From Marchantia polymorpha subsp. ruderalis (lineage: Eukaryota > Streptophyta > Marchantiopsida > Marchantiales > Marchantiaceae): DNA of 64,000 nt. Where the stretch lies: contig AP031355.1 in NCBI GenBank assembly GCA_037833965.1, forward strand, positions 11,433,501-11,497,500, written 5' to 3'. Of this stretch, positions 1 through 64,000 are shown piece after piece. A program made the translations under genes and the position numbers. Positions within the stretch are counted from its first letter, which is position 1. Every line of letters begins with the position of its first letter. The notes under the pieces are model-generated. The model saw only the letters and a list, made by a program, of their open reading frames with translations, was not told where the DNA came from and ran no database searches.

Positions 1-2
1 TT

Positions 3-2605
3 GTGTTGTACTATCCACATGCTGCGTATGTGGACAAAGACCTTTTGAAGTATGTCAAGCTCACGAAGGAGTGGTAAGACATACCTTGGAGGATGGCAAA
101 TATTCACTTGAAACACCGTTTTGGCATCGATATGCCAGTACGTTCCTATAAGAGATATTCTTGAAAGTGGTACCGGTGCAGATGGCTATGTCCTATTGGT
201 GGCCTACTGACAAACATTTGCGTTGTCTATCTTACTATCTTTCACATGGAATATGCAGTCTTGTGGGAGAAAATGCCAAGTTCCAAAGTTTCCATGGCTC
301 AAGATGCACTATTCGCCGGAAGGATGGAGCAACTTATTTCACGGATATCTCACCATATGCGTTTCTGCTATTTGAGCATGTTGTGCTCAAACAGTGGGAT
401 CAAGCCATCAGGCTGTGTAGATATGCGAAGGTAGACTTCTAGAACTTGCTTTTACCTGCGAGAAACAACTACAAGACTTTTTTGATATCTGCCGAGAGTT
501 TGGGTATTGTGGAAGTTGCACCAGTCAGTGTGTCTTAACTCTCAGAAGTCATGTGCGTGTGATCTATAATGCAGGACAACATTTTATGGGCCTGTTTGGC
601 AGCGATGGCTGTCGATTCAAAGGAATTAAATACAGCTGAGATGGCATACGCTGCACTAAACGAGGTGCGTCATCTCTCCACACCAGACAGCGAGGTGGCG
701 GAATTAACTCATCTGAACGTGTGTACATTGGCTTTGTGGTTACATGTCGTTTCAATTTGTCCGTATGGTCCATAAAAGCTTGCGTTCTCCATGATAATTC
801 AGTTTGGATTTTTCACTCTGTAGTAAGCTGCTATCTGCTTCTTGCCATCCGTTGATGTTTACTATCACCTTTTGAAGTAAGTAAACCGATTGAATCATAT
901 CTACTCAACACTTTGTGTCTTGGTCTTTGAAATATCCTCGTAAACTGAAGGTTGTAGTCATGTGACATTGCAATAGAACTTTTTACATTAAGACGGTCGG
1001 TGTATGTTTCTTCATCAAATTGGTCGAAAGTTGCGGTGTCTTTCTACAAGCGCTCTCCCTTTCCTCCTTCCCAATGTAATTGACGCTCCCTGGACGAAAA
1101 ATTCATGCTTCGATTAGAACTGGCTGCTCTGGTTTGCGTGTGTATTCATCTATCTCGGAAGCGACGTCTATAGCAAGTCAAGTACCTTCAGAATGGAAGA
1201 GTAACTAACTGTTCTCTTGATGGAATATATAGGTGGATAAAGTGCACTACATGTTACATGTGAAGGACCTGCCTTCTGAAGACGCTCGCCAAGCAGAACT
1301 AGCTCTCTTTAAGAGGAGACCAGAAGAAGCTGAATCAATATTGCTGCAAGCAGGTCTCATTTACAGAGCAATCAAGATGCACACCAGGCTTTTCAACTGG
1401 GACAGGTTAAGATCAATCCAAATATGCCAAGTTTCAGATGAATCATAAATTACGCGTACTTGACCAGGTGATCAATTTTTTAATAATATCCAGGTCACTT
1501 ATTATCTGTTCACCTGCAAAGAAATACTCCACGTGCTACTGAGATTGATTTCTTTTCCAGGGCGCTAGAGCTAGCATTGCTTCACAAGCAACACTTGGAT
1601 ACAGTTTTGTGGATTCGTCAACAATATTTAAAGAGAACGCATGTGGAGGAAACCAAGCAACAGTTTCGGCAATTAAACCAGCAGGTTGGATTCACAAGTG
1701 TAGCGCAGCTTTTGCCTGCCATTGAATTGAAAACTTGATTTGTTCAAAAAGAATAATCGCATCCGTTCCCATGATCCATTTTGATTCCCTTGTCATTGAA
1801 TTGAAAACTTGTTTTGTTCAAAAAGAATAATCGCATCCGTTCCCATGATCCATTTTGATTTCCTTGGGTTTTAATTCTTTACCCATGATCCACTTTGATT
1901 CTCTTGGGCTTTAAATCCTTTATCACCGGCTTTGTCAAGTCTTATCCTAAATTAGTTATTGTTTGGAGAAGTTCTTGGAAGTATCGAACCTGCATGTGAC
2001 TGCAGCACCAGGATAACGAATCATGTAGGTCTGCAAGAATGCTGCTTGCTCATGTGCTCTGCGTCACACAGCACATGCCCTCTCCAAATCCTACAGTGTC
2101 ATGAGCGTTTTCTGCTATGAATACATATGAAGTATCTATAACTCTTTGACTTGAAAAATCAAGCACTTGGGTTTTGGCACTTCAAAAATGTGATATGCAG
2201 GTACAAATTGATCTGGAAAAAATTCTTGCCAAGATCGACAATGACAAAGAAAGGGAAAGTCACTGTCAACGTAAGAATTGCCAGACGTTCACCTATCAGA
2301 AGCACGTGGTTCCATCAGTTGATTCAGTAGATGTTGCCTACTGCCTCATCCTTACCTGTGGACCTAAAAGACTTGTACATTGCATTGTTCGGATCTTTTC
2401 TGGACTTCTCTCCAACAACGTACAATATAGAAGAATCCGAATCAGAACAATCTTCTAAACTACCCGGTTACCGCTGACTATATCTTAATTTAAGCTTGCA
2501 CACATTGCAGGTGCTTCCGGACACCAAACGAGCAAGCACCAGCTGGTTCATGCAGTTACTCTGGTTCAAGGACCTTTCCTGCCAAAAGGAGTCTCATCGA
2601 AATGA
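3..2605 (+). CDS. IFT80: IFT80, intraflagellar transport protein 80, C-terminal part (7 exons, 5' end outside the window)
   Basis: IFT80 is a WD-repeat/TPR subunit of the IFT-B particle, which carries cargo during assembly of cilia and flagella. Exons read 3-73, 259-430, 575-664, 1233-1405, 1561-1684, 2201-2270 and 2511-2605. All junctions have GT/AG ends and compatible phases, giving 264 residues ending in TGA at 2603-2605. Family signatures run in order: YYPHAAYVDKDLL, RRKDGATYFTDISPY, ILWACLAAMAV, TAEMAYAALNEV, VHYMLHVKDLPSEDARQAE, RRPEEAESILLQAGLIYRAI, then a charged C-terminus starting IDLEKILAKID. These match the alpha-solenoid C-terminal half of animal and algal IFT80; the N-terminal WD repeats must lie left of base 1. 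The last exon is a poorly conserved tail, so the stop is the least certain part. In a plant the gene implies motile sperm. A tandem repeat lies in the intron after 1684. Confidence 0.93.
1720..1867. repeat. Two-copy tandem repeat, period 74, in an IFT80 intron
   Basis: Copies begin at 1720 and 1794 with the same start (CATTGAATTGAAAACTTG) and differ at only a few bases. The 3' part (GATCCA, TTTGATT, CTTGGG) recurs in weaker form to about 1920. This looks like a recent local duplication inside the 516-bp intron, and no function is evident. Confidence 0.85.
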
Positions 2606-3496
2606 CAGTGCATTGTAAGTATACTAAAAGGGTTTCAGCATATGTGGTAACAATTGTCTCTTCTGCACTGGACTCAGAAGAGGCTGAAGATATTCAGCGT
2701 AAAGAGGACACAACATATACCATGCAAAATGTGCCTTGCATAGCTCTCAGGTAGCTTTTGTAAAGACTGGGATCAGTGCACGTGCTATGAGTAAGTAAAA
2801 AAACATCGCTGAACCACTGTTACAACTTAGGGCATTGAGATGAGAGATTGTAGTACTAGTCGTTTCATGTGACTTGTCAGGTCACTAACGTGAGCAAGTA
2901 CGAGAATCTCAGAGTAGAAAGAGATCTGTCTTACGAGGGTCGGTCTTGTCGTGGAGATTTTGATCTGTTTGAAAACGAGTTCGAGAGTGGATAACACATG
3001 ATGTTCGTTGGTGATCGTGTAGTATATAAAAACAAAATAAAGTGCAAGACTGGAAGGTGAAGAGACTGAAGCTGATGCTACGGGATAGATACGTGTATAG
3101 GGTGATTGCTGCTGCACAAAAAATGACAAAGAACTAACAACAGAAAATCTGTCAACATAGGACCTGGTTTAAGCAAGCCGCCCCCATTGCCCCCTTTCCT
3201 CCAGCCCCCTCCCTGACCAACCTCCTGGCAGGTGGGCTTTTTTAAGCACCCTGGATGTTGTAATGCCTTGCTCAGATCAGCCGATCGTCTCAAACCGCCA
3301 GGGGTTTAGAAGTAGGCAGTAGATTTTACGATTGAGAGGTAGCACCTGAACTTACCAGAGCCAGTAAGCGTGCTGATAATCATGAATGCAGAGAGACTAA
3401 GTGCATTCCAATCGTCATTTCTTACATAAGTGGACCATGAAATGGAAAGCTGCCTATCAGATAACATCTCTCTTTCATGGTGAGAGGCCGTGAGAA

Positions 3497-3533
<37 letters not shown>

Positions 3534-3535
3534 AA
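3497..3535. repeat. (GA)n microsatellite
   Basis: GA dinucleotides interrupted once by GG. A second, longer GA tract with GGGA interruptions lies at 3805-3847. Confidence 0.95.
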
Positions 3536-3804
3536 GAAAGTAGCTCAGGTTGAGTCACTCATTGGAATCCAGAAGTAGATATTCATCTAGGAGTTGAGAC
3601 CCATACGTCACTTACTACGAACAATGATTGTGGGTCGAGTCAGGCCGTCATAGATTTCAAGCGGAGCGTACCTGACCATTTTTTGCATGCCTTGAATTTG
3701 TTCTCTTAGGCCCCATTGCAAACATGGCCTGCAATCGTTTTTCTCGAGAGTGAGGAACATAGCCCATGATATTTGCGCTTCTGGCCTGTCGAAGGACGGT
3801 ACTG

Positions 3805-3805
3805 C

Positions 3806-3837
<32 letters not shown>

Positions 3838-3847
3838 AGAGAGAGGG
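3805..3847. repeat. (GA)n microsatellite with GGGA units
   Basis: An uninterrupted GA run is followed by GGGAGGGAGAGAG. It makes the low-complexity RERERE and SLSLSL frames on the two strands, which are not genes. Confidence 0.95.
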
Positions 3848-6782
3848 GCAGGCGGGTTGCTAACACCCGAAGAAAGAGAAACTGGGCATATTTGGGAACC
3901 CCCACAAGTGCGTTTGGTTGGTTCGCCAAATTAGCAGAGCCTGGCGCTTTGGCTAGATGCTAACAGCGCCTTGCTTACTTTCGGGATAAACTAATACAAA
4001 ACTATATTAAAAATTACTGTGTCCAAGACGGTGGAGCTCAGCGGTTTGTAGTTCTATGCTCTGCACACACACCTCATTTAGAACACTTGTTTCAGGTCAA
4101 TCAAACCCTTTGCAAATGGAGCATGGTTGATGCATTCATTCATGCGGAGCATCTTCAGAGGTGTTGGAGTGACAGCAGGACTCGACGACGACATTCAATC
4201 TCAGGCCTGTGATTATTGCTCATGGTTAAGGCTGACACCTGTCTTGATTATGATCTGAACAGCACATGCCCAAACCTCGACATATATACTCTCAGTCAAT
4301 CAATCCCTCCCATCCTTGGACTCTCGGGTCTTGACCGAAATCTCCACTTCCGTGCACGTTGGATTCCGAGTTGCATGCTTTTAACACCCCCCCAGGAAAA
4401 TAGACGTTTTTGTGAGAGCTGGATGGCGAATCTTGCCACTAACATTGATTCCCCTTCTCTCCTCTGCTTTGCCATGGACGTAGTGCTCGGACTGTGGAGC
4501 CTTGAAATCTGGAAAGGTTACTGCGTTCGGAGTCAAGACTCAAACAAGATACGATATCGCGTGTGAATATTTGAGTAACTGAAGTCAAAGGACAGTTTTA
4601 GATCCGATGGTTGCACACGTGAAAATAGCCCGTAGTACTCCTGACAATTAAAGGTTTGCTTGGATGGACGGATCTGCTATGATTGCTTCTCCAGCCCGCA
4701 CAATTTTCTGTTTGTTTCTAGACTCCCTAATCGTCGATGTTGCGAATCCATTATTGCCATTGTGGCTTCCGACATTGCCTTCGAATTGTTTTCTATTTTG
4801 TTTTGTTGTTTTTTTATGTCCCTATACGGCTGCAATTATTCACATATACATCTTATACTGTCAAAAGTCATGATTCAAGAGACTGAACTTGCACATTGCA
4901 TCCATAGCTGCACATGTAGTTTGGAACGAACATTTATCCAGGGATTCTCGCATTTCATTTGTGAGAAGGCTTTGAGGACACCTGCAGGCATTTCCAAGAG
5001 TTGTCAACCCATCCAAAGATTTTGTAAACTACGAATCCCACTTGCAAGCGTAAACTTCTAATCATGATGCTTTCGAGAAGCTGCATGTGTATTCTGTTGT
5101 GCGTATTTCGTCTCTAAGACTATGCTCAGAAACGAATCGTTCGAATCTACATAAAATAGTAATTTTCCAAGGATCTGACACAAAAAGACTCTCAGGGGGC
5201 CAAATAGCTCTGATCTCAACCGTAGGTGCCAAAGACGAATGGAACAAAGCCCAAAAGAAAGCGTAAGAACATTCTCAAGCGATTCTCTATAACGAATCGC
5301 TTCATTCCATTTTAAGAGGGCAGAGGAGCGTGACGAAAGATTCCTTGGTTTGAGAGTTGAATTCACATCCATTTTCTTCGAGGGAAAAAAATGTAAACTA
5401 CCTCAAGTCGGAAGAACTAGATAATAAATAATTTATTCTACCTCTTAATAACGCATGCAAGCACTCGAAATCAAAAGATTTGATACCGTTCAAGTTGGTG
5501 GACGATTCTTCAACATCTGATTTGTTTTAAAAGAAATGAGGAATTAATGACCTTCGTCTCGGCTTCAGTAACATCATGAAGATCACGGATATGAGTAAAT
5601 CCCTCACTCACTCCTTGCAATTTGGTGGTACGATGTCCAAACCCCTTGTCGGAAGAGTGCTGAAAGGAAATTGAGACAAATCGAGTGGAAAGAAGAACAG
5701 GAAGGTTCTGGCAGTGGGATATTTTCACGCCTTTTCAAGCTGGTCAGGATGGGGCCAAATCCATGAGGGGGAAAACAAGTCGAAAGAATAGATGGCGCAC
5801 ATAAAGTAGAGATAAATAAACCGAGTCTCCAATGCTGTAACTACTGTCAGGAGGACGATCATGACTTGTGCTGAAGACAGAGATCGAGAAGAAACAACAA
5901 AAACACATAAAAAGAAAGAGCGTTGTTCGACAGGCGGGATCGGATTTGTTTATATCATCCATATCCGCAGCTTTTACGTCACAGGGAGGGAGGAGAAGCT
6001 TATTACCGACTATAAAATGTGTATAGTTTAAGCCACTTACAGCAATGAGCTGAAGCACAACTGGCAAACGTATCTGAGCCCATCCATGAAGCCCTCCCTT
6101 CTTGTAAGGACAAGCATGCACCGAATTTGAGGTGCTGATGTTGTAAATTATGGTTGGGAATATTTTTGGGGATGATTATGAAGGGAGCACTGGACTGGAC
6201 GATCGGGTGATCAGACGTTCGATGACGAAAATGATTTGGAACTCTCTCTTACTTGTAAGATCAAAATCCAGAGCGATGCAAGTAGAGTAGCCTCACCCAT
6301 CCTTTGTTCTCCTGCCTCTTGGAAGAACGAGCAATCATTAGAATCCAGTTAATGTGATCGAGACCGGATTCTTGTGAAGGATATGAGATCGGGACGAGCT
6401 TAAACAATCAGAAAAGTCGGATATGTGATCCTTTTTAACTCAACTGTCATGCTCGGTCAAGAGCAGGTCTTGACCCCGGCAGAAAACGTCTTCAATGTTG
6501 AATCCATCCGAGAATTTACATGATTCGACCATCATGGCCCTGTAAGAAAGAAGAGCATACACATGAGTACACTCTCCTCCCAGCCTTACAGATCACAACC
6601 ATTTAATGGCGTGCCCATGCACAGGCATTATTTACTGTCGACTGACTGTCGACCTGGGAAATGAGATTTGACCTCCTCTTCAAACTAGAAGAGACTCAAA
6701 AGGACGCTCGTCGATATTGAGTTGTTCTTAGACTAGGCTCTCAGGTGCTTGATTTCCGAAGATTTCATAGTCACAATGTCTC

Positions 6783-6819
<37 letters not shown>

Positions 6820-6820
6820 G
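6783..6820. repeat. (GT)n(GA)n compound microsatellite
   Basis: About eight GT units run directly into a GA tract ending GGGAGGGA. Confidence 0.95.
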
Positions 6821-7800
6821 GAGGGATAGTTTGTTCATAACGACTTACTTACACACCAATTACTAACTCAGGACCGGGACGACGTGCCATTGGAGCCTTG
6901 GGCGTCTTAATGAAATGAGTTTGTTAGGGCTCAGAGTTTTCGTTAAACTCTTAAAAGCATTCATCATGAAGTCACTTAACCTCCTTTACATGATCATTTG
7001 ATGTAACGACATTATGAAAATAATCACGTATTTAGTGGACTGATTTTGAACCATAACCTGTGGAGAACAGAACAGAACAGAGCTCGGGTGCAGTCCTTCG
7101 AATGTCCAGGACATGAGAGCCAAATAAGGTCCACTTACACACATGAGATATTCTTTAATCAAACACGTTTCTGAAGTAGCTCGCTGCCGCGAATACTTTT
7201 CACCAGCCTTCTGAAACTCTCTTGTACCACCAGCCGCAGCGCAGCGTAGGCATTCCAGATACACGTACATTACTCATCTCTCATACTCTTGACTAACAGC
7301 AAAATCGGTTGCAGGACATGCTTTCTCTTGTTTAATGGCGTGAGATCTGTTCAGTAAACCGGACAATCTGAACCCTTGGGAAACAATATTATATTCGGCC
7401 CCGGAGTTGTTTTATCATTTCGTTTCACAAGGGGCTGTCTGGGGCTCTGGCGTGGGAGCTTCTGTTGCTTGACTTTCTTTTTAAGATGGGGTGCTTAGGC
7501 TTCTATTTGTGCTTTATTGTCGGGTGATTAATAATTGCGTCGTGTACTTGGCGGTACTTGCATTGAGGTCATAAAACAACCGAGGTGATGTGAGTTCTTT
7601 GTCCAGTTATGAAACGATAGTAATGATCAAGTACAGGGTTCGGCCTTGTGCACAGGGTCATGGTTGGAGATCGGATTTATTATTATTAAGATAAGATTTT
7701 TGGTCCACATCGAGATGTTTTTCGCCTAGAGCTCGAGATATTGCTGATTGTGCATGGATCTGCAAAGAGATGCTCGCTTTAAGATTAACGCTTTATAATA

Positions 7801-10800
7801 TACTATGCCCGGATTCATGTGCTGCCGAGTAGGTCATGAAGGTGAGCTTGAGGTTTTGACTTTCCATATCTCTGTCGGTAGTCTTCGACCAATCTGTGCC
7901 AGCTGCACACAATCCATAATCAATCAGCTGCTTCTGCTTCGGCAGCCGCAGACTCCACGGCGCAACATTCTCAGCCAATCCCGATCTGCAGATCGACCCA
8001 GGTCGTGGGTCCGGGCCTCCCTCCCTCGCACCGCAGCATGCGATGATGGAGTCGCAGTAGATCGCGACCCCATCAGCGCGTGAGAATATGGCAGAGGGAA
8101 AAGGTGGCGCACCGTGACAGGAAGAATATTTCCAGAGAGCAGAGGACGAAGAAGAAGAGTTTATATTCAAGGGACATGAGAATTGAGATGACGCTGATTC
8201 TGGTTTCAGCTAATGGGGGAGCTAGCCGTGATCAGATTGCTAGTCCTCCTCCTCCTCTAAATTACCCGAGCCTCCAGCTATGGAGTCCACTCCACTCGTG
8301 CAGCTGACGAGGGTCCACTCGCCTCTCCGCTCTGCGAGTCGCAGAATGACGCAACGAGGATTCGGAAAAGGGAAATGTGCACCACTCCGCCATTTCATTC
8401 CATGACAAAGATCTCGTCGCTCCGAAGCCAAAAGGGAGAGAGTCCGATCCAATCCAACAACCTTTCGCCAGCCTTTCTTCGTTTGACCGAACCGTCAAGA
8501 TCGCAGATGCACAAACAAATTGCAGTGGGATGGATCTCAGGGATGATGCATGAGGCTCATACAAATCCTACCCCGGCCACCCTTTCGCCTCGGGGATGGA
8601 TGAGTCATGCGGCCATGCCGACAGAGTAAAGTGCAAAGGCAAAGGCAGCAGCTGCAGCAAGGTCCGAGAATAAGGAAGTGCACCTCGGAGGCTGCAGATG
8701 CATCCACTGCAATGAGGGGCTGGCTGGATGTGATGTGGTGTGGTCATCAGCTATGGAAGGGAGTGGTGTTGCAATGCAGGAGGGAATGATCATCAGGCCC
8801 AGTGGATCGAAGTGGACATGACGATATCGTTCACAACATGGCGAATAAGCCCGATTTCGTTGACGAACATGTTCAAAGGTGGTGGCATCATGTTGTCGTT
8901 GCGTTGCGTTGGGTGGTTGTTGCTTCGGCCATTTTCCTACTTGCGTGTTCCACTGGTGCACAGAATAACCACCGCCTGCCTACGAGACGACGCCATACGG
9001 ACTAGCGACAGAGCAGCGAAGACCTGGGCCTCAGTCATCGACAGCTCACGTCAAACTTGAGCAATTAAATTAATGCACTTCCGCCACAAGTCCGGCTGCT
9101 TGCATCCCTCCCCTTGCCTCCATGCTCGCCATCGAGCTATCCAGAGAACTGGGCTAACATCAGCAGGCAGCAGCTGCGGACATTTGTCTCTTCTTCTTCT
9201 TCTTCTTCTTCGTGGTGGTGATGTCTGTCCAGCCAAGGTGGGGATGGAGATTCTGGGAAGTGCATCAGATTACGAGATTGAGCACAGGCCTACTACCATG
9301 TCTGAGTCTGAGGCTGAGTCTGTCGCGGCTCATGATTGGAGGAGCATAAAAAAGGGCTTGAAATTTGGAGGAATTTCGTTGCGAGCTAGCGCAGGCAGGC
9401 GATGGAGTAATACATGCGTCCTTTAATTAAACGCTGCCTGTAGGGTACCAGGATCATCATGTCACAAATTAGTTAAATACGCAGACCATGATGAGAAGTA
9501 GTTGTTAGAGCAAAGGGTACGTCTCTTGAGTTGTGATAAACTGAGCCACTTAGGAGATTGTGGGCCGATTTTTATAAGCTCGGAAAGGTCGGGGGGAATC
9601 TGGTCCAAGCTCAGCGTTCTCGAATGCCCAAATGTGTGAACCGAGACCCATAAAACAATCACGTTTCTTAAATAGTTTAGACCCGCAGTCATGCAAATAC
9701 ATAATTGCAAGACATGATAGAGCGCGAGGCCGCAGGGGAATATTTGTATACAGGGGAATAAGAAGAAGCAAAGATGAAGCCGAGAGATCATATCGTACAC
9801 CCGAAGACAAACATGAATGAATATCTCGAAGTTATGATCCTGGTGCAGCCAAAACAAACCCCAAGCTCATGTCATAACGAGTGAATTTATGACCTCTCGC
9901 CGAGTGAGAATTTAATCGCATCCGCTGGTACGAGCCCCTGAGCCCTCGAATTCTTATTTATTTCGCCCCATTAGTCGCAAATCATTTCCCCATGGCCTCT
10001 TCTATTCTCATACTCTACAGCCACGTTCAGCTCAGCGCCATGGGGATGGGCATATCCCCACGCCTCGGACTCTGCCAGGACCGTGCGAACCATGTCTAGG
10101 AACTCGCAGATGCTCCAGAAGAAGAGGAGGGCCTCGGCGTCTGTCTGTCTGCAGCTTTTTCGACGACGAGCTACAGCTCACGTTGGACGCTGCTGGCGCT
10201 GCGTCGAGAGAAAAGCTGTGAAATGAAATGTGGTCGAGAGTCCGTGCCTTCTTCATGCACTTGCTTTCGTTTAGCGACCTTCTTTCTGTGCAGCAGCAGC
10301 TACATTCGTGCTGCCGAGAGTGTGCCACTGTAGGCCAGCTTTCCGAGCTCTCTAGCAGCTACGGGATGCGAGGCAATAATGTGAGAGAACTCCCTGGAAC
10401 CAAGGGAAGGGAAGGGAAGGGGCCTAGAGCGTGTATCATCGAGCCAGAAGTGAGAAGATGAAAGCTACTGCTGCTGCTGCTGCTGCTACATCTAATCTAG
10501 TGGCACATGCGGCAGGAATTTCGACATTTAGGTGGCGTCCGTGTACCTTACGGATTTGGAAGGCGGACGAGAGAGAGCGCCGTAGGTCTACTGTCGTGGG
10601 ACAGTACGATTAGGGGGAGAAATATTAAATTAGTCGCAGGTTTAAAGAAATAGTATTATAATGCGAGCAGCAGGTGCAACCGTGACAGCTCGCTAGCCCT
10701 CAAAGCTATTCAATCCATGGCTCGCAGCGAGTGCTGGTCGAAACAGAACGAAGCTCTCCAAGTCAAGCGAGCGGGCGGGGCAGACATGGAGGAGGAGTTT

Positions 10801-12497
10801 GTTTGTCTGGCACAGAGTAACTCCAGGCTCTCATGGTTCGCTTCGACGACAACAAATGTCGTCGAGTCCAGGGGGGGACCAGATCCACCAATTCCACCGA
10901 AATTCCTCCACGCGTGGCACTAAATCTGTTGCACTGCGACCAACGTACTCCCTGGAGCTCACCGAGAGCTTAGCAGCGCTGGAGAACGCCAAACAAACGC
11001 GACCTCAGCAGCAGCAGCAGCAGCAGCTCCCTCAAGCGCCAGCCAGCAAAGGCTTACTTACGCCTTGTCGGCTGTTTGCTGCGAGGGGAGTAGTAGGCAG
11101 ACGAGACGAGGAGGGCAGGATCGCTCGCCATAGTCACCAGGTCGCAGTGGAGAGTTCGTTGAGCTGACTCTAAGTTTAGACGACGGCTGCTGCTGCTGCT
11201 GCTGCTTCTGTTGCTGCTGCTGCGAGGAAGAAGTGAGTGCAGCAGGCCTACTGCCTCTCTCTCTCTCTCTCAATCTCAATCTCTCTCTTACTTTGGCGGA
11301 TCTCTACAAGGTCTACAGTGGGAGGGAGGGAGGGAGGGAGGGTGGGTGGGCGGGCGGCCGAGGAGAGATGCAAAAACTCTCTCTCGGTGCCATGAAATTG
11401 CAGGGAGGTGCGATTTCTCTCTCTCTCTCTCTTAGGTGGGCCCTCACGAGCGTCCTTCCATTAAGAGCGTACAGTACTTGCATGTCCTCCGAGAGTAGGT
11501 GGTCTACATCTCCTCGTCTTCTCACTACGTGTACACGACTGCTGCTGCTGCTGCTGCTGCTCGGGTCTGTCATGCTCATGCTCATGCTCATGCTCTCGCT
11601 CTGCCTCTGCCTCTAAGTTGGGTGAACCCATCTTCCTCCCCCAGCCAGCCAGCCAGCCAGCCAGGAGCAGCAGCAGCGAGGATAATGGACGATGCGCCAG
11701 CTCGCAGCAGCCTCGTCGGAGCTTTGGAGGATTTGGAGGATTGGGAGGATTTTTTGCATTCTGAAATGACCTGCGAGCTGCAGAGCTGCAGAAAATTCTT
11801 TCCTGTGCGCCGACTTCCCCACACGACGACGCGTCCTCCGAGTCTGGCCAACCTTGCGGCCACCGTAATCAGGGGAGATCGCGATTTCCCAGGCTCAGCG
11901 TTTTCTTCCATCGCAGTACAGACCATAAGAAAAGCAGGTCGCCCGTCCGAGACATGCCATTTGGGTCAATTTGGCGCTATGTCGTCTTCCTCGGGCTCAT
12001 TTGGGAGGAGGTCAGCGATTCCTCTTGTTCTCTCAGTGCATGCTTGCGGATCCATGACCAGCCCAGCCCAGCCCAGCCCAGCCCGAGCTTGTTGTGCTCA
12101 TTGGATCGAGTTTCAGAGCAGGTGGTCAATGGCAAGACCACCACCACCTTCCTCCACTGACCTGCTCGCAGTGAGTCAATCAATCGCCACAAATCCGCAA
12201 GCATATGCCATGGGACGCATGCATGGGACGAGATAGGGGCCTGAGCTCCAATGTTGCCCAGCCCAGCCCAGCCCATCAACTACCATGTGGTCAGCAGCAG
12301 CAGGCCTGAGCCACAGTTGTCGTTCCCATTCTCTCTACCAGGTCTACATCATTTTCGTGCACTCCATTCCATGGCACCGGGCTGCGAGTCTTTTTATGCA
12401 GTGAGTCCAATGTAGCCCCCTTCCCCCCCAGCTTATACATACATACCTCCAGGACGTCTTCTTTCGAAAAGTTCGATGCAGCTCGATCCACCACTGT

Positions 12498-12528
<31 letters not shown>

Positions 12529-15500
12529 GGGAGATGCAAACATTCTTGCCATGGAGGGAGGGCTGCGCAAATGGAGGGAATTCCTCGGAGATGCCATTTG
12601 AGTTGCACATGATTGAGGGAGGGAGGGCAAGCCTCAGGCCTCGCGCATTTGACCCGATCGGTCAAAGCCTGTAGTAGAGTTGGACATGATTGAATCGAGG
12701 CCAGCCACCTGCGAAGCACGTTGCTTCGAGATATTCAAGGAGCTCTCAAGTGCCCTGGCTCCTCTCAAAAGCGGCAATGGAAGATGCTTTATGTTCCATT
12801 CTATCGAGGCGAGGCTGTAGTCAATGCTCCCCGTCCCAATTTATTTTCGTGCACCTTTGCAGTTGGCGTTGACTCACTAACTGGAAGAAACTCCTCAATT
12901 TCCACACCCTCTTCCTCCTCCTCCTCCTCCTGCTCCACTCCTAAGCAAGGCCATCGACCCCGTGCAAATTATAAACTGCCTCCATGAGTCAATAGACAAC
13001 AAGGACCCTCTTGGAGAAGAATGCGAGCATATGCAATTCTCGTCACTAGATGATGATGACGATTCTTTGTTTTCTGCACAACGAGACGTTGACCATCGAA
13101 GGCTCATCCTTTCGAAGGACCTATTAAGACCGGCCTCCACCCCTTAGAAAAATGTCCTTATTTGAAAAATGGTGCAAATTCTCGAGCACTTGAAACATTC
13201 TCAATAGACAACGCAAAGAACAGAACAACCTTTTTTGACGCTTTCGAAAGGTTTATATATTTCTCTCGGCGCTGCGAGTCTATGGAAACTTTGGAGTCCT
13301 TTCGTCAGCTAACTTCTAACATGTTCCAGAGCCTCTGAGCTATGCTTGGTCGGTACCACCTCCAGAAATGATAATAAACAAGAAAGGGAGGTGGTACAAA
13401 ACTTTCGTGACCCAGAGAAGACAAAAAAAACTTTCCGAATTTTAATGGTGTCAATGAAAACACTTCTGAGGACCCAACAGACGACTCGCTTTAACTGAAG
13501 CCAGTGAGGCAAGTTCAGTCTTGACCCCTTGGGGAGAAGATGTTCGTTCGAAACAAAACTTACTCAATGAATAAATGAATGAATAAAAATAAAAATAAAA
13601 ATGAAAATAAAAACCAAAAGCAGATGATGGCAGAAGGCAGAAGACATCAGGTTTTGATTCCGAGCGTCTCATTGTTGTCTCCGTTTGCAGAAGGTGGCTC
13701 TGTTGCTCTATGAGAAGGAGGGAGGGATTGGAAACCAAGTGAAAGGGAATGCAGAATTGAGAAGTGTGATACACTATTTTCTACGAGCGCACTACATTCC
13801 ACCATTGATCTTGCCAAGGCTGCTGGGCCTGGGCCCACATTGGAAATCCAAAATTGGGACATATCCAGTCCCCATGACTTTGGAGCTGCCATCATCTCCT
13901 AAAGGAGAGCGGCTAGACTCGAAGTTCTCGACTTCAAAAGGCCATTCATTCATTCATTCATTCATTCATTCATTCAACCCTTGCTCTAATAATGGGCCCA
14001 CAAGCTCTCCGGGCCCCACATCCTTCCTTCCTCTCTATGGGGGTCGAAAGAACTCAATTCTGTGAAAAGTTGCCAAGATATCGAGCGTGATGGAAGAAGT
14101 TCCATCGAGAGAAGGCTCGAACTCTGGTGATTCCCAATTGTGCAATTGATCACTTGACAAGAGAGAGGGACCGAGAGAACCGAAATCCATGGCGTCGCTC
14201 GCTTGGACAGGGGCCCACTCTATTTTCCACGTATGGTAGGGGGGGGACTACGGACCAGAGCCGCAAAGACTAGAGAGGCGGGCGTGTGCCGCCAGATTTA
14301 GCCGGGGGGGGGATGGGGGGTGGGGGGGATGATCGTACTGGGAAAAAGTCAAGCGAGGGGGAGGGGGAGGGAGGACTGGAATTCAACACAAGTATGAAAA
14401 TATGATCCAAGCAAGGGACGAGGTGTAAATTCGGGCGGGAATGTGTGTAAAACGCTCAACAAAACAAATATCGAGAGATTTCTCCGGTCAACAAGTACAC
14501 TCTCTCGTCGTCGGCTCCACTGAGAGACACTCGTCGTCTCGCACTCATCAGACCGAGGGAGGCTCTGTGCTGTTGCATGCAATCACTCGCAGAGCAGAGA
14601 GCCGGACAGAGAGGAAGATGTAGAGAGGTGAGCCAAGGCTGGGGGGAAGGGGGAAGGGGCGAAGCAGAGAGAGGAGAGGGAGGAGAGGGAGGAGAAGAAG
14701 AGAGAGAGAGAGAGAGAGAGAGAGGAGGAGGAGGAGGAGGAGGAGGTTGTGTGTCTGAACCGAACTGATTGCCAAGCTTGCATCGACAACAGTTTTTTTC
14801 TTTATAACGTCCTGAGCAAAGCAATGATGCCTTGTCCACTGTTGTCACTCTGACTGACTTGACTGGCTGGCACTTGCAGCGAGGCATTTTGGCCATCCAA
14901 TTTTCCAGAGAGAGATGAAATAGAGAGAGAAAGTCGATGACGTAGTTGGAGGGCCCATGAAACTGCTGCTGCTGCTGCTGCTCTTTTCTCTTTCTCTTTT
15001 TCCAGTACCTGTTTCCAGAAGAAGCAAGTAAGAGTCCAGGGACCAGGGAGGGAGAGTAGAAGCAGCAGCATTAGCATTAGCATTCGCACTTGCACTTGCA
15101 CTTGCTCAGACTGTGTAGCGATCCCCACGATTTCAAAATCCTCCTCCCCACCCCACCCCCACAGCAGCCCCGGGCGCCCTGGTTCAAAGAGTCTCAGCAC
15201 AGGGAAAGAGAGGTCAGTTGTAGCAGCAATCCCAAACTCCCTGTGGCAAGCTTGAAAGAGCGAGCGTGAGAGCTACTGTATGATTCCACTCACTCGTGCG
15301 CAGTGAAGGGAAGGCAAGGGAGAAGAGGCATAGCACAGCACAGCATAGCAAGGCAAGGCAAGGGGGGAGTGGAACAGCAACAGCAGCAGCAGCAGAGCAG
15401 AGGGTAGTGAGTCACTCATTACTCACACACGAGAGATGCAGCTAGTTTTCGGGCATCATCCGGGATCCTCGAATCAGGCGCTACTGGGTCACGGAGAGAG

Positions 15501-15593
15501 TGTGTGAGTGAGTAATCTCGAGTGGCGTTGTGGCCACCGGAATTTACCTCATCCTCGCCCTGTTCCTCGAGATACGGAATCAAAGGCAGGGAA
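7801..15593. other. GC-rich, microsatellite-dense stretch without a recognisable gene
   Basis: This 7.8-kb stretch is richer in G+C than its flanks and holds at least twenty simple-sequence tracts. These include TTC at 9188-9211, CTG at 10467-10487, CAG at 11006-11027, CTG at 11186-11221 and TC at 11256-11288. Further on are GGGA at 11319-11350, CTG at 11539-11562, CATGCT at 11571-11595, CAGC at 11641-11664, CCCAG at 12058-12084 and TGCC at 12498-12527. The last group is CTC at 12908-12932, CATT at 13943-13975, GA then GAG at 14698-14744 and CTG at 14963-14982. Open frames here are low-complexity (poly-S, poly-A, poly-Q, poly-L) and none resembles a known family. It could be a very long promoter and 5' leader of the gene starting at 15594, or of an unrecognised non-coding transcript. 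Confidence 0.6.
11685..12236 (+). CDS. Hypothetical open frame in the microsatellite-rich stretch (doubtful)
   Basis: An ATG at 11685 opens about 184 codons beginning MDDAPARSSLVGALEDLED. The same frame extends upstream to 11499 through alanine and His-Ala repeats made by CTG and CATGCT microsatellites. Only the acidic Leu/Asp/Glu stretch near the start looks protein-like; the rest is Ser/Pro/Arg-rich. I do not recognise it. It may be an upstream open reading frame, a lineage-specific protein or a chance frame in GC-rich DNA, and chance is the best guess. Confidence 0.12.
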   Translation: MDDAPARSSLVGALEDLEDWEDFLHSEMTCELQSCRKFFPVRRLPHTTTRPPSLANLAATVIRGDRDFPGSAFSSIAVQTIRKAGRPSETCHLGQFGAMSSSSGSFGRRSAIPLVLSVHACGSMTSPAQPSPARACCAHWIEFQSRWSMARPPPPSSTDLLAVSQSIATNPQAYAMGRMHGTR

Positions 15594-18500
15594 ATGAGTG
15601 CGGATGATGTTTTTGTGACATTTGTGGAATCCGCAAGGCGTATGCTTTGCGAGAGCTTCGAAACCGAGCAGCACAGGGAGTGCGATGCCACGGCAGGCAG
15701 ATCTCAGTCTCACGGACCCAGCTGGAGCTGGGTCTGTACCCGAATTCTGACCTGTTGCAAGGCGTATCCTAGCGGTGTCACCGCAGCGATTCTGCTGTCG
15801 GAGCTTTACGAGGTAATAGCTGTCCCCCTAATAAATTCTTGCCGTGGTCTGTATACCTAGAGGATTCTCCCTGCTCGCTTCCTCCTGAAAATCTAGTCTT
15901 TTCTTTCGGGATGCATTTTTTGGCCACCCCTGCGTTCACTCTCCATGAGAATTTCTCCCTCAAACCTCTGGTATTTATTTCGGCGTTTGCACCCTGATTC
16001 CCTCATTTTTAATGGCGCATAGACTGCATCATCCCATCCTGCCAGAATCTGCGCTTGCTTGTCCCAAATTTGAATTTTAGGACTTCTTGCTGAACTCACG
16101 AAGCTTGGGTTTATGGTTCGGGTCTGTAGTCCTGGCTAGCCAGAGAACGGGTCGAAAGATGCGTGAAAGGAAAGGGCAGACCTGGGCCTGCCCACGGCGT
16201 ACGCAGACAGAAGCAGATGCTGGGCTCGAAGGTCACCACGATTGATTCCATCTTGGAAAGGAAATTCGTACCTTTGGAAGCAGTGTTGGATGCAGTCATT
16301 CTCGATATTCAGCTCCTCCCTGGTTGGTGTAATTGTCTGCCCAACTCGTCGTGTGGTGTCGTTCCATTCCTGTACACATCTAATTCTTCTTCGGGATCTT
16401 CTCGTTTCTTCCTCGAAGCGATTCAAATGTGGCAACAGAACTGAACTTACAGTGAAGTTGACAGTCATGCCTATTGGCTCAATTTTCAAATTTTAGAAAA
16501 GCTCTTTATCAAGTTCGACAGTTCTGGGAGACGTGGTATCATCTTCATCATGTTTCAAAATTGTGTTGTAGGTACCAACAGCTACCTCTTGACCCTCGGG
16601 GACACTTGGAGCTTCAACAGCATCGAATTTTACCTTCACCGCAAGTAATCTATCACTTTAGCCTCATATGGTTTGCGTAAACGGTGCGAATGATAGTCAA
16701 GTGAACAAATTTTTGCAACTTCAAATCCTCACTCATAGCAAGGCTTATTCTACACAAGGCTGTTCGCTCAGCACAACTCTGTGGATCCGGCTGGCTGTAT
16801 CCTCACACTTGAGCATGGATTGCCGTTCGTGGGTCGCAGATTTTATGATCTAGTCGATCCGACCAGTGGCATTCTCAGAAAAGGCCGAGAGATACGTCTC
16901 ACAGGTTGTCGTTTGAGGAATGCTCTTAGTGCGGGGTCAGTTCCGCCCCGGTTACTACCAACAGAGTACGTTATTATCCTGTTGGATGAGGTTTGTCAAC
17001 ACACCTCTTGAAAACCTAGTCTAGTGAAGTTCATTTGTGCATTTGTGACTTCGTTTTCATACTTTCAGTCTGTTCATGTGTATGAAAGTTATTGTTGTCT
17101 CACCTGATTTGCGCGTGAATTAGTGCTCTTCTTTTCCGATGTAGAATTTCCAGATCGTGCGTTCTGTGCATTAGCTTGGCTACGTCACATGACAGCGTTG
17201 TAAGTGTGAACCCCTTTGAAAGTATCGGCTTTTTCCCAAGACAGGAACAAGATGAAGACCTCTTTCTGTTGGGGGCCCAGTTCTGTTCTGACAACTTTTC
17301 GAGCATTCAAACGAGCTCCATCCGCGCTGGACTGGAATACTACTTTTATGCAAGGTAAAGTGTCGATGAGTTGATCAGATCAGCTCGAGACCTGAGATTG
17401 ATTTCGTGGATTGCTTTACATGACATTTCATTTGATCTGAGGACCAGGGACAGGTACTGGCGAAGTAGTCTCAAGTAACTGCTCCCCCTTTACCTGAAGT
17501 TTGCGAGAAGACATGATGGCATAGTAGAGTACGGGCAGTCGTGTGCAAGGTACTGATTGGAACTTCCGTGTCTGCAGAGTGGATGAGATCGAAGCGACCG
17601 GAGTGCAAGGTCTACAGGAGCAAGTGAAACAACAACGACTCACTTTGTGCGATGATAATGGAGTCTCTCTTCCTCTCGTTCTCTGGAATGAACAGGTTTC
17701 TATCTGTAGCTTGCTGAGGTTAGTGCTGTGCTTGGAATACAAGTATTTTATCCAGTCTTGTGTGTGTACTTCTCTTTTGACGTTGTACATCATTCATTGT
17801 ACATTCAAGTGTATGTATGTGGTTCAACCTCTACGAACCTGATAGTGATCCGTCTCCTGCCTATTCAAATGCTTCAGTCAGCTGCTATTGCTCTTGAAGA
17901 CTAAGCATATTCGGTTTCGCTTGTCGGCGTTGTGATTAAGAGCAGTCAAGGGAGCATGGTAGCCATTGAGCGCCCTTTAATCGTTTACGAACAAGAGGGT
18001 GAGAACAATCGAGCGATCGGAGTATGGTTCGAGTATGGGAATCGTACGCGCCTGTACACTGTTCCATATGTACCTGTGGCAGAACAGGTATGTGTCGTAA
18101 TAGTCTTCAGTACAGTCAACTGTGGGAGAGTATGGTCTTCATTGCCACATACGAGTCCTGTTGATTACATCTGATCTGGAGCTACGGTGGACCTGCAGGT
18201 GACGGTGGAAGACACTCAACCGAGAATGAGCTCGATGACCCCGAATCTCTTGGAGCACGACTTGGACTGGTCGAGGACAGAAACCGGGCAGAGTGCCTCC
18301 GTGTCACAGGTCTCTGTTCCCCGAGACCCTCAGGGTTCTCTCGACTTCAACTTCTTCCCTGTGCGGGTACGGGCATGTCAACTTCTGTTGGATGAGTGTG
18401 TGACTGAAGAAAGTGTCGTTCTGTAACTCACTCGAAGCATGGGCATGGGAACTGTGGTGTGCAGTTGCTCGTGGAAAATGTTCGACCGAAGATGACTAAC

Positions 18501-20194
18501 GTGGCTCTCTATGGGATGGTCACTTTTCTCTCCCCATTACCTGATCTGGAATCAGTAGTCAAACGCAACTTCGCAGCATACAAATCGGCTTATTTATTAC
18601 GAATCCAAGATTGCTCTGGAGCTCTTGATATCAGGCTGTATTTCAGTGATCAATGGTGAGAGACACAACAGGGTGCGTTTGTTCGTCTCTTTTCTTTCTC
18701 TCATACACGTCAGGATTCTGAATGCTATAACATGATTGCGTTTGCAGGTCAGCGGGAGAAATACACGTAGGTCAAATAGCTTTCGTCGGTGGCATCTTCA
18801 CAACAGTGAACTCCAATGGCGGGTGAGTATCACCTGTTGTGATTGATACTCTGGAGACCGAGAATCTTTTGTGCAGTTTTGGGTTCAATTGAGTCATAAC
18901 TAACTCGCTTACTTTTCCGAACCTCTGCTGCAATGATGGGAGGGTATGAATCATTGCTCTTCACATAAACTTTGCAACAGTCTCGGAACCCGAGAACGAA
19001 TGTTGATTACTTTCATTAAGAACAAAGTAAATGTGCTTTCCACTGTCCTTCAACTGTTGACGGCCTGACAGGGAACATGTAAACAGGATACTCAACATTG
19101 TACTGACGAAGTGCCACTGTCTGTCGTCTGATTGGTCACTTTAGAATGGACTGCACGTGGACCGAAAAGCAAGGAGGCGCGCTGGTTGTTAATATGACCC
19201 AGCTTCCGGCATTGTTGTCAACTGCTTGCCTCCACCGGATCGTTCCCCTGTCTAAGATATCTTCTTCTAGTTTAACAGTGCAAGTAAGAGCTCTCGTTCC
19301 CGATTGTACAGCCCCAAGTGAACGTGTAACACAGATATCAATGGGAATTGCCATCAATACCAGCAATGAGAATTCGTCCGTGTTCGAATTTGTTCTCTAG
19401 CTGGAAGTCTGTACATGCCCACATCACAACACTAATTAGTACCGTCACCAAGGTTTTTCCTGTAGGCTAACGTCAGTGCCAAAGCGTGCCAACTGTTCTC
19501 AGATCGGTACAGCAGTGCTCATAGTTCAACTTCTCCGTCTGAATCCAGGTATGCAGGGTGCAAATAAAGAATCTGGCACAGCATGGGGTGCAGGTGAAGT
19601 TCTGTCATATACCGTGTGGACACCCTGTAGTTGGGCTTCCAGTTCCTGGCAGGTGGAGTTGTAACTATTGCAGGCGAGCGTGTGAAACGAAGGAGACAGT
19701 GTTGACATTTTTTTCAACAGCTTTATTGGTGGACGTGTATCCGGGTCACCACACACAGGCTTATGCTTCGTGCTCGGGACGAGCTGCTGCGGAAGTGCTC
19801 CAGATTTCACCTGACGATTTCTGCTCTTGGTCCGAGGTATGCAAAGCAGGGAGGTTGTGTGCGAAAGTTGAAAGTCAGCCTCTGGACCTTGGAAGACAAG
19901 TTCTTCTTTCACGTGTATCTCTTTCCTTTGGTTGGGTGGTCGTCCAGAAGACTCTAACAAGACACACATATGAAGGCTCTGACGTACAAATTCGTGCATG
20001 TGCTGTTGCAGATCGAGCAAGGAATGTATTTGTACAGCCTCGAGAACGAAGAGTTTTTGGTCACTTTGTACTATGGTTTCCAAGAGGAGATGAACGCTTT
20101 ACAGTCCGCCGGTGGAGCCGGAAGTGCTACGCCCGCTCCGTGTTTAAAAATTGGACAAGCCATCAAGGCAGATCCTGGCAGAGGTGACGTCTAA
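15594..20194 (+). CDS. SHLD2/FAM35A-like protein: tandem OB folds with a C-terminal zinc-ribbon OB fold
   Basis: In animals SHLD2 is the single-strand-DNA-binding subunit of shieldin, which limits end resection at double-strand breaks. Exons read 15594-15812 (start MSADDVFVTFVESARR), 16572-16644, 16759-16990, about 17154-17354, 17578-17695, 17941-18087, 18199-18366, 18465-18655, 18748-18822, 19145-19283, about 19466-19548, about 19594-19836 and 20012-20194. OB1 includes LTLCDDNGVSLPLVLWNEQ. OB2 includes ALYGMVTFLS and SAYLLRIQDCSGALDIRLYF. The last OB has a four-Cys ribbon (CHIPCG then CNYC), then TALLVDVYPGHHTQAY and AAEVLQISPDDFCSW, which line up with human SHLD2 around PALMTIVDGRHD and LLNISPDCL. 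Three spots are uncertain: between 15813 and 16571; near 17069-17154, where a small exon may restore phase; and around 19466-19594. RPA1- or MEIOB-like proteins are the alternative, but the C-terminal pattern favours SHLD2. Confidence 0.72.
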
Positions 20195-21172
20195 TTGTAT
20201 ATATTATGATTTGGATAACTACCATTCATTTCAACCTGAAAGATTCTTGTCACCAACTGGTCTGGTGGGATCTCCCGGTCAGCCACCTCAGTAACCTCCC
20301 CTAGTACACTTTTTTCTGCAACTAGCATCCCATATCCGTAAACGAAATATAGCCTCAGCAGTAAATGCAGGCTATTTGAACTTCTATTGTATCTTTTGAG
20401 AGTTACACTCATCATAAAGTTGGTAACAAGCGACGAAAGATCAATCAAGATGGCCGAACTTGTAATTGATTGGATGTCGGTCGGGTTGTCATCGAATGTT
20501 ATCTGGACGTAAGCATGTTTATATCCTCATTATGTAAAGTGAAGTGTGGCGAGTAGTGTACGATACAAGGGCCAGTATAAGTAACTGTAAAATAAGAATC
20601 CGCTTGCCTAATATTATACTTCTGACCCTTGGATTCATAGCCAAAAAACTTGTGGATGAAAGAAATACGTAGTACCTGCACCATGAACTTCAAGAGGTGC
20701 TTGCTTGATGTGTTGTCTTCAGCGTTTCCGAAAGGCAGCTCACAGTGGAGGAAATTGCCATGAGAACAATTCTGAAAAGCTCACGGTCGTTCGGGTTTGA
20801 ACACGTCGTTCGGTTGATTCACTAGTCTCCAACAGGGACTCGTTGAATCCAAGACCTCCTGTCCAGATGCGTGTTTCCGCGTAGGAGGATGGATGTTATA
20901 GCATCATCAAACATTGTCCTTCACTTGCCTACTTCAGTCTCAGGGAGGGATTTATCATACATAGATCTGACCGAAGTACCGAAGTGGGAGGTTGACCTCT
21001 TAGAGATGCTTGTGGTGACTCACCATCTAGAATGAATGGGTCATGGGGTATTGAGCGACTTGTGAGTGCGCAACCCTCACACGCGGTTCGTCCCAGATGG
21101 CACCGAGGTGTCAGTGCGATCACCATCCAGAAGAAGAGTCAAATGTCATCAATACTCTTGTATAGGTGATGT

Positions 21173-24100
21173 TCAGAGAAGTCGAGGGGTGCTGGGCAGC
21201 TGGTCGCCGAGGTCCAAGTTCGATGAGCTCTCCTGGTGCATTAGCTTGAGAGTCAGCTCCCTTTCCGACTCAGGCTCCGAAGCTTGTGAAGTTTGCAGCC
21301 AACCTCCATTTAACATGCCGGGTTGTGTCGGATGTTCGAAGGAAATCGTGCGCTCATCTTGACCTGCGTCAGGGTCGTCAGCAGGGTCGTCCCGGTGAAT
21401 CTTCACTCTGTACCAGCAGTTGTTCATGTTCCCCTGAAGACGAAAGCCAATTGGTATGTGTGAGTACGAAATGCTAATACCTGTCACTCCCACACGCGAA
21501 AGCCCAAGCCCTCTCTGAAAAGTGTCCAACGTAAGACAGCGATGGAAGGTCATACCAGAAGGTTCCACGAAGAGTTTTCGGGCTGAGTGTTCATGGCCGA
21601 ATCCCAAGCCCTTACGACGATCTCCGAGCTCTCGACCAACTCCATCACATCGACTCTAGTCTCCCAAAAGCACCAGCTCCAGTACATTCCATGCTTTGTG
21701 GGTTGTGCGGGGTAGCCGACACTGCAAAATTTCCACGTCTTCCCTCCATCTAGTGACACCTCCACTCTCCCTATCTTCTTGCCAGTTCCTGCCAAACGAG
21801 CGCAGACAGTACAGGTCCGAGGTCACTATGACGTCATCAGGGCGACCACAAATCCCCTAAGTCAACAATGAACATGCTGAAGTTGGCGGTTCCGAGCACT
21901 GACACATTCAGAAGTTTCAGGCGGATTGGTCAGACTGATTGGATACCTGAATAAGCATAGCCGGTGATGGAGTAAGCGGCATCCTCGTTTGAAGGATCAA
22001 TCGTCAAAGTTTGAGAATGCGCAGGTGTACAGATGACGGAATTCACGTTCATTTCATTGATGACGAACTCCGGCCTGCTCATCCATCCTGGAACAAGGCA
22101 AGGGTGCATTCTGAATGGTCAGTCACGAACAGTCGACTCCGACAAGATACTCTGTCACCATCGCAGTCGCATCGACCACGTACACTACCTCCTCTCCTGA
22201 TCTCTACCATCTTTAACCAGCATCCAAGTATTTCAAGAGTCATCCCCTGGGAGTGGCTCTGGCACGTTTGGAGGTATGGAATTTGTCGAATTCGACGCAT
22301 CCAGCCCTCGCATGGCCACTGAGTCAACAGTTTCTGTCAACAGACGGATTTGTCAACGAAAGTCCCTGCCATACTCTCTCTCTCTCTCTCTCAAGGTAGA
22401 TGAGCGAGATTTCTCATGTGTCGAGCCCTCTGGCCATCCCACGAGCACACGCAGGCTTCAGGGCATGGACTGTTACAGTCATATAAATATCTTCTCCAAA
22501 TCACGTGTACGCTTACACAGATAGTATCGATTATTAGAGAGAGAAACGATGGTTGTGGCCGAGGTTCAAGCAGGGCAAGCCTCGAGGCGTAAAGCCTTGC
22601 CTGCTCAAATCTGCAATGGCTCTGCGCATCAGTGTAGGTCTGTCGATCTCAGCTGCCCAGCAGATATGTCAGTAGATAGTCATTTACCTACTCCATAGCC
22701 CAAAGCCCCAAGGATGAGTGAGGTCTTGATTGGGTTTTAATTGGGTCTTCCCATCCTTGTGGCTATCTTGTTTACTCCGTAACACAATGGGGCTCGTGAC
22801 ATTGCTCACGTACTGGCCAGCATACAAGGCCAGTCCAGGTCCTAACAAGTGCCAAGCATTCCATCGCTGCACGTTCCTCGACTCCTTTCTAATGTTGCAG
22901 ACGATGGCAATTTCTCGCAGGCGCTGAATTTCCAGGCTAGGCAGTGAGATTCAGGCCAGATAAATAAAGCACACCCTCAGTCCATTGTACACCAGGCGCA
23001 AGCATGCTCACCGTGAAAATCCCGTGCATTGCGTTCATCAACCGAAATCGAATTGTTCTTAATAACGCACCCGAATCCAGCCTCCAGCAGATCCACCATT
23101 TTATCATGGAAGTGATTTCCTCTTCTGATGCCAGGCACTGGGGGAGTTCGAATTCCCCCGTTCCGTTTCGCTAGAGGAAAATGAACTAGCCCTGTCGGAG
23201 GAGGATCTATGGCGGCGAGATCATAATTTCACCAGATTGGCACCTCATAAGCATCAATCAATTACATTTCCGAGCGCGCTTGGAACGTGAACTAACCAGA
23301 CAGCGAATTGAATTGATGGCCGACTCGGGCCGTGATCGAGTGACAGAATCGATCGATGGAGGGAAATCAAGAGCGTACCTTCAGAAATCGCGGTGTCTAA
23401 ATCTTGGACTTGAGAGGGCAGCATTCGATTGTCATGAAGATGGTAATAGCTGTCGGACTGCTCGGCGCTGATCTCGATCTTGTTCAACCACTTGACCGAG
23501 CGGCCGCCGGTGAAGCCCGGAACGATGAGCCGAACGGGGAAGCCGTGATCGGGAGTCAACAAATCGCCGTTCTGCTCGTAGGCCAGCAAAACATCGCGCG
23601 ATTCGTCCATGGCCACCTCGAGCGGAATGCTGGTGCCATAGCTCGAGCTCGAAGGCGCGAGCTTGTCGGCGCCCGAGCAGCAGACGAAGTACTGCACGCC
23701 GCGCTTCTTGGGCATGAGCACGCCGCAGTGCTGCAGCACATCGCAGAGCCGGGCGCCGCCCCAGACCGAGGTGCTGACGGCGCCGGGCCCCCACTTGAGC
23801 CCCAAGCTCTTGCCGCCCTTGCTGAGCTCCTTGCTGCGATTGCCCGAGCACATGAGCGTGACGGGCAATCGGCGCGACGGGAAGCACAGCAGATCGCGCA
23901 TGGTGAATTTCTTGGGCTTCGTCATGAGCCCCGTGATCTCGATGGTCCAGCTCTCCCAGCCGGCCTGCGGCACGGCGCCATGGTTGCGCACGAAGTGCAG
24001 CGAGGTGGGCGTCAAGAACCCGAAGTGCATCAGCGTGCTCAGCGGCGGCTCGCCATTGAAAGGATGAAATCCCTTGATTCGAATTAGGTCCGGGTGCCGG

Positions 24101-24681
24101 GGCACCCATTTGTCGTCCGTCGCCAGATCTCTGCGGTCGAGCCCTAAACCGCTCACTTTGGGAGGAAATTGCCATAGCTCCTCCTCCTCCTCGAAATCGC
24201 GCGAGGTCGAGATGATTTCGCCGCGCTGCAGCCCGACCTCGCCATTGGAGTCCTCGTCCGCCTCGCGCCCATCGACCGCCGGCTCGCGCAGCATCACGGG
24301 CCCGTCGTAGTCCCTGTACTCGGCGCTGCTGCTGAAGGTCTCGTCCGCAGCAATGTGCTGGCCATTGAACGACGACGCCCTGGCGTCCGTGCTGCCGCTC
24401 AGGGCCGACGACGGCCTGCGCGGCGAGTCCGTCTCGCTGATGCTGAAATGCTCGGGCGGCGGTGCGTACCGCGGCGTCTTCTCCTTGTAGCCGGAGATGG
24501 CACTGAACAGCAGAATCGAATCGCTGTCGCCTCCATTGCTGTGGCCATTGGAGTTGTCTAAGACTTGGGCCGAGGGCGACTCGCTCTTCTGAAACGAGGT
24601 CTTGACTCGCAGGTTCTCCTTGATCGTACTCAGCGTCGCTAACCTTCCCAGCGAGAGTGTCTTGCTTTTCTGAAATTTCAT
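21173..24681 (-). CDS. Nitrate reductase homologue with Mo-cofactor and dimerisation domains only (no heme, no FAD domain)
   Basis: Four exons (24681-23379, 22087-21947, 21788-21556, 21433-21173) join in phase to give 645 residues. Residues 1-190 are a polar Ser- and acid-rich extension with an EEEEE tract near 164-168. The sulfite-oxidase/nitrate-reductase Mo-pterin fold runs from about 200, with GFHPFNGEPPL, LHFVRNHG (Arg232, His234), the Mo ligand Cys278 in VTLMCSGNR, AVSTSVW and SPDHGFPVR-like TPDHGFPVRLIVPGF. The dimerisation domain has PEFVINEMNVNSVICTPAH, VEVSLDGGKTWKFC, YWSWCFWE, RAWDSAMNTQPE, NMNNCWYRVK and FEHPTQPG. All three introns sit where plant NIA introns sit, so it derives from a NIA gene. 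It stops about 40 residues after the dimerisation domain. The 979 bases to the neighbouring gene hold no cytochrome b5 (no HPGG) or FAD/NAD(P)H frame. It may act with a separate electron donor, or on another substrate. Confidence 0.9.
22088..23378 (-). other. First intron of the nitrate reductase homologue (1291 bp)
   Basis: It is bounded by GT at 23378-23377 and AG at 22089-22088 on the - strand and splits the Gly codon of SEG|WMSRPEF. It is much longer than introns 2 and 3 and contains a TC microsatellite at 22376-22392. I see no coding sequence in it on either strand. Confidence 0.85.
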
Positions 24682-24779
24682 TGCCAGATCCAGCTTGCCT
24701 GACTGTTCTTGCCCTGCGCACTGCGCCCGAATTCGCTGCGAATTGCGCTCCGTCTGCTCGATGCGAGCGAAGATTGGTC

Positions 24780-24800
24780 GATCGATCGATCGATCGATTG
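24780..24800. repeat. (GATC)n tetranucleotide repeat
   Basis: About five GATC units lie about 100 bp upstream of the nitrate reductase homologue's ATG, so probably in its 5' leader or core promoter. Confidence 0.85.
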
Positions 24801-27091
24801 ATCGAGCGTGATTCGCTTCCTTTCTCGACTCACGAATATCAGCTCTCTCAGACCAACACTCAATCGAGGAACAAGGCCAAACTTTCTAATCGAAGGAACC
24901 CCGAAGAATCTGGTCTCGTCAAATTTCGAAATGGCGATTCTGCTGCTTCTCTTCGAACCACGCCCTCGGGGCTGGATCGGACCAAGCGACCAAGCCAGGT
25001 GAGAAAAAAATCAGACAACAACGCTGGGAAGGCAAGCCTCGGCAGAACTGAGGTGAGGAGCTTCAGAATTCAACACCGTTTTTTCTTTATCATTCCATTT
25101 CGGATTGAGTGCATCACCAGACGCTATATGATTGCAGGGGATTCCCAGCGGGTGCGCCCTGCCACATCTGACTACGACGAGAAGGTTCATGTGCTGTTGG
25201 GCTGGGGTTTGTTGTTAGTTGTTGTGTTCACCATTCGACGCTGTGCATTCGGACCCACAATCATCATCCTGCCGTGCCCGCTGATGATCCAGGACACGTG
25301 AATATATTATCCTTCTCAGCGGACGCAACAGCTGCTGCTGCTTCGGACCCACCCCCAAGCACAAGGTGAATAGTTATGGCTTAATGCACCCGCACCCGCA
25401 CTCGGACTAGAAAATGCGCTGAAAAGCGGCGAGACTGTCACTCCTGCTTTGCCTGGAAGCAAGGCAAGCAAGCCATTTCTCAGTCTCCTGGACTGATTGC
25501 ACCAAACGAGGAGCATGGAGAGGTCGAGCTCGCCTACAACTCCAGCTGGCTTCTGAGCAGCTGGCTACAGGAGCTCCATACAGGTCTCGGAAATGATGGT
25601 CCGAGGCATGGCAACCACTTCACGTGAAGAAAGGTCACCTCGACAGACACTACAGTCCCTGTCTCGGATTTTCTGTAAGCTGCCTGCCTGCGTGCATGAA
25701 GCTTCAGTCCAGTGCCTCTGAAATTGCTCACTGCAAGCAGACCAGACCAGACCAGACCAGCATGATGGACATGATGGCAGTGAAGTGTAATTCTCAATTT
25801 CTTCATCAGATTGGTTCATGTATTCATTCATTCCCTTTAAAGTTCCGTCCATACGCGCTCACCACTGCACTGCACTCCATGCATGTCCACCATACCTCCA
25901 GATTCTACGTTTCTTCTGGTTCAGGGTCCCGGAGTGGCGGGAAGAGCCTGCTTTCCGAGCGCTGAAAGCTACAAACGCGTCACTCGGTTGCATGAATAGG
26001 ATTCATCTGGACCCGCGAGAACAGTCGAGCACTCTGTGAACGACCACACTTCCAGGGAACTTACAGGCCAATGATATTGTAAGAAGAAGGAGATTTACTG
26101 TTCGGGGCCGGTCTGATTGCGTCTGATTTTGTCCTACACACGTCCAGCAGTGGCAGTCTTCGATTCCTCCCTCCGTTCGCATTTCAAATTTCACATCTTA
26201 CTTAAGTTCATGAGAAATTCTCTTCTCGGGAAAGTATGTTGAGAATTTGACGCGTCGCAAGAATCTAGCATTCCGTTAAATTCTCCAGTCACGAATGCAA
26301 AACTCCGAGAGCAGGTGTCGTCACTTCCAGTGTCTGTCTGACGTCAGTCCAGGATTTCCTCCTCCTCTTCTGGGCTGACCTCCCTTTGGCAGTCAGTCCA
26401 CTGGAGAGGACTCTTCGAAACCTGGCCCTCGGATCTCAAGGTTGAGTGTCCATGAAACTTTTGAGGACAGAATTCCGCTTGACCTGTGGGTGCTGCAGCA
26501 CTCGACTTCAGTCGGAGGGTGTGCGAGCACTGCACGCCGGGTCTCTCGTGCAGGAAGGAAGTAGGCAAGGAATGAATCTGAAAGGCCTAATTATAGGCCT
26601 GTGTTTGACTTGGGTGCCTCCCAAAACCTTCCCGTCAGATACTACACAACGTCAGCTGTGCCACGACGTTATGGTATGACATTCCACCTGGTGCTCCATC
26701 TTCGTGCCTGCATATATATCTACGGGAGTGCAATTGATTCATTCCGATGTTTATGTCTCAGACCCAATGTTATTAAAAGCCCAGCTTTGTGTGTGCTGCT
26801 GCTGTGGCGAGAACCAAACCCACGATAAACTTGATGCTCGCTCGGTGCCAAGTAAACAGAGTCATGCATAAATGTGTGCTGGCCGGACCCGATCGGTTGC
26901 AGCCGTCTCGATTGGCGCATCTGCTTCAGAGCTGCTCTCTCGCGGTATGAACTCCTCGTCCTCCTCTTCCTGCAGCTCCGAGTCAATGTGGATCAATCAT
27001 TACGCAAAAATTGGCTCATGGTTCCGATCCTGCATTCCTTCCAATGCGTTCAGTGACCGACAGGCACTCCACTCCGTCAGTGCCTCGCCTT

Positions 27092-27123
<32 letters not shown>
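27092..27123. repeat. (TC)n microsatellite
   Basis: An uninterrupted run of about 16 TC units. Confidence 0.95.
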
Positions 27124-27124
<1 letters not shown>

Positions 27125-28929
27125 ACCAGAGACAGCCATAGGCCACGTGGCTGGCTGGACTTCGGCTGAGCTTTCATGGCTGTTCGTGCGTCATGGCTGG
27201 AATCGTGTGTTGGCCCCAGCATTGAGCATCTTCACATCCTTCGCTTTCGTCTACACATTCCTTGCACTCGCAGTAGACCCACTACCAATCTGGAGCATAT
27301 AATCTTGCCTGGGACGACCAACCAACAGATCAAGCACCTGTATCGGAAACAAATCCAGGTCCGCACTTTACGCACACTCCAATTCTCGCACCATGTGGCT
27401 TGGCGACTGTGGCTTGACTTGGTATCTATCTGAGGTCCACTGGCTGATGGAATCCGCGAATCTCAGCTCTGCAGTGCGTTTTATACATCCTCACGAAGAC
27501 CTGGTTGCTCCCACAGTGTTCGCCTCACACTTGTGGGCTTCTGTATGCAAAATCCATCTTCCTCGTCTCAAATTTTCATCTGTCGGTCTACTTTATTCTT
27601 CTGCTTCGGGACCCCAAAGACTCGGGCAGAGCAATTGAATTGAATACTGGTCTCGGTCTCCAATCTTCTACCTTCTGATGAATATGCCAACTTTTTCATG
27701 ATTGTTCTCGCTTCTTCCTTCTGTTGCTGAACTCCTTTCGTGCCAATGAATCTGACGATTATTATTTTATTTTCTACGCATTTGGTTACGCTGTGTCCTC
27801 TTGAAAGTTGACCACTGTAGAACTAGCGAGCCTCGACAAGTTTCATGGAATGAGTTACGAGCTTTCGACAGGCGACGAAGGTTTCAGGGCTTTGTTTACG
27901 CGTGTTCAAGTGATCATTTGAGCTGCGCAAGTCCCGAGGCCAGGATACTGACTCAATTCATAAAGTGGATACTTGACTTGACTTGGGTCAGTGGTGTTAA
28001 TTAATTGCTCCAATGTTTTCTCCAGGCAGGAGGCATGCAGGTATGTCTCAACAAATTTGGTTAGTAGTGGTAATTTGACCAAGGCTGAGTGAATCAAGGG
28101 CGTTTGGGTCATGTCTTAACAAGCCCTGCGTGGACTTCTTGACCTTCTTGTAGCGTTCCTAGTGGGCTTCATCACACTTACCTTTTTTTCCATTATCTCA
28201 AATTTTTTATATATATTCTTATAAAGTGTTATTCATGATTTCTCCAGACAATGAGCCATACTTTTCTTGTTTCTGTTTTCTTAAGTAAAGTGGACATCTT
28301 AGAGAATTGACATTGTGCTAGTGGCTGTGCATTACAAAGCCAGAAATTTATCAATCGAAGATATCAAGCCATATTATTTAAATTCAAGCATAAAGCTTCT
28401 AGATCGGTTTTATATTGTATCAGTCTACATCCTTATGGACTCTTCAAAATCCTCTGAGAACATGGTGCTAGCCGAACTGGTCTGCAGCTCCATCCATCAG
28501 GCTAGCTCCTTCTTCCGGGGGCCACAAGGTCATCGACGAGATTCTTCCAAGGACTTGTGGGTCACGGTTGGCTAGAAGTTCAGAGTGATGTTCACATAGA
28601 CACAACGTGGAAACGTACAAAATGCTAAGCATAGATCGTGCTTAGTGCAAGAATTGGATTGTGGGTTCAACGCAGTTCGAGAAACAAAGAGAAGAAACCT
28701 TTGTTCTCAGACGTTAGTTAGTTCTAACTTCCTCCTTTGTTCTATTTCAAGTTTCAAGATCATGCAAAGACACCAACAAAAGCAATTCGGTAACAAGGAC
28801 ACCTGCGTCAATATAATATCATTCATCATGGATCACAAGCTCTCAAGATTAGCTTATACATACGCTAAAGACGTATAATCTGTAGACCAAAATCCAACAG
28901 TTGAAGGTTCTATGAGCACTAACGCTCGT

Positions 28930-29015
28930 GTCGACTGTGGGACGGTTTAAACGAGTCAATTTGAGCACAGTCTCTTCAAAGATATGGTAAGAGTAAAGGG
29001 CCCAGGTCGAGTCCA
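28930..29015. repeat. Sequence shared with the 3' flank of the aldo-keto reductase gene (copy 1)
   Basis: A stretch with ACTGTGGGA, ATTGAGCACA and CTTCAAAGATAT (with spaced variants) aligns to 33815-33895 downstream of the intact aldo-keto reductase gene. A damaged exon-2 copy of that gene lies immediately to its right, so this looks like one partial duplication of the locus with an internal deletion. Confidence 0.5.
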
Positions 29016-29173
29016 ATTCCTTCATTGATTGAGGTGCCAAATGACTCCGTCCATAGGAGCCCTGCCAGTTTATGTGCGACATTAACGAAAAACTCGTTCG
29101 AGTACCTGTCCACTACTTCAGCTGCTGCACTATATCGTCTGCAACGATGGCTTTCACAAACATACCTCTAATA

Positions 29174-29233
29174 CAGAGTGGTAATGAGTAAATCTTCACG
29201 ATGTACCATGCCCTTGAGAATGGCTTCGGCAAC
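29174..29233 (-). pseudogene. Aldo-keto reductase exon-2 fragment (pseudogene)
   Basis: Read on the - strand it gives VAEAILKGMVHREDLLITT, close to [19 protein letters not shown] of exon 2 of the intact gene at 36096-36190. Similarity runs on across the splice donor: after a small insertion containing TAG, the intron start GTATGTTTGTGAAAGCC matches GTATGTATGTGAAATCC. The first half of the exon ([12 protein letters not shown]) is mostly missing and no other exon is found nearby, so it cannot make the enzyme. It is a segmental duplicate rather than a retrocopy, because intron sequence is preserved. Confidence 0.75.
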
Positions 29234-29239
29234 TCATCA

Positions 29240-31508
29240 GTGTACTGAGCTTCAACAGTGAAGACGGTCCATCATCGTTTTGGTTTTCCGCATTTGTGAT
29301 CTGGGGTTCAGCGGAGATTTCCTCGCTTGCTGTAATTGTGGAATTGTGCTTATTAATCGAGTGTGGGTTGCAATCCGAATGCTTGCAGGACGTCTGCTTC
29401 GAATCCCATGCTCGAGGCCGAGGCTTCGGCCGAGGTTCCTTGAACTTTGTGGAGGGGAATTCAGAAATCTGATCTTGGAAGCAGAGAGCAACTGCTATGC
29501 TCCTCTTTGTGGATCCACCGAATCGAACCTCTGACTCCGATGAATGTGAGTCCTCCCGATGCATCATCATATCACGCGCACAGACGGGCCAACAAAAGAG
29601 TCAACGACATGCCTTATCTACGTGCACTACGAAAGAGAACCGTCGAGCTCACCACTCTCGGAACAACTTCAGTCCTTTCATGCATCTCGCGGATCTGATC
29701 AGACTGCGGTACTGAATCTCTACTAGATGTAGGTAGAAATTATTTAATTTGATTGATTGATTTGTTTATTTGTTTATCAATTCATCCATCCATAAGTTTG
29801 ACTCTGTGATCAGCGATGGTGGAGGAGATACTAACAAAGAAGGGAGAAGAGAGTGTACGTGGAAAAAAAAATTACAATATTGAAAGAGTGCACAAATTAC
29901 GAATGATGCTGGAAATCAGCACTGGTGAGTAAGAACTGAACCCATACGATCACCATGAAAACGATGGTGTATGCTCTTGCCAAGGTGCAGTCCCGTTACA
30001 ATGCCTGCGCCTAACTTAATACTTTGTTCAAATCCATCAGGAGCACAAAGGAACATGACTATTCGATTATTGTCACAAGGAACCTAAGTTAAAGTTCGAT
30101 GCGTGCAACCATCCACATCACAGCGAAAAAGGAAAGATAATGTGTTATTTTTACAAGTTTCCGAATGAAATATAGAGCATGAAGAAAAAGTCACCTCAGG
30201 TTTCACCTCTTACGAAGATAGTTTGCCAGAAAAATACTTTTCTTTGATTGTGTTACATGTTCACTGAAACGCTAATGATGGTTCTGTTGTATTCAACTCA
30301 TCACAAGAGCAAAGGACGGCAGGATGCTTGTCAGGTACATGCATAAGAGATGTGCATATCCTTAATGATTAAGGACATGATTAAGGCTTAATCAGAATAA
30401 TGCATTGGAAGTACGGTTGCAAGATATCCACTCAGGTGAGGATTAACTCGTTTTCTATTGTTCAGTCCAAAATTTCTTAGTGGAAAATATAAAAAAAGAT
30501 TATTCCATATCGGCAAGGATTTCTTCTGGCCAAAATACATCTCGCTGGAGAGGATGCAGCTATACAATTAGCCGAGCCATGTCATGGACGGTGGCGGTAT
30601 TTTGATTGGAGTATTGAGAGAAATTGGAAGAAGACGGTGTGGCTGAACTCTTATCCAATGTATGCACTGCAGAATATAGATGTGTGAGAATAACTCATCT
30701 CAATCTCTCGATCCACATGTCTCTGTCTCAGCTACACGAGGTGCGAGGTTGACATTACTCTGCTGCCTGCAGTCGGGGCTTTGAGCACCAGCTTAAACTT
30801 GTTGTGTACACCAACTCCCGAAAGGTGAATTCAGACTTCCGTGGACCAAATAAATCTCAGATCGGAATAAACTCGGAAGGACATTATGCGTCGTTAGTTT
30901 GTTCATGAACGTCTGAATCTGAAGGATCTCTCCATCGACTGCGACATGTTTACAATTGACACAGCTTTCACAGCGCAGTGTTACGACAGTACAGAACTGC
31001 TCTTCGCGTTATTTTTGTAGAAATTTTCATCAGGTCGCCTTTTTGTGTCGGTAAATATGATTTCTTGTAGCCTTCACATGGACGCCATACTTTTTGGGTT
31101 TGTGTGTGGAATCTTTTCTCTCTGTCACTCCCAATCTGACAAGTCATTTCGAATCGTTCTTATCCTCAGAATTGCATTTAATCGAGACATTTTTTCTCAC
31201 TCTTTGCCAGTCCATGGTCAGACTGATGCCAAATAACAATTGTGGTCCGCCAATCGGCATCCTTCGTGATGGAACAAGCTCTCTTTCGAACTGAGTTGTG
31301 GACGTTGGCAGCAAAGACTCTTGGGAGTACATGTGTTCGGAAGGGAATGTATGACTTCGACATGTACACGCACTAGCAAAGCATTGCGAACTCGACGGGT
31401 CAGCTAGCAGGACAATGAGGTTCAGCATCTGCAGCAGATGCCTACAACGTCACGGATCCAAGTGCACCTATTCGATTGCACCCTCCGTTGGTACAGCTGC
31501 AAGACGTA

Positions 31509-31547
<39 letters not shown>

Positions 31548-31575
31548 GAACTCTGTCTGTACTAATCAGCATGTT

Positions 31576-31615
<40 letters not shown>

Positions 31616-33810
31616 GAACTCTGTCTGTACTAATCAGCATGTTTGTCAATGTTAGAGTCCTTGATTGCTCAACTCGTTTGCCATGAAGGAATTACTTGTG
31701 ACTGTCCGACAGCCCTGAACCCAATCTAGATCAGTATGAACTATTTGTGGATACCATGTTTTCGTCTCCGCTTGAGATGGCATTGATTTATGTACGAAAC
31801 GAAATGTGTTCTTTGCCTTGGTTGTGGAGTTGACATCTTTATGAGATTTTTGAAACAGAAGTGAAACAGAAGTACGAGAGTAAAACAAAAGAGTTCCACT
31901 GCAACGATATTGGTCGTGGGATGGACAATCTGGTTCCTGTCGTCTCTAGTACAGAATTCACTGAATCACATGAAGAACTTTGTGGCCTCCGCCAGAGAGA
32001 TAGAATCAAGTATATTAGGATGAAAATTTGTTACCCCCACGATATACTGCAACGTAGCGATTCAGAAGCTTGGTCAAAATCAAACTCTTAACTCCCGCTC
32101 GGTAAACACTCCAACATTTACACGAATAATGCATACTAGTCATAGTCTATCTATGTGGATAAAAGCTACATTTGAGCTCTGCCATATTGTACACACGCTT
32201 TGTTCATAGATTTATTTATGAAGCCGAAGATAAAGTCGTGTTCTTCCTGTAATCATCACGTTTGTACGCCATTGATTCATCATTCCGAGTCTGAGTCGGG
32301 GAGGTTGTAAAAGCTTACTACGTTAGGTCTCTATGGAATATGCTAGAAAAAACTGTTCATTGAAACTCCACATGCATCTATCATTAGAATGAGCTTTGTG
32401 GTATGATGATTATCGATTTCAGTCTCTTCCTAATAGAGATATGTAATGCATCTTCTGAAATAATAAGTTCGATTGCAGTTTTGGACAAAAAGACAGTGAG
32501 AACAAAGACTGTTCATCCTCCATCAAAAGAATTGTAGAGAACACAAGTGAACATCTTGAATCATCTGCAGCTACAGCCATGTTATAACAGTGTTTGACCA
32601 GGTTTGAATTTGGACTCATTGGCTGGTTTGCTCTTGAATCATTTCGCAGTGGTGTAATGCTGGATTCATCCCTTCTCAGATTTCACCCGTCTGTAGACGA
32701 TATTGCATTTGTAACTGTCAGATTCCATTCATATTCTCAGAGTAGATTCTCCTAACAGAAGATAATACAATACTGCATATCACAAGTCGATCTGCTATCT
32801 TTGCATCGGACATAGTGGTTGCAGTTGACATAGATTTCAGAGTGGAACTGTTTATTGTGTAGTTTAGACCCGGTCACCAAAGCCTGTATATATGAACTTT
32901 GGTGGCGATCAGTTTGTCCATAAACGGCAATATTCCAGTGCAGTGATGATTGCTCGCCCCATGAAATCGGGTATTTGGTTGAAGTTGCCTTTGGTTGTGG
33001 ATTCTCTGATGTTTCGAAAAGATAATTTGACGAATTATCGCTAACTCGGATCCCACTGGCGCACGTAAAGACTTGGATCATGCCCTGATTCAGAATCAGT
33101 AGGTATATTGTAGAGCTTTACGTTTTACATTATAATCTCATTTTGGATCTGACAGAGATGTATTGGGATTTTGGTTACTAAGTTCGTTCTCTATGTCTTC
33201 TGCTTCCAGGCCATCTTACTTGGTCTGTGAGGAAGCTTGAAAGAAGTGGAGATGATCCTTGTTCGATCGGGCATATCGATAGGCTGCACCTTGACCCTAG
33301 TTCTGTAGCAGACTATTGTTACATCTATGGCCTATTTCGTTCAGTTTCCCAGCCATGTTATCGTAGACTTTCAGTCTCTCTTGGGAGAACTGTCAAAATA
33401 CATGTGAGCAATATCGATGGAATATCACAAGCAAGATGGCTGAAATCAATATTAAGAATGGGCGATCTCTGCTTTTAACAAGAAACTGATGACCAACGTT
33501 CGCAATGGGACTGGACAGATTATACAAGGATTTGTTACTGGCCAGTCTCTTTGGTATATGAATGTTGGTGAGAGAATATGCACCATTCTATTTCTCACAG
33601 TTCCAAGTTTCAGCTACTGAAGATATGGATATCACATCAACAAAAGCATTACGGCCACAAGTCCATACATCTGAATATTGCTGGAGGCTACTAATAATAA
33701 AATTCAATCATCAGCACTCGTGGATTCCAAGGTTGAGATTCAAAGAAAGTATCGTTGAAAAAGAAACTTTTCTACACCTTACAGTAGGTATCAAACAATT
33801 GGCAGAAAAA
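29240..33810. other. Gene-free stretch
   Basis: No recognisable coding exon on either strand. It contains a 68-bp tandem duplication carrying TC microsatellites (31511-31647) and short low-complexity AT tracts. I see nothing else. Confidence 0.55.
31511..31647. repeat. 68-bp tandem duplication including (TC)n
   Basis: The unit is a TC run followed by GACGAACTCTGTCTGTACTA and ATCAGCATGTTTGT. It occurs twice with identical non-repetitive parts (second parts start at 31545 and 31613). Perfect identity outside the microsatellite implies a very recent event, or an assembly artefact. Confidence 0.93.
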
Positions 33811-33814
33811 ACTG

Positions 33815-33895
33815 TGGGATACCTGGACGAATTAAATTGAGCACAATCTTTTCAAAGATATAGCAAGATTGACTAGTAAGGGAAACGGAAAGGGC
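33815..33895. repeat. Sequence shared with the pseudogene region (copy 2)
   Basis: This aligns with 28930-29015 (same order of ACTGTGGGA, TTGAGCACA and TTCAAAGATAT motifs, with several substitutions). It lies about 0.85 kb beyond the stop of the intact aldo-keto reductase and marks how far the duplicated segment reached. Confidence 0.5.
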
Positions 33896-34725
33896 CGGGA
33901 AAGAGTGCAGACAATCATTATTCGCCGTGCACATGGACAATGACCATTTGAAGGGAAGACAACTGGTTCCCCAAAAGAGAGGTGGTAGAGATCATTGACC
34001 AAAGCCTAAACCAAATATACCTCTTACTTACAACAAAAAAGACTTTTTGCAGGATTGTTGGTACAATTGACATAGTGTTTTCGTGTCTTGCAAGTGGCAT
34101 GGACATCTCCCTCCCTAAAGATTTCAGACCTCATACTTAAATATTAAAAATGACTAAGAAGACATACACTGAACGCGTCCTCAAAGAAATCACTCAGCTA
34201 AATTCACTCAATTCTCTGGTTGGGGAGCAAAGGTCGGAGTTATTTAGCATGAATTAATTATGCATGCATCCATTCTCCCTGAACTGCCCTGGAAACCGAC
34301 AGGTAGCGTCTTGCATTAGGCATTATCATTGTTGTCCTGACATTTGGTTGCCAAACAGAGAGCAGGCGCATTAAGGACGTACAGATAGCTGTACGATTCT
34401 CAGACGATTAGATTTGAGGTAGAATCAAAACAAGCAGAATGGAACCAAAACCCATACTCCTTGCGTTGGAGACACAGGGATTAGTAAATACCTGGAACTT
34501 TTCAAAAAGAAAGAGCGACAGAAGGAAGCGAGCTGAAAAATATGTACATTAGAGGACATGTACATGTACAGGTAGCCAAAGGCCGTGAACTGGCAACCAG
34601 TGACGTATTTATAAATATATTTTCCGAATTCACCTAACGATTCTTCAGGTCATTGAACACCAACAGACTCTTAGCTTCTACAAAATCTTCCTAGCAAAAG
34701 ACGCACAATCGCCTGTTGTCTAACT

Positions 34726-36535
34726 TTAAGCGTACAAGTCAATTCCCCAGAAATTCTTGGGGTTGTTGGTTCTTGCTTTCTTCTCAAGCTGCCTGATGTC
34801 TTGCATGTCTTCGCCCTCCAGTTCAAAGTCAAAGATGTTAAGGTTTTCCTTCAACCTTTCTACCTTACTTGACTTTGGGATGACAATTGTATTGCGCTGC
34901 AGTCCCCATCTGAGAGCTACTTGAGCAGGGCTCTTTCCGTACTTGGCGCCAATTTCCTGAGAATAGAACAGGACAAATAAGATTCTCTACAAGTTGAACT
35001 CGAGTTTGCTCTCATACTTCAAAACAATTTCACAAACAACGTTCACAAATCCATTGTCCCAACAAAATGCAGGCCTAGTCAACACTTCAAGACGTTAGTG
35101 AGAAAACCTACTTTCAAAACGGGATCGTCGATGGCTGAAACAGAGTTGAACCACTCAGTGTTTGCAGAACCACCACCAAGAGGGGTATGAGCAGTGACTG
35201 CAATGCCGTGCTTCCGGCAAAACTTCACGAGGTCGCCTCTTTGGAAGTAAGGGTGAGTTTCAATCTGGTTAACTGCAGGCTTGATCTTAGAGTAAGCCAA
35301 GCAGTCTCTTGTCAAAAAAATGTCGTAATTGCTGCACAACACGAAGCAGGCATTAATACCTCCATTCTACATTAGGTAAAGTTGATACAGAGAAATCATC
35401 AAATTATTAGTGTTAAAGGTTAACAAGGATTAAGCCACATCCTAAAGCACAATTTAGGTGTGTCAAATCATAAAGGTTGCAAGTTACAACCTGATACCAA
35501 TACTGCGCACAAGACCTGCATCAACTAGTTCCTCCATATGGTGCCATACTGTTTCTAGAGAAACGGTGACATCAATGTCTAACACACCATCTTCTCCGGT
35601 TGGGCTGTCGGTCTTTCCCACACCTGCTCCACGCATTCAGATATAGTAATCAATGAATATATGACAACGAGGAGTAGAATAATAAGACACATAATAACCA
35701 GATTGAAGTGGATCATAATCAACAACAGAGTTCTTGTAAGAGTCACAAACCAGTATGACGGATCGCTACAGGGAAGTGAATCAAGTACAGGTCTAGGTAC
35801 TCTAACTGCAGATTCTTCAGGCTGTCTTCACAAGCAGCTCGGACATGCTTGTGATCGGAGTTCCAGAGCTGTCAAAAACAACCGCATGTTATACAATAGA
35901 AAGAAAAACGATAAGTTAAGTCAAGACATAAATTACCCATTGGTGCTACTAGGTCTCCAACATCATCGAAACAATTTGGTCGACAAGATATCCACCACTT
36001 ACCTCCATCACGGCGGTTAAATCTACATCTAATGCTTTCATGTCGCCTGCGATAAATCTGGCTCTCGATATGTCTTAAGGATTTCACATACATACCTTGG
36101 TGGTGATGAATAAGTCTTCACGTTTCACCATACCCTTGCGGATCGCTTCGGCAAGCCCCGCTCCAACCTCCTTCTCGTTTTTATAATCAGCTGCAAAATT
36201 CAAGAATGCCCATCATCTCCAGCTCTTAACATATCCATTCAAGCACGATACACATTAAGTCAGAACTATGATTATTGCTCTCCATTACAACGATGTGATT
36301 TCCAAAACTTCTATTGCATCCCCGATCCTGCACTGAATCCTGAAACTTTTCCCTGAGAGATCAATCTTGAACGGAGCTTGAAAAAGTTGGTCTTACCGGC
36401 ACAGTCAAAATGACGGTATCCCAGTTTCACGGCCTCCACTACTAAATTTTGGACGCTCGACCCGGCGCGCCATACTCCCATACCAACAACGGGCATTTCA
36501 TACCCGCTGCTCAACTTTATGCTGTTCTGTACCAT
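34726..36535 (-). CDS. NADPH-dependent aldo-keto reductase, sorbitol-6-phosphate dehydrogenase / mannose-6-phosphate reductase type
   Basis: Cytosolic AKR2-type enzyme expected to reduce a hexose phosphate (glucose-6-P to sorbitol-6-P, or mannose-6-P to mannitol-1-P) with NADPH. Six exons (36535-36397, 36190-36096, 35868-35751, 35623-35491, 35331-35112, 34956-34726) join in phase into 311 residues, the length of apple sorbitol-6-phosphate dehydrogenase. The tetrad is intact: Asp in GYRHFDCA, Tyr in ADYKNE, Lys in LFITTK and His in DLYLIHFP. Other family matches are [102 protein letters not shown] and FWGIDLYA at the C-terminus. Substrate cannot be decided from sequence. A fragment of a duplicate lies at 29174-29233. 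Confidence 0.95.
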
Positions 36536-37880
36536 CTTGACTGACTAAGGTGCTTAGAACGCTCGCTGTAAACAAGGAAGTGAAGGATTCTGCACATCAA
36601 TCGGCTTGCGTTATTACTGAGAACCAATTGTAAATCCTTCCAGAACTTCTTTAACCTTACTGTGCGAAAAAAGTAACAGACTCGTAACATCTAAACTTGC
36701 AGTAGAGAAACAAGTTTACATCTGCAATTGTTCCTGAGCTCTTGTTCTTTCCAGGAACTCTAAATACTGAGAGCGTGAGGTCAAAATCCGCGAGCATTCA
36801 CAAGCTGGAAGTAACTAATAGATCAGCGTACTGTAATAAGAGCTTCACAGGACAACTGCAAATACTTCAGAGACACTTATATCAGAGCATTCTATCTACG
36901 CAGGACCGAGCTTGGAAAAACTGACTCGGATCTTGACGTCCGACGCACCAAGAAAACCGTCCTCATTGAAAACCAGTCATACTGAAATATTTCCAACATC
37001 ACTCCTACAAACGCATGATGAAGAAGCAAGAGTCGTGAATTTTGCGAAAGACCAGAGCCCTACGACAATAACTCGCGTGAGCCTCCGCTCCTCGAGCGGA
37101 TGAACTGTGATCCCCATCAGAAGAAACGAAAAACATACTCATCCGACACCGCTCCGACAAATCATACCTTTTCTCGGCGCGGAGAACGAAACCTTAAATT
37201 AAACGCAGCAATCGCGACCTTCCTTCCGAGATCGAAATCGAAAGACTAATAAAGCTTCACGGACCTCGATGCTTCGATTTTACAAGAAGAATCCAGCATA
37301 GGAAGAACTCACCTGGCCGTCTGCTCTGTCCCAACGCCTGCGGAGCTCGCACAGAGACAACTAACTCGACAATCGATCTGCTGAGCTGACAGTCTACACA
37401 AGGCACAGGGCGCCGGGCGCGGGGGGTCCCTACTCCAACAGCCCTCCAGCAAGTGGCTCGCGTCGGAGCGTCGTCGAGAGTCCAAATTCAAAAGAGAAGG
37501 TGGTCTCCCACACTCCACCGTCCGATGGCCGATCGCACGACCTCGGTGACAGATTCTCGGGAATGTTCCGGCACTCCAGCCACCCACGACGACCTGCTCT
37601 CGCCGGGAAAGCCGAGCAGTGGCCGGAGTCTCTGGACCTGCCAAAAGCCGTTCTGTCCCGGGACGCCTTGTATCAATCCGGCGAGGGCACGTGTTTCGCC
37701 GTTGTGCGTCCAAGCCAGAGCCAGAGAGAGGCCCGAAGCGCGGATGAGGGGTTTCTCGTACCGTTCCCCATACAGTTTCGGAATTAGGTCAGATGGTCGA
37801 GGGTCGATGGATGGATGGATGAGTCAGCCGTCATGCCTCACATTTCATATGCAGGGTGCTGAGATCTAACTCCACAGGTT
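36536..37880. other. 5' flank of the aldo-keto reductase gene
   Basis: The part from about 37300 to 37800 is GC-rich and likely includes the promoter or transcription start of the - strand gene. Frames there on either strand are Arg/Pro/Ser-rich and match nothing I know. No core promoter element can be named with confidence. Confidence 0.4.
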
Positions 37881-40800
37881 TTGAGAAATATATTCATAAA
37901 TCAAAACTTCTGGATTGAAATCTGATTTAGAAACTGAAATTCATGTATTTAATTTTGAAGTCTCATATAAAAATCTTAAAATCTAAAGACTTAGTGAAGG
38001 TTCGGAAGGACGGAAGGAATGAATTCCGAGAGGTTTTTATTTCTTGCCTCCGTTTTGGCGGCGAGTTTGGTGCAGGAGTATTTTCTAAAGATGTGCCGAT
38101 TTCTGGCCCTGATTTCGTGGATGTCCTGAGCCATGATTGGGCAGCCTCGTCGTGTTCTAAGTTCACACGACACCCCTTCACGATTCTCGCGACAATTCGT
38201 TCTGCCATGAATATCTTGGCTCGATGCACAGTATCTTCTTTGCATGACGTCTGTGTGAGGATTTTCGGATTTAAACCACCTCATACTTTTGGTCCAAACC
38301 ACGTTTCTTTCTCATCCCTGCATGTCAGATCAGTTTAAATATTTCAGATTTCCAATCCATTGATTTGAGTGAAGGAATTCGAATATAGTGATGTCTGATA
38401 TTTTTGAAATACTTGTCTATAGATGCAATGAGAAAAACTGAATGGTATTTGAATTCATCACCTACTCAGAAATAGAATTCCCAAGATTGCATCCACTTTG
38501 ATTTTCTGATATCTTAGCCATACTCGGTTAATGGGATCATTAACAGAGTATTCCAATTCTTGTGAACAAATTAGCACTTTCCAGGAAGCAACTTGTATTA
38601 AAAGTTCAAACCTATCATGCATATTTATTTTCATTATAAATCATTTTATATCATTGTACACTAAAATATCTTCCATGTAAATTCACGCACAATCTAGTCT
38701 GGCTCGTATTTTCACGAATATAACACATCTTTTCCATACTAATCAATGTTTTTGTAAATCAAATGCTTATTCAAGATGAGTAAGCAAACAATAATATCAT
38801 GTTGATAAAACTAGTGTGAACAGATTCTTGGCATGATCATCTAAAATCAATCAAATTATTGTTGTTGATTGATAAATCAACCGTTTATTATTATACATTC
38901 ATCTATTTTGAAAATTAACCTGTACATGCTTCTTCCTTTAATATCATCAGAGAGAGATTACATTCATCATATTGCTATGATCAAATTTATAGATTCTTTT
39001 TCATATGAGTTGTATATTAACATATCATACTTTTCATGTATGAGTTTTACATCAAGGAAAAATCAAAAGCAACCAATATTCCACACAAGAACAAAACAGA
39101 CATTTACAACCAAGAGTGGTATTACCTAATTTACCAATGAGGTCTGCTGTCAAACAAATAACTCATAAGAGCCCTAATTGTGTTGTTGAGAGCTTCAGTT
39201 AGTTCTCTTACATTATGACAATCTAATCAATTTAAAACAAACTAGGTTTATCTAATCTAAGTTGAATTTAAAGCTAAATTAACTCCAAATAATTTTTCCC
39301 TAACTTCATGTTTTTGATATCGCAACGTCAGCAAAGTATATAATTATTTTGCGAGAACTTTTTTTAAATTTTTTCAAAGTAAATAGTGTATACTAGAGCA
39401 AACTAAATCTAAATTGTAGCCAAGCCAAAAATATATCTGCATCAATAAGTCTGTGAGTAACTTCGACTTATGCATTTTATGCAAAAGTTCAAAAGTATCA
39501 CAATATCTCCTTAAACTCTTAAAAAAACAATTTAGGTCAATCAACCAAAAGTTGAGTGCCACGAGAGATTGACCACAAACTGAATAATTTAAAATGCTGA
39601 AGCAAACGCAAGAGTACTCCGCCTCTCCGTTCAAGCCCAAAACTCCTTTAACCGGATTTAGAATTTAAGCCACAAGATTGATAAAAGTCAACGATCCCTG
39701 AAATTTATTTAGAAAACAGGAAAAATAGGATTATTGTTTAAACATATATAAGATAGTGCAATACCACCATTTATTTTTCTTACATAGTTTGCAATATCCA
39801 AAATTTTAAAACCTCTGACGCATGCATAAGTAGCATCATAGTACTGTGCTTACACTTGAATTGAACAAAGTTCACGCTGAGAGATATAATGACGTAAGTG
39901 CTTGATGCAAAAATCATGGCTCAAACGTGTTTCTTCATGCGATCATCATAATCACTACACAATTTACTTTATCATCGTTGAAAGTTACTTAAGGCTTGAA
40001 CAAATGCAAAAGATTTCAAATTTTTTGCAGTGACTTCGTTTTTCCGCTGGAAATCTAACTAAGAATCATCAAATTCATCCAAGTGGATTGCCTCCTCTAA
40101 ATCAATTGTTACGAAAAAACCATCGCAGCCAACATTCAACCGAGAACAAAACGCATACTCATAATCGACATTAGAAATTGACATTTTTTATACGTCTAAC
40201 CCGCAATTGAATTCAAATCAACCTAAGTTGTATTAAGGAGGGAATGAACTCTTAGTGTATTATATAATTAAAACTTATGATATGAAATGTAAATATGACA
40301 TAAAAATCATAGTTTTCATAAATTTAAGAAATATGAATTGTACATAGGTCAATACACCTTTATTAGATCAGATAGTATAAAGGAGTATATTGGAACAATT
40401 CCGTTGAATGTACTTCAGGATTGGGAACAAAGCGGATGATAAAAAGGATAAAATGAACATTGAGTTATTGGGCTACATGAGGAAATTGTGTTGGATGATT
40501 TTATTCGTTTTTAAAAATCTTGGATCATATAAATAAAAATAGTAATCTTAATTACAAAATAATATTACAACGAAATCAAAAGAAATCAATGCCAAATTTA
40601 CAACATAGATAAAAAAAAGCTGATTTAATTTCATATAATAAGAATTGAGTTTTTAGCATGGACTAGAACTATTTTGATAGCATGTGTTTCATGTGAAACA
40701 ATTTGAGAAAAAAACTTGATTTTTCTTTAAGCAAAAAAAATATTCCAAAATATAGTATGTCATCATAATGAGCTAACACTCTCAAAAGTTTGAAAAATAA

Positions 40801-41050
40801 ATTCTTTTATAAACATGAGTGTTAGTGCTTAAATGCTTTGTGTGTTTCATGAAGTTAGTCTCCTAAAGATGAACCATTTATTTCTTCTATGTATTTTGTT
40901 GAGAATATTATTAACTTTAAATATTGATGAATATTGACAAATGATATCAAAACTTGAGATTTCACTGGTTGTTAGTATACAAGACAATATCATGATTTGC
41001 CAATTCAGAAATTTATTTCCGCATACTTAAGTAATTTTCTTGAAACGGTG
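37880..41050. other. AT-rich block without genes
   Basis: Composition falls sharply to AT-rich at about 37.88 kb and recovers near 41.05 kb. Stops are frequent in all frames, and I see no domain, terminal repeat or organelle gene. It could be decayed transposon DNA. Confidence 0.6.
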
Positions 41051-43738
41051 GGTGATAGATCTTGCAACTAAGCCTTGCCTTCATTATGGGAGCTCTACAA
41101 ATCTTAAATGGATCTCCATTGAACATGCTGCAGGGCCTTGTGTTTCGCAATGGATGGAAATTCTGCCTCAAGGTCCATGCTTCTCTCAAACAAATTTGTA
41201 GTGTTCATTAAAAGTCAAAAGCAGCTATTTCTTCTTCACAAGAAGTGGTGAATCCAGACGTAATCCAGGACATAATCCGCTGCTTCTACTTCAACACAAG
41301 GAGTGGCAAAGCCAAACATCTCTAGCGTATATGTCTGCATGTCTGAAACCTAAGCTAGTGATCCTGGATTAAAATTGCCGTGTGTGGTCCGCCATCACTT
41401 GTCAAATCAGTCTTCAAAGCCTACTCTGTACTAAATTATTACAGTTGTTGTTTGGGATACTCCATACTCCATTTCCTCTTGCATCTGAATTTGAATTGTA
41501 CAGATATTTCGTTGAAACCCATGCCCTATAAATCTCAACTTGGATAAAACCTAGCACTTTTTTGGTAGGCTTTCTGCATCAGGAGCCACATACTTGCACA
41601 CAAGCTCTGGAACATTACCCACATTTACTCAATTCCTGTTTCCACGTAATAATCTCGCACCTGAGGCAAACGCTCTTTGCCGCATCCTTCCATCTACCTA
41701 AGAGCTCTCCCAATTTCCTATGGTGCTCTTAAGCTCTCGCAATGAAAGAATTCCCGACTCTGTATTCTGAAGAAATGCATTTCGCTCGTCATTGTTTCTC
41801 ACTGTGGGCGTTGTCATCTCCTTTTTTATGCGCGACGGCTATATTCGTTAGGATCTAGGAATGAATACTATACAGGAATGGTGCGGTTCTCTCTCTGGCT
41901 CGATGTACTGTGCATGAGTATAGCCCAAAAAATCTGAGCGGGAAAACATTAAACCCATACGGCTTGAGTTTCTTGAACTTCACTCAAGTCGTATATAAAC
42001 CTTGTTTCGAAGAAGGAGGGTATCTTTGCGCTTGGGGCAATGACGCAGTTAGTGAGGTGAAACCGAGACGCGTCAATTGCTGGTTGAAAACTATTTCCAA
42101 ACCCCCGCCCGTGCCCTAACCGGCGCGTGCGAATTTCTGGAAGATCCGACTTTGTCTGGATCTCACAATGAAATCAAAACTGAACTGTTGGCAATTCTTC
42201 TCGCACGGGTAGTGTTATCTGTGTTGGTGAGATGAAGCAGGTTACTTCTCTACTGGATCCTTCGTGAGATGGTCTCATGACATGACAGGTCTAAGGACGA
42301 ACGAGATGATTCACACCGGGCCTATGGAATTGGATGGATTTGATTCTACGACACGAAGATTACTGCAAACGAGAACTGATTTGATTCATGCGGCTGGATT
42401 GTGTTGTTATGCATCACTATCCTTGGTCTTTGCTGTCACATGCCGTGAGTTGAATGTTAACTGGGAAGTACTTCACTCTAGTCGCTCATACACAGATTGG
42501 CATGTGTCGGTCATATATCGGTCGACTGAGTGATTCGCACATTCTAGAAGTTAAGTTAGGCCATACCGGTGTTCTCGACGACGGAAGAGTGTAAATATCC
42601 CAACCAAGCTAGCATTAGATCGCATTGCCGTCAGTATCCTCTAAATGACCGGAAAGAGAATCCCTAGATCTGTGTTTTTGAAACTATTGTGTACAGAATA
42701 TAACGAAGTAATGATCATCCGATGGATATAATTTTTCGAAGAGAAGAGTACACTATATATACCGCGAAGGTTTATAAAAACTCTAATACTAGAATATTCT
42801 GGTTTTGAAGCCGAGTTTCTCTTCGGTCCCAGGATTGAATTGAAGACAGGTGATGACACTCATCTTCAGCTGAGGTTCTGAAGAGGAATACCGTTCATGT
42901 GTTGTGGAGTCTGGAAGTTGTCTTTTTTCAGTATAACATCCATATCCTCATCGTTAGGATCAGGGACCTCGAGCTCATTTCTTCTCACGGACTAGGGCTA
43001 TGTGCTTTGAGTATCCTCCCGGTGAATAATCATACGGCCTGTTCATGGACTCTTCTAAGCTCTCGGTAGATATCAATCGCTCTAGGTATCCGGTGAACAT
43101 AACATTAGGGAGGAACCTAATTAACCACAATAGAGAAACAACCTTGCCTGAAGTTCTTGTGAGATAAGCTCAATCTCTTCTGGTTTTAAGACTGTCACAA
43201 AAGTCACTTCATCAAAACAATCAAGCGGTAAGATGGGTCTGAGAGCATGGTTCAGCTCTGGTGTGTACATTATGTAGCACACTATCTAGACATGGCATTC
43301 ATCGGTGATATTTTAAATGTAGATAGTTGGAGTGAATGAGAACAAAATATTTCATTACATTATATTTTATAACCTACATAATCATCATGACACAAATTCG
43401 GCCACAAAGCACACCGTTTGACCTAGATATTACATCTGGTAACATGTATTTATCATTATGATGCTATTGGTTCTATCCACATAAGACTTGATGGAAGATT
43501 TTCATCAGTGCTGCTGAAGCAGTTTTTTTTGAAAAAGATATCGATGGCAGGCCAAATTATTGCAACTCGCGCTTCTCCGAGGCCGGACCAACTGGTAACA
43601 CCAAGCAAATGGTATCACAGGGTGGTGGGTTCAGATTGACTAAAAGTTCCTAGAACATGTAAATAAGAAGAGTGTAGTACACGGTAGGTTGCATCCGCCA
43701 CTTCACAGACCGTAAACCAAAGGACTCGAGATGTGGAC
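41050..43738. other. Gene-free stretch between the AT-rich block and the tRNA
   Basis: Mixed composition. The open frames at 41910-42119 and 42264-42533 are short and match no family. A TATAAA-like motif lies at 41993 without a convincing gene after it. Confidence 0.5.
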
Positions 43739-43768
43739 ATCGTCTGAAATGGTTACATTTCAGACGAT
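43739..43768. other. Perfect 12-bp hairpin just beyond the tRNA 3' end
   Basis: ATCGTCTGAAAT (43739-43750) and its exact complement ATTTCAGACGAT (43757-43768) are separated by six bases. It starts ten bases past the tRNA's 3' end on the tRNA strand, where a short T run would normally end transcription. Whether it has a role in 3' processing is unknown. Confidence 0.85.
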
Positions 43769-43778
43769 TTTTACATAT

Positions 43779-43851
43779 TTCCGTTGCCGGGGCGTGAACC
43801 CGGGTCGCTCGGGTGAGAGCCGAGTATCCTAACCAACTAGACTACAACGGA
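43779..43851 (-). tRNA. tRNA-Glu (CTC), possibly degenerate in the T loop
   Basis: The - strand folds into a full cloverleaf. The acceptor stem is TCCGTTG/CAACGGA with discriminator A. The D arm starts TAGTCTAGTTGG, the anticodon stem CTCGG/CCGAG carries loop CTCTCAC (anticodon CTC), and the T stem is CCGGG/CCCGG. No intron. It matches the plant nuclear tRNA-Glu(CTC), as I remember it, nearly throughout. The T loop reads TTCACGC where TTCAAGT is expected, so the almost invariant A58 is C, which also changes the B box. No TTTT terminator follows closely on the - strand. It may be a functional variant or a young pseudogene. Confidence 0.88.
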
Positions 43852-46800
43852 TTGTGTTAAAATGTCAATTTGTTGAAATAGGATTATTTAATTTTTTTAC
43901 TTGACAGAATATTTTCATACCTTAAATCAAAGGCAAGGAACTTTTACTTTCTAAGAGTCGCGAAGAGCTCAATCAAAATTTGGTTAGCTCTTCAGCTAAT
44001 AAATACTATCCTATAATACCCTATCAGCAAATTCGAAGAGCACTGATCCTTCAAGTTACCCACCACCGATTGTCCACGATGGAGATAAAGGTTGGCCCTC
44101 CCTACTTTCATCATAGTTGACTATGGTAGGGTGATATCTAATCTGCAGGAATCGAAATACACAGTTCCAATGAAGGTAAACGTCTCCCTACCCAGTATTT
44201 GCTGAGTTGCCTGAAATCGCTGTTGGAAAAACCCATAAGTCAAGAAGGACGGTACAGTCCATATTTCATATATATTCTTCGAAATATGATTGATGAATTT
44301 GTCTTTGAATAAACCCAGAGACTGCAGCAAAATATAATGTATACTATTCCGCGACTGATGACCTGTGGACCCAGCTGGCAACCCAAATGCCAGAAGAAAA
44401 TCCCAACAGTCTGACGTGGACCTCTCCCTCTATCTCGCGGTGTGGAATATCATAATATCCAAATACCCGAATCTGTGTCTACGAAATTAATCGCCAGGGA
44501 GAAATCACCAAAATTGAAGCGTAGCACACATTCAATGTGAGGGGAAACACGATAGCACGCCGCAGTGAATTTGCGTGATGGAAGATGAAGCGGAATGCTT
44601 CAATACGATCATTTGAGAATAAGAAGACTTCTGTCTACAAAAGTTCTGCTGGTATCGGTTGACATACAAAGAGCAAAATGTAGAAAACCTTTGGGAAGTG
44701 GAGTAATGTCAGCAGAAAATAATTTCCATGCGAACGACGTCGGGATAGAGCTGCAAAAGTGCGAAGCGGAAACACGATGAATGAGATGCTTCAGCCACCA
44801 TGACGGTGGACAGGTGGAGATTGAAAGTACCATTGAGGACGAAGCATGTCATCGTGAAATTGAGCTCCACCGAGACTCAGTTCGGATGAATCGGACGTCT
44901 ATTCCATGGCAGAGATTTGGACTACCCTTAGACCACCATAGAAGCGAATCGCTAATTGCTTGTCCTAAGTTGATTGCAGGTAGATTTCTGACGGACGATA
45001 CACATTCATAACTATGTCACGGGGTGTAGTAGAAGGTGTGGGGATGGGTTTGAAATCCGGGATTACAGTGCATGCAAGAGACTTCTGTAAGATCTCCAGA
45101 ACGAGAACCAGAGCGACTCACGATGGAATTTTGAGCACTTCCAGGCGTGTGCACTGGCTGTTGAGAATATAGTGGCAGCGGTGCTCAAAATGACCGAAAC
45201 CTCGGCAGTCTGATTCTGAATATAGAAAATATTCTGAAAATCTGCGTGGACAGGACGTATTGATTTCGAGTTGTTTGTCGAGCATGAATTCGAAGGTTCG
45301 TGGTCCAAGACAACAGTGTAAGCCATCTTCAGGGCGGACGTGAATCCCAACGAAAATCTGAGGGAGTAAGTTTCCTACGAGCGGTTCGTTACATTCCTTA
45401 CGCAACAGCATCGAACGAGAAGAGCAATAGAAGAGGCATGCTTCATTGATTCGAGCAGTGTTAGCGGCATGTTTCGAAGTCCTTGATGTGAACCTGCCGA
45501 TGCTTGCGAAGAGAAGGCAGCAAGGGGACCGACCAGTGGGAGGGAGGAGCTGCTTCAGAAAAGTATGCTCCCAGAGATCTAACGGAGAATGAGACTCAGT
45601 CGATCGGGCAATGTACAGGTTCCCAGCGATGCTGGCATCAACGAATCCCATCTGCAACGACACAGCCCTTCTGTGGACGGCACTCGCATCCAGAAAGTAC
45701 CTCGGTGGCGATGGTGCACGGGTTAGTCTGCAGCAGAAAGTCGACCATGGCGCTCACGAAGTCCAAAGATCGGTACGACGAGTGCGTTGAAAGCAGCTTT
45801 CGTCGGGGCCAAGACGCTGATTCCTCCCCGAAGATTTCCCTCACGCATCTGTAAACTGGATCGGGCAAGTACGATCGGCAGTGCCGACGGTCTTCATGTC
45901 TCCTCGGGCTACAGCTCAGTACGCACAGCGACACAGATATGGATTACCCGAAGCTTGGGCACGAGTTTGCAGTGTGCAGCTTGAGCCCTCTGCATTTCAC
46001 CGAGTCAATTCGGAGATTGGTAACGCTTCGTGAATTCACAGACGACAACTTCTTTCACGATCGAGTATGATGGGCAACCATCGATATCGATAAGTTCTCT
46101 TGAAGCTCATCTGCAGCGGAATTGCTCCGATCTGTCACGGTGTTTATATGACATCTTCGAGATGGTGATCCAGAAGTAATTTGCGCTAACAGTTGCTTGA
46201 TGAATTTACGGCCACGGCCATGCTGCTGACATATGCCGTTGATCTTGTCTGTATTCTTCACAGACACAATCTTGAAACCTCTTCAACGAATAATCAAGTG
46301 TCACCATATAATTTTAAGCGTGCGGGGAGAAGGGCTCCCCAACACTTGCATCAGGAGCAGATGATGAGCCATTCAGCTGGATTAGCATGGACCTAGATAA
46401 TAAAACAACTCTCTCCTATCGTAAACACGATATGGTCATATGGCCGTGGATGGATGACGAGCGGCTCCTTGTACTTGAAATCGAGTAGCGATGATAGCGA
46501 GCAGATTTTGTGAATTGCTTTGCATTCGAAATACTTAAAATGAGATTTTAAGATGTTGTAAACTTCTAGCCAGTATTTACATTTGACTCATTGGATTATG
46601 ATTTGGTGTAAGAGTCGAGTCATAATAATTATTTATAATATGAAAAGTTTTGTAAAACAATTACGAACTTATTTGTGACTAAGAACATTATCACAAGATG
46701 AGAGTGTTCGTTCCTCCAAAAGTAGCCAAAATTAGCATTCATTTGCTCAAATTCACCTCGAGAGCATCTGAAGCTTGTCATGTCTAACACAATCTCCCAA

Positions 46801-48984
46801 ACCCTCTCATCATCTTACACCATAACGAGAAGATCGCTGCTTCAGTGTATATTCTCCTTGACACATGACAGCTCGAGATGAGTCTTACATAAGTTCATCT
46901 GGAGATACCAGACCTTTGTGTCTTCCAAGATGAAGTAATGGAGCTTTACTCTTGATGGCAAAGATAAAGCACAGTTTGCATTTTATATTCGTGTGATACA
47001 AAGACAAGAGTATCTTACTGTGGTGCACTATCTGGTAAACTGCAAACGAAAGCACGATCAAGTCGTAGAGAAGCTGGTATTATCGTAGCTATTGTTAAGA
47101 TTTTTGTAGCCTTACACAGACCAAGATAATGAAGCGCCTGTTGTTCTCTATATTGGCTTTGGAATCCGAATCCGAATTTGGAATTATCTCAAGAGGCATA
47201 TTCTTGGATGAAACTCACATGAAGAAAAGTGAGTAGCTTGCTATTGGGATTGAAGTGACACTCTGGATGTGAGGACGTCTTACAACTTGAAACAATCTGA
47301 ATCTTCTCAGTTGATAAGGAGAAGATCCTCGTCCTTCATGTCCGCGCACCTTGCTGAAGGAAAATAACGGAAATGATGGTTGTGTAACCTCGATTTATTA
47401 ATATTTATTGGTCTATATAATTCCTGTATATTCTTATTCGTGTTATGTTATTTTCACTTTGTTTGTTTCAATTATTTTCCAAATGAAAAAACGACACAAA
47501 TCACTCTACGAATTTGTTCAACTCTGCTGGTTGACTTTTCACCATTTATAATTTTGAATTATCTTGGAGACCTTATCTCTGCTTTACCTTGGCGACCTGA
47601 GATTACACTTACTAAAGAGAATAAGATATTTAATTTTAAAGATAAGTAGTGAAGAATGATACTATACCCCAAATGATCCGTAACGGATTCAATAACATAC
47701 AATAAAAATGTTTCTATATGATCCGCTAAATGCTACCGACGCGTTCCAACAATTCAGATGTGCAAATGAAAGCTATTTTGAAACCAAATAACACATTTAT
47801 GAAATGTGATTGGGGTGATGTAATGTACTATAAGAAGTTTCATTTTCATAAGTGACACCACCCAACAGTGATATCTAAACCTAACACCAATGTGTTACTA
47901 TTATGGTAAATGGAGATTAGTAGGTTAGACTCAACGTTAAGTACTTGATTCTCGTGAGTTACATAAAACCTTAGCACCAATGTCATCTGTGGCGTTTATT
48001 TCTTCTTGATACTCTCGACGTAACCATTATGCTCTCTCCAGCCCGAGATATGGTGAAGCAGATTGGACATGAGGTTGACCATGAACGAATCTTACATATT
48101 TATCACTCAAATGACAGCTACTGTTGTTCACTCTACTCTCAAAGTCAAGCATATACCTGACAAGACAGTAATGTTATATATTGCGCAGATAGTGTATATC
48201 TCTAGTCCACCTTGTCACAACGAATTTATCTAGTTCAGCCGTATGAAGCTATTATTGCAAATCCGATCGTTATGGATCTAATACATTAGTAGTCCTTGCT
48301 AGGAGAAGGTGGTAACCGTATTGATAAATGCGATGAAAGTAAACGAGCTCTTAGGGGCTAGGCCACCTCTACAGAGTGTAGTGTCATCTGAGAGTCAAAA
48401 GACGATCCATGGTTGAGATTTGGCGCAACTACCAGTAGCGAAGTCATTCGCGTTGGACACCTGCACGTACGAGATCACGATTGGATGGGGGACACTGTGT
48501 TGTGAGTTCAGACTAGAAGTCAGGGTGAAACTGAGGAAGAACAAATCACCACGTTGCTCCTCTGGCCACTCGAGTGCAACAAGTTCAGGGGCATACCGTA
48601 CACTGATTTGGCAAAATACCCTCGACTGAGTCTGATCGTCCACTCAGCAAAAGTCCTGGAACCTTTTAACTTAGTCAATAAGCATTGGAGTTTATGCAAT
48701 TTAATTTAAATCGAACACTTTCTTGTCAGCGACACCTGCACGTAACAAGAGATTTCATAGACTTCACGTTGGTGGCAGCAAAACTGATGAAAATGACTCT
48801 CAGTCAAGTTGTGTACTTTCTATGTTCATTCGCTACTCCTGAAATTTTCTGCTCCTAAACCGAATGATCTGAGTTGGAATCTGCCAGCATGCATGCATCG
48901 AGCGGAAGCAAATTTGATTGTTCATCGTGGTGTACTCTTTCCTGAACTAAAGCATGTGCAGAATTCCACCCATGGTGCTGGAGA
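43852..48984. other. Gene-free stretch, AT-rich in its right part
   Basis: Frames of up to 181 codons occur (for example 45118-45663 on the - strand and 45504-45854 on the + strand), but they overlap each other and match no family I recognise. From about 46.5 to 48.3 kb the sequence is AT-rich, like 37.9-41.0 kb. I see no gene. Confidence 0.5.
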
Positions 48985-50568
48985 TCAACGCTGTTTGTGA
49001 ATAGGGTTCTCTGGTTCGAATTGAACAGGCATAGAAACCTCTGTATGTTCAATTGTGACTAGGGAAGTTTCACCCATTCCGGCGTTAGGAACAATAATCT
49101 GCAGACCTCCACTGTCAGCAACAAAGGCTTCGACATCGATGTCCTTCACACTCAGTGCAACCAGGTAGGCTGAGAAGCACCCCAAAGTAAGTAGCGCCCA
49201 ATTGACAATGAGCTGCACGAGGAACGAAACACGATTGGCGTCAATTTGATACGCTGATGCAGCTCCAGCATTCTGGACAGCCTTGTAAAACCCCACGAAC
49301 CTGGCCGCCTCGCGAGTGTCATTCGTGAGAGCTCCCATGATCCAGTAACTGTAAGTTTGCCAGAACGCATCGAAAAGGCCATACAGAGCAAAGAGAGTAA
49401 CGGGACCAGCGAATTCACTGCTATCCTCGAAGTCCATCTTGTCAGTCTCGGCCTTGGCAGAAGATCTAGTAAATGTGAGTTGAAATCCCAGACCCCCTCC
49501 CCAGATGACACTGGAAACGATCAGAAGGAGGGTCAGGCCCAGAAGACCTCGAACCCTCCTGCTCGTGCTCACAAATCTGCTCGAGTCCAGAAAGTGGCCC
49601 ATGAGCATGGAGCCCAGAATCTGCGCTGTCCAGTACAGAGTGCCATTGAAAGCCCTGGTTCGAGTGGTGAAAAGCCCACCTCCATTGACGGCGTTGAACT
49701 GGTAGGTGTAGAACCAGTTGGACGCCAGGAACATGGGAGACAGGGCAATCATGCGCCAGTCGAGGAAGAGTTTGGCCACTGCCACAGCTTCGCTCGTCCA
49801 AGACGAGTATCGGTGTATGGCCACTGGCTTTCCATCGCTCCGGATGACCATCTCTGGCGGCAGCAGCGCCAGTGATAGAATCGAACCGAGCACCATCACA
49901 ACCATGAAAGCTATGTAGGTCTGGATCGATACAGAGGATTTGCCGCTGTTCCACTCGATGATAAGAGGGATGAGCGAGCCCAGAACAGCGCCCGTGTTGA
50001 ATATGCTCCAGAACATGCTGATGAACTTTCCCTTGTTGTCCTCCTCTGGGTAGGAAACCATTATGGCGCCCTGAGCTGCCCAGAGAAATCCTGCCCCGAC
50101 TCCGAGCACAGCTCCTGCTGTGATGACAAACGCAGGATTGTACGATAAGTAGGAACCGACATAGAGTGCATAAGTCAGGCCTCCGACGAGGAGAAGAACT
50201 CGGTGGCCGACGATGTTGAACATGGCGCCTGCTAGAAGAGAACATATGGCAAAGCTGACGGACAGAGCCGTGAGAGCATTGTCGGCGATGGTGGCGTCTG
50301 CTTTGCCTGCAGCTCCGAGCCCGTTCAGGGCGCTGAACATGCCCGGCAGGCAGAAGCACACGAGGCCCAACCCCGCCACTTGCACCAGAGGACTGTTGTA
50401 TCTCCAGTTCGAGAGCTTCGGCACTTCGCCATCAGGACCTACGGCAGGATGGCTTGGACCTTGGCCTGCTTCCATCGACTGCAAATTTCTGAATCGTGAA
50501 ATTTCTAACAAACTCGATTGCAAACTCGTGAGTTCGAGTGATGTTCGTTTCATGTACCCTCGAGGCAT
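48985..50568 (-). CDS. UNC93-like protein, MFS-type membrane transporter
   Basis: A multi-pass membrane protein of the UNC93-like group of the major facilitator superfamily, most like the Arabidopsis UNC93-like proteins 1 and 2 and their fungal relatives. A single uninterrupted frame of 527 codons; the second Met (codon 32, 50475) begins MEAGQGPSHP and may be the true start, because family similarity begins at YNSPLVQVAGLGLVCFCLPG. About eleven to twelve hydrophobic segments follow. Family marks include GMFSALNGLG, GVGAGFLWAAQGAIMVSYP, GKFISMFWSIFNTGAVLGS, LASNWFYTYQFNAVNGG, SSEFAGPVTLFALYGLFDA and FVGFYKAVQNAGAASAYQID. The C-terminal 60 residues are an acidic tail. Its substrate is unknown; UNC-93 proteins have been linked to potassium homeostasis. 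No intron is present. Confidence 0.94.
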   Translation of the reverse strand: MPRGYMKRTSLELTSLQSSLLEISRFRNLQSMEAGQGPSHPAVGPDGEVPKLSNWRYNSPLVQVAGLGLVCFCLPGMFSALNGLGAAGKADATIADNALTALSVSFAICSLLAGAMFNIVGHRVLLLVGGLTYALYVGSYLSYNPAFVITAGAVLGVGAGFLWAAQGAIMVSYPEEDNKGKFISMFWSIFNTGAVLGSLIPLIIEWNSGKSSVSIQTYIAFMVVMVLGSILSLALLPPEMVIRSDGKPVAIHRYSSWTSEAVAVAKLFLDWRMIALSPMFLASNWFYTYQFNAVNGGGLFTTRTRAFNGTLYWTAQILGSMLMGHFLDSSRFVSTSRRVRGLLGLTLLLIVSSVIWGGGLGFQLTFTRSSAKAETDKMDFEDSSEFAGPVTLFALYGLFDAFWQTYSYWIMGALTNDTREAARFVGFYKAVQNAGAASAYQIDANRVSFLVQLIVNWALLTLGCFSAYLVALSVKDIDVEAFVADSGGLQIIVPNAGMGETSLVTIEHTEVSMPVQFEPENPIHKQR

Positions 50569-51940
50569 GAGCAGGTGTACTCAAGTGCCATAAGGCTTGT
50601 AATCATCAAATTCAATCATCTCAAGCTGCGGGCTGTTTTGACTTTGAGAGATTGACTGATTGGAGAAATGCAAGGTTGACATGGGGGAGATCGTGGAAGG
50701 CTAAGCACGATGAAGATTTCGTTCGGGTGATGTGAACCATGACACCGAACTGTCGAGGAGGGAGTGCAGTTTATGGATACCAATGAACAGAAACGTGTGA
50801 GCAGTCCTGAAGAGCCAAACCGAAATTATTGTATCTACATGGAAGGAACAGCTCGAGGATCACAAGCACAATCACATCGTGATGGATTACAGACGGGAAT
50901 CATCGTCACCAATTCCTTTGCAATCATTAATCATGGGAGTCATCATGACTCAGGTGGCAGAAGTTCTGAGGAACTTTCGTCATTCTTCAATAACGAAATT
51001 AATTGTAAGGAGGTCTTGTTACAAGTTTCGATCTGTCTTGAACCCGTCGGATCGTGCTGTCCAAAATTTCCACATCAAAGTGAGAAGTGAATCTCAACGA
51101 TTGAAGATACCTTCAGAAGTGAGTTTAGTGAAATTTGGAATTTCGGTAGAATTTCTGGCTTGATCTCGAAAACTTTCTAGCCTATGTGGGGCTTCTTCAG
51201 GACAGATTCCAGAATCCGGCGCATTCTAATAAACAGCCGATCTGCTTTGATGGTCTGTCTCGTTTCTGTTCAACTTCGCCTAACTACCAAAGTCTTGCAG
51301 CTAGAGAACTTATCTATCCCAATGCTGAAGTGATTGCCAATTGCGTGCGGCTCCAGAAACTTCCAAGACTCTTCTGACTTTGTATAATCCTAGACTTACG
51401 GACTCTCAGGCATTCACTGAGGATCGAACTCGGATTTCGTTAACACGATTCTGATAAGTTTTAGAAATTCGACAAAGATGTTTCGGACACTTTTTTGACA
51501 TCTTGATTTGAAAGCGTAGCTGCCCTTGAGATCTTACATGTATGTCTGCAGCTCCGAGGTAAAACAGGCTCCGGTGAAACCTTTGTACTGATACATTACA
51601 CACGATAAGGTTCTACATATCGACTCTTGCCATACACTTCCAGAATCTCATCGCCCGTAACTTGGTTTGGCCTGACGATGGACTATAGCCTGTCTATTAC
51701 AAACCAGTCCCTTATGCTCACTGGGACAAATGGGCATTAGGCAGACCAATAATAGTGACTACAGCAATGGTTACCTCCGCTTGCCATCGCAGGGACTGAA
51801 TTTGTGAACTCCATCTCAACACGGTCCGACAAGAACCATGTCTGGGAAGATTATGAATATCAAATCAAAGCAAATTTATTCAAACAGAAACTCCCCCTTC
51901 GGTAGGGCTGGAAGTTAAGCTCTACGTTACAGGAAATTGA
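50569..51940. other. Gene-free stretch upstream of the UNC93-like gene
   Basis: It presumably contains the - strand promoter. Frames at 50764-51163 are short and unrecognised. Nothing else is visible. Confidence 0.5.
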
Positions 51941-51966
51941 TGTCCATGGCTGGGATGGTGACGAAG

Positions 51967-52034
51967 ACAAATGAAAGCAGTTCAATCAGACACGAACACG
52001 ACAAATGAAAGCAGTTCAATCAGACACGAACACG
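51967..52034. repeat. Perfect 2 x 34-bp direct repeat
   Basis: ACAAATGAAAGCAGTTCAAT plus CAGACACGAACACG is repeated head to tail with no mismatch. Confidence 0.95.
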
Positions 52035-52620
52035 TCCTTCGTTTTGTACAGATACTGGCTTCTCAATGGCACCAACCCATCCAGACACACTTCCTCCTTC
52101 GCCTCCACCGGGACTGAAAGTGTGTTCGTACATGACTTGACTGATCAGTCACATTGTAGAAAAGCTGCTCTCTGAGACACGAACACCTCCTGCTGACCTT
52201 TCCGTGCATCCCATTTTTGCAGACCTCAGGTCTTCCTTCGCTTCACTATTATTATAGGACTGCATGTTGACCTCTCTGCCGTAGCACAATCGATTTCTAC
52301 ATGGCTGGGCTGGTCAGAAGTCCATTCAGACTCGAACACCCACCGTACTCTGTACGGATTTCGAGCCATCCATCGAAGTCTCGAAGAAGAGTTCCTTCTT
52401 CGCTGACGTTGATGTCTGAGAATCTTCGTTGTTCACGTCGGACAATATCATTGGCCGAGCACGTTGTGTTAGTCTGTACCACAAAGGCATCTCGTCTACT
52501 AAGTACTGAAGTAGATCTCTTCATCCTTTCGCCATTCGACACGTACTCTAATTCGGAAAGTTGCAAAGCTCACGCTGTACATATTTAGTCTGAGACCACT
52601 TGACGGCTAGGCTTGGCCAC

Positions 52621-53214
52621 GGTCCGGTCCGGACTGACCGGACCTAGTCCTTCTGATTTACTGTCGTCACCTAGCTTTTGAAGTTTATGAAGCTAAGATG
52701 TTAAACTAAATATTTCCTGAAAGTTTATCCTAAATTTATCACTCAGTCAACAAGGATGATTCTTGTCTAATTTATTCAATATATTTCTCTGAGTCCTTGT
52801 TATCCATGTTTTTATAAAGAGCAATAGTTGATGCAATCTTTATGGGAGCAATTACATCAGCTTATGCTTATCTGAAATATTTTATAGTCTCTAGGATTTT
52901 TTATCACTATAATTATAATTCACTTGGTGCCCTATGATATCATCATTATGATGATGCTCTTGGACCTAGCCCCATCAAAGCTATTTTTTTTTCATACTTG
53001 TAAGACTTTGATAGGGAATCTACAAATGTTTCTGCTAAAATTTCGAATATTAAATGTTCTTAAAATGGGTCAAGGTTTATTTGGAGAAAATAACTCTTAT
53101 CTTAATTTGAAAATTTCTTACATATATTTAATATCACAGATCGTATTAAAATAGTTTGAATATTCTTTGGCATCCCAATCAAAAAGATTTGGGATGGCTG
53201 GACGGTCGGTCCGA
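52621..53214. mobile_element. Candidate MITE-like AT-rich insertion with GC-rich imperfect terminal inverted repeats
   Basis: Some 530 bp of strongly AT-rich DNA begins after a 9-bp inverted repeat, GGTCCGGTC/GACCGGACC (52621-52629 and 52636-52644). It ends next to GACGGTCGGTCCGAC (53201-53215), whose complement resembles the left end (GGACCGACCG against GGACTGACCG). It encodes no transposase. A target-site duplication was not identified, so the element call is tentative. Confidence 0.3.
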
Positions 53215-53289
53215 CAAGTGAGATGGCTGGACGCGTCCGAAGAATCTGGATCGAAAAGCCTCACTAGAACACGAACTCCTTCCTCATTG

Positions 53290-56020
53290 ACAACGGATGT
53301 TAAACTCTCGAGAACAGGTGCACAGATGAGCCGGTAGAAAAGGAATCGAAGATTGTTTTCTTAGGTCTAAGCTCTGCGCAAATGCTATGGGAACTACTGT
53401 GGAACAAATCTTATCACCATGCCAGGGCGTTAATCCAATTCTCATCAATCCAATGTTAGCTACAGACGACAGATTCTGAGCAGGGAACCTCCACTATGTA
53501 GTAGGAAAACAGAACGTGCACACTCGATGGAGGTGGGTCTTAAGCGGATCATAAGTGGATGCAGATAGGACCCGGGGACCTGCTTCATATGGATCGTAGT
53601 TAAGCAGCGGCAGGTACCAGCCAGATCTTGTGTGGCCGAATTCAGATTAAAGAATTAATTTTTAATCCACCTTTCTAATCAGATTATTAGAGCTTTTTGT
53701 TGGTCAGATAGTAAGATATATGATATCTTATCCAAGTCTCCGATCATGAGATCGAAGGTGTCGCTGTTATCTCGGAGTCCATCCATCATTCATTGGATTT
53801 ATGACAATGGTTGATATTTTGGAATGCGAGATCATATCTTTATTGCATATGGTTGAAGAATTTTATTTTTCTTTCAGAGTTTGTCCTATCAGAAGAAAAT
53901 CATTTAAGCACTCTCATTCGGGTGCAAAATCCACTTCAAAAAAAGTGGTTATTGTAATTATGTTGTTATACAAGTTCAGTGTACCCGGGACCTCCCCCTC
54001 CTTCACTTGATAAAAAACGTCTTATTGAAACCAGCAAGTGTTCAGACAAAAAATATAGTACAGTAGTTCTCTCCTAAAGCATGACTACAGAGTTGTTTAC
54101 TTTTGACCTATTAAAGATATCTATACTTGACAATAAACTGACTTCAAATAAATCGAGAACATTCATTTCAGAGAATGTGAATTTCTGGGTCAGCCTTGAA
54201 ACTACGCGAGATGCTCATGACTATTCAGAGCTGAGCGATCACATGGTCCAGAAAGTGGACAGAAGCTGATGTATCAGAAAACTATGAAGAAACAAAGAGT
54301 GAATTTCCACTTATGCTCATGCGCTCCTAACGTTCGATCGCAAAATAAGCATCAGAGCTCAGAGCTGTGTCCGATAGTGCATATCTGGCTACATCAGCTG
54401 AGAAAAATAGAATCGGATTTTGAAGCTCTAGCAGCAGAATGAAAGAGCTCTGTATTGAAGCGAAATATGTCAGCTTGCAGAGAAAGGACATATCTGGTCA
54501 CTTCAGGACCATGCTCCTTGAGTGATATTTTCCACATCTATTATCCGAGCTCAAATCTCTGATAAGGTCCACTTCAAACTTGACTACATCATGATTATCC
54601 ACAGAGAAACCAGCTCCATGGACTCCTCCATAATCCGTACATGTATGTCAGCAAGGACGAGTCTTGCTTGCACTAGAATCACACTTGCTCTTCATGGGAT
54701 AAGCGATCTAGGATGTCAGATACAGGTATCATGTCCACTGCGATTGATGTATGTTTCTTAGTTCTAAGTTAAGAATAATCGACTATTAGTTGTGATGAAT
54801 GTCTTTTACAGGATATCCAGCTTTTCTTGGCGCGACGGAGGACTCCGGTAATATTCTATTCGATGATTATTTATTAAACATGAGAAACACTGAATTTTAT
54901 TTGATAGGGTCTGCTCTCTATGCACCAACAATGGTATGTGCAGCGGATTTGCAGAATATATGTTGGCGATGATTTTCTCACTAGTCCATGTTGGAATTGA
55001 AGCCGTATGGGGTGTGTTTTTGTTCTAAATTTGCGGCCTTCACGTCCAGAGGTCTCCACGTATTTGGGAATACAAAGCTGTTGTTGCATGTCCTTTGCTG
55101 TTCGTTTTATACTGCACCATTATCATATATCATTGTGAAATGATTTGCAGTGTCAACCATGAACACACAAAGCTCTGTTGTCATGTTGTTCTTCATACAG
55201 CGAACGAAGCGAGCTCAAACTGAAGTGCTAAAGCTCCACAGCTAACAAGATGCCAGCTGCCATTAGTGATATAACATGGAGTGTGTATTGAGCCAGCCTT
55301 CCTCCTTAGAATATGAGCTGCAGCCATGTTTGTGCAGCAAGTTTGAAGTCTTTTCTTGTACTTGAAACTGGCAGAATGAAACTTAGATATCATGCTCAGT
55401 TTCGTTGTCCCTAGAAGTTTCTCACGTTCCATGCCAAATCTCGAATCAACGAAGTCTAGGTATAATACTTGATGTTAAACTACTCAGCATCACATGAGAA
55501 CGTCCCATACACGACACCTCGATGGGCCATTAGCATCTGGCTAATATCTTTAACATATCTTATTGCTTGAATCAGGTATAGCTTAGTATAAATCGTTGGG
55601 CGTATGTAGAATAACCTGTAAATGGCACCCTGCCAAGCGACCTTTCAAATCTGCCGTATCCACGAGCATATATGCAGCCGTTACCCTCTGCTGATGTACG
55701 ACAAAGTAATGGTCGACTTTGGATGTCTGAATTTGCCTAAAAAGGAGGAAGTGAATCTCATGAAAATAAAGGTTTGATGAAGTTGTTAGTCACTCACCAA
55801 ATACCTGAAATGCGCTTTAGGGCCATTAAGGCAATCCACCATTCCAACAAGTGTATGCTTGTGAATATAAATGAATCTTAAAGCTGAATTACAAACTTTG
55901 ATCTACTAACCAGGGTGAGGAGAAACAACGAGGGAACAGCACATACATTTGGAGCGGTCAATACCGATTGGGTTTATCAACACTTAGTACATTGTATATG
56001 AGTGTTTGCTTGGCGAAAAG
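53290..56020. other. Gene-free stretch
   Basis: AT-rich from about 53.64 to 54.1 kb, otherwise average composition. No recognisable frame or RNA gene. Confidence 0.5.
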
Positions 56021-56091
56021 TCAATAATAATTAGCACTGATCACTCTGTTTGCTAGGAGCACACAGAGTGATCAGTGCTAATTATTATTGA
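56021..56091. other. Perfect 29-bp inverted repeat (foldback hairpin)
   Basis: The left arm 56021-56049 (begins TCAATAATAATTAGCACTGA) and the right arm 56063-56091 are exact reverse complements around a 13-base loop (56050-56062). The stem is AT-rich at its base and contains TGATCACTCTGT near the loop. A microRNA- or siRNA-type precursor, a foldback transposon remnant or a bidirectional terminator are all possible; the sequence alone does not decide. Confidence 0.97.
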
Positions 56092-59000
56092 AAGGTCATA
56101 CACTTGCAATGCTGATAATGGCTCTGGCTATCAAATATTCATATTCTTAGGGATGTCTCACTTCTAGAACCCACGCACTTTTACAATGACCAGTTGGAAA
56201 AGTGTATATGCAATGAATGACACGCGTGGAAAGTCCGTTTGCATCTTCAGGAGAGGAGAAAGTAGCTCAAGGATGTAATTTGGTGTACAATAGAAACGAA
56301 GAGTTTTTCGAAAGCGTAAAGCGGAGCTTTTGGTGATGGCAGGTTCGACAGCAAGTACGGCTTGAGTGACGGTATGAGAGGGTATTGGTGTCGAGATGTC
56401 GTCAGCAAAGGTCTGAGGACACGCCTTGGCTGGCAGGCTTGTCCTTTGCTGTTGTTGTCCCTCGAAAGACATCAACAGTCTGTGACAAAGCCGGTTGCAA
56501 TGAGGAGCACGAGCAGTGGTATCTGCGCAAAGGGTTGCGCAGACATGTACAGCAGAACGGGCAAGTCCTTCGTGGTCCAGTAAAATTCGTAAATTCCAAT
56601 ATTGAAAAAGTAAAATCTTGTAAAAGTAAAATCCAAAATCCTTCACGCTTGAGGAAGACGGCTAACACTCGGAGCACTAGAGCTCCCAAGTCTCAGCTGT
56701 TGTTCCACTCAAACTCTGATAAGGTTATAAAAGAGATCTGGTCACAACTTCTCACCATCAATTCACTCACCTACTTGTGATTCCAGATCTAGATCTGCAG
56801 TGAGCTGAATCTGAATCTTCTTCGAGAAATTTTTTTCCTCTCTGTGAATACATCATGGAATACATCATGGAATCTGAACCCAAGTCCCTGATTCTTGGAA
56901 TCCACATAATATGCATAGATTTTGAAGTGAAAAAGATAGCTGCACAAGTTTCTTCGGGTCTGGCGGGTTATGCTTCGTGATTGTCACTCTGTCGTCCCAC
57001 TATCTAACTATACATGTTCTATTGTCCACCACAAACTATCAACTCCCTGCACATTCATCCTCGTGGCTCTGAATTTCTCTTCGTTTTTGCAGTCTCCGTA
57101 GATGTTGGCGTCATCGACTTCACCAACAAGATGTACATCAGAGGCTTCTCAAAGGTTTCAAAGCTCTTCGTGTTTCCGAAGGGTTTGGTTCATATTTAGG
57201 AAAATACTTACAGGCATCGGAATCTGACGGCGATTTGGTCGATTCAGCAGCTCTAACACTGGACTAATTAGACTAGCTCCTACTCTCCTCAAGTCCGGGA
57301 TCTCCGAGTCAGTACCTCAGAAGTCCTTTGGAGTTTCCCTAGAAGTTTCTAAGAATATGAAGCCCGTCGATTACATATATCTGATTCATCATCTACACTA
57401 TAGCCAGTAGACTACGTTGATGTCTATATCGAGTGTAACCGTCTGCTACTCAACGATGTTTTGTTTCGACAAACCTGCTAGGCTTGTGACTACAGCAGGA
57501 AAGCGGGAGACTCATTTCATTCTTGCCCTGTTTCTTTGAAGAAATAATTTTCACTGGAGGTATACACAGCAAACGTCAAGTGCAGAATCAGAACATGTTG
57601 GACCTGTGAACGCATATTTACAAAATCCTAGAGCACTTCATGCATAGATCCAACATCAATACCTCCAATACGAAGTAGAATGTTATGCTGCGTGGAAATA
57701 TCAAGAGCGGCTGAATATGAGGAACCAAATAGAGACGACTTATCTGCCCTACTCAGCAGCCTCGTGTGAGCTGGAACTGGTCAGAGTTGACATTTGAAGA
57801 GAAGAAAATGTGGATGGCAATCTCTTGACTTCAACACCGGAGAAGAGCAAGAGGCTCATCTCTTGTCTTGCCGACCAAACATCGATAGATCACTTTCTCT
57901 CCATGCATATATTCTCGCTCATGACTGGTATGCTGACAAAGCGAAATCTATTTACAGTTTGTTTCAAACCTGGGTATGACATTATGCAGCGAAGATTGTC
58001 AACTGGCAGACTTGGAAAGACCAGAGGGCTAACTATATTCAGATTTTCAGTCGAGGATCACTAAGGCAAGTTTCACTCTCAATCTGCAGGAAACAATTAA
58101 CTTCGCTGTATAGGAGTTTCTGATAGGCCTCAAAAACACAGAAAAGATTCACAGCCCGAGGAGATAGGATGAATCTTCTGACTACAAACACGCTGTTCTA
58201 CACACCTGCATGGCATCAGCACTGGAGATTCCCAACAAGTTGTTCCTAATGCGTCGCGCTCTTGAGACCAGGAAGACGAGGGAGACGCAAGTGGTATAGA
58301 TTGCACAGGCGGATCAACGTGGACCTACGTGGGCCAACAGTGCATCACAACATGAAGCTCAGCTGATCAGAATCTGTTAGTAATGACTGGAGGGCATAAA
58401 TTATGCTTCGAACACGATCACTTCATGAGGATGACAAGCACTGGACAGGTTCATCTAACGTAGATAAAACATAACCGCGGGGCTTTTTTCTGAATGATAA
58501 ATGCTATTTTGCTGTGGTCTCACCATCGTAGTACTTACTCAAGGTTCAGCCAAGTGAGAACGTGGTTCCTGAAGATAATGTATTCCAAAATCCGAAGGAG
58601 GAGGGAAGTAAGATAGCTTTTTGCAAGAAGAATGGAAACTGAAAATGACACCAAAATTGTCATACTTTCACGATCATTGGCATGAATGTCACTCTTTGTG
58701 AGAGCTTCAAAGAACTCGATATCTTGAGTTTCGAAGGGAGTATGAAATTTATATACCACCGAGCAGGCATGAACTTTCATCTAGAACATTGATTCAGCTC
58801 AGGCTTCTGATCTTGATGAAAGCTTTGTAGTACATCAAGCTGTTAACAAATCGGTGTAAAAGCGAATAACATTTGAGGTTAACCTGGAAATTGTAGTGAA
58901 ACTAGGAAACGATTGTTCGTTTGCTAGCACAAGTCAAATCGAATGTATTTCTCACACACTTCCTCCACGTTCACGGACGTCCTTCCAACTTGGAAGTTCA

Positions 59001-62000
59001 ACTGTGAGCGTTGTCCAGAGAATGGCATGCGTAACAAAAGGGGCTTTCGTTGCAGAGATATCTGCAACGATAAACCATTCATAGAATTTCGTGCTCATTA
59101 AGGTGGAAGAATACGATAGAACTATGAAAAGGATAATACCACGTCATGGAAGATAGTCTAGTCTGGATAAGGGGATCGCAACTGTTTATCCTGCGCTACC
59201 CAGTATTACAGATATGATTGTATCTATCCAGATGGACGAGCTTGCCTACGGACATCCTCCGCGATGTTACTTCTTAGAGGTGAGCCACACGACGTCTATG
59301 CCTGAAAGAATTATCTTGCACGATCATGTAGAAATATTTTGTGCACATCTATATAACTCGAGGTAATCATGAGAAAAGAGGATGGGAAAAACGCTCAAAA
59401 ACATTCTAGCGTGTAGTCGTTTACACATCAGTAAATTTACAGTTTCGTGCATCCATTCAAACACACGAAATCACAAGAAAACTCTTTTCCAACTATCAAC
59501 TGTCTGAGTAATATTGGCAGTATAGTAATTTTTGTGGCACTTCTAAGTTCCTGATCAACTGCAGCCTTCGTTAGGTAGGCTGTATCAGAGCAGGAACTCA
59601 AAAAATACGATCTAAAGCACAGAAGAAAGGTCCTTCTTTTTCTACAAGTCTTCAGGGAGAGTAAAATGTGCAGACCGAGAACTGATTCCCATGTAGGACC
59701 GGAATTACCGTCCGAACGATATAGTTATATAGATCTGGAACAGCGTTTGATCAGTTTCAACAAGAGCCAAGGGCCGAGTATCACGTTCACAGAAATGGAT
59801 TCAATCGGAGCCAATGAATTATTACCATTCTCCTTTTTCTGAATCTTAACCAAGAGGATGATGTACGCACGCACTTTGCAGTGGATAGATGCTCTTAAAC
59901 ACACCTGAAATAAATAATCTCTACGAACGGGATATACCTTTAAAGCTAACGTGAAACAACTCCGATTGGTATTATAGTTTGTGCATTGTCGGTCGTCATG
60001 GATGATGGAACAAGTGTTTATGACGTGCTGAGGCCAATTATTGAAACGATGTAACATGATTTAGTTCTTAATTTTTTTTATCTCTATAAGCATGCAGTGT
60101 GGAACGTATTCACGCCTTCATTATGTTTTCCACAGAATATGCGAAGGGCGGTACTAATTAAAAAAGCCTAGGTCAAATATAAATAAAAAGTTACAGAATA
60201 TGTCCAGGAATGCATGTCATACACAAACAAACTCTAAGATTCGTGATCTACAGAAATTGGTTTCTTATCTAGAATGAAATTATGTTTCTGCAAAGAGTCA
60301 GTGAACAGAACAGATGTGGACAAAATTGCTGTTGCTGTTGCAAAATCAGTCATTCGCAAGTCATTTGTTACCGAAAAAAGGAATTGAACTGAATTGGGTT
60401 TGCCAAATTTTCTTTGCCCCTGATACCAATCTACAGAGCTTGCATAAAAACCGGCCCCTCTTACTTTAGAAGTTTTGGAAGAAAGTTAATACCGATCAAA
60501 ATTGTATCGGAGATTGTTTGGAAAGAAGGCCATTCTTTACTCATTGAGATTGAAAGCACTGGAAAGACTTCGTTTCATGGAAGGTGGAACAGATTCCAGT
60601 TGCCAATGTTTGTTCTTCTGCTCCTATGGTTTTAGCTGAGAATTAAAAAACACTGAAGCGATGATGAGGATCCGACTCAAGAAACATTCAACCCAACTGT
60701 CCAACTGGTAGTCCACACCGTTTCAACCTTCTCATCAGCCCGTGTTTGGCCAGTGAACACTGGAGGATTCGAATCAGCATGCATAAGTAATCAGAGGCGA
60801 CATAATTATTTGTCCAAACGTGGTTCACGAAATGATAAATACTACTTACGTACGCGAATCACTCCTTTCCAACGAGCTATACGAATCGAAGAGAGAGATT
60901 TGACGAAAGAGTAAATTCGCTCGTGCTTCGTTTGGGAGAGTTGGAGTCCTCCAGGAGCACATTAAGCATGAGGAAGTTCAAGATTGTGATCAAGTTTCTT
61001 CTATAAGTCAAACAGAACGTTTCTACCTGCTCTTTGCAAGGCTGCGTTGCGAAGTGTGTGAAAGCAAGCCTTCATAATTAAACAACGGTGATAGCAAATA
61101 AACAAGTCCTAGTAATCAATTCTATGCAGACATTAAGCTCTGGCTCTCAATACACGAAAGTTGTGCATGTTGTCAGCAGTCCCTCCAAATATCCCAAGGT
61201 GTCTTTGTTCTGTTTTGTCGGACAACACTGTACAATATTGTCCGACAAAACAAAGGACGAAAGCCTTCCGGGCCGAAAGTCGACCCGATCGCAGCCTCTA
61301 AGCTCTCTGCTGACAAGAAACTGCTATCCTCCGCAATGGCACCAAAACTGTAGAGCATAGTCTACAAAAAGAATTAAATTTCTTTTCTAAAAGTTTCACT
61401 TAATCATTCACGCAAACGGACGAATGCCGAAGGAAATCTATACTGTGTATATTATGACAGTAATTATATTTAAGTTTATCGACGAATATCCTCACTTGAG
61501 CTCATCATCTCATTATCAGTCAGAACCAGAAGATTAATTTCTTACGTAAACTACGCTCTGAAGGTTATGAGCGTCACTAAGTTCATGAATGCTGCATGCT
61601 TAACGTTACATTCAATACTTTCTGCAACCTTAGGCCTTAAGTAATATCCTTGGACGGAAGTCATGACTTTCTAGTGAAGAATGTCGACTCAAAGGCCCGA
61701 TCAATAACTGCCTGTATAGCTTCTTGGCATCACAAGGAGCAACATCCACACCGTGCTGTATCAATCACATCCAATCAGGACCGTGGGAGTTGCATCGGTA
61801 AGCTGCGTAGAGTTAGATCTTCTTAGACTAAGCCCTTGACCGATTACTGGTGTTTCCAGTGCCTTCCCTCTTCCCGAAGCGAAGGCTTAGGCGGGTATTA
61901 CGGGCCTTCGGATCTAAATTGATAGAAAAAGAACGAAGCAATGCCTTGATGAATTTGCTGTGCATCTATAAGCGAGAGTGCCCTCTCCCGCTGGTTGCTC

Positions 62001-63050
62001 ATCGGTAATGAACTGACTCATTCAGCAAATAACGCTTCCACATGTAAGTGTGACCAATTTGCCAAAGTATGGCCAGCTCGAGGACGAAATTAGAGAACTA
62101 CCTTTGCTTCTCCTTTATTCACTACACCATGGATAATGGGAGAATGGGATCCACAAGAAAACATGAGCATCTTCAGGTTCGCTCCTGTGTCTGCAGAACA
62201 ATGACACGTTTGAATCGGGGAGGCTACTAACTACTGAGCTCTGTTTCCTTCAAAAACGATGCGGGAGATGCTCCATGCCGACTCCTCTTGACACACTTAT
62301 GCTAATTCAAGCTGAGAACGAATAATCATTCAATTTGTTAGTTATACCCACCAGCTTCAGCGGTCTATGCGCAAGGCTCTATCTAAGGAACATTGAGAAT
62401 ATAGAGCTTGTTATCGGGAGCATTGAGTCTCCATTTACACCAAATGTCGGCATCTGCAGCTGAGCTGTGAGTATCAATGTAGAGCTCAATCAGGCCATTA
62501 GCAGCCCGTCTTATACGGTGGAACGCTACAGTTTCTGGTGGGGAAGTCTTCACTTACGGAGATCCTCTTCGTATCTGTCACTGATGATACTCATATCATA
62601 CCAGACAATGTGTTATACAAACAGCGTCCTCCAATTCGTGCTGCTCTGTGGATCAATAGCCTGCGCTATAGTAACTATTCAGAAGTAACCGAAATGAATG
62701 CATTTTGCAGTTATTATATAGGAATGCTATTCTCCAATTATTGGAAAGCAATTCCTTCTCTTTATAAGAGCCAATGCACTTACATAATCAGTCATGCTTT
62801 GCAGAATTGAGGCTCTGTGTTGAAGCCTCTCACTGTTACAAGTCATGTGCTGCCAGTCTCAGAAAAGAATTTCATAACTGAGTTGCAGGCGGGAGAGCTC
62901 CACCACTCTGTCTGCCTGATACATCGCAGATGTAGGTGGGCAAGGCCTCAGGACATGCAAAATGTCGTCTGCGACCTGACTCTGCGGACGCTGTTGGTGC
63001 CGTAGTGTGTGAAACCAACCTCCTCATGCTGCTGAATATTTTGAGCTCCT
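56092..63050. other. Gene-free stretch
   Basis: Only short frames without known domains (for example 57794-57979, 60414-60635, 62467-62810). One 15-bp hairpin lies at 61211-61252. I see no tRNA or other RNA gene. Confidence 0.5.
61211..61252. other. Perfect 15-bp hairpin
   Basis: TGTTTTGTCGGACAA (61211-61225) and TTGTCCGACAAAACA (61238-61252) are exact reverse complements with a 12-base loop. Confidence 0.95.
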
Positions 63051-63053
63051 TAA

Positions 63054-63527
63054 TTGCTCGCAAGTGGCTGCCTGTGGAATGCTAAACCACAGCGGCACTC
63101 ACCTGCACGTTCAGGAGATCGTGATGCTGAATACGGAAGCCTGTACTGGGCCGTTAGGGAATGCGATATATGGCTTGCATTTTGCTCCATCAGAAGCTCA
63201 TCTGCATGCAGCGGCTGTCTTTGCAGCGAAAGAGATATATTTCTGATCTCGATGGGCAAGAAGGTCAAAATTGTAGACTTCAAACATAGATTCACTTCAC
63301 TGTGCAACATTCCATGTGGAGGTGGGAACAGTCCATGTTTCTCCTCGGGTCCCTCGACCTGCATGCTAGCAGGATACAATTTTCTAGTGTCAACGATCAC
63401 TTCGTGCTCATCACATTCGGTTCCTACTTTCCTGCCTTTGATCAGGCTCCTCGTCACTTCGAACTTTGATTCGACCGTAAAAGCACCACCACCATTCCGC
63501 TTCAGAAGATTCTGCTTCCAGATCTAG
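63054..63527 (+). pseudogene. Possible Ty1/Copia RNase H relic (weak)
   Basis: The + frame contains GCLWNAKPQ, then DAEYGSLYWAVRECDIWLA. This resembles the Copia RNase H core, in which G-x-x-x-W-x-S-K-x-Q is followed by a segment like EAEYRALSxAVKExIWL. The following residues (SSSACSGCLCSERDIFL) no longer show the expected aspartate-asparagine motif. Integrase, reverse transcriptase and LTRs were not recognised upstream. If real, it is a decayed fragment. Confidence 0.3.
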
Positions 63528-64000
63528 TCAAAAGTACGAAAAGAACCCGTATATTCGCGCCTCATGATCTTCCCGGGACGATGGCTGCATTCAGGGCTCT
63601 CGTGAGAAAAGAGGAACTTATTCCACTTTGGTCTCCTTTCATCTGAACAGAATGCGGAGCGTCAGCTGAGTGTGTCGTCGGTGTCTCTCATCACTGACTT
63701 TCATATTCCAGGAAATCGTCAGTTCACTTTATTACGTGGAAAGTGTCACCGACCACAACCGAGAGAAGAGAAGACTGCATATAACTTATTAATTGGTTAT
63801 TGATTTCCTCTACGTTCCAAAACAAGAATGGGTGACATGTTATGGCATGCATGACTTCTGAAAATGCATCGCAATGCACACGTCCATGCTTGCCTTACTT
63901 GGAAAGCCTGTGCGATATGGAATAAACAACGGAACAAAGATGTGGGGGACTTGAAGACCACGTTCCTGGTGGGGCTGGAGACACATACATGACATGAAAT

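Follow-up and report, generated by a model that had tools for sequence, protein, structure and literature searches.

A putative molybdenum-only member of the nitrate reductase family with an altered active-site loop in Marchantia polymorpha

The literature credits eukaryotes with five molybdenum (Mo) enzymes (PMC10574614, PMC10385300). The full architecture of eukaryotic nitrate reductase (NIA/EUKNR) is given as Mo, dimerization, cytochrome b5, FAD, and NAD domains (PMC6400420), and the nitrate reductases (NRs) of Arabidopsis are reported as NIA1 and NIA2 (PMC12917456). Plant sulfite oxidase (SO) is described as heme-free and as using O2 as its acceptor, and removal of the heme domain is reported to let mouse and human SO use O2 as well (PMC10574614). 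Electrons may also be shared between proteins: Chlamydomonas NR is described as feeding the Mo enzyme ARC/NOFNiR (PMC6473468), fragments of NR are reported to be active when mixed, and a Mo-domain fragment of NIA1 to reduce nitrite with benzyl viologen (PMC6473903). None of the titles and abstract openings returned by our literature search describes a Mo-only NIA paralog in a plant. The locus studied here, from Marchantia polymorpha subsp. ruderalis, appears to encode such a protein.

The window is the 64,000-nucleotide stretch C6:11433501-11497500, and the genome searched comprises 241 Mb in nine contigs. On the minus strand of the window lies a four-exon gene that begins with an ATG at 24681, ends with a TGA at 21173, and, in our splice model, encodes a stop-free protein of 645 amino acids; the interval 21173..24681 reported in an earlier note on this DNA is exactly this coding sequence. 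Exon 1 (23379..24681; delimited by the splice model, Pfam, and AF2) encodes the Mo-binding domain, preceded by an N-terminal part of ~184 residues that includes the acidic stretch FEEEEEL. The dimerization domain starts in exon 2 (21947..22087), continues through exon 3 (21556..21788), and ends in exon 4 (21173..21433) with FEHPTQPG...GGW, after which come a 41-residue tail and the stop. All splice sites of this model are canonical GT-AG. Fourteen splice combinations keep the frame and the landmark peptides, but only four use GT donors throughout, and the remaining three of these require an alternative first donor at 23345. Plus-strand frames that converge on the gene terminate at 20187 and 20194, counting the stop codon, and one of them (19543-20187) matches CDC24 OB-fold 3 (E 1.6e-13, residues 12-98). 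Elsewhere in the window are a U4 spliceosomal RNA gene (42022-42161, plus strand; Rfam 104.8 bits, model positions 1-138 of 138), a tRNA-Glu (CTC) gene called by ARAGORN at 43779-43851 on the minus strand, where Rfam also calls a tRNA, and a 531-amino-acid open frame (48988-50580, minus strand) that matches both UNC-93 (E 4.3e-21) and MFS_1.

The domain content of the gene is simple. Pfam was scanned with open frames, not the spliced protein, as the query, and above the cut-off it found solely Oxidored_molyb, complete in exon 1 (1-169/169, E 2.5e-55), and Mo-co_dimer, with E 1.9e-9 in exon 2 and E 3.2e-27 in exon 3; exon 4 gave a Mo-co_dimer match below the cut-off (E 0.05), and neither MOSC_N nor MOSC was matched in the exon frames. 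The dimerization domain is thus kept, as the earlier note had claimed, and the gene does end soon after it: 41 residues follow the last GGW, versus 412 in the full-length NIA on contig C3 (C3 NIA). The tail stops inside the hinge 1 region of full-length NR, where the KSSSTP hinge motif of C3 NIA is not kept, although PSTP is present at the C terminus. When the heme and FAD half of C3 NIA (374 amino acids) was compared by tblastn with the whole window, the best E value was 1.0, and the search yielded no remnant of a cytochrome b5 or FAD domain. Together with the Pfam result, this supports the earlier description of a protein with no heme and no flavin domain. Exon searches of the genome score the best candidates only, so that their counts are lower bounds; they returned at least two FAD_binding_6 matches, on C3 and C9 with none on C6, and at least 15 Cyt-b5 matches, of which the sole one on C6 lies ~97 kb upstream of the Mo-only gene. 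Splicing to distant b5 or FAD exons is unlikely, given that none was found in the window and that the single C6 b5 exon among the best candidates is upstream. The protein does not have the full EUKNR architecture, differing from it by the absence of the cytochrome b5, FAD, and NADH domains, and its Mo-only Pfam architecture is that of plant SO.

Matches to PF00174 (at least five) and PF03404 (at least six) fall at three loci, namely the Mo-only gene, C3:11.77 Mb, and C4:17.29 Mb, and the 645-amino-acid protein used as a genome query gave at least nine matches at the same three. The search for a full-length NIA in this genome, which had been proposed as a check, succeeded: the C3 gene encodes a complete nitrate reductase of 1,005 amino acids in five exons, to which the Mo half of the window protein is 53% identical. 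The three introns of the Mo-only gene (22088..23378, 21789..21946, and 21434..21555; phases 1, 1, and 0) match introns of C3 NIA in position and phase, in agreement with the claim that NIA intron positions are kept, whereas an additional upstream phase-2 intron, the first of C3 NIA, is missing. In C3 NIA itself (C3:11766501-11775500), a 135-base unit is repeated 2.9 times in tandem, with 86% matches, in the intron before the last exon (positions 3605-3996 of that interval), and the sequence near the C terminus is CGPQTLENT, where CGPPPMI is expected; the NADH-binding end of this enzyme may be unusual. The C4 gene, judged by its SO-type DYK and NLRG motifs and by joined exon peptides that match Arabidopsis SO best, is a plant-type sulfite oxidase, and by eye its exons read through all three places at which the Mo-only gene and C3 NIA share introns. 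MOSC_N (mARC) matches occur at one place on C4, with at least three exon matches.

We conclude that the protein belongs with the NRs, as the earlier note had proposed, and is distinct from SO. Its best solved relative is Pichia NR (2bih, E 3.5e-98), behind which the sulfite oxidases rank. A 20-row tree was built from the Mo-only protein, C3 NIA, AtNIA2 (a provisional sequence), Pichia NR, two SOs, and every fourth of 56 bacterial rows (14 in all). The four NR rows, the provisional one among them, form one group with 100/100 support, and a clade of the Mo-only protein with chicken SO and AtSO is rejected (p-AU 7.65e-62). With NIA/EUKNR it shares the Mo and dimerization domains, the residue Asn418, the three introns (those of C3 NIA), an acidic N-terminal stretch, and the FEHPT...GGW end. 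With plant SO (1ogp and the C4 gene) it shares Mo-only architecture and fold, but it differs in three of five sulfate ligands, is only 41% identical to 1ogp, and falls in a separate clade. An identity as a sulfite oxidase was rejected on this tree and on the absence of the equivalents of chicken SO Arg190, Tyr322, and Arg450.

The age of the gene is harder to establish. The trees place the Mo-only protein outside the Pichia and plant NRs (91/82 in 20 rows, 87/89 in six rows), while the AU test leaves a plant clade unrejected (p-AU 0.161 and 0.149). Identity is 53.3% between the window protein and C3 NIA, 53.0% between the window protein and the provisional AtNIA2, and 65.2% between C3 NIA and AtNIA2; sites shared against a Pichia-like state number 16 for C3 NIA with the provisional AtNIA2 and four for the window protein with either. 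Tajima counts (window to C3) are 47:39 with Pichia as the outgroup, 32:35 with chicken SO, and 84:34 with the provisional AtNIA2. The last of these means that the split is earlier or that the window gene evolves faster; because the 47:39 ratio differs from it (binomial p 0.0012), the earlier split is favored. Holding the window protein and C3 NIA together against the provisional AtNIA2 gave p-AU 0.083 (20 rows) and 0.042 (six rows); when the AtNIA2 row was left out, a grouping of the two against Pichia was not rejected (p-AU 0.428). As the dating tests need the provisional row, without it the date is not addressable. These comparisons weakly suggest that the duplication may predate the liverwort-angiosperm split, and a faster-evolving younger copy is less favored. 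A more radical reading is that the gene is not a truncated NIA but descends from a Mo-only stage of the NR lineage, before or beside the fusion with b5 and NADH reductase. This draws on the tree position outside the Pichia and plant NRs, the lack of a rate excess over C3 NIA with Pichia as the outgroup (47:39), and the absence of any heme or FAD trace in the window. The three introns in common with C3 NIA argue against it, unless those introns are that old, a plant clade is not rejected, and we regard it as very unlikely; if true, plants would have one more molybdoenzyme, with a substrate of its own.

The striking feature of the active site, which the earlier note did not mention, is the loss of an arginine close to the Mo ligand. 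Cys278, Arg232, and His234, listed in the earlier note, are all present and align with chicken SO Cys185, Arg138, and His140, and the Mo ligand (codon 23848..23850, minus strand) is cysteine in 56/56 bacterial relatives. In chicken SO, the molybdopterin phosphate is reported to be bound by His283, Arg288, Lys301, and the Arg138 backbone (PMC5856855); in the alignment, all of these residues, with Cys185 and His140, are conserved in the Mo-only protein. The reported sulfate ligands are Arg138, Arg190, Trp204, Tyr322, and Arg450 (PMC5856855), and at these five sites the Mo-only protein has Arg, Ser, Trp, Asn, and Leu, and C3 NIA has Arg, Arg, Trp, Asn, and Met. Two of the five are therefore kept in the Mo-only protein (Arg138 and Trp204); the Asn is Asn418 (codon 23428..23430, minus strand), the NR-type residue where SO has Tyr322. 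The active-site loop is CSGNRS, not the CAGNRR that is normal and that NIA1 also has. The second Arg of CAGNRR, equivalent to chicken SO Arg190, is replaced by Ser283 (codon 23833..23835, minus strand) and the Ala after the Mo-Cys by Ser279, although the Arg and the Ala both occur in 56/56 aligned bacterial relatives and in all five reference sequences. These relatives are the bacterial frames of >300 amino acids that remained when two of 58 loci were dropped; across the 58, 56 read CAGNRR, one reads CAGNGR, and one is without the motif. One of the two scan patterns spans the Arg190 site and permits Arg or Ser, so the Arg result was not forced. Five other proteins, one of them a provisional sequence, agree at 67 columns when unknown AtSO residues are skipped; the Mo-only protein departs from them at four of these (A279S, R283S, V404I, and G483T), with A279S and R283S flanking the Mo ligand.

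Loss of the Arg190 equivalent disfavors plain nitrate or sulfite chemistry, and the substrate is probably less anionic. Among the substrates suggested previously, nitrite and sulfite are accordingly weakened, with two of five sulfate ligands kept, and N-hydroxylated or other less anionic compounds fit better. The earlier suggestion of a second nitrate or nitrite (NO-forming) reductase fed in trans can appeal to Asn418, to membership in the NR clade, to the nitrite reduction by the NIA1 Mo-domain fragment with benzyl viologen (PMC6473903), and to N296K, which, beside the conserved Trp297, could partly restore the lost charge and so keep an anionic substrate, offsetting R283S. It would nonetheless have to work without an Arg that is found in the 56 bacterial and five reference NR/SO rows, and we think it quite unlikely. 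The AF2 model of residues 184-434, made with 21 bacterial rows, has a pLDDT of 76.8 and a pTM of 0.80, but pLDDT is below 50 for residues 184-194, 281-297 (the altered loop), and 417-434 (which hold Asn418), so that the model gives no pocket geometry. The predicted fold is as expected for the SO/NR family: in Foldseek against the PDB, sulfite oxidases and Pichia NR occupy ranks 1-18 (TMq 0.73-0.81), followed by bacterial sulfite dehydrogenases and the oxidoreductase 1xdq/1xdy.

A heme-free protein of this architecture might also be an oxidase that passes substrate electrons to O2, as plant SO does, with no protein partner. O2 is a possible acceptor because heme-free SOs use it, the heme-less forms of mouse and human SO among them (PMC10574614), and some loop residues (Leu295, WGGARL) are SO-like. 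Such an enzyme would, however, lack the SO pocket residues Arg190, Tyr322, and Arg450; its grouping with SO is rejected (p-AU 7.65e-62); C4 already carries a plant-type SO; and, by eye and against the usual consensus, no peroxisomal PTS1 or PTS2 signal is recognizable (the C terminus is RLL). We consider this alternative unlikely, although it modifies one earlier claim, that a Mo-only paralog must receive electrons from another protein: another molecule must supply or take up the electrons, but it need not be a protein if O2 is the acceptor.

The gene appears to have been preserved for a long time. In 415 codons aligned to C3 NIA, differences at positions 1, 2, and 3 are 0.345, 0.251, and 0.569, and NG86 gives dN 0.37 and dS 2.26 (near saturation), with 74/112 fourfold sites differing; this pairwise dN/dS cannot assign constraint to either branch. 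The intact frame and the near-saturated synonymous divergence indicate long-held coding constraint, and with the conserved protein they led us to reject a recent pseudogene. A recently truncated or dying gene, or an assembly or annotation artifact, is suggested by the restriction of the analysis to a single genome; against it stand, besides these divergence values, the intact splice sites and the absence from the window of any remnant of the lost half, and we regard it as extremely improbable. The first 20 residues (24622-24681, minus strand) have a net charge of +4 with no acidic residue, compared to -2 in C3 NIA, and the best helical moment of the first 62 residues was matched by 979/2000 shuffles. 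The N terminus is basic, unlike that of C3 NIA, and re-targeting, perhaps to an organelle, is possible, although the helical moment is no better than that of shuffled sequences.

With about even confidence, we infer from these sequence features a selectively maintained and functional Mo-only member of NIA/EUKNR with a changed substrate, supplied with electrons in trans. The protein probably has a substrate different from nitrate and a separate partner with which it exchanges electrons. It would work as a homodimer, or as a heterodimer with C3 NIA, and would catalyze the two-electron transfer of an oxygen atom at Mo with a less anionic substrate, for example an N-oxygenated or S-oxygenated compound. 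The most likely sources of reducing equivalents, supplied in trans, would be cytochrome b5 together with its reductase, or the heme of full-length NIA. Candidate donors in the genome are the Cyt-b5 loci, the FAD_binding_6 locus on C9, which we take to resemble cytochrome b5 reductase, and C3 NIA. A regulatory or weakened paralog that dimerizes, perhaps binds the Mo cofactor (Moco), and catalyzes poorly, pairing with C3 NIA or holding Moco, would explain the retained dimerization domain, the lost invariant pocket Arg, and a hinge without the C3 KSSSTP motif, though with PSTP at the C terminus. However, the Mo ligand and the cofactor-phosphate contacts are conserved, which a noncatalytic protein would not obviously need, and this role seems rather unlikely as well.

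The reading that we favor, a functional enzyme fed in trans, has several partial parallels. In mARC/NOFNiR, a Mo-only enzyme is likewise described as being fed by cytochrome b5 and its reductase or by NR (PMC6473468), but there the domains are MOSC and here Oxidored_molyb, so that the likeness is one of analogy only. A fungal EUKNR paralog of uncertain function, compared here by its description, is also an NIA-family duplicate that perhaps does not reduce nitrate (PMC6400420). The fold is related to that of 1xdq/1xdy, at ~20% identity in the structure matches. These entries are presumably MsrP/YedY, a heme-free reductase fed by a separate heme protein, and the active-site motif of MsrP/YedY differs.

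As a heme-free enzyme of the NIA family with a remodeled pocket, this protein would add to the known plant molybdoenzymes. No Mo-only NIA paralog is known in Arabidopsis, and a duplication of the age hinted at by the comparisons would imply loss of the Mo-only copy in lineages such as this one. Because the species is amenable to transformation and gene knockout, the gene would allow a direct test of the old question of whether NR shares electrons with other Mo enzymes.
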